From: a virus
DNA length: 27,270 nucleotides
IMG/VR virus record: IMGVR_UViG_3300031670_000010
Coordinates: 1 to 27,270 of that record
Strand: one strand, 5' to 3'
Position 1 is the stretch's first letter, and the number at the start of each line of letters is the position of its first letter. A model generated the notes under the pieces. It was not told the DNA's origin. It saw only the letters and a program-made list of their open reading frames with translations, and searched no databases. Positions 1 to 27,270 of the stretch are shown here, in pieces. A program made the translations under genes and the position numbers.

Positions 1-260
1 CCAAACTGTGCCATCCAAGTATCCAAATTCACGCCGGTTGAAGTCTGGGCGCGGGCAAAATTAGCCAATGTATCAGCCAAGCCCTCCATAAATATGTTCT
101 GAGCTGACACCGCTTCAAAGATTGCCAGCAGCGGATCACCAGGAAGCAACACAGGATTCGTGTTGGCACTGGATGCCCACTGGTTAATCATGTCCTGAAC
201 CAGAGTCTGAAATGGGGTCGTGGTAATGACCGGAGTTGTTATTGGTATGGTTGTAGTCAT
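1..260 (-). CDS. Baseplate J-like protein, N-terminal part (runs off the window)
   Basis: Reading leftward from an ATG at 260, 86 codons are open to the window edge. The residues (TPFQTLVQDMINQW, LLPGDPLLAIFEAVSAQN, STGVNLDTWMAQFG) follow the start of the baseplate J family: a short helix, a 'large enough to load' PGDPLLAI segment, a helix, then the T-G-x-x-L-D motif. J-like proteins form the wedge of contractile-tail baseplates and join the hub to the tail fibres. The ATG overlaps the stop of the gp25-like gene by one base (TAATG), so the two are translationally coupled. The C-terminal part is outside the window. The identity is an inference from motif and gene order (spike, gp25, J), which is the usual myovirus order. 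Confidence 0.75.
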   Translation of the reverse strand, partial: MTTTIPITTPVITTTPFQTLVQDMINQWASSANTNPVLLPGDPLLAIFEAVSAQNIFMEGLADTLANFARAQTSTGVNLDTWMAQF

Positions 261-667
261 TAGGCTATGCTCAGTGAAACCTGTCCTGTTTGATTGTTCA
301 CCAAGGTCAGGGTGACGATGGCTAGATATTCATGCGCCTGCGGCATTGACAGTTGCAGGGCGGGGGGTGTGGTTGGGTCCAGATTCGGGGTAGAGGCTGC
401 AGCTTGGACGCACCGCTGGTTAAAAGCATCCGCCACACGCGGCGAATTCAAGTTGAGGCCAACAAATTGACCTCCACCCACACCAAAGGTGGGGTGAAAC
501 ACATAATCAGGTGGAATGACACCACCGTTAGCGGCAGCAGCTAATGGGTTGGTCAGGAGAGCGCGCACGAAGAACTGGCGGGACTCGTCCCAACCCGTGG
601 CAAACTGCACCGAGCCGTTAGGCGTAAGCACCAAATCCTGCCCGTATTCTAAGTAAAGCTCACTCAT
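260..667 (-). CDS. Baseplate wedge protein, gp25-like
   Basis: A 135-aa protein. The N-terminal half (D-L-x-L-T-P-N-G, then a Q-x-x-x-x-R-x-L-L-T-N-P segment at about residues 30-40) matches the pattern of T4 gp25 / Mu gp46-like wedge proteins, in which the LLT segment precedes an acidic or glycine-rich loop (here PDYVFHPTFGVGGG). These proteins sit at the inner baseplate and nucleate sheath assembly. The C-terminus is a hydrophobic beta-strand region (LAIVTLTLVNNQTGQVSLSI), also usual. The gene lies between the spike and the J-like gene, the expected place. It starts a few bases after the spike stop. The family's conserved EPR motif is not obvious. Confidence 0.7.
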   Translation of the reverse strand: MSELYLEYGQDLVLTPNGSVQFATGWDESRQFFVRALLTNPLAAAANGGVIPPDYVFHPTFGVGGGQFVGLNLNSPRVADAFNQRCVQAAASTPNLDPTTPPALQLSMPQAHEYLAIVTLTLVNNQTGQVSLSIA

Positions 668-670
668 TGT

Positions 671-1399
671 TTAACCGTCGGTTGCCGCTTTTGTGGACTT
701 TATAGTAGAAGCAGTCCAAGCCGTTTGTGGTATTCCAGACACGCCGCTACCAGTTGTGACCCCTAGATGCGTGTGAGAGTTAAAAGCTGTCACTAATGCC
801 GACACCAGTGCCAGAGCGTCACCTCCAGCTCCTAATTGTAACAGAGGCTGACCACTACCCGTGATATTCACGTTGTTAGAGCCTCCCACGTTTACTGTGA
901 CTTCACCATTATTGGCTATGGTTATGGTGGTTGCGCTGTTGGTAGAGCCAGCCACCACCACATCACCAGTGCTTTTCATATAAACGTTTGAGCCACTCTC
1001 ATGCTTGATAAGCAGTTCCCCAGACTTTAGGGTTTGGGTGGTTCCAGGAGGGGGCATGAAGGGCGCTGGTGTGAAGAAGGGCATCGCCGCCATAAACGCC
1101 CCGGTACTGTCATCCATCACAAATAACACCACCAGTTCCCCACCCGTAGGATTGGAATAAGTGGCACCTCCATGCAAACAAAATTGCACACCAAATCCAT
1201 TGCCCACCATCGGCGACATCAATGGAATCCAACCACTCATTGTTGGAGTGCCCTCACCCCCCGTGTAAGCCGGGATCATCACCTGGACTGCGTGCTGCGT
1301 GGGATCGTAGGTCACCACATGTGCAAACAACACTGGGAAGAAGTCCCCCCGGCGAACTTCAGCTGCGTGCATGATGGCTTCAGTCAGTAAATCACTCAT
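671..1399 (-). CDS. Baseplate spike / assembly protein V-like (OB-fold plus beta-helix)
   Basis: 242 aa. Residues about 15-110 look like the OB-fold of gpV/gp5-type spike proteins (FPVLFAHVVTYDPTQHAVQVMIPAY, then SPMVGNGFGVQFCLHGG and GELVVLFVMDD). Residues about 125-185 are short beta-repeats (GELLIKHESGSNVYM, GDVVVAG, TTITIANNGEVTVNVGG, NVNITG) typical of the trimeric beta-helical needle. Near the C-terminus is SHTHLG followed by a Gly/Ser-rich stretch, often seen at the end of such spikes. The protein probably forms the membrane-piercing tip under the hub. The start codon overlaps the hub stop (TAATG). No lysozyme domain is visible. Confidence 0.75.
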   Translation of the reverse strand: MSDLLTEAIMHAAEVRRGDFFPVLFAHVVTYDPTQHAVQVMIPAYTGGEGTPTMSGWIPLMSPMVGNGFGVQFCLHGGATYSNPTGGELVVLFVMDDSTGAFMAAMPFFTPAPFMPPPGTTQTLKSGELLIKHESGSNVYMKSTGDVVVAGSTNSATTITIANNGEVTVNVGGSNNVNITGSGQPLLQLGAGGDALALVSALVTAFNSHTHLGVTTGSGVSGIPQTAWTASTIKSTKAATDG

Positions 1400-2910
1400 T
1401 AGCTTTCCTCCTCCCCAAGAACTGTGGAGGTTATGGGGAAGGTCCAGCCCGTGATTTTGGTGGTGAACCCACTACCAACGCCTTCAGCAGCTCCAGTCCC
1501 CCCTTGTGGAACAGTAAATTCGTGTTCCACCTTATTGATATAGAATGTCCGGGGACCCGACCCGTCTATATTTAACCACAACAAGTCCATACCGGAACCG
1601 TCCAATGTGAATTGGGTTTGTGGAACCAGATTGGCAATTCCATCTATAGTACCCTCCACAATGATTTCATTCTTGGCAATTTCCAACGCCCGCTTATAGG
1701 CTTCCGCCTGTGCTTGGTTGTAATCCATTGCCTGACGCGCACGGAACACGTAAATGGGCCGGCCCAATGCCCCCATTAAATTGGAACCGCCATAGGGATT
1801 CACTCCTTTCTTAAACCCAGGGCTTGATACTCCGAAGGTATTCCATGCAGCTTGATTTGCGGTGAAGTTAGCATCATTCACATAGAGCAATACTGCTTGA
1901 TGAGATGTGATCGTAGCATAATTGTATGAAAGCACCACGACACCAAAGGTGGAATTTCGACGAGCGTTGTGGGTGATATTCAAATCCATCAATGGATATT
2001 CTGTAAGCGAGTTCTTGTTTGCCTGTGTGGGAGTTGTCTGTATTAACTGCTCAGACGGCAAATTCCAACTGAATTGCAGGGGGCCTGATAGCGTGCTAGG
2101 CAACAATGATGCAACCTGAGAGGCACTGGTCTGCATGGGTCCGAAATACAAGACCCGCCCAGGGGTAATGTAAACTGCGTAGGGTGTAGTCTGACTCGCT
2201 AAACGTGAACAGAATACCAGTAACTCCCAGACAGGCTTACCTGCTGTGGCGTATGTTTGAGTATCCCCTATCAACGTACCCAACATAGGGTAGTGCCCCA
2301 AATTATCTACTGTTAACTGACTGGTATCCAATGCCTTGGTAAAGCCGTAATTCGCCGCTGCCTGGGTCACAAACTGGGGAATAGTCATCTGGTTGATTTG
2401 CCATTTAGCGGTTCCAGTCGCTGAGAATGAGGAAGCAGCCTGATTGGCGGCTGCAGTATTCAGAAAGGCCAACTGGTCCTGCATGGTGATTTTGCTGTCC
2501 ACCAGGATGCCGGCCCAATCCCGGCCATGCAGGGTCACGGTGTCACTGCGAAAGTCCCAGTCCGACTTGTCATACTCACCTCCAAATACCAGATAATCGT
2601 TGTTTCCGTATTGATCGGTGACAAAGATTTGCACGGGGATGGGGGAGATGGTCTGCAGGGACAGATTGTAGATGTCAATGTTGGCTTGGCGCAGATATTC
2701 CAGACTGGTTTCAATTTCAAATGAGCCCACGGCTCCGTAACTTGGAAGGGTAACGGACCAATGATAAACCTGCAGCTCTATACCCCCAGTGACTCCGGTG
2801 GGGCTGCTGGCAGAAGTTGTACCACCAATTACTACCCGGCTGCTAATGGCAAGTGGCCCGGGAGCAACGGCAGGGCTTCCCAGAGTGGGGTTTGAAGAAC
2901 TAACAGGCAT
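1399..2910 (-). CDS. Baseplate hub protein (gpD/gp27-like)
   Basis: 503 aa. An early segment (VTLHGRDWAGILVDSKI, about residues 124-140) matches the 'beta-strand G-x-D-x-x-x-x-L-x-D' signature of hub proteins related to Mu gp44, P2 gpD and T4 gp27. The C-terminal part (an A-rich helix with AEAYKRALEIAKNEIIVEGTI, then PQTQFTLDG, FYINKVEHEF and a GFTTKITG strand) fits the last tube-like domains of the same fold. It should form the trimeric hub that connects the tail tube to the spike encoded just downstream. It sits directly after the tape measure gene with a one-base stop/start overlap, as in many contractile-tail modules. Confidence 0.72.
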   Translation of the reverse strand: MPVSSSNPTLGSPAVAPGPLAISSRVVIGGTTSASSPTGVTGGIELQVYHWSVTLPSYGAVGSFEIETSLEYLRQANIDIYNLSLQTISPIPVQIFVTDQYGNNDYLVFGGEYDKSDWDFRSDTVTLHGRDWAGILVDSKITMQDQLAFLNTAAANQAASSFSATGTAKWQINQMTIPQFVTQAAANYGFTKALDTSQLTVDNLGHYPMLGTLIGDTQTYATAGKPVWELLVFCSRLASQTTPYAVYITPGRVLYFGPMQTSASQVASLLPSTLSGPLQFSWNLPSEQLIQTTPTQANKNSLTEYPLMDLNITHNARRNSTFGVVVLSYNYATITSHQAVLLYVNDANFTANQAAWNTFGVSSPGFKKGVNPYGGSNLMGALGRPIYVFRARQAMDYNQAQAEAYKRALEIAKNEIIVEGTIDGIANLVPQTQFTLDGSGMDLLWLNIDGSGPRTFYINKVEHEFTVPQGGTGAAEGVGSGFTTKITGWTFPITSTVLGEEES

Positions 2911-4757
2911 TACGGCATCCCCGGAGTGATGGCAGAACTATGCAACGGCAAATGAGAAGTACTGTTGATGATTTTTTTAGCTATAACACTACTCACAGCA
3001 TTACCAACTACTGTGCCATTCAAAATCACTGTTACGTTTATGGGTGCCTGACCGGCCCCAGTCATAGGCCAAATATCGTTCAATAATGGATGCGCTTTAG
3101 CAAAAGCTGCGTCTTGGGCTGATTTCTTATTAGTTATGAAATTGGAGTTTTGGACAGCTTTACTCCACAAATTAAAAGCTGTGTTCAATGCCACCATTTG
3201 GTTAGCACTTTCACCAAACTTAAACGTCTTAGAAATAAGACGAGTCAACCAAGTATTAGGCACGCCCCGGCTGCTTCCAAATATGTCTGTAACAACCCCC
3301 TTTGCTCCTTTAATATCAGCACCAGGATCACCCCACAAATTTCCAAAATCGTCTTTTATTGTACCAGCGGCTTTGCTGAGGTTGCTCCCGCCACCACTAA
3401 GTACTTTGCCCACCATATTCCATAGTTTGCGGATGGCTAAGTACCCACCCACACCTGTAACAGCAGTCACACCATAACCACCAATACCAGCTACAGCTTT
3501 ATTGTTATGAGTGAAGTTAGCTAACTTGTTTACAAGCCCAGTCAGGGCGTCAACTCCCTTTATGAGTCCTGGAAATGCCAACGCACTAGCGAGTTTATGA
3601 AATGCCGTCACAAGTTTGGCGAACGCAGTAAAAACAGTCTCTTGGGGTTTGAAGGCTTTACCGGCTTTCACAGCAGCATATTCAGTACCCAACTGACCCC
3701 CAGCCATCAAGTGCATCATATCCCGTATAAATCCTTGAGTGTCTGGACTAAATTTAGCACGCCCTAATGTAGCCATAACACTTGTGTCAAACAACTTACG
3801 CGCTTGGGGGGTCTTTAATGTCTTATACTGCCCCGCGAATTTAGGCAGCAACACATCCATAATAAATGCTGTCGGGTCCTTGGCGTACTGGGTCAGAGTT
3901 TTATTATCCGCACCAAACGGTTGACCAGCAGCAATAGATTTAATATCGCGGACTCCGGCCAACTGCAGCATCGGCCCCATCAAGGCAAATTGCCGTTTTG
4001 GAGTCACTTGCAATTTTTGAAAAACATCTTCAATAGCACTAGCTGCTTGTTGTGAATCACCAGTAAGGAAGCTAATACCCGCCAGTTTGTCCAATCCCTT
4101 ATTGCTGATATTCTCTTTAAGGGTCGCATTAAACCCAAGTATTGCTTCCACAAACTGCCTAAAATCCTGCGGGTTATTAAATATCTTAGCTAAATTACCA
4201 AATTCAAGCTGCATTGCTTTCTGCTCTGCGCCCATGTGCTGCACATCGGGCTGGGCAATAGCAAACCGTCGAGATGCTTTTAGAATCTCACTTTCAACTC
4301 CCATAGCCATACCACGGTCACCATACAGATTCATCAATGCAGTAGTCTGAGTTTGAGTGCGCCCAACAACACCAGTATTACCAGTCAACCGGCTTATGGC
4401 GGCTGATTGATTTAATAGTTGTGCAGGAGTCATAATCCCCGCTGCGGAATTAAAGGCACTCCCAACTAGCGCCTGTGACCCTTTAGCACCAAACCCCATT
4501 CCCTGCAATCGGTTAATCTGAGTTTGCAACAACCCCATCTGCCGAGTCAAATCCTCGAACACACGAAAAGCCATGCGACCAGCCATATATATGGACATAA
4601 GGCTAATTGCCATCTTACCAAACCCGGTCAACGCGCCTGTAGATGCCCTACCAATACCAAGCAGGGCGTTCTGCACCCCGCGCAGCCCCACTGTAGCCGC
4701 AGCTACGTCAGCTTTGACCGTTACGCCATAAACGAAGTTTTCGGAATTTGAGGCCAT
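2910..4757 (-). CDS. Tail tape measure protein
   Basis: 615 aa. It is identified by size, composition and position: the longest gene of the tail module, between chaperone-type genes and the hub. It is mostly helical, with an amphipathic N-terminus (VKADVAAATVGLRGVQNALLGIGRA) of the type found in tape measures, then hydrophobic helices (about residues 48-65, and a GGYGVTAVTGVGGYLAI stretch near residue 430). Tape measures run inside the tail tube, set its length and are ejected into the host. At 615 residues it predicts a rather short tail of very roughly 90 nm, using the usual 1.5 Angstrom per helical residue. No peptidase or lysozyme motif is visible. The gene is visibly richer in A+T than its neighbours. 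Confidence 0.8.
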   Translation of the reverse strand: MASNSENFVYGVTVKADVAAATVGLRGVQNALLGIGRASTGALTGFGKMAISLMSIYMAGRMAFRVFEDLTRQMGLLQTQINRLQGMGFGAKGSQALVGSAFNSAAGIMTPAQLLNQSAAISRLTGNTGVVGRTQTQTTALMNLYGDRGMAMGVESEILKASRRFAIAQPDVQHMGAEQKAMQLEFGNLAKIFNNPQDFRQFVEAILGFNATLKENISNKGLDKLAGISFLTGDSQQAASAIEDVFQKLQVTPKRQFALMGPMLQLAGVRDIKSIAAGQPFGADNKTLTQYAKDPTAFIMDVLLPKFAGQYKTLKTPQARKLFDTSVMATLGRAKFSPDTQGFIRDMMHLMAGGQLGTEYAAVKAGKAFKPQETVFTAFAKLVTAFHKLASALAFPGLIKGVDALTGLVNKLANFTHNNKAVAGIGGYGVTAVTGVGGYLAIRKLWNMVGKVLSGGGSNLSKAAGTIKDDFGNLWGDPGADIKGAKGVVTDIFGSSRGVPNTWLTRLISKTFKFGESANQMVALNTAFNLWSKAVQNSNFITNKKSAQDAAFAKAHPLLNDIWPMTGAGQAPINVTVILNGTVVGNAVSSVIAKKIINSTSHLPLHSSAITPGMP

Positions 4758-5267
4758 TTAATAGTCACTCGCTACTTCAGCGGTATGGCTACTGCCAACA
4801 CTGAAGCCTTCAGGCGGTTTCCCACTGTATAGTTTGTGTAACATATTGTCTATGTCTTGTACCACAAATGGAACAAGTGGGCGGGGAGGAATGGTAGAAG
4901 TTCCGGTCTCATGCCACACCATCATCTGTCCTATATCAATAGGCCGGGAATCATACGGATGTTCACGAATCGTGTTGTTCTTGATACCGGAAGTGACCTC
5001 TACAGTCTCAGTAGTCACACTCTCCTCATGGGTGAAGGAGTCACGCAAGACACCAGAACGCAGCAGGGGTCCATCAGCGGGATAGCCCTCCTGCACACGA
5101 TCTTGCCGTGTAGTTTGAGACAACCCCACCCACCCCGGTTGATATTCACCCAACTTGGTTTGGAATGAAGACGTGATGGCTTCCCCCATTTGTTCAGCAA
5201 CTGGCCCCAGACGATCAATAATCTGTTTGCCACGTTTGAAGAATGCTTCAGCTTGTAGGTCTGCCAT
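4758..5267 (-). CDS. Virion morphogenesis / tail completion protein (Mu gpG, P2 gpS-like)
   Basis: 169 aa. The order of motifs fits the phage virion morphogenesis family: an N-terminal helix, W-V-G-L-S-Q-T-T-R near residue 46, PLLRSGVLRDSF near 67-78, then VWHETGTSTIPPRPLVPF near 113-130. The last corresponds to the family's 'H-Q-x-G-t ... I-P-a-R-P-F' signature. Members help finish tails or join them to heads. Its stop is directly followed by the tape measure ATG. Its place after the tube and chaperone genes rather than next to the neck genes is slightly unusual. The family call is made by eye. Confidence 0.68.
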   Translation of the reverse strand: MADLQAEAFFKRGKQIIDRLGPVAEQMGEAITSSFQTKLGEYQPGWVGLSQTTRQDRVQEGYPADGPLLRSGVLRDSFTHEESVTTETVEVTSGIKNNTIREHPYDSRPIDIGQMMVWHETGTSTIPPRPLVPFVVQDIDNMLHKLYSGKPPEGFSVGSSHTAEVASDY

Positions 5268-5268
5268 A

Positions 5269-6312
5269 TTAACCTCCAGGTGCGGTCGGCGGTACAGTTG
5301 GAGGAGGCGGCAGATTCAAGGTGAACTGTCCCAGTGGCTGCATATCCGTAAGTCCGTTGGCGGCTGCGATGACGGGAGCCAAGGAAGCATCACCTAGAAC
5401 CGCAGACGATATACTGAATAGATTGGGGTTGGCTACTTGTATCGTAGCCAAAGTAGTAACAGTTGCTGCGGTGATTGAGTTTACGGTCCCAGTAACCGCT
5501 GAGTTGGTTTGTAGTGCAAGTGACTGTAACTCCGGCACCGCAGAATTGGAGCCGGTGATGAACGGTGTAATCGCTCCAGACACACTGGATGCCAGATTCA
5601 ATACGTTCTGGAAATCGGCAGCCGTAGCGTTATTGTATTTCAGCAATAGTGCCGTAAGGCCATCTTGGAACAAGCCCAAAGGCTGTCCAATGGCATAGGG
5701 CATGGACGGATTGGCCTGCACCACCGCTATCTTATTGGCCTTCTGCTGCAGCACCTGCCGCTGGGACACATTATTCGGGGCGTTCTGAATCTGGGATTTG
5801 TCTTGCGTTACAACTATTGATAACTCATACGAAACGCGGAACTGATTACGCACATTGAAATGGCTGTTTTCAACGTAACCAATAAGGTCTACACCGCCGT
5901 AAGACAATGTGATTGCGGCCCCGGAATTGCAGATATTCTTCAGGGCCTGCATACGGTCCAGCGCCGTAGCCACATTGGCACCTGAGCCAAACTCAATAGG
6001 AATCAGGGTAGAGGTGGTGGCACTGGTGACTACTTGATTGCCGAACAAAGCGAATAGCCAGCCACTAAACTGAATTTTTGCCGGGAAGTAGCCGAGAGTT
6101 TGGACCGTGCGGATGCCCCCGGGGAAGTTGTGAACGGCGAGCAGTTGCTCACCACCCAAGTATGTCAGGTTTTCTGGAATCTCATAACCGTGGAAGGTAA
6201 ATGTACCCTGCGCAGACGCAAGCTGCAGGATGTAATCACCATCCTGGGAATAGGTAGGAGCGTTGAGCGTGCTTTTGAGCGGCAACAGATTAGAAAAACT
6301 CGGTAATGGCAT
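5269..6312 (-). CDS. Tail/baseplate protein, possibly XkdP / DNA-circularisation-like
   Basis: 347 aa, not firmly recognised. Residues 25-180 are beta-rich (FTFHGYEIPENLTYLGGEQLLAVHNF, TLGYFPAKIQFSGWLF, ITLSYGGVDLIGYVENSHF) and end in a strand 'FRVSYELSIVVTQDKS'. This resembles the N-terminal domain of proteins encoded next to tape measures in contractile tails. The C-terminal third is helical and Ala/Asn/Ser-rich, ending in a proline-rich tail (LPPPPTVPPTAP). A role in tail tube initiation or baseplate assembly is inferred from position and fold only. No LysM motif or catalytic motif is seen. Confidence 0.5.
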   Translation of the reverse strand: MPLPSFSNLLPLKSTLNAPTYSQDGDYILQLASAQGTFTFHGYEIPENLTYLGGEQLLAVHNFPGGIRTVQTLGYFPAKIQFSGWLFALFGNQVVTSATTSTLIPIEFGSGANVATALDRMQALKNICNSGAAITLSYGGVDLIGYVENSHFNVRNQFRVSYELSIVVTQDKSQIQNAPNNVSQRQVLQQKANKIAVVQANPSMPYAIGQPLGLFQDGLTALLLKYNNATAADFQNVLNLASSVSGAITPFITGSNSAVPELQSLALQTNSAVTGTVNSITAATVTTLATIQVANPNLFSISSAVLGDASLAPVIAAANGLTDMQPLGQFTLNLPPPPTVPPTAPGG

Positions 6313-6354
6313 TGTTATTTTTCTTGTAGGCCACCAATACCTTCATTCTAGCAC

Positions 6355-6968
6355 CTATTTGGGGTAGGTAATCTCCCCAGTACCCCAGTCAACCCGGCCA
6401 CCTTCATTTTCGGCCATAACGTAGAGGAAGGCAGTCCGCAGCGTGGGGTCCATAGCCTCAGCCTCTTTCCAACTCATTCCAAACTTGACCGCGAGGGCGA
6501 TGCTGCGGAACTCACCCTCGTTTACGATTTTTTTATGATGTTCAGACTTTCAGCGGTCAGCGGCGGCCAGTAATGGGAGTAGGCCATGATGACCTCATCC
6601 TCTCCGTCTGGCCCCAGCATGTTACAGATGACCCTCACTTCCACCATGTTTTGTGGGGTAGCAATGACAGTGCCGGCGATGGAACGGATATACATGAGTG
6701 CCCGCACTAGCATGAACAACATCGGGTTATCGGGTTGGTCCGCCAGGATGCTGGCAACGGCGATCATAATGCCAGTCTTAGGTGGCCCCATGATGACTTC
6801 AGTGCCATTGCGCAGGGTAAGCTTGATCTGGCCGTCAGCCAACTCAGTGGGCTTCTGCAACTCCGTGTGTTTGTTCACCACGGCATCACGCACGGCTTTA
6901 CCGGCATCGGGTTCGGTGACTGAGGATGAGGTGACTTTGACTTGACGGCGGTGGGTTTGCGTTTCCAT
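6355..6968 (-). CDS. Tail assembly chaperone, long form by -1 ribosomal frameshift
   Basis: If ribosomes slip back one base on the A-AAA-AAA heptamer at 6534-6528, translation bypasses the stop at 6524-6522. It then continues for 57 codons to a TAG at 6357-6355, giving about 204 aa. The added part reads IVNEGEFRSIALAVKFGMSW, KEAEAMDPTLRTAFLYVMAE, NEGGRVDWGTGEITYPK. It has the hallmarks of the 'T' extension: a small helical domain with W-K-E-A and a C-terminal G-x-x-x-D-W strand. The zero-frame product ends in a shared slippery site, as in lambda G/GT. In known phages the long form binds the tape measure and the ratio of forms matters. The -1 extension has no good start and ribosome site of its own, which favours frameshifting. 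Confidence 0.75.
6492..6534 (-). promoter_or_regulatory. -1 programmed frameshift signal: slippery heptamer plus hairpin
   Basis: The heptamer A AAA AAA occupies 6534-6528 in the correct phase (ATA AAA AAA TCG). Seven bases (TCGTAAA) separate it from an inverted repeat at 6520-6492: arm CGAGGGTGA, 11-base loop, arm TCGCCCTCG. That is a 9-bp stem with a single G-U pair. A spacer of 5-9 nt between slippery site and hairpin is the classic arrangement for -1 frameshifting. Confidence 0.78.
6522..6968 (-). CDS. Tail assembly chaperone, short (zero-frame) form
   Basis: 148 aa. It ends in ...LNIIKKS at a stop just after a run of seven A residues. The middle (IKLTLRNGTEVIMGPPKTGIMIAVASILADQP, then helices and VRVICNML) and the place between tube and tape measure fit the 'G' part of G/GT-type tail assembly chaperones. 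These coat the tape measure during tail growth. An AAGGAAG ribosome site lies about 6 bases before the ATG. The seven-A run, a hairpin and an open -1 frame beyond the stop show that a longer form is made too (separate entry). Sequence identity to known families is not claimed; the call rests on position plus the frameshift architecture. Confidence 0.72.
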   Translation of the reverse strand: METQTHRRQVKVTSSSVTEPDAGKAVRDAVVNKHTELQKPTELADGQIKLTLRNGTEVIMGPPKTGIMIAVASILADQPDNPMLFMLVRALMYIRSIAGTVIATPQNMVEVRVICNMLGPDGEDEVIMAYSHYWPPLTAESLNIIKKS

Positions 6969-6990
6969 GCAATTACTTCCTTGTTAAAAG

Positions 6991-7200
6991 TTATTTAAAT
7001 TTCTTGACAACCTTCTCAACTGCAGCTTCCAGTTCCTGTGGAAGCAGGTGCAGGGTCTGTTCTGCAAAGCGCACAAACACGGGGAAGGAGGCAACCGGAA
7101 TGATTGCCTCTACTTCCCCAATAAGCCCGTGCAGCTCTTTATTTACATGCGATGCCGCAATCGCTACTTTCTGGCCGATTTGTAGGTCAGCAAGCAGCAT
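6991..7200 (-). CDS. Small SH3-like protein of unknown function
   Basis: 69 aa. The pattern (IGQKVAIAASHVNKELHGLIGEVEAI, then FPVFVRFAEQTLHLLPQELEAA) looks like a small SH3/KOW-type barrel: a G-rich turn, then strands ending in an L-P-x-E-L motif. Such proteins often bind nucleic acid or protein partners, but no function can be assigned. The ATG overlaps the tail tube stop by one base (TAATG), so it is co-translated with the tube gene. The C-terminus is a lysine-rich helix (AAVEKVVKKFK). Confidence 0.65.
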   Translation of the reverse strand: MLLADLQIGQKVAIAASHVNKELHGLIGEVEAIIPVASFPVFVRFAEQTLHLLPQELEAAVEKVVKKFK

Positions 7201-7706
7201 TAGATTATGGCCGCAGCAAGGGCTGGCACGATACCCTGCAAGGTGCTGGTGCTGATTACGTTCTCGGCATTAAACTCAAACGTCTGATCCACTTCACGGA
7301 TGTCGGCGAAATTGCCCCATTGCGGACGCCCAAACACAACACCTGTGAAGATGTATTGGTCGGTGGTGCCATCGCGGTTCAGAACCTGACAGGATATAGT
7401 CCACTTTGGCAGGAGACCTGCGGAGTAGAACGCCTGATACAACTCGACAAAGATACTGGACAACGCCCCGTTAAACCGGGTGAAGTGCATGTTGCCGGTC
7501 ATACCAGAGGGAATAGATAAGTACAACGGTTTGCCGCCCCGGGTAATAGGCTGAATCTTTTGATTCTCCATATCCCAAGTGGCTTCGATAGAACGCAGAT
7601 GGCCCAGCGAGCCGGCATTGAATGTGTCACCGTACTGATCTGAAATTGTCACGGAAACGTCCGTTCCGATGTTGTAGCCATTTACCGTTAATGAAGTTGT
7701 AGCCAT
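7200..7706 (-). CDS. Tail tube protein
   Basis: 168 aa, directly downstream of the sheath gene, the standard place for the tube in contractile tails. The sequence is beta-rich with a start (TSLTVNGYNIGTDVSVTISDQYG) and a middle (KIQPITRGGKPLYLSIPSGMTGNMHFTRFNG) compatible with tube folds. A hydrophobic helix (ALSSIFVELYQAFYSA) and then FTGVVFGRPQWGNFADIREVDQTFEFNAENV follow. The last segment, with G-x-x-x-x-x-x-W and an 'EVDQTFEFNAE' strand, is usual near the C-terminus of tube proteins. It should form hexameric rings inside the sheath. The call rests on size, fold pattern and context. Confidence 0.75.
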   Translation of the reverse strand: MATTSLTVNGYNIGTDVSVTISDQYGDTFNAGSLGHLRSIEATWDMENQKIQPITRGGKPLYLSIPSGMTGNMHFTRFNGALSSIFVELYQAFYSAGLLPKWTISCQVLNRDGTTDQYIFTGVVFGRPQWGNFADIREVDQTFEFNAENVISTSTLQGIVPALAAAII

Positions 7707-7725
7707 TTTATTATTTTACTCCGCG

Positions 7726-9330
7726 TTAAATTTGCCCAGGCCCAGACGAGGAACCTGAAGTCACTACAGTCGTGCCTCCCTGTAAGGAGAGAATAAAATA
7801 CCAAGTCGAAGCCAAATAAGTGATGGCACTATAGGCATACAAGTAATGCTGTGAAATGGTGGTCGGGGTATTCACACCTTGATTTGGATTGCCACTCGCG
7901 GCGAAGCTGCAGACATTCTGGTAACCACTGATGCGGTTGGCATCCAGCAACTGCTGGGTGAATTTGTCGAGAACGTGCTTGACCTGTGCGCGAGTCGGGT
8001 CATTGGGTAACTGGCTCTGCAACGAACCAACGAACTGGCCCATGTAGTTGCTAAGGCTCAGTGCCAAGAAGTTAGTGAAACGTGTGTACTCCACCGGCTG
8101 TTTAGCGGGTGAGGCTGAGGTGTTGCGGCCACTGGCCATACCAAAGGTAGCGCCACCAGGAATTGGATTGGTGATGATAATGCAACCGGCTTGATCCAAG
8201 GCACCCAGTTCCGCCAGTGTATAAGGCTGGGGTGTGCCATAGGGGTTGTAACGCTCAGTGCCTACAACACCAGAGACAGGCACATTCAACGGGCTGGTTT
8301 CAGGTGGGATAACAGCACATGTGCCACCAATAAACGCATACGGAGGCACCAGACGAATCTGGCCGTTGATCGGATCGTACCAGTAAACCCAGTTGCCAGT
8401 AAATGTCAGGTTTATGGACTGGATACCAAGCGTCTGCAGAGTTGACAGCATCGTAGTCGTATTGGAGGCTGCACCTATTACTGCGGTGAACAAGCCCCAT
8501 GCCGGAACGGAAGCAATAGCTGTAGTCAGGTTCGCCGCTATAGTGGAATCTGAAAGACCGGAACACCAGACGATGCCGACCTGTGGCAGAAGGTTCTGCA
8601 GCGCATAGACGCCCGTGTACGGTGAGGAGGCATTGGAGCCCACCAACTGCGCAGAGATGATTGACCCACGGCCATCGGTGCCACTCGCCAAAGTGGAAGT
8701 GGCCAGAGCCGGACCCAGTACCGAAGTACCGATTGTGCCATTAACCAGCACGGACGGACCGCGCACACCAGCAATACCAGTGTTCAGTGCAGCCACAAGT
8801 GCCGCCCAGAAAGGCGCGCCACCGACAAGGTTTGGATACACTTCGACATTACCACCGGCAAACGGAGCAATCTGCACCGTGAAGGTGGTTGGAATTGAGC
8901 CGGCGCTGATAGTCATGCTCAGGCTATTGCCAAGTACGCCGGAATAAACCGCGTTCAAGGTGATGCCAGTTACGGTTCCACCCGTGTCTGTCACAACCAC
9001 AGACGCTGCAATATCAGTGCCATCGGTTACGCGTACACCCCATGCCTGTAAAATACCAGTACCTTGAGCTTGGGAAAAGGCGATGAGCAGATCAGTGGGC
9101 AAGTCGTGGATGTCAGTAAGAGCTGCAGCAGTCACACCACCAAAGATTTGGTTGGCCTGTGAGGGCGAACCCAGAAGCTGAGGAGAGTTTTTCGGACCCC
9201 AAGACGCAGTACCAACCACACCAATAACATCCGTGGCAATGCCGGTAATAAAATTGGGCGGGTTCAGGACCTGTATGTAAAGGCCCGGAGCCGGCGGTGC
9301 GGAGAGGGTGTTGAAAACGACATTTGGCAT
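7726..9330 (-). CDS. Contractile tail sheath protein
   Basis: 534 aa. The N-terminus is typical of sheath proteins: PGLYIQV-type start, then G-I-A-T-D-V-I-G-V-V-G-T-A-S-W-G-P near residues 30-46. This is followed by a 'D-L-P-T-D-L-L-I-A-F-S-Q-A' helix and I-L-Q-A-W-G-V-R-V. A beta insertion (about 105-175; VYSGVLGNSLSMTISAG) matches the 'G-x-x-G-N-x-i' segment seen in many sheaths. The C-terminal domain contains NPYGTPQPYTLAELGALDQAGCIIITNP and RTN-type helices. It forms the contracting outer tube. A candidate promoter and an upstream terminator suggest that the gene opens its own transcription unit. A GGGAAG sequence serves as ribosome site. Confidence 0.9.
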   Translation of the reverse strand: MPNVVFNTLSAPPAPGLYIQVLNPPNFITGIATDVIGVVGTASWGPKNSPQLLGSPSQANQIFGGVTAAALTDIHDLPTDLLIAFSQAQGTGILQAWGVRVTDGTDIAASVVVTDTGGTVTGITLNAVYSGVLGNSLSMTISAGSIPTTFTVQIAPFAGGNVEVYPNLVGGAPFWAALVAALNTGIAGVRGPSVLVNGTIGTSVLGPALATSTLASGTDGRGSIISAQLVGSNASSPYTGVYALQNLLPQVGIVWCSGLSDSTIAANLTTAIASVPAWGLFTAVIGAASNTTTMLSTLQTLGIQSINLTFTGNWVYWYDPINGQIRLVPPYAFIGGTCAVIPPETSPLNVPVSGVVGTERYNPYGTPQPYTLAELGALDQAGCIIITNPIPGGATFGMASGRNTSASPAKQPVEYTRFTNFLALSLSNYMGQFVGSLQSQLPNDPTRAQVKHVLDKFTQQLLDANRISGYQNVCSFAASGNPNQGVNTPTTISQHYLYAYSAITYLASTWYFILSLQGGTTVVTSGSSSGPGQI

Positions 9331-9369
9331 TTGAAAACTTCCCGGTTATATAGGGGGGCCATTTGACCC

Positions 9370-9396
9370 ATTATACGAGATTCCCATAAGAATCAA
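9370..9396 (-). promoter_or_regulatory. Candidate sigma-70-like promoter for the tail sheath gene
   Basis: A perfect -10 box TATAAT lies at 9375-9370. The best -35 match is TTGATT at 9396-9391 with a short 15-base spacer, so the -35 is weak. The predicted start of transcription is about 30 bases before the sheath ATG. It lies in an 85-base gap straight after a terminator-like hairpin. Confidence 0.5.
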
Positions 9397-9414
9397 TAGG
9401 CTACCCAGCCTATT
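9395..9414 (-). terminator. Hairpin after the neck gene, possible rho-independent terminator
   Basis: A perfect 8-bp inverted repeat, AATAGGCT-(4 bases)-AGCCTATT, starts one base after the stop codon of the upstream gene. The minus-strand tail (GATTCTTAT) is only moderately T-rich. Read on the plus strand the stem runs into TTT. It may be a terminator or an mRNA end stabiliser. Confidence 0.5.
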
Positions 9415-9415
9415 T

Positions 9416-10267
9416 TTACGGTAAAGGCTCATTTCCACTGAAGGTTTCCTGTGAAACCAGCACCTGAGTCATCAAGTCGGAGTACAAAACACCATAATCT
9501 ATACCAATCCTAAAGTCACGGCGATAAGTGTCTTGCAACACATCATCTTCCCTATTAACGTCAAGTAGAAACGTCAGCCGCCCGTATGTTCCGTCAGAGA
9601 ATTGGTAACCAAAAAATGCCTGGAGATAAGCCAAGCGGCTCTCAATCAAATCACTGATTTGGTCACGTTGAATAGCAGTTTGAGCCCAGACGATAATGCC
9701 AATACTACGTTTGGCACGCCGCACCTCTAACTGGATGTTGGCTCCGGCTCCCACGTTTGAGGAGAGCTTTTCAATTACTGCTGAAGCATTGGTGACAGTA
9801 ATCACGGGCCCAGTTGCCGAAGCCGTCAGGTAGGCTGACAGGTTGGCATTGATGGAAGCTGCTAAACCTGTCGCTACAGTAGCGGCGGTGTCCCCGGTAA
9901 CCGTAACATAGACGGTGCCGATGCCATTGACTACCATACTCACGGCGTCCCCATTCTTAGGGTTAGGAGTGCCCGCAATCGTGACCGTAGCCGGGGCGGT
10001 TGGGTTGATCTGGGTGACATTGAGAGTTGAAGTGATCCCGGCAACGGGGACAACAACTGTGCTTAAAGTCAGCGGCAACCAGCGTGTAGTGTCCGCAGCC
10101 ATGCCGTGGTCATAGACTGATATGACGGGTTGGTTCTTGACTGAAACCTGCTGTAAAGTCGTTATAGGCGGCCAGCCCACACCCACAGACGGAGCCGGGG
10201 ATAGAGCTGCCGTCTGCGCGGCCATATCCTGCTGGACAGTAGTAAGAATTGAACGCCAGTCAGCCAT
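9416..10267 (-). CDS. Neck / tail terminator-like protein with inserted beta-domain
   Basis: 283 aa if translation starts at the ATG (MADWRSILTTV) at 10267, whose A is the last base of the preceding gene's stop (TAATG). An in-frame start at 10339 would overlap that gene by 73 bases and is unlikely. The outer parts (residues 1-75 and about 190-283, with RRAKRSIGIIVWAQTAIQRDQISDLIESRLAYL) look like a tail-completion protein, and the gene directly precedes the sheath. Residues about 78-188 form an inserted beta-domain (ATVTIAG, GDAVSMVVNG, an ATGLAASINANL helix, PVITVTN) that also occurs in two genes upstream. A tail terminator role is an inference from position. Confidence 0.55.
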   Translation of the reverse strand: MADWRSILTTVQQDMAAQTAALSPAPSVGVGWPPITTLQQVSVKNQPVISVYDHGMAADTTRWLPLTLSTVVVPVAGITSTLNVTQINPTAPATVTIAGTPNPKNGDAVSMVVNGIGTVYVTVTGDTAATVATGLAASINANLSAYLTASATGPVITVTNASAVIEKLSSNVGAGANIQLEVRRAKRSIGIIVWAQTAIQRDQISDLIESRLAYLQAFFGYQFSDGTYGRLTFLLDVNREDDVLQDTYRRDFRIGIDYGVLYSDLMTQVLVSQETFSGNEPLP

Positions 10268-11052
10268 TATGGTCCAGGCCCCGCCGATACACGCTTGCAG
10301 CCCAGTTGGCTGCCGGAGATCGCCGCGTTCTGCAGCCACGGCACCATTACCACGTACTTAGCCCCAACCTCATCCACAATACGATCCCCCTCCCGAAAAT
10401 GAACCCCATCCAAGGGTGGAACGTAGATAAAGAATGAGGGAAACTCAATCATACCCGGGACTTCGGGCTTGAACTGCGCCCCACCAGAGGGTCGGGGGTA
10501 GGGCACCACCCCAATCGGAATCTTTGACGCTACCGCACCTTGGGAAAGTGGAAAAGAAAACTGGCCCCCCGCACACACCAATGGAGTGGCGTTATCACTG
10601 GCTTGAGACCAGTAGCCCGTGCTGTCGGTAGTGGTGGAGGGCCGGTAAAACTGCGCCACGCGGTCAACCCGCGCTGCCACCGCGAGTTTGGAAATAGGTG
10701 GATTGTAGGCTAAGCACATGCCCCGGAATTGCTGGGTGGGGAACGATACCACTTGATCGCCGGTCCCGTACACGGGGTCGTTCAGCACAAATACGTCACC
10801 GATTTGGAAGGTGGTGGTGTCACCTATGAAATCAAACCACTGAGTTTTCATATCCAGCGGGGTCTCGTAAGTGCCATCTTTATGCACATTAGCCAACACA
10901 TAAAAACTGGTATCAATTAAATTCGCTGGAGAGATATAGTCACCATTGCTGGTGGAAGTTATGCGGTATACGTTATAGGGCACGCCAACAGCACGAGCAG
11001 CGTGTCCCCTACCGCGCCAAATTTTTGACGTCAAATTTTGGTAATTAGCCAC
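10267..11052 (-). CDS. Neck / head-closure-type structural protein, unidentified
   Basis: 261 aa starting with GTG two bases after the upstream stop. There is no recognised domain. It is beta-rich with many aromatic and glycine residues (TSFYVLANVHKDGTYETPLDM, FQIGDVFVLND, GMIEFPSFFIYVPPLDGVHFREGDRIVDEVGAKYVVMVPW). The last segment, 'F-R-E-G-D-R-I-x-D-E-x-G-x-K-Y-V-V', reads like the small-barrel strands of head-closure or stopper proteins. The position between a connector-like gene and a tail-terminator-like gene supports a neck role. The start choice follows the TAA/GTG spacing; an ATG alternative is not present nearby. Confidence 0.55.
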   Translation of the reverse strand: MANYQNLTSKIWRGRGHAARAVGVPYNVYRITSTSNGDYISPANLIDTSFYVLANVHKDGTYETPLDMKTQWFDFIGDTTTFQIGDVFVLNDPVYGTGDQVVSFPTQQFRGMCLAYNPPISKLAVAARVDRVAQFYRPSTTTDSTGYWSQASDNATPLVCAGGQFSFPLSQGAVASKIPIGVVPYPRPSGGAQFKPEVPGMIEFPSFFIYVPPLDGVHFREGDRIVDEVGAKYVVMVPWLQNAAISGSQLGCKRVSAGPGP

Positions 11053-11053
11053 T

Positions 11054-11926
11054 TTAGATCAACCCGGCGAAGCCAAACTTACGTAAATTCCCAGCCCTGG
11101 CTACAGGATTCACGGGGATGTCCAAGAACGCAGCTAGTTTTTCCCGCCAAACGAGATACAAGCTCATACGTTCAGCTAATTCGGTATGCCGCGCCGTCCA
11201 GACAGAGGCAGAAATAGTGTCCAAATTTTGTGTAGTGCCTCCGTAACTAGCCTCCAAAAAATCCAGAATAGGAATGAAGCCATAAGTAGTCGTTGTAGTA
11301 ATCCCGGGCATGATGGGAAGGTACGGGGGGATTTGCTGTTGGCCATTCATCACCACCTGAGCCGCCACTACACCAGTAGTAGTTACGGTTAAAGTATAGG
11401 GAATTGGGGCCGTAAAAGTACATTCCGGCAATGGGATGGAGATATTCTGATAGTTAAAGGGGCCTGTGCCGTAAGGAGAAAAACCAGAGAAACCTGCAAC
11501 AACCAACGTGGCGTTTTGAAGCACCTGCTGGGATAGATTGGCTACCACACCCAAACCCGCGTTACTGTTCACATACACAGGGTCTGGGGGATTGGGAATT
11601 ATCATCTGGCTTGTGACTACAACGGTGAGTACCACAGGTGAGCCAGTAAATGCCCCTGTGAAAGTGGCAACAACGGTATCGCCCACATTAGGGGTGGGGC
11701 CGATAACGGAAACGCTGGAATAGTAGCCGCCAGTAAGTGTCGCCTCCTCAACCGCTTGGAGGTTGTTCATGCGGAACTCAAGCATACCGTAGGTTTGAAA
11801 ATAGCGGTAAGACGCCGCTGTTCCGGCGGCTAAGGTGCCACCTGCTTGAGAAATACGTGGTAATCCGATGAGCGGATACCCGAGGTGGCGGCGCAAATCA
11901 CCTTTTTGTTGGAGTGTGAGCGGCAT
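11054..11926 (-). CDS. Head-tail connector/adaptor-like protein with inserted beta-domain
   Basis: 290 aa. It begins LTLQQKGDLRRHLGYPLIGL, a helix pattern common in small head-tail adaptor proteins. It ends with a helix (ELAERMSLYLVWREKLAAFLDIPV) that would close the same helical bundle. Between them, residues about 62-165 (VSVIGPTPNVGDTVVATFTG, PVVLTVVVTSQ, VVANLSQQVLQNATL) look like an inserted beta-domain similar to those in the genes ending at 9416 and 12303. The protein probably binds below the portal. The gene is preceded by a short Cys-containing gene. The function is inferred from position and the split helical bundle. Confidence 0.55.
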   Translation of the reverse strand: MPLTLQQKGDLRRHLGYPLIGLPRISQAGGTLAAGTAASYRYFQTYGMLEFRMNNLQAVEEATLTGGYYSSVSVIGPTPNVGDTVVATFTGAFTGSPVVLTVVVTSQMIIPNPPDPVYVNSNAGLGVVANLSQQVLQNATLVVAGFSGFSPYGTGPFNYQNISIPLPECTFTAPIPYTLTVTTTGVVAAQVVMNGQQQIPPYLPIMPGITTTTTYGFIPILDFLEASYGGTTQNLDTISASVWTARHTELAERMSLYLVWREKLAAFLDIPVNPVARAGNLRKFGFAGLI

Positions 11927-11964
11927 TGGTCAGTACCTTGTTCAATGCCACGTATTTTAACAGA

Positions 11965-12288
11965 TTACAAGATAGGTAACTTATGTCGGCAGTGGGGGCA
12001 GGTCACAATCTTGGTGTTTTCATTCATAAGAGAAACAAAATTGGCGTTGACCTTCAAAAGTTGGTTTATGGTCCACCAATCCTCAATAATGTCACCGGCT
12101 GTAAATTGGTGCAGCCCACTACCGTCAAAGCCCGCCATCGCATTGTGTGTAACCACATAACGAGGAGCTTGTGTAGGTTCTGAAGGTTGGGCGACTTCTG
12201 GGGTAACTATGGTTTCAACGGCGAGCTGGCGTGGACGACCACGGGGGCGCTTCGTTGCAACTTCAGTCTTTTCAACGGCAAAATCCAT
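11965..12288 (-). CDS. Small protein with AT-hook-like and C-P-H-C motifs, unknown
   Basis: 107 aa with a strong ribosome site (AGGGAGG, 5 bases before the ATG). Near the N-terminus is KRPRGRPRQ, which matches the core R-G-R-P of an AT-hook. A flexible Pro/Thr/Glu-rich stretch follows, then a compact part (GLHQFTAGDIIEDWWTINQLLKVNANF), and C-P-H-C-R-H-K near the end. A single CxxC plus His is too little for a confident zinc site. Lying among head-neck genes, it may be a DNA- or portal-associated protein, but no function is claimed. Confidence 0.65.
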   Translation of the reverse strand: MDFAVEKTEVATKRPRGRPRQLAVETIVTPEVAQPSEPTQAPRYVVTHNAMAGFDGSGLHQFTAGDIIEDWWTINQLLKVNANFVSLMNENTKIVTCPHCRHKLPIL

Positions 12289-12302
12289 TTTGCCTCCCTT
12301 GA

Positions 12303-12962
12303 TTAGTAGATTGGATAGCCCGCGTTTACTAGCGCCGCGATTTGGGTGTAGCCCAGGTTCTCTGGGATGCCCTTGTAGAAATTGGTCAAGTTATAGGTGC
12401 CAAAATCAAACTCAAAGTTAAACAGCGGAATGATTGGACCGGAACCACCGGCAATCTGAACACTGGTAACCACAGTCAATGAGCCTGTGCCACCTGAACT
12501 GAGAGTGGTAAACGAACCCACTGAGCTTTGCTGGAAGATATTGACCACAGCCGCAGTTTCATCAGCAGTCGCGTAGAAACCGAACTGCTGCAGAGTAAGA
12601 TTGGCGTTGATCGCCCGAGCCAACTGACCAGCAGTTGTAGAAGTAGTGTCCGTGCCGTTCAGGGTATAAGTCACAACTACCGGGGTCAGGACAGAAATAC
12701 CACCAGCAGCGGGGAAAATGTTATTGGAGAAAGTGATCGTAGCTACATCGTTGGTCGCAACAGTACCACCAACCGTCACAACCGCAGGGGTGGTGCTGGC
12801 CACACGCGGGAATTGTGACAAGAACAAATCAGGGGGCAGATGCCCTATCGAAGTTGCGCTGGAAGCCACACCCACACCGTTAGTCACGGGGTCAAAAGTG
12901 GGCATCAGCATCGGGTTCTGAGCCCGAATCGCATTGTAGAAACTCTGTAATGGCTGTCCCAT
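12303..12962 (-). CDS. Structural protein with beta-domain insert, unidentified
   Basis: 219 aa. Residues 1-50 and 170-219 (IPLFNFEFDFGTYNLTNFYKGIPENLGYTQIAALVNAGYP) flank an internal domain of about 100 residues: a VVTVGGTVATNDVATITFSNN start, VVVTYTLNG, a helix AGQLARAINANLTLQQFGFYA, and strand TSVQIAGG. The same strand-strand-helix-strand pattern, including the A-x-A-I-N-A-N-L helix, occurs in the gene ending at 9416. It lies three genes after the major capsid gene, so a head or neck role is likely. The outer parts are not recognised. Confidence 0.6.
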   Translation of the reverse strand: MGQPLQSFYNAIRAQNPMLMPTFDPVTNGVGVASSATSIGHLPPDLFLSQFPRVASTTPAVVTVGGTVATNDVATITFSNNIFPAAGGISVLTPVVVTYTLNGTDTTSTTAGQLARAINANLTLQQFGFYATADETAAVVNIFQQSSVGSFTTLSSGGTGSLTVVTSVQIAGGSGPIIPLFNFEFDFGTYNLTNFYKGIPENLGYTQIAALVNAGYPIY

Positions 12963-12974
12963 GTTCTTGTCCTG

Positions 12975-13187
12975 TTACTTCCGACTCTCACCCGAACGCA
13001 CTGCATGCGGATGGAAGTTGGAACCACGCTTGTAGCGATTAACTACCTGTTCACTGCGCTGACCCATGCCAGGAACTAAATCCCAGCCGGGAACGAAACG
13101 CTCTGAAAAATCCGCTTCAAAAAGAGGCTTCTCAGGGCGCTTGAGGTTTGAGGCTTTCTTGCCGCCGAAACCGCAGTATTTGCCCAT
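12975..13187 (-). CDS. Small basic protein, unknown
   Basis: 70 aa, rich in Lys/Arg and Gly (MGKYCGFGGKKASNLKRPEK, then SERFVPGWDLVPGMGQRSEQVVNRYKRGSN). No domain is recognised and no membrane segment is present. It starts three bases after the stop of another small basic gene; the pair lies right after the major capsid gene and before structural genes. Basic small proteins in this place may touch DNA or the capsid interior. This is a guess from charge and position. Confidence 0.55.
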   Translation of the reverse strand: MGKYCGFGGKKASNLKRPEKPLFEADFSERFVPGWDLVPGMGQRSEQVVNRYKRGSNFHPHAVRSGESRK

Positions 13188-13190
13188 TGA

Positions 13191-13418
13191 TTACTCTTTG
13201 GTGTACCGCTTACGGCTGGATTCCTGCTTGGCAGGACCACCAATGGGGGCCTGCGCATCAGCGAACTTAATCGCGCTGCGGTCACCACCATACACGTTGC
13301 CAGGAGTACCGTAACCCACACGAACGCTGCCGTCACCGGGAGCGTGCATGGAAGGGTTATAACGCTTCTGCGAACCCTTGCGGATGCTTTCTTTAATCGA
13401 ACGAGAACCTGTTGCCAT
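13191..13418 (-). CDS. Small basic protein, unknown
   Basis: 75 aa (MATGSRSIKESIRKGSQKRYN, GDGSVRVGYGTPGNVYGGDR, SSRKRYTKE). It is basic and Gly/Ser-rich, probably largely unstructured. AAGG-type ribosome sites precede the ATG. It lies after the capsid gene, separated from it by a 71-base gap that holds a strong hairpin, and forms a tight pair with the next small basic gene. No homologue is recognised by eye. Confidence 0.55.
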   Translation of the reverse strand: MATGSRSIKESIRKGSQKRYNPSMHAPGDGSVRVGYGTPGNVYGGDRSAIKFADAQAPIGGPAKQESSRKRYTKE

Positions 13419-13444
13419 TGCCTTTTACCTTTTCGTTTTACGGA

Positions 13445-13468
13445 CCCCGGAGCTTTTACACTCCGGGG
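13445..13468. other. Perfect 8-bp hairpin downstream of the capsid gene
   Basis: CCCCGGAG and CTCCGGGG flank an 8-base loop in the 71-base gap after the major capsid gene. No T-tract follows on either strand, so it is not a typical terminator. It may slow polymerase or protect the 3' end of the capsid message. Confidence 0.5.
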
Positions 13469-13489
13469 ACTCGTTGTAGATTACTACGA

Positions 13490-14872
13490 TTAGCCTTGGA
13501 TTTCCAATATCGTGCAACGCTTGAAAAGCGCATTGCTGGCTGTTGGAATGATGGAGGTTGTGGCCGTCAAGTCGGACGGAACCGCAAACCCACCAACCCA
13601 CGTCCAGGTCATGGAACAAGTACGCTGCAAGCGATCCAACGGCGGGCGCACAATCTGCGCTACGTCGTTGACCATCATCACATAGCCAATTGGCTCAAAG
13701 CCCGGACGATTGATGAATTGCTCCAAACCCTCAAAGGTGCCCTGAAGCAGAGCCTCAGCACCAATAATGATAGGCCGGCGCACGGTAACCGCGAGATTAG
13801 GTGTAGGAGTAGTGCTTGGGAGCTGAACGTAGGTTTCAGTCGTCGGGATAAACTCGACGCCGAGTATGCTCACGATGTCAGCCGAGCGGTACTCACTTGT
13901 CATGTCACGACCAGCGAATAGCACTTTGAAGTCCTGGTCAGCGAACAGTGCGCGCATGGAGCTATTGTCCAAGATGCACTTGTAGCTGCCATCTGGCATG
14001 GCCGGCACACCATTGTCACGAAGATACGCGACAGCGTTCAGTACCAACCCCATAGTCAGCACATCACCCGCAGCAAGCTGGGTGGTAGTGATTTTGCCGG
14101 ACGGACGAAATACCCGTGGGGCAGAGGTGGCCACAATGGCGTCACCCGTCACTGGGGCCGCAGCCGCAGTGAAAGTCAGCACACCCGAAAGACCATCGGT
14201 TGTGCCAAGCACAGAACCGGGGTAGATGGACGAGCTAGAGCCGTCTGCAACCACAGAAGTCACATTAAGAGTCTGAGTCAGACCACCACTTACAGCGGGC
14301 TGCTCAAGTACAGTCAAAGGATTGCCCGCGGATACCGGCGTCACAACACCATTGACAAGCACGTTCTGGAAGCCACGAACATCATCAACGTGGCAAGTAG
14401 TCGTGCTGGATACACCGAGATCGGTGCGCACGTAGGTATTGCCTCCGTTGTAAGCGGCAAACAGAGCTTGCTTGGCAAGCCGTTCCAGAGACTGTGCGGC
14501 CTGAACACCGTTATTACGGCTGCCCACAATCATCTGGTCAGCGATACCCACCATTTCCGCCAAGAGGTCCACATCGAAGGTGCCAGCGTATTCAAACACG
14601 GTGAATGAATACTGCTCCACCGTAAACGATGATGGAATCAAGCTGTTATCAATGTTGGCCGATACGGCGCTGGGAACCAGCGGGGTGGTAACCGGGTTTA
14701 AACGACTCTTACGAGTGCGTGTCAGTGTTTCACCGATACGCGCAGGGATCGTTTCCTGCAAAGCGCACAGACGATAGGCGAGGAGTGAGTCCAAACCTTC
14801 CTCAAACTCGCGGTCCAAGAACCCAGTTTGAATGGTTGCGACTAGTGCGGCGGGGAAGTTGTTGATGCCCAT
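13490..14872 (-). CDS. Major capsid protein
   Basis: 460 aa. It is the first gene after a strong promoter-like element and follows the scaffold-like gene, the standard place. Features fit an HK97-fold coat protein without an N-terminal propeptide, as in P22-type systems. These are an N-terminal arm (FLDREFEEGLDSLLAYRL), a beta-hairpin E-loop-like part, 'LERLAKQALFAAYNGGNTYVR' for the spine helix, and an inserted beta-domain (about 190-255) that recalls the I-domain of P22-like coats. An A-domain follows (AVAYLRDNGVPAMPDGSYKCILDNSSMRALF, then DIVSILGVEFIPTTETYVQL, RPIIIGAEALLQGTFEGL). No maturation protease gene is visible nearby, consistent with a scaffold-driven, non-cleaved shell. Confidence 0.87.
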   Translation of the reverse strand: MGINNFPAALVATIQTGFLDREFEEGLDSLLAYRLCALQETIPARIGETLTRTRKSRLNPVTTPLVPSAVSANIDNSLIPSSFTVEQYSFTVFEYAGTFDVDLLAEMVGIADQMIVGSRNNGVQAAQSLERLAKQALFAAYNGGNTYVRTDLGVSSTTTCHVDDVRGFQNVLVNGVVTPVSAGNPLTVLEQPAVSGGLTQTLNVTSVVADGSSSSIYPGSVLGTTDGLSGVLTFTAAAAPVTGDAIVATSAPRVFRPSGKITTTQLAAGDVLTMGLVLNAVAYLRDNGVPAMPDGSYKCILDNSSMRALFADQDFKVLFAGRDMTSEYRSADIVSILGVEFIPTTETYVQLPSTTPTPNLAVTVRRPIIIGAEALLQGTFEGLEQFINRPGFEPIGYVMMVNDVAQIVRPPLDRLQRTCSMTWTWVGGFAVPSDLTATTSIIPTASNALFKRCTILEIQG

Positions 14873-14968
14873 TTTGTTATGCTCTCAGTTGCCGTTAAAT
14901 TTGTTTGTTTTCGGCACCTGGCCAGCAGAGTTTGATTCTGCCTAGACTCACTCTTTTTGAGAGCTTTA

Positions 14969-14987
14969 AGGGCGGGTCCGCCGCCCT
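14969..14987. other. GC-rich hairpin in the capsid-gene leader
   Basis: AGGGCGG-(5 bases)-CCGCCCT is a perfect 7-bp stem about 100 bases upstream of the capsid start and about 40 bases after the predicted transcription start. A smaller CTCT/AGAG hairpin follows. Neither is trailed by a T-run. An RNA-stabilising or attenuating leader element is possible. Confidence 0.5.
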
Positions 14988-15029
14988 ATTCGCTTAATAG
15001 AATATCACTACAATCAAGAAGTTACAACA

Positions 15030-15057
15030 ATCATAAAACTTTTTTTAAACCTGTCAA
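15030..15057 (-). promoter_or_regulatory. Sigma-70-like promoter for the major capsid gene
   Basis: TTGACA at 15057-15052 and TATGAT at 15035-15030 are separated by 16 bases, in the 194-base gap between the scaffold-like gene and the capsid gene. An A-tract fills the spacer. It would give the capsid gene its own strong transcript with a leader of about 150 bases. Confidence 0.68.
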
Positions 15058-15066
15058 GCCCCCAAC

Positions 15067-15747
15067 TTAGTAACGACGGGGCTGCTGATTGCGCAACTCT
15101 TTCAAATGTGCCCGCTTCGCTTCCTCATAGTCTTTTTTAGGAAGGCTGCGTGCATCTAGTTTTGGCTCTTTACCAGCCGGCTGAAGCGTAGGCCTGCGAG
15201 ACCCGGTAAATAAAGTTCTAGTTCCTCTATCATCTCCGGCAGCCCCTGAATCATCGTCATTGGACGCGGGGGCCTTGTAGAACGTGGGCTTCAGCTCTTT
15301 ATGCCGTGCAACCTTGTCCTTGATGGCCTCACTCAAATCTTCGTCATCGTCAACCAATAGCAGGTCATCGGTATCAATAAGGCGGGCTACGTCAGTGTCA
15401 GTCGCCCCAGCTTCCGTTACGGCTGCCCGCAACTCAGCCCGGATCAGCTTACGCTTGGCAGATGTGGAAACCTCCCCCAGTTTGGTGAGGGTTTCCTCAT
15501 AGAGCTTCTTGTAATGGCCCTGCTCCTTGAGCTTGGCTGCCTCAATTTCAGCAAGGCGGTCCTCAGCTTCCTTCAGCTTGGTGTCCTTCTCACGGCCTTT
15601 CTCGCGCAGACCACGGGCTTCTGCTACAAGCGACTGTTTCTCGGCTTCCAACTCAACAAGCTTCTTTTCAGAATCACTTAGTTGTTTGGCATCTTTTGTG
15701 GTTCCACCAGTAGTGGAAGTCTTATCGTCCTTGATTTCTTCAGGCAT
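15067..15747 (-). CDS. Scaffolding-like protein
   Basis: 226 aa, highly charged. Residues about 20-100 are a long heptad-like coiled coil (SEKKLVELEAEKQSLVAEAR, then KLKEAEDRLAEIEAAKLKEQ), a helical/acidic middle with a run D-D-L-L-L-V-D-D-D-E-D, and a basic C-terminus (EAKRAHLKELRNQQPRRY). A coiled coil followed by a short basic helix-turn-helix-like tail that grips the coat is the layout of P22- and phi29-type scaffolds. The gene directly precedes the major capsid gene. An AAGGA ribosome site is well placed. The role is inferred from architecture and position. Confidence 0.8.
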   Translation of the reverse strand: MPEEIKDDKTSTTGGTTKDAKQLSDSEKKLVELEAEKQSLVAEARGLREKGREKDTKLKEAEDRLAEIEAAKLKEQGHYKKLYEETLTKLGEVSTSAKRKLIRAELRAAVTEAGATDTDVARLIDTDDLLLVDDDEDLSEAIKDKVARHKELKPTFYKAPASNDDDSGAAGDDRGTRTLFTGSRRPTLQPAGKEPKLDARSLPKKDYEEAKRAHLKELRNQQPRRY

Positions 15748-15761
15748 TTTCTACGTCCTTG

Positions 15762-16127
15762 TTATTGTGTGAGAGCTTGTAAAACTGCTTGCGTGTTGCC
15801 GCCAGTTACGGAGGTAACACGAAGATTGATCCACCGATAGGGACCAGTGAAAGTGTATATGCCGTTGGTTGTAATCGCGGCGCCAACGGCAGTGCCACCA
15901 GCACCAGTAGCCGGAACGGCTTGGGAATTAGTAGCAAAAAGCTGCGCAGCCAAAGAAGTGGCTGTGCCCGCAAATTCGATTGTGAAATAAAGTAAATCCG
16001 ACGCATCAATCCACACGCTGTTGTCAGCTACTGTGGTGAGCGTGACTAAAAGAATCTGACGTTTAAAAGCGCCCACATAAGCGCAGGGTTCGTTCATTAA
16101 AACTGTGCCGTCTATTTGTCCAGCCAT
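15762..16127 (-). CDS. Beta-sandwich decoration-like protein, unidentified
   Basis: 121 aa. An N-terminal strand region (FKRQILLVTLTTVADNSVWIDASDLLYFTIEFAGTA) is followed by an Ala/Gly/Thr-rich part. The end (GIYTFTGPYRWINLRVTSVTGGNTQAVLQ) is of the type 'G-x-Y-x-W-I-x-L-R-V-T-x-x-T-G-G' that closes many phage beta-sandwich domains. The position between portal-side genes and scaffold fits a head decoration or head-fibre protein, but this is inferred. Confidence 0.55.
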   Translation of the reverse strand: MAGQIDGTVLMNEPCAYVGAFKRQILLVTLTTVADNSVWIDASDLLYFTIEFAGTATSLAAQLFATNSQAVPATGAGGTAVGAAITTNGIYTFTGPYRWINLRVTSVTGGNTQAVLQALTQ

Positions 16128-16142
16128 GTTTATTCTTCTCGG

Positions 16143-16361
16143 TTACGTGACAACAATATAAGCCAAAACTTGGTTCATTTCAACAAGTTGCCCCAATTTT
16201 ACCAGCCATTGAACTTTTCCGGTAGCCGGGGCTGGGACATCATAAAAAAACTTCATTACCTCAATCTGCATGATTATAGCCTCTTTTTCTACAACCGCAC
16301 CCTCCTCAGCCAACCGCATGGCTGCTACCCCCAAACACGGTGCCAGTACTTCAATTCTCAT
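16143..16361 (-). CDS. Stand-alone biotinyl/lipoyl-carrier-like protein
   Basis: 72 aa that read as one complete biotinyl/lipoyl attachment domain: EVLAPCLGVAAMRLAEEGAVVEKEAIIMQI, then E-V-M-K-F-F at residues 34-39, then VPAPATGKVQWLVKLGQLVEMNQVLAYI. The halves line up with the two quasi-symmetric hammerheads of biotin carboxyl carrier proteins ('E-A-M-K-M ... A-P-x-x-G-x-V ... G-x-x-V-x-x-x-Q-x-L'). K37 lies in the hairpin position that biotin ligase modifies. M-K rather than D-K favours biotin over lipoate. No carboxylase gene is nearby; it lies among head genes. The ribosome site (GGGGATG) is distant, so expression is less certain. A biotinylated virion part or a ligase decoy are both open guesses. 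Confidence 0.72.
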   Translation of the reverse strand: MRIEVLAPCLGVAAMRLAEEGAVVEKEAIIMQIEVMKFFYDVPAPATGKVQWLVKLGQLVEMNQVLAYIVVT

Positions 16362-16394
16362 ACAAGCGACATCCCCGAACTTTTAGCAGTTATC

Positions 16395-16727
16395 CTAGAT
16401 AAGAAGTTCATCTTCTTCTCTCCATGAAATAGCAATACTTGCAGGGACGGCCATTTCCTGCATGATAACTAAGCCGTGTTCAGCAAAACAACCCAAGACA
16501 AAGCTCCCGCTAAAAGATGAGGGCTGCCGCCACAGGGGCCGGCCACTCCAGTCCGACAGCTCAATAAAGCCGGAACTGCCTTGGGTTATGACTTTGACGG
16601 AGTGCAATTCACAGTCCCGACGAGAGAGCCGGAATTGGCCACATTGGTCAATCTGGCAACCACGCATGAGAGAAGCAGGCTCTGTCCCCACATACATATC
16701 CTTAATCTTAAACGGATCAATCATCAT
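16395..16727 (-). CDS. Beta-rich head protein, paralogue of the upstream gene
   Basis: 110 aa with an AAGGGG ribosome site. It has no recognised domain. Its second half (SSGFIELSDWSGRPLW, GSFVLGCFAEHGLVIMQ, SIAISWREED) matches in order and spacing the second half of the upstream gene product (GSGSLELIDG, GSVMGMWYLGIGFHHGLTL, VTIIWDKQ). The pair probably derives from a tandem duplication of a beta-sandwich module. The location between portal and scaffold suggests capsid decoration. The function is not established. Confidence 0.55.
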   Translation of the reverse strand: MMIDPFKIKDMYVGTEPASLMRGCQIDQCGQFRLSRRDCELHSVKVITQGSSGFIELSDWSGRPLWRQPSSFSGSFVLGCFAEHGLVIMQEMAVPASIAISWREEDELLI

Positions 16728-16772
16728 AAAGATAATCCCCTTTTAGTTAGTGACATTTTTAGCTTTGACGCT

Positions 16773-17246
16773 TCAGTAAGCCTTAATAATAGTTTGTTTA
16801 TCCCAAATGATAGTGACACAGGGAGGAGCAGCAGAGGGACCGCCCCTGGCGTGTAGAGTTAAACCATGATGAAAACCAATACCCAAATACCACATCCCCA
16901 TAACCGAACCACTGGAAAAGAACACGCGCCGCCCGTTACAGGCATGATATTTTGGGTGGAGATGATTCTGCAGAACCGCAATATCCGTGGGGTAAAAACC
17001 AGTTGCCTCATCCACAATACCGTCAATCAACTCCAAAGACCCAGAGCCAGTGTGGGTACAGGCGAGACCGCGCAAGATGCCAGGGCCATCTTCTAGCAAG
17101 TAGTTACCAAATTGCTCTAGTACCCAGCCCTTACTCCCCATTTTGGGTATGGTCAGGGTGATCTTATGAATGGGGCCACGGATTTCGTCCCCCCGGTAAA
17201 TATATTTTACGCCTACTGTAGCTGCGGTTGGGTCTATTGCGTCCAT
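16773..17246 (-). CDS. Beta-rich head protein, unidentified
   Basis: 157 aa, directly after the portal gene with an AAGGAA ribosome site. It is beta-rich with a shared motif series (ILRGLACTHTGSGSLELIDG, then GSVMGMWYLGIGFHHGLTL and PCVTIIWDKQ) found again in the next gene. An N-terminal extension (residues 1-55) is unique to this copy. It contains several His/Cys residues but no clear metal site. It is likely a structural head component, by position only. Confidence 0.55.
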   Translation of the reverse strand: MDAIDPTAATVGVKYIYRGDEIRGPIHKITLTIPKMGSKGWVLEQFGNYLLEDGPGILRGLACTHTGSGSLELIDGIVDEATGFYPTDIAVLQNHLHPKYHACNGRRVFFSSGSVMGMWYLGIGFHHGLTLHARGGPSAAPPCVTIIWDKQTIIKAY

Positions 17247-17259
17247 GCTTGTTCCTTAA

Positions 17260-18834
17260 TTAACGGTGGGGTGTGGAATCCAGGGGCCCATCAACAGTTG
17301 TAGATGAAAAGTTGCCGCCTGTGGTAACAGATTGTGGCTTTGGTGTACTAACGTCATCGGGTGTGGGCTCGGGCCGCGCCCCGGAATTAGTCACGTTAGT
17401 CACCGCTTCCTGAGCGTCAAGGGCGTCCAAATCCAACGTCATGTGGACAAATTTCTTGCCCATTTCAGGGTCCAACATGCCAGAATCCACCAACGTCTGC
17501 ACAGCAGAGGCCACCTGCACCAACGCCTCCGGCGGGGTTGGCAATGCCCGTTTCCAGACCACCCCAATGGATTCAATATCAGATTCTTTCATCCCCGCAC
17601 ACAATGGGTGCTTAATTGCAATCCCTGCCAACAGCATCTTCTTTATCAGGGTAAGCATGAATGTGTCGCCCATCGAAGTGCGCAGTTCCTGCACCAAGTC
17701 CACAAACTGATCGTCCAACGCCTCCACAGCCTTACCTGACATGGGTCCCTTAGTGGTTGTTGGGTCCTTACGGGCCGCTGCGCAGGTCTCAAGTGCCATC
17801 TTCCGCAGGAACGCCACGTACTTAAGGGAAGCGTCCACACTACCACCAGTCATTTCCAGTAGTTTGGCATCCCCAGCACCAATCGTCATACCGGAGGCGT
17901 CTTTAACACCTCCCTTCATGTGCAATATCATTGTTGAACGGTCGTAACTACCGTCCGCACTGTCTTGAATCTCACCGATAATTGCGGTCGTAGGAGCTGC
18001 GTTATAACGCACACCACGACCTATCTGACTCATGGTGTAATCCATATCAATAGCCATGTTCAGTGATGGGGCAAACGTACTTGCCCCATCCGGCATCTCA
18101 CCCCCGGCTAAATTGATGCCCCATACCGCTGGGATAAAGCCGAGATTGTGTTCCACTTCACCATCCGCATCCTCGGGGAGCAGATGCAGACGAGTGCTGT
18201 CCCCGTCAACCGGATTCCAACGAAAATCCCGTATAGGAACGTAATTCTTTTCTGAATAAGCATCCAGGTCGCGGATGAACCAGTAGTGCTTATCCGGCAT
18301 AATGTCATCGCCCTCATCATCCTTACCGGCAGGCAAATTCCGTACTAAATAAGCGATACGCAATGCCTCTAACTGCCCGTCCAAAGCAAATTGTGGCCAG
18401 CAAAACCGGGAACGCCATATCTCGATTAAAAACTTCTCCTCCACAATCTTAAAGGTAGCGCACACTGACCCCACCGATCCCCAAATGCTCGCCTGCAACA
18501 TGAAGTAAAAGAGATTACTGGAATTAGCCAAGGTCTTGAGCTTTTGGACCATTTCCTCTTTGTCATGTATCAATTTAGGCGTATGGTTGCCAGCGAACAA
18601 CTTGCGTGCTGTGGTCTTAGCCACATACATGGGGAGGTTGAATTGGACACACGGGCGACGGTTCTCAATGGGGATGTAGTTCCCCGATTCATCTTTTTCA
18701 TCGTAATAAGCTGATGGCAAGTCATCGTAAACGGTGCCGTCAAGAAAACGGTCCAATACCGTTAGCCTCACATAGCGGTCGCTCTTGCTGGCCCACGCCG
18801 GCAATTTCAATTTAGGTATGAGTTTCTGTAGCAT
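17260..18834 (-). CDS. Portal protein (SPP1 gp6 / P22-like)
   Basis: 524 aa, starting one base after the terminase stop. The order of elements fits the portal family: an N-terminal wing with VLDRFLDGTVYDDLPSAYYDE, LPMYVAKTTARKLF, and an FLIEIWRSRFCWPQFALDG beta section. The stem region is NMAIDMDYTMSQIGRGVRYNAAPTTAIIGE, the clip/crown part is GGSVDASLKYVAFLRKMALETCAAAR, and a helix follows (DDQFVDLVQELRTSMGDTFMLTLIKKML). The C-terminal 60 residues are Pro/Ser/Thr-rich and probably disordered. The dodecameric portal sits at one capsid vertex and passes DNA from the terminase. Adjacent terminase and portal genes are the classic pairing. Confidence 0.88.
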   Translation of the reverse strand: MLQKLIPKLKLPAWASKSDRYVRLTVLDRFLDGTVYDDLPSAYYDEKDESGNYIPIENRRPCVQFNLPMYVAKTTARKLFAGNHTPKLIHDKEEMVQKLKTLANSSNLFYFMLQASIWGSVGSVCATFKIVEEKFLIEIWRSRFCWPQFALDGQLEALRIAYLVRNLPAGKDDEGDDIMPDKHYWFIRDLDAYSEKNYVPIRDFRWNPVDGDSTRLHLLPEDADGEVEHNLGFIPAVWGINLAGGEMPDGASTFAPSLNMAIDMDYTMSQIGRGVRYNAAPTTAIIGEIQDSADGSYDRSTMILHMKGGVKDASGMTIGAGDAKLLEMTGGSVDASLKYVAFLRKMALETCAAARKDPTTTKGPMSGKAVEALDDQFVDLVQELRTSMGDTFMLTLIKKMLLAGIAIKHPLCAGMKESDIESIGVVWKRALPTPPEALVQVASAVQTLVDSGMLDPEMGKKFVHMTLDLDALDAQEAVTNVTNSGARPEPTPDDVSTPKPQSVTTGGNFSSTTVDGPLDSTPHR

Positions 18835-18835
18835 T

Positions 18836-21280
18836 TTACCGCCCGTAAATAGAGGCCAATCGCGGGCCCTGTGAGTCTGGGTTATTATACAGGACTTTGT
18901 GGATTAAATAGTCCACGCCGTAGATTAGGGCGTCACAAAAATCATCGTGCGCGCAATCCGGTTGAAAGGCCAGCAATTCGTTCATAAGGGGCTGAAGCCA
19001 TTTTACACAATCAACACTATAAACGTCACCAGCTTTTGGTTCATCTAAGGGGAAAACCACCAAACCCGCCTCAAATACGGGGGTAACAGTATGTGCCCGA
19101 GCAATTTTATCTATTCCTTTAGGATGGGCCGGCCAAAGCAGGGGGGTTGGGATCACCGGGTCCCTATACAGTTCCTGAAGCAAACTCTCACCTGAACCTT
19201 TATCTTCAATCACAACCCTATGGGCTCCGTGCTTCTCATAAAACACTTTAATCATTTGTTTAACTTCACCAAAAGGCAATTTTCCCCGCCACGCATCCAA
19301 AATGTAATACTTAGCACCATATTTACCGATCACCAAACAAGCAGAATAATCATTTTCTTGTTTAGTTTTAATCGCAGTGTCCCACGCATGACAGACATAA
19401 TCAAAAACCTCAAACGCCCGTTCTCCCTCTGCCAAGCGTTGTTGAACTTCTTTAGGAAGCGGCCCCTGATACAACATATCACGCTTAAATACTTTCCCCT
19501 CCATCACAACATTCCAATCACCTTCCAACCACGCCCGAACTAACCATGCTGGCCCTGAAGAACGCAAACGATTTATATAAAGTGGGTCATTCTCCAACAA
19601 CGCCGGGTTATCACGGATAGTAGAGGGAATATAACACTGGGTCAAACCAAACCTGTTAGTGAAAATAGTTAATGGTGGAGCGGGGTCAATGTAGCGTTCT
19701 TTACACCACTCATGCCCCCTAGAACCCGGATTACCAGTCAATAACATCCGGCATTTCATGCCTGGAACGGCTGATCGCACAATCGCCCGCAATTTGTCCA
19801 AGGGTTCGGGAAATGGCCAATCAGCTATTTCATCTACTGCTAAATGGCTATTCTTGTTTATGAGGCCGGATTCTGTTATATAATGATTAGCATGTTGGAC
19901 ACACAAGTCCATTACCTTACGGATACCACATGGACGCATCAAACACTTCCCAACCACCACGCTTGCCTGTGCTGACCGTGCCTGCCCACTATAAGGATGC
20001 ACATACTTATGTAAATAAACTTGGCTATGTATATGAGTTTTGCCCACAACATCCCCTAGCCGAGCGGCACTATGGGATGGTCCCCCAGCATCGGTTGGTT
20101 GTAGAGGTTGCTCAAGGTAAGTTTCTAACCAAGGGACTTGTGATTCACCATCTAAATCATTGCCCCCGGGACAACCGCCTAGAAAACCTGCAAATTCTAA
20201 CTTGGGCGCAACATGATGCCATACACGCCCGCGCCAGAAGTCACAGATACGATCCAAAAGTGATTGAGTGGGTAAAGCAGCACGCATCTGACCCAACCGT
20301 AGGGATAAATGATTGCCCTTACACATACCCAGGAACCATTGCAAAAGTCTGCCGAGATTTGAAGTTGACCTGGATTGCGAAAGGCCAAAATCGAGAGCCT
20401 TTAACTGCCGCTGAAGTACGTAAAGCACTACGGGGGAAGACAACTGCCCAAGCTGCTCGTCAGTTAAAGGTATCAGTAATGACCCTTTACAATCGCTTCC
20501 CGCATCTTTTGAAGAAACGAAAGTCGCCTGGGTTTCTGGATGCCCGTGAACAAGAGATTCGTAACTTAGCCAAGCAACATTACTTGCCTGATTTAGCCAA
20601 CTTAATAGGCGTAAACGCGATAACCCTAAGCAAGAGTTTGAAACGGTGGCGTAAACGGGATGAGTTACCGGATGGCACTGAGTACCTAGAAGCTCCCCAT
20701 GGCCCCCGTAAATTCTGGCCTCCACACATTTCGCGTCGAAAGGCTCGAAAACTGAGACGACAGGTTGTGGTCCTTCAAGAGTCTGAACCAAATCACCCAC
20801 AACAATAGTCTCTATGGGCTGGTAAGTCCCATCCCCCATTAAAATCTTGGTGCCAACAGCCACACACCGACTGAATCCCTTATAAATATCAACATCCCGG
20901 TCGTGTTCAAGATAACGAAACATCCAATCAGACCCGTTAGGACCAATCCATGTAGATTTACTCTCTTTGTATTCCCACCCTATGGGCTGCAACAACATCC
21001 GAGCCAAAGTCAGTAGTTCGGTAAATTCAGTAGTGTGCCTACGAAACACAATACCATGTGCATCGGAACCGTAACGAGTAGCATGTGCCAACCAATCCAG
21101 AATTAGTGAGTAAGTTTTCCCCCCGCCCCGAGCGCCGCCCATTAAAATCTCAAACGCAGGACAGGACAGCAGAAAACTCTGCGGTCCGGGCTGCGCCTTA
21201 ATCGTCTTAGTGTTGGGGGTATCTAAAGGCGGTGGTGAGAAGGTCATTGTAGTATTTTTTGTGTAGGACCTGAAACTCAC
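18836..21280 (-). CDS. Terminase large subunit with in-frame intein
   Basis: 814 codons, or 475 aa after removing a 339-aa intein (residues 139-477). Extein motifs: Walker A G-G-A-R-G-G-G-K-T at 48-56, then Walker B HLAVDEIADW starting straight after the intein. The coupling segment LLTGNPGS is present. The nuclease domain has acidic residues in VCHAWDTAIKTKQENDYSACLVIG, VVIEDKGSGESLLQEL and HDDFCDALIYGVDYL. The joined junction reads KGFSR/SHLAVDEI, matching the usual 'Y-x-G ... h-h-h-D-E' spacing, so splicing must precede packaging activity. The annotated start is GTG at 21280; an ATG at 21247 (MTFSPPPLD) is at least as plausible. Either overlaps the upstream gene. The protein cuts and pumps DNA into the head through the portal. 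Confidence 0.92.
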   Translation of the reverse strand: MSFRSYTKNTTMTFSPPPLDTPNTKTIKAQPGPQSFLLSCPAFEILMGGARGGGKTYSLILDWLAHATRYGSDAHGIVFRRHTTEFTELLTLARMLLQPIGWEYKESKSTWIGPNGSDWMFRYLEHDRDVDIYKGFSRCVAVGTKILMGDGTYQPIETIVVGDLVQTLEGPQPVVSVFEPFDAKCVEARIYGGHGELLGTQCHPVTHPVYATVSNSCLGLSRLRLLSWLNQASNVAWLSYESLVHGHPETQATFVSSKDAGSDCKGSLLIPLTDEQLGQLSSPVVLYVLQRQLKALDFGLSQSRSTSNLGRLLQWFLGMCKGNHLSLRLGQMRAALPTQSLLDRICDFWRGRVWHHVAPKLEFAGFLGGCPGGNDLDGESQVPWLETYLEQPLQPTDAGGPSHSAARLGDVVGKTHIHSQVYLHKYVHPYSGQARSAQASVVVGKCLMRPCGIRKVMDLCVQHANHYITESGLINKNSHLAVDEIADWPFPEPLDKLRAIVRSAVPGMKCRMLLTGNPGSRGHEWCKERYIDPAPPLTIFTNRFGLTQCYIPSTIRDNPALLENDPLYINRLRSSGPAWLVRAWLEGDWNVVMEGKVFKRDMLYQGPLPKEVQQRLAEGERAFEVFDYVCHAWDTAIKTKQENDYSACLVIGKYGAKYYILDAWRGKLPFGEVKQMIKVFYEKHGAHRVVIEDKGSGESLLQELYRDPVIPTPLLWPAHPKGIDKIARAHTVTPVFEAGLVVFPLDEPKAGDVYSVDCVKWLQPLMNELLAFQPDCAHDDFCDALIYGVDYLIHKVLYNNPDSQGPRLASIYGR
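19854..19884 (+). promoter_or_regulatory. Possible promoter for the antisense HNH gene
   Basis: TATAAT, a perfect -10 box, lies at 19879-19884, with TTGTTT at 19854-19859 as a possible -35 (19-base spacer, longer than ideal). Transcription would begin about 40 bases before the HNH ATG. It lies within the codons of intein blocks F/G, so it may be a by-product of coding for H-Y-I-T. Confidence 0.38.
19930..20808 (+). CDS. HNH homing endonuclease-like protein, antisense inside the intein
   Basis: 292 aa on the plus strand, wholly inside the intein gene. Residues 31-100 are a clear HNH_3-type domain: GYVYEFCPQHPLAERHYGMV, QHRLVVEVAQGKFLTKGLVIHH at about 53-74, and NHCPRDNRLENLQILTWAQH at 76-95, with H73/H74, N82, N86 and H95 in catalytic/metal positions. 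Residues 158-195 (AAEVRKALRGKTTAQAARQL) and 205-243 look like helix-turn-helix DNA-binding units. The last 45 residues are basic and lie antisense to intein blocks A and B, so they may be a non-essential tail. The ATG at 19930 has no strong ribosome site. Likely role: cutting terminase genes that lack the intein so that it spreads. Free expression from the antisense strand is inferred. Confidence 0.8.
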   Translation: MDASNTSQPPRLPVLTVPAHYKDAHTYVNKLGYVYEFCPQHPLAERHYGMVPQHRLVVEVAQGKFLTKGLVIHHLNHCPRDNRLENLQILTWAQHDAIHARARSHRYDPKVIEWVKQHASDPTVGINDCPYTYPGTIAKVCRDLKLTWIAKGQNREPLTAAEVRKALRGKTTAQAARQLKVSVMTLYNRFPHLLKKRKSPGFLDAREQEIRNLAKQHYLPDLANLIGVNAITLSKSLKRWRKRDELPDGTEYLEAPHGPRKFWPPHISRRKARKLRRQVVVLQESEPNHPQQ

Positions 21281-21698
21281 CGTCGGTAGTGAAAATGTTG
21301 CGACTCAAATCCATTAGGTAATGCTGAGAGTGCTGAAGAAATAAATCACTGGCTTGATCCGGGGTTCTGGCCCACACCCGCATCACTGGGACATATCCAT
21401 GCCGTTTCAGCCACCTAGGGTACATTGCGTAGGCAGCATGTGGTACAACCATTGAAAAATGAAACACAAACAACATCAGGAAAACAAGAAAACTGTGTGC
21501 TAGAACCCCACAGGTGACAGCAAGCTCCAAACCCAGCACATCCACAAAAAACATCCAGAACATAAGCGACCACGCATTATTATCAAACGCATGACCAGCC
21601 CCAAAACCGGAGAGCAAGGGGAGCCGCTCATAATCGTCCAACATCATCAATTCTCCCAAGTCATTCACATACACTTTCCACCAGTGGTACTTTTTCAT
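21207..21698 (-). CDS. Membrane protein, unknown
   Basis: 163 aa with an AAGGGGG ribosome site. Residues about 43-65 (WSLMFWMFFVDVLGLELAV) and 66-88 (AHSFLVFLMLFVFHFSMVV) are two adjacent hydrophobic helices; the N-terminal 40 and C-terminal 70 residues are soluble and charged (RVWARTPDQASDLFLQHSQH). The 3' end overlaps the terminase start by 41-74 bases depending on which terminase start is used. No family is recognised. A membrane protein directly upstream of a terminase is not standard packaging equipment; it may be accessory. Confidence 0.6.
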   Translation of the reverse strand: MKKYHWWKVYVNDLGELMMLDDYERLPLLSGFGAGHAFDNNAWSLMFWMFFVDVLGLELAVTCGVLAHSFLVFLMLFVFHFSMVVPHAAYAMYPRWLKRHGYVPVMRVWARTPDQASDLFLQHSQHYLMDLSRNIFTTDGEFQVLHKKYYNDLLTTAFRYPQH

Positions 21699-21707
21699 AA
21701 ATCCCCC

Positions 21708-21938
21708 TTATTTGACCCGCAGAATTTTCAATCCGTCCACGCCCTTATGTTTTATTGAGGAACTCTCAAATTTCAATCCATGCCGACGCCCATATTGCCA
21801 AGTTGCCGCCCTCACCGTGTTCTGTATTTGGTCATCCACCACCGGATCACCAGTATAGGGGACGTGGAAAAAATCCTTCCTATCCATCTGTCCAAAAGGG
21901 TAACTTTGTCGTTTTTTCATGATAATATATCTTAACAT
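21708..21938 (-). CDS. Small basic protein of the YPFG family, copy 2
   Basis: 76 aa from ATG 21938, chosen because GGTGA lies 5 bases upstream (a TTG at 21941 and ATG at 21920 are alternatives). It contains S-Y-P-F-G-Q-M followed by a variable part, then VRAATWQYGRRHGLKFESSSIKHKGVDGLKILRV. The same order (YPFGSM ... VQSAYQMGHRTGAKFSVHKL ... VQITRV) occurs in the gene at 23804-24010, so the two are paralogues. A helix followed by a basic beta-hairpin suggests nucleic-acid binding. This is inferred. Confidence 0.6.
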   Translation of the reverse strand: MLRYIIMKKRQSYPFGQMDRKDFFHVPYTGDPVVDDQIQNTVRAATWQYGRRHGLKFESSSIKHKGVDGLKILRVK

Positions 21939-21961
21939 CAATCACCAGAAACTGCAACTTC

Positions 21962-22564
21962 ATGGACGAAACCCCAACAGAATCAGTGAGTTACGAGCCG
22001 GGGAGCGATCAAGACCCCAGGTTAAGCGCCCTGCGTCTCATCACCCTGCAAGCACAGGCGGCTAGGAAACTACTTAAAATCCTAAGAAAACCAGAGGAAT
22101 GGTGCCCAATGGGGAAGGCCGTAGATTACCAGGGCAAACAAGTCAGCCCCCTATCTGCGAACGCTACCCACTGGAGCCTACTCGGGACCCTCTACCGCTG
22201 CCGGCTCAATGAATCTGAAGTGATGGCGCTACGCGTGTTCTTTGAAGGTGGCCAAGGCTGGACCATTGAAAGTGTCAGCAACAGCATGCCCAGACAGGAG
22301 CAGGTGAAGGTATTACAGGGATTAGCCAAAGACTGCGGGAAAAAGGAACAGGCACTGGAGGATTACCAAATGCTGGCGCGAGCCTACCAGGAAAAAAAGT
22401 TTAGAGACAATCTGGCTCAGTTGAAGTCGAAGCCTCAGAGTGCCCATCCCCATATTCCGCAACATATTGCCTCCAATGGACCCACCGATCTCTCAAATGA
22501 AACCCCCATGCCCGGTAACGTGGACCAGTCACAAACAACGACCACACCGGAGCCCCCGGGCTAA
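21962..22564 (+). CDS. DUF6197-like protein on the plus strand
   Basis: 200 aa. It is one of only two plus-strand genes here; no minus-strand gene competes for 21962-22400. Residues 33-80 (ARKLLKILRKPEEWCPMGKA, then DYQGKQVSPLSANATHWSLL and GTLYR) fit the DUF6197 pattern 'helix-W-x-x-x-x-x-x-x-x-x-G-x-x-v-x-p-x-x-x-x-A-x-x-W-x-x-x-G-A-l'. The function of that family is unknown. The last 55 residues are low-complexity (Gln/Ser/Pro/Thr) and overlap, tail to tail, the 3' end of the cupin-like gene on the other strand. The ribosome site is weak. The start lies 23 bases from the divergent start of the small gene at 21938. Confidence 0.6.
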   Translation: MDETPTESVSYEPGSDQDPRLSALRLITLQAQAARKLLKILRKPEEWCPMGKAVDYQGKQVSPLSANATHWSLLGTLYRCRLNESEVMALRVFFEGGQGWTIESVSNSMPRQEQVKVLQGLAKDCGKKEQALEDYQMLARAYQEKKFRDNLAQLKSKPQSAHPHIPQHIASNGPTDLSNETPMPGNVDQSQTTTTPEPPG

Positions 22565-22934
22565 CGACCAATCGGTGCGGCGTTCTAGCATGCCTAAAAA
22601 CCCATTCACCGGCAAAGCGTGATAACTGCACAGTTTCTTCTTCACCAAAGGTATCTTGGTCAAAACTGTGTTGAATCAACCAATTCCTGTCCACCAATGT
22701 AACTTCACGATAAGTGCCCTTCAGAATGATGCTGAGGTTCCCCCAGGGATGGTCATGCAAAGCTCTGGAATCATCCGAGCGCATAATCTTGTGCAGGTAA
22801 ATGTTGAAAAAGGGATTACGCGGCAAAATCCACCACCGCCACAAATAGTTATTGCCAATAATTACATCAGGCTTCAGACTGAAGCACAGCCAATTAGGAA
22901 ACCAACCCTCTTCATTGTTTCTTAGACTGCGCAT
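22401..22934 (-). CDS. Cupin-like protein
   Basis: 177 aa. The first cupin motif is R-A-L-H-D-H-P-W-G at residues 57-65 (His60, His62), followed by a glycine-turned strand pair (NLSIILKGTYREVTLV). The second motif is GEWVFRHARTPHRLVV at 109-124 (His115, His120). It ends with SLFVTGPRYRAWGFHLRDRWVHWRQY. This 'H-D-H-P-W ... R-x-P-H-R' type is frequent in phages and probably binds a metal ion; the substrate is unknown. The start overlaps the upstream gene's stop region. The 3' end overlaps the plus-strand gene by 164 bases, yet the conserved W-G-F region lies inside the overlap, so both strands are constrained there. Confidence 0.75.
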   Translation of the reverse strand: MRSLRNNEEGWFPNWLCFSLKPDVIIGNNYLWRWWILPRNPFFNIYLHKIMRSDDSRALHDHPWGNLSIILKGTYREVTLVDRNWLIQHSFDQDTFGEEETVQLSRFAGEWVFRHARTPHRLVVSPGAPVWSLFVTGPRYRAWGFHLRDRWVHWRQYVAEYGDGHSEASTSTEPDCL

Positions 22935-23208
22935 ACTCTAGCCTCTCTGCTTTTGAAGGGAGTCTGCCATTCTCTTTAAGAAATGCCATCGCCGTGGGAC
23001 CGTAGGCATCTGCCACGTAACGCTGGTGATTACGCCAAAACCACCGAGCAGGATGCAATACCTTGACCTGCTTCTTACGCTTCTCACCTTTATCATCCAC
23101 AAAACCAGTCTCTTGTTCGATAATAGTTTCAGTACCGAGCAGAAAATGGGTATGGAAATTGCGTCCGCCATTGTACTTGTGAAAATCCGTCTTTAATTGA
23201 CTACGCAT
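22912..23208 (-). CDS. Hypothetical basic protein
   Basis: 98 aa. A beta part with H-T-H-F-L-L-G-T-E-T-I-I-E-Q-E-T-G, then a basic stretch (DDKGEKRKKQVKVLHPARWF) and a helical end (GPTAMAFLKENGRLPSKAERLEYAQSK). Two CDS overlaps (8 bases upstream, 23 downstream) place it in a tight operon. No family is recognised. Confidence 0.6.
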   Translation of the reverse strand: MRSQLKTDFHKYNGGRNFHTHFLLGTETIIEQETGFVDDKGEKRKKQVKVLHPARWFWRNHQRYVADAYGPTAMAFLKENGRLPSKAERLEYAQSKKQ

Positions 23209-23413
23209 TGGTCAATTTACACTCTATTGAACCAACTATCCTAATCACCGCCGCCTTATCTTTATCACAAAAATAAATTTCTGGTTCCCCATCATTATGT
23301 GGCTCACAAATACTAAAAGGAATAGAAGCTAAAACTAATTCTTTCACCACCGAAAGAGCGGTAACTTTTGGCATTTTAAATGCTGGTTGATTTGACAAAA
23401 ATGAGCTGCACAT
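23201..23413 (-). CDS. Small hypothetical protein
   Basis: 70 aa from the ATG at 23413, which overlaps the upstream stop as TGATG. The middle is a helix-strand pattern (VVKELVLASIPFSICEP) and then EPEIYFCDKDKAAVIRIVG. It is alpha/beta-like; its function is unknown. The region is A+T-rich compared with neighbours. Confidence 0.55.
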   Translation of the reverse strand: MCSSFLSNQPAFKMPKVTALSVVKELVLASIPFSICEPHNDGEPEIYFCDKDKAAVIRIVGSIECKLTNA

Positions 23414-23586
23414 CAATCTATAATCTCCACATATTCCTCCTTGCCTAAACCCACGTTCAAAACCCCTAATTTATTATTCTTATCTACTAAGTTATGAAGC
23501 CCGGGACATGCCTTTAGGAAATACTCCACCGCCTCTTTAGCAGATTCAGCCCCAACCTCAATCTGAACTTGAACCCGATAACGCAT
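23413..23586 (-). CDS. 57-aa small protein
   Basis: This gene is found by reading between two overlapping neighbours. The ATG at 23586 shares its A with the TAA of the zinc-ribbon-like gene, and its TGA shares a base with the next ATG. Sequence start MRYRVQVQIEVGAESAKEAV, then EYFLKACPGLHNLVDKNNKL, then GVLNVGLGKEEYVEIID. The strand-helix-strand pattern (RVQVQIEV ... SAKEAVEYFL) is typical of small ferredoxin-like phage proteins. The coupled start and stop on both sides support real expression. The function is unknown. Confidence 0.65.
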   Translation of the reverse strand: MRYRVQVQIEVGAESAKEAVEYFLKACPGLHNLVDKNNKLGVLNVGLGKEEYVEIID

Positions 23587-23786
23587 TAGCAGATCGGCTT
23601 AGATGGCAGATTCAGATGCACTGGGCAGTTGAGATTCTTGCATACATAATCCTCCGGCATGTGTTCTAAAAGTTGAAACCCACATTGACTGCAGGTTCCA
23701 ACTATGGGATTAGAGTCGCGGGGAGGAGTTGCACCTGTCGGAGCCTCCTCCCCTTCCATGACACCAGTATCGTGGCTTCCAGACAT
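23586..23786 (-). CDS. Small Cys4 zinc-ribbon-like protein
   Basis: 66 aa with an AAGGAA ribosome site. The N-terminal 28 residues are Gly/Pro/Thr-rich. Then C-S-Q-C-G-F at 32-37 and C-K-N-L-N-C-P at 49-55 give a CxxC...CxxxxC pattern compatible with one zinc ion. Such ribbons often sit in small regulatory or nucleic-acid-binding proteins. The role is unknown. Confidence 0.65.
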   Translation of the reverse strand: MSGSHDTGVMEGEEAPTGATPPRDSNPIVGTCSQCGFQLLEHMPEDYVCKNLNCPVHLNLPSKPIC

Positions 23787-23803
23787 GATACTGTTCCTTA
23801 AAC

Positions 23804-24010
23804 TTAAGCAACCCGGGTGATCTGAACTTTAGACGTACCACCCAGCTTGTGTACCGAGAACTTCGCACCCGTGCGATGGCCCATCTGATAAGCAGATTGC
23901 ACAGCACCAGGAGAAGCCTTGGTATCGAAAGTCTTGGTCGCACCCCTCGTCATTGAACCGAAAGGGTAAATCGGGGGCCGTCCCGGGCCGCGTTTAGTTG
24001 TTTTTGACAT
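23804..24010 (-). CDS. Small basic protein of the YPFG family, copy 1
   Basis: 68 aa from the ATG at 24010, chosen over 24040 because AAGGAA lies 5 bases before it and a promoter lies just upstream. Starts MSKTTKRGPGRPPIYPFGSM; the R-G-P-G-R-P-P stretch resembles an AT-hook. The end is an AYQMGHRTGAKFSVHKLGGT hairpin and a VQITRV strand. It is paralogous to the gene at 21708-21938. It is the first gene after the strongest consensus promoter in the window, whose palindrome may be an operator. Autoregulation by this protein is possible but only a guess. Confidence 0.68.
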   Translation of the reverse strand: MSKTTKRGPGRPPIYPFGSMTRGATKTFDTKASPGAVQSAYQMGHRTGAKFSVHKLGGTSKVQITRVA

Positions 24011-24045
24011 GATCGTTCCTTGTGAAAAATAAGCTAACATGGATT

Positions 24046-24074
24046 AGTATAATGACAATGTAAATTATTGTCAA
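24046..24074 (-). promoter_or_regulatory. Consensus sigma-70-type promoter
   Basis: TTGACA at 24074-24069, a 17-base spacer and TATACT at 24051-24046. This is the closest match to consensus seen in the window. Transcription would begin near 24039, about 30 bases before the ATG at 24010, with the ribosome site AAGGAA in between. It drives the small-gene operon toward the terminase. Confidence 0.8.
24053..24073. promoter_or_regulatory. Palindrome over the promoter, candidate operator
   Basis: TGACAAT-(7 bases)-ATTGTCA is a perfect 7+7 inverted repeat covering most of the -35 box and the spacer. A dimeric repressor bound here would block RNA polymerase. Part of the left arm is shared with TTGACA, so chance is not excluded. 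Confidence 0.55.
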
Positions 24075-24122
24075 GCCCCACTCAAATAGCCTATAGCCTT
24101 TCGGATTAGAACCAGATCGTCA

Positions 24123-24311
24123 TTAAACAAGCCCAAAGCCTTCTTTTTTATCAGCTAAATAGGCAGCTTTAGTACGATTTTTACTTATCTCAGTACAAGC
24201 ATTATTTGAAGTATAACGAATACACCCCCCTATTTTATCAGGATGATGAATACAGGGGTAGCCGGGGTTAAAAGTTACCTTCCCATTATTCCGAGCTTCT
24301 TCCCGTAACAT
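24123..24311 (-). CDS. Small Cys/His protein, unknown
   Basis: 62 aa starting three bases after the phosphatase stop. It contains PGYPCIHHPDKIGGCIRYTS and NNACTEISKNRTKAAYLADK. Three Cys and two His within 25 residues might bind a metal, but the spacing fits no family recognised here. It is A+T-rich. It is the last gene before the promoter region at 24046-24074, so it ends an operon. Confidence 0.55.
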   Translation of the reverse strand: MLREEARNNGKVTFNPGYPCIHHPDKIGGCIRYTSNNACTEISKNRTKAAYLADKKEGFGLV

Positions 24312-24314
24312 AGG

Positions 24315-24716
24315 TCAATTTTCCATGTCCAAATCATACCTGTGGGGATGGTCCTCCACCGCCTCATTTACCGCTGAAACTAGGATGTGTTCCAAGGTGG
24401 GGTCCCGGTACATAAACTCATCAGGGATGTTGAGGATGTGGATACGTTCAGCCAGATCAGGGACCTCCTTGCCAAACCGGGAAATCACGGTCTCGGCGTG
24501 GTCTCTCTCCATACAAAAAATTACCGTGGCCCACTGCAGCAGCTCCAGGGTCACAGGAATCAGCGCGTAAGACTCGGTGCCGGCGTTACGGGTATTCCAC
24601 TTATACTCAGGGTTGGCAAACAGATGCGCCGCCGTAGCCGAACGCAGGATGCCGGCGCTGCAGATGAACAGAACGCGGGGGTATTTTCCTTGGTAGGGGT
24701 TATCAATCATTAACAT
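24315..24716 (-). CDS. COG4551-type protein tyrosine phosphatase-like
   Basis: 133 aa with an ideal ribosome site (GAGGTGA, 4 bases before the ATG). RVLFICSAGILRSATAAHLF at about 14-33 holds C-S-A-G-I-L-R-S, the CX5R(S/T) phosphatase loop. The rest follows the COG4551 pattern: RNAGTES, LLQWATVIFCMERDHAETVI, then RIHILNIPDEFMYRDPTLE, in which the Asp of the R/D-P turn could be the general acid. A cytosolic small phosphatase could reset host signalling or protect phage components. Cellular targets are unknown. Confidence 0.78.
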   Translation of the reverse strand: MLMIDNPYQGKYPRVLFICSAGILRSATAAHLFANPEYKWNTRNAGTESYALIPVTLELLQWATVIFCMERDHAETVISRFGKEVPDLAERIHILNIPDEFMYRDPTLEHILVSAVNEAVEDHPHRYDLDMEN

Positions 24717-24728
24717 AAATCACCTCAG

Positions 24729-25019
24729 TTATTTAATAGGTGGGGCTGCCGGCGCTACCGGCGCTTCCTCAAAATCTTCCGCGTTCGAGAGCTTGTCCCG
24801 GGCCGCTAGAAATGCGTTTGCGGACTCAGCCGCAAGTTTGGCGCGCTCCATAACCGAGAAACGTGCGCCTTTGTTGTAGGTAGTCGTATAGTCGAAATAC
24901 GCCACCTTATCCCATAACTGTTGCACTGGGCCAAGAGGTGGAGGCATCGGGGGCCCAGCTTGAGCCCCCGATGATCCCGCAGCCCCTGCCAAGGGCTTCT
25001 TCTTCCCTAAAAGCGCCAT
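24729..25019 (-). CDS. Hypothetical Ala/Pro-rich protein
   Basis: 96 aa. The ends are low-complexity (LAGAAGSSGAQAGPPMPPPL; EEAPVAPAAPPIK); the core is one predicted helix-rich stretch (VQQLWDKVAYFDYTTTYNKG, ARFSVMERAKLAAESANAFL). No family is recognised. It lies between a 36-aa membrane protein gene and the phosphatase gene. Confidence 0.55.
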   Translation of the reverse strand: MALLGKKKPLAGAAGSSGAQAGPPMPPPLGPVQQLWDKVAYFDYTTTYNKGARFSVMERAKLAAESANAFLAARDKLSNAEDFEEAPVAPAAPPIK

Positions 25020-25022
25020 TGC

Positions 25023-25133
25023 TTACAGCTTGGTCTTTAGGTAGGCATAGACCTTAGAACCGAAAGTCCCCACAGGGGGAAACGCGGATGAGGCGACTAC
25101 GCCAATGAGAATTAACACGATGTCTTTGAGCAT
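25023..25133 (-). CDS. 36-aa membrane mini-protein
   Basis: A short gene with a strong ribosome site: AAGGAG six bases before the ATG. The protein MLKDIVLILIGVVASSAFPP is followed by VGTFGSKVYAYLKTKL. One hydrophobic helix (DIVLILIGVVASSAF) is followed by a basic tail, so a single-pass inner-membrane protein is likely. Holin-like, toxin-like or host-membrane-modifying roles are possible; none can be chosen. Confidence 0.62.
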   Translation of the reverse strand: MLKDIVLILIGVVASSAFPPVGTFGSKVYAYLKTKL

Positions 25134-25165
25134 GGTGACTCCTTTTTTAGTGGATGGAACCTGGA

Positions 25166-25807
25166 TTATAGCTTACTTGGGTGACTAAAATCTTGGTACT
25201 TCAGCTTAGTGATTATGCGGTTGCCTAAGCGATCCTGCAACTCCTCCCTAGGACGACATACAACGCCCTCTATATCCTTGTTACCCCGAGCAAAAAGCAC
25301 GGCCTCCCACATATTGCCAATACCCACAATCGGAGTGATATTGATGCCCATGTGATAAGCAATATCCTCTACATGCGTGCGACGCAGGAACATGCCACCA
25401 ACGGCAATATCAAACAGCACAAAATGCTGCACGGAACCATATTGCTCGCCACGCTTCTGGATACCAGCACCCACACCTTCTCCGTAAAGTACAGCAGGGC
25501 ACTCGGGGCTGAGCTTAGTCGGGTCCAGTACCTTCGTCAGCGTGTCAATGGTAAATTCCCGGGCGAGATGAGTGAACAACTTAGCCGGAATCTGAGCGGC
25601 GTCGGTCTTGCCACCGAAAGTAACAGTGATGCCGTCAAAGACGACGCGGATGTTGGTGCCATCGTATTTCTCCGACCACTCAAATTCACTAAATGCTAAG
25701 TATTCAAAAACAGGTGTAGCATACTGCCCAACTAGAACAGTTTTGAAATTAGTGGCCGGGTCACGCTTGAAGAATGTGGCTATTTTAGGATAACAGCTAT
25801 TGAACAT
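25166..25807 (-). CDS. RNA ligase, Rnl2-like
   Basis: 213 aa with GGAG seven bases before the ATG. Nucleotidyltransferase motifs are in order: motif I S-E-K-Y-D-G-T-N-I-R at 45-54 with K47 as the AMP-accepting lysine, then GGKTDAAQIP. Motif III follows as HFVLFDIAVGG, motif IV as D-I-E-G-V-V-C-R-P, and motif V as I-I-T-K-L-K-Y. The size and absence of an OB-type C-terminus fit small viral RNA ligases used to repair host-cleaved tRNA or seal RNA nicks. A polynucleotide kinase partner is not seen in the window. Confidence 0.82.
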   Translation of the reverse strand: MFNSCYPKIATFFKRDPATNFKTVLVGQYATPVFEYLAFSEFEWSEKYDGTNIRVVFDGITVTFGGKTDAAQIPAKLFTHLAREFTIDTLTKVLDPTKLSPECPAVLYGEGVGAGIQKRGEQYGSVQHFVLFDIAVGGMFLRRTHVEDIAYHMGINITPIVGIGNMWEAVLFARGNKDIEGVVCRPREELQDRLGNRIITKLKYQDFSHPSKL

Positions 25808-25811
25808 TAGG

Positions 25812-25964
25812 TTACTCCACGTATTTGAAAGTTAATCGTTTTTTCCTAGTCAGGTATTTTTCAGTTTTTTGATACCGTTTAACGGCTTCTAAACGTTTTT
25901 TACGGCATTTTTCACAATACTTTTTCTCTGGCAACACTTCGGCACGACAACTATGACAACGCAT
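25812..25964 (-). CDS. 50-aa Cys4 zinc-binding-like protein
   Basis: The start overlaps the deformylase stop (TAATG) and the stop lies 4 bases before the RNA ligase start. Sequence MRCHSCRAEVLPEKKYCEKC, then a lysine/arginine-rich helix (RKKRLEAVKRYQKTEKYLTR). CxxC...CxxC over residues 3-20 is a compact zinc ribbon like those in ribosome-like or HNH-like tails. It is strongly basic, so RNA or DNA binding is likely. The function is unknown. Confidence 0.68.
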   Translation of the reverse strand: MRCHSCRAEVLPEKKYCEKCRKKRLEAVKRYQKTEKYLTRKKRLTFKYVE

Positions 25965-26449
25965 TAGAAAACCGTGCTAGGCCGTTTATCCATTCTAGTC
26001 CTGCGTAAATAAGATATTTTATCTATAAATAAAAGGCCATTCAAATGATCCACCTCATGCTGCAGGCACGCGGCCGCCAAATCCTGCAGCTCGATGTCAT
26101 GTTCCTTACCCGATAGGTCTTGGTACGTCGCCCACACCTTTTGTGGGCGCGTCACTTGGGCGGCAGCCCCGGGAACGGAGAGGCAGGCTTCGATACGATG
26201 GGCCGTTTCCTTCGAGTGACTGTAGATATGAGGGTTGATGAGAACGTGGGGTTCACCATCCGGCATCTGCATGACCACGATTCTTTGAGCTATCCCAACC
26301 TGGGTAGCGGCCAAACCGATGCCATTGGCCTGTTCCATCGTTGCTATCAAGTCCCAAGCTGTTTTCTCGGTACGATCCGTAATGGCCCCCACACGGGCAG
26401 CGACTACGCGCAGGAATGGGTCGGGGTGTGTAAGTATTTGCAGGATCAT
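25964..26449 (-). CDS. def: Peptide deformylase
   Basis: 161 aa with all three family motifs: G-I-G-L-A-A-T-Q-V-G at 43-52, E-A-C-L-S-V-P at 87-93 (Cys89; the usual form is E-G-C-L-S), and H-E-V-D-H-L-N-G at 131-138 with His131, Glu132 and His135. These bind the metal and remove formyl groups from new proteins. It is close to the normal length for the core enzyme and lacks the long C-terminal helix of the bacterial forms. Phage deformylases are known and may favour processing of phage proteins, as shown for cyanophages. Confidence 0.9.
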   Translation of the reverse strand: MILQILTHPDPFLRVVAARVGAITDRTEKTAWDLIATMEQANGIGLAATQVGIAQRIVVMQMPDGEPHVLINPHIYSHSKETAHRIEACLSVPGAAAQVTRPQKVWATYQDLSGKEHDIELQDLAAACLQHEVDHLNGLLFIDKISYLRRTRMDKRPSTVF

Positions 26450-26480
26450 GCTTTGATATTACCCCCATCATCTGGAAAAG

Positions 26481-26711
26481 TTACTGAAGCGTCACCGACT
26501 CATTCGGGATAGGTTCTTCATCCCGATAGGCTTGGTTCATGGCGGCAGCCGAAATCAGTGTCCGCTGCACCACATCCGGGGGCAAGCCAATGGAAAACAC
26601 CTCAATCCGGTCCTGCAAGACAATAGCAATTACGGAACCCAACATATCAGGACGATGCAGGACATCCAGAAGGTTGAAGATGGCGGCTTGCATTTCCGGG
26701 GTCTGGTTCAT
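26481..26711 (-). CDS. Hypothetical protein
   Basis: 76 aa; start overlaps the stop of the upstream gene (ATGA). Sequence MNQTPEMQAAIFNLLDVLHR, then a hydrophobic stretch (GSVIAIVLQDRIEVFSIGLP) and an acidic end. It is alpha/beta-like; no family is recognised. Confidence 0.6.
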   Translation of the reverse strand: MNQTPEMQAAIFNLLDVLHRPDMLGSVIAIVLQDRIEVFSIGLPPDVVQRTLISAAAMNQAYRDEEPIPNESVTLQ

Positions 26712-26899
26712 GCCTCTACCAACCTATCACGGGTACGGATTGCCTGCAAATCATCGGGGAAGTGCCGGCAATGTCGCTTGATCCTGAGCAGGGCGTTCTT
26801 CAACCAACGCATCTCCACCTTGTAGGCGACGTTACAGGGCTTCTTCTTGTTGTGGCCGAGCTTGCGCGCCCCACCACCACTTTTGTTCTGTTTTGCCAT
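26708..26899 (-). CDS. Small basic phage protein
   Basis: 63 aa. K/R-rich N-terminus (MAKQNKSGGGARKLGHNKKK), then CNVAYKVEMRWLKNALLRIK and RHCRHFPDDLQAIR. Short basic helical proteins of this type (K-L-G-x-N ... R-x-x-R-H-x-x-x-x-P-x-D) recur in phage genomes without known function. It starts at the upstream gene's stop (TAATG). Confidence 0.6.
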   Translation of the reverse strand: MAKQNKSGGGARKLGHNKKKPCNVAYKVEMRWLKNALLRIKRHCRHFPDDLQAIRTRDRLVEA

Positions 26900-27174
26900 T
26901 ACAGCACGGAGACCACTAGCACCAAGCCCACACCCGCGGCGTAGCCGATGAAGTCCGTCAAGTCATCGTAGAAGGTCTGGGGCGGCGTCTTTTCATACAG
27001 CCTATCCCAAACAAACTCCTTAACCCCGGCAGCCCCCACCATCAATGCCGCCGCCAGATACTGACGTTTACCACTGAATTGAGAGACGATGAACGCCGCA
27101 AAAAAGCAATGGGCAAAAAAAGCTACTGTTTTTGGGCTTTCTCCAAAACTGCCTATCTTATTAAAAATGTTCAT
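26899..27174 (-). CDS. Membrane protein, possibly holin-like
   Basis: 91 aa from the ATG at 27174, chosen because CAGGAGACA is the ribosome site; an earlier start at 27216 would overlap the upstream gene. Hydrophobic stretches occur at about 16-36 (TVAFFAHCFFAAFIVSQF), 38-55 (YLAAALMVGAAGVKEFVW) and 72-90 (FIGYAAGVGLVLVVSVL). A D-R-L-Y...D-D-L-T-D loop joins the last two. Three short helices in about 90 residues would suit a holin, but no lysis enzyme is visible here. Confidence 0.6.
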   Translation of the reverse strand: MNIFNKIGSFGESPKTVAFFAHCFFAAFIVSQFSGKRQYLAAALMVGAAGVKEFVWDRLYEKTPPQTFYDDLTDFIGYAAGVGLVLVVSVL

Positions 27175-27270
27175 AACTGTCTCCTGATTATCTTCAGTGC
27201 TTCGCGGGTGAGCCATTTATTCTGTGCGGCCCTTGCTGCGTCCCATGCTGCGTTCCTTCCTGCGTTCCTT
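27171..27270 (-). CDS. Partial Ala/Arg-rich protein, C-terminal end
   Basis: An open frame runs in from the window edge and ends at TGA 27173-27171, overlapping the next start (ATGA). It reads RNAGRNAAWDAARAAQNKWL then TREALKIIRRQL. The four-residue rhythm (R-N-A-G, R-N-A-A, W-D-A-A, R-A-A-Q) is an Ala-rich helical repeat of a type often seen at the C-terminus of phage proteins. The rest of the gene is outside the window. Confidence 0.5.
   Translation of the reverse strand, partial: RNAGRNAAWDAARAAQNKWLTREALKIIRRQL
27223..27270 (-). repeat. Degenerate 12-bp tandem repeat, four copies
   Basis: Starting from the window edge, AAGGAACGCAGG, AAGGAACGCAGC, ATGGGACGCAGC and AAGGGCCGCACA follow without gaps. 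They encode the four-residue repeat in the partial gene. The repeat may continue beyond the window. Confidence 0.7.

Follow-up and report, generated by a model that had tools for sequence, protein, structure and literature searches.

A phage terminase intein that probably encodes its HNH homing endonuclease on the antisense strand

To our knowledge, the nucleases of inteins have hitherto been thought to be either in-frame domains or the products of separate genes. In the fractured-gene split inteins reportedly described by Dassa et al. in 2009, a freestanding nuclease gene lies between the two intein halves. The ShiLan domain is a same-strand HNH sequence read in the third frame of a DNA methylase gene, with no detectable splicing domain (PMC11855218, 2025). 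Antisense homing genes are established for group I introns, as a sequence-only reading of the locus described here had noted: I-DsqI of the Didymium intron L2066 is encoded antisense, expressed and active (PMC9548176).

We analyzed a 27,270-bp IMG/VR virus record (the window, meaning the whole stretch of DNA under study). We propose that its terminase large subunit (TerL) gene carries a mobile intein whose splicing and homing functions are encoded on opposite strands, a reading in which splicing, cleavage, site specificity, and antisense transcription are predicted steps and to which we assign a probability of about 0.86. The features on which it is built are as follows.

18836-21280, minus strand: terminase large subunit precursor, 814 aa, host of the intein (open reading frame; Pfam Terminase_6C, 4e-11; PHROG terminase, 3e-40).
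20867-21280, minus strand: N-extein, 138 aa, ending in DIYKGFSR (alignment with intein-less TerLs).
18839-19849, minus strand: C-extein, 337 aa, starting at Ser+1, with SHLAVDEIADW as the Walker B region (alignment with intein-less TerLs).
19850-20866, minus strand: intein, 339 aa, from Cys1 to Asn339, followed by Ser+1 (extein alignment; Hint fold by AF2/Foldseek).
20642-20866, minus strand: Hint-N, intein residues 1-75, with Cys1 and block B His69 (both invariant in a 12-intein alignment; AF2).
20015-20641, minus strand: linker of the intein, residues about 76-284, opposite the HNH core (low AF2 pLDDT; substitutions track HNH codons).
19850-20014, minus strand: Hint-C, residues 285-339, with HPY[ST]G, block F NHYI and Asn339 (invariant residues; position-3 substitutions in the last 30 codons).
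19930-20808, plus strand: putative gene for an HNH homing endonuclease of 292 aa, within an open frame of 305 codons (HNH_3, 5.1e-9; PHROG HNH, 9e-14; purifying selection).
20089-20217, plus strand: HNH core, residues 54-96 (H73, H74, N76, N86, and H95 invariant in a 12-member alignment).
20329-20658, plus strand: helix-turn-helix DNA-binding region, residues about 134-243 (HTH_23 match; AF2 helices).
20659-20805, plus strand: basic C-terminal tail of the HNH protein opposite Hint-N, a dual-coding overlap (fewer variable intein-silent sites, P = 6e-8).

Alignment against intein-less terminases places the insert at the YKGFSR / SHLAVDE junction, adjoining Walker B, and joining the exteins in silico gives a predicted spliced terminase of 475 aa. 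The next gene after the terminase encodes the portal (17260-18834); a cysteine-dioxygenase-like phage gene lies at 22404-22934 on the minus strand (PHROG 4786, 8e-46). A sequencing chimera was considered and rejected, as a contig from another sample is 100% identical to window positions 17170-20835, a second other-sample contig is 99.97% identical from 19863 on, and dozens of diverged homologues have the identical layout. L002 and L004, the contigs in which this phage recurs in two other samples, each break off within the intein, one close to either end, the pattern that coexisting intein-plus and intein-minus forms, or variants sharing the intein, would give.

The two frames that the sequence-only reading had singled out, TerL on the minus strand (21280-18836) and HNH on the plus strand (19930-20808), are both open, and HNH residues 1-245 do lie opposite intein residues about 313-68. 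Family searches of both translations, which that reading had called for, returned HNH_3 and HTH_23 on the plus strand and Terminase_6C with a weak Hom_end_hint match on the minus strand. Its view that the HNH core plus the helix-turn-helix regions fill the slot of a conventional intein nuclease is supported. In addition, the HNH gene, contained entirely within the intein on the opposite strand, overlaps the splicing domain at both of its ends. In an AF2 model of the HNH protein (pLDDT 74), helical DNA-binding modules come after the HNH fold, and the model's best PDB match, which we treat as a lead only, is the homing endonuclease I-HmuI (probability 0.77, E 0.07). Sequence searches of the PDB with both proteins gave no informative match.

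Relatives of this element were recovered only with alignment-based queries. Single-sequence scans with HNH and TerL returned no more than this phage itself and a small number of relatives without the intein, a TerL alignment scan did not recover intein-bearing TerLs, and tblastn with HNH and intein against 50,697 phage records matched nothing beyond fragments of the HNH core or Hint-N. A profile built from phage HNH proteins of weak similarity (A2) led to seven contigs with full-length relatives of the plus-strand ORF (39-43% identity), and in all seven the HNH gene lies antisense within a TerL intein at the identical insertion site. A second round brought two more viral contigs and, from bacteria, two genome assemblies, all of identical layout; one assembly is a Burkholderiaceae MAG, the other that of the isolate Polynucleobacter sp. 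Tro8-14-1. No further carrier was found among 398 genomes of the Polynucleobacter family. The codon phase of HNH relative to the terminase frame is the same in all 12 members. We also searched independently, with the intein alignment as sole query and patterns taken from the Hint motifs, and obtained 51 loci, 41 of them, in other phage contigs, with enough intein to judge. The sequence-only reading had named a broken plus frame opposite an intact intein as evidence against a gene; all 41 records instead carry an intact, HNH-like antisense frame (profile E 1e-59 to 1e-157), and both frames are free of stops. Together with the window and the two bacterial copies this makes 44 inteins, 41 of them distinct, in 25 clusters at 90% amino acid identity. 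None of the 44 lacks the HNH gene, although the queries were all HNH-bearing and very different HNH-less relatives could escape them. Two side observations concern hosts with several inteins: the L098/L364 TerL carries a second, ordinary intein with an in-frame LAGLIDADG nuclease at Walker A beside the antisense-HNH intein, and one terminase gene (L483:1920-6296, minus strand) apparently holds four inteins, with an antisense HNH in the second.

Within this family, two inteins are 98.2% identical in nucleotide sequence while their terminase genes are only 75.2% identical (L354 and L368), the intein is closer than the extein in 665 of 700 pairs, and identity falls within about 30 bases of the insertion edges. 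Intein-less relatives, proposed earlier as a check, were found: one that is 93.3% identical to L368 at the nucleotide level has the uninterrupted site EKYQGQNL|SDCAIEEA, and among 80 close relatives retrieved only one contains the intein. Near-identical inteins in diverged terminases, together with empty sites in close relatives, indicate that the element moves horizontally. Filled and empty alleles thus coexist around an element more similar than its flanks, the pattern of a mobile HNH homing endonuclease.

These data bear on the best-surviving alternative, in which both frames are real but the HNH protein is a freestanding nuclease nested antisense, with some other role, and the intein is a passenger. 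Phage HNH enzymes do have other roles, the target site is assumed in our reading, and the HNH protein is structurally independent of the intein. However, full-length HNH relatives (E <= 1e-41, with the next matches at about 1e-14 or worse and mainly to the HNH core) were found by profile scans only inside TerL inteins of this family, the gene sits in the usual intein-nuclease gap, and HNH and intein travel as one unit between diverged terminases. We therefore regard a passenger intein as improbable, and favor a homing nuclease that mobilizes the intein encoding it.

The intein itself retains its splicing parts. Pfam finds a weak Hom_end_hint match that begins exactly at Cys1 (terminase residue 139), and H69, D320, NHYI, and N339 are all invariant in the 12-intein alignment. 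The nucleophiles are present, with Cys1 invariant and Ser, Thr, or Cys at +1; the penultimate residue in the window is Lys, not the common His. In two inteins of the same family (L380 and L382) the last residue seems to be Gln, not Asn (LISSQ|T and LIQAQ|T). In the AF2 model, block-mean pLDDT is 69-94 over intein residues 1-70 and 66-84 over about 301-339, and the best PDB matches by Foldseek are inteins, PI-SceI first (E 2e-4, probability 1.0) and gp41-1 also among them. The middle, opposite the HNH core, is modeled as disordered (pLDDT mostly 25-45), and these residues are predicted to form a drifting, unstructured linker, not a domain. As the sequence-only reading had it, no nuclease domain was detected in the minus frame, which thus lacks the in-frame nuclease of a canonical mobile intein. 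By its residues, the insert is a class 1-like intein with complete splicing signatures and would be expected to splice.

It is much harder to sustain the view that the insert is an RNA intron, or a ShiLan-like non-splicing insertion with an HNH gene, and that its resemblance to Hint is incidental. ShiLan, the closest published element, is indeed such an insertion: its HNH is out of frame, and splicing blocks are lacking (PMC11855218). Against this view stand the conserved Cys1, block B His, block F NHY, terminal Asn, and Ser/Thr/Cys+1, the selection visible in the terminase frame, and the Hint fold. An RNA intron would moreover have no need of an open frame, yet the frame is unbroken in all 44 inteins. 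An Rfam scan of 18800-21400 gave no match at E <= 1, and so no sign of a conserved group I intron RNA structure. We consider this alternative very unlikely, and return to the intein with an antisense nuclease.

A codon-position substitution test, also suggested at the outset, detects selection on each of the two proteins, but not in the same segments. Because the third position of an HNH codon lies opposite intein position 2, the two hypotheses of which protein is selected predict opposite patterns. We compared 21 inteins, each 345 aa long and aligned without gaps. Counts of variable columns at intein positions 1, 2, and 3 are 21, 14, and 44 of 45 in codons 1-45 (Hint), 86, 168, and 53 of 210 in codons 76-285 (core), and 10, 4, and 25 of 30 in codons 316-345. 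The core contrast of positions 2 and 3 gives P = 2e-30 and the Hint contrast of positions 3 and 2 gives P = 3e-18, values that are indicative only, as are all P values of this test, because columns share phylogeny. The substitutions thus switch to HNH third positions in the middle of the intein, identifying HNH as the selected protein there. In one close pair (L183/L184), HNH third positions hold 20 of the 22 core differences, and the same excess recurs in a separate group of 332-aa inteins and in close pairs of P-loop inteins (see below). Over codons 46-75, where the HNH tail lies opposite Hint-N, variable intein-silent sites drop from 98% to 43%, which argues that both proteins are constrained in that stretch. 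Together, the substitution patterns support the intein and the antisense HNH gene as real, selected coding sequences.

Maintenance of the open intein frame leaves its own trace. Synonymous shuffling of the window's HNH codons predicts 10-13 stops in the intein frame, none is observed, and none of 2000 shuffles was stop-free; across 12 inteins the shuffled averages are 4-17 stops, with none in any of the 12 actual sequences. Isoleucine is encoded by ATA in 7 of 7 cases before an A-initial codon, as stop avoidance requires, compared with 17 of 70 elsewhere. In freestanding HNH ORFs read in the equivalent phase, stops occur at 4.5 per 100 codons, and not one of 120 such ORFs is without a stop. 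As far as the alignments can tell, the linker is under no visible amino acid selection and would need only to avoid stop codons. Long antisense frames can also stem from composition in high-GC genomes, as with a 689-codon example in L178, so openness alone proves nothing, and HNH homology and the codon test carry the argument. The weakest alternative, a chance or compositional plus-strand frame of the kind that does occur in GC-rich phages, here opposite a normal intein with a decayed nuclease, is ruled out by the codon-position test (HNH third positions vary in 168 of 210 codons, second positions in 53 of 210) and sits poorly with the HNH profile matches, the protein-level conservation over 12 aligned members (38-42% identity to the window), and the 0 of 120 stop-free freestanding ORFs, leaving it almost no probability.

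We propose that, from the terminase strand, Hint-N (about 75 aa) and Hint-C (about 55 aa) would fold together in the precursor, and that Hint would then splice itself out with its roughly 210-aa floppy linker to yield the 475-aa terminase. On the other strand, the linker DNA would encode the HNH nuclease with its helix-turn-helix DNA-binding domains. Once transcribed antisense, this enzyme would be expected to cut the intein-less terminase gene at the junction adjoining Walker B, and recombinational repair of the cut would copy the intein in. It is plausible, as proposed earlier, that nuclease expression is thereby uncoupled from late terminase expression. A promoter and terminator scan of the window found no convincing antisense promoter, with signals not above those of shuffles, and no Shine-Dalgarno sequence precedes the window's HNH gene. 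Good Shine-Dalgarno sequences precede the HNH ATG in three relatives (L261, L262, and L370), and 16 of 44 best HNH starts score >=5 compared with 5% of off-frame ATGs, an excess that we take as no more than suggestive, since each gene was tried with several starts and the sequences share ancestry.

The arrangement is no isolated case; it belongs to a widespread class at several insertion sites. When all HNH loci were re-checked for nesting, some 20 more HNH ORFs turned up antisense within large ORFs that bear intein blocks, and almost all of them are in the phase of the window family. Outside that family, every host ORF tested has a match to Pfam Intein_splicing (E 2e-14 to 3e-3). These hosts are terminase-like genes in which the insertion is at the P-loop, as in GGNR|C...HN|SGK, and a single SNF2 helicase in an Acidobacteria MAG (L315). 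In this P-loop/SNF2 class the HNH protein has its domains in reverse order, helix-turn-helix first, the Hint differs from that of the window family, and the HNH cores of the two classes overlap over only about 96 residues. Judged from architectures rather than from a tree, this suggests at least two origins of antisense-HNH inteins. The phase, with codon position 1 opposite position 1, is nearly constant across unrelated inteins, and it is not the one with fewest stops in freestanding HNHs. We think it likely that these elements form a widespread opposite-strand class that arose at least twice (HNH-HTH at Walker B; HTH-HNH at the P-loop and in SNF2), with near-constant phase and a disordered open linker.

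These findings add an architecture to inteins. They also offer a natural case in which two unrelated proteins are encoded antisense to each other over about 290 codons, with codon-level evidence of which strand is selected where. An intein can evidently put up with some 210 aa whose sequence is set by another gene, a tolerance of use for intein engineering, and the opposite strand of nuclease-less phage inteins in databases should be checked before they are called mini-inteins or decayed. Our literature search yielded no intein with an antisense nuclease, and the sequence-only reading knew of none; subscription journals and preprints were largely uncovered, so this absence is not proof, and the architecture is apparently undescribed so far.

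Enzymes of the I-HmuI type likewise combine an HNH core with helix-turn-helix DNA binding, but they are intron-encoded and overlap no coding frame. Fractured-gene split inteins share with the window a nuclease uncoupled from the splicing polypeptide; unlike in the window, their host gene is in two parts and the nuclease does not overlap the intein frame. A UvsX/RecA-like gene of Vibrio phage EniLVp02 (L179, 1811-4244) looks fractured in this way, with a homing endonuclease gene between intein halves. The Didymium group I intron resembles the window in having a homing endonuclease gene antisense to a splicing element, but it resides in nuclear rDNA, encodes a His-Cys nuclease, and is non-coding, and therefore imposes no dual-coding constraint. 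In ShiLan, too, an HNH read out of frame overlaps the open frame of its phage host genes and the distribution is sporadic, whereas the window HNH is antisense and accompanied by a Hint under selection, which sets it apart from ShiLan-type insertions. DNA methylase ORFs at four loci (L155, L166, L284, and L291) have intein-like ends (AWVYG|CLSEDTE ... VFVTGN|SGFPKS), and their middle is overlapped by a same-strand, +1-phase HNH ORF of 270-353 codons; in L291 the C-terminal part of the methylase is out of frame. These loci are ShiLan-like, apparently with a splicing domain, and could alter the reading of ShiLan-type insertions. In-frame TerL inteins, known from mycobacteriophage (PMC5050341) and seen in Segz_1 (L177), share with the window the host gene, insertion at ATPase motifs, the Hint domain, and horizontal movement, but they encode the nuclease in frame, as a domain of the intein (of LAGLIDADG type in L177 and in L098's second intein), whereas that of the window is an HNH enzyme encoded on the opposite strand.
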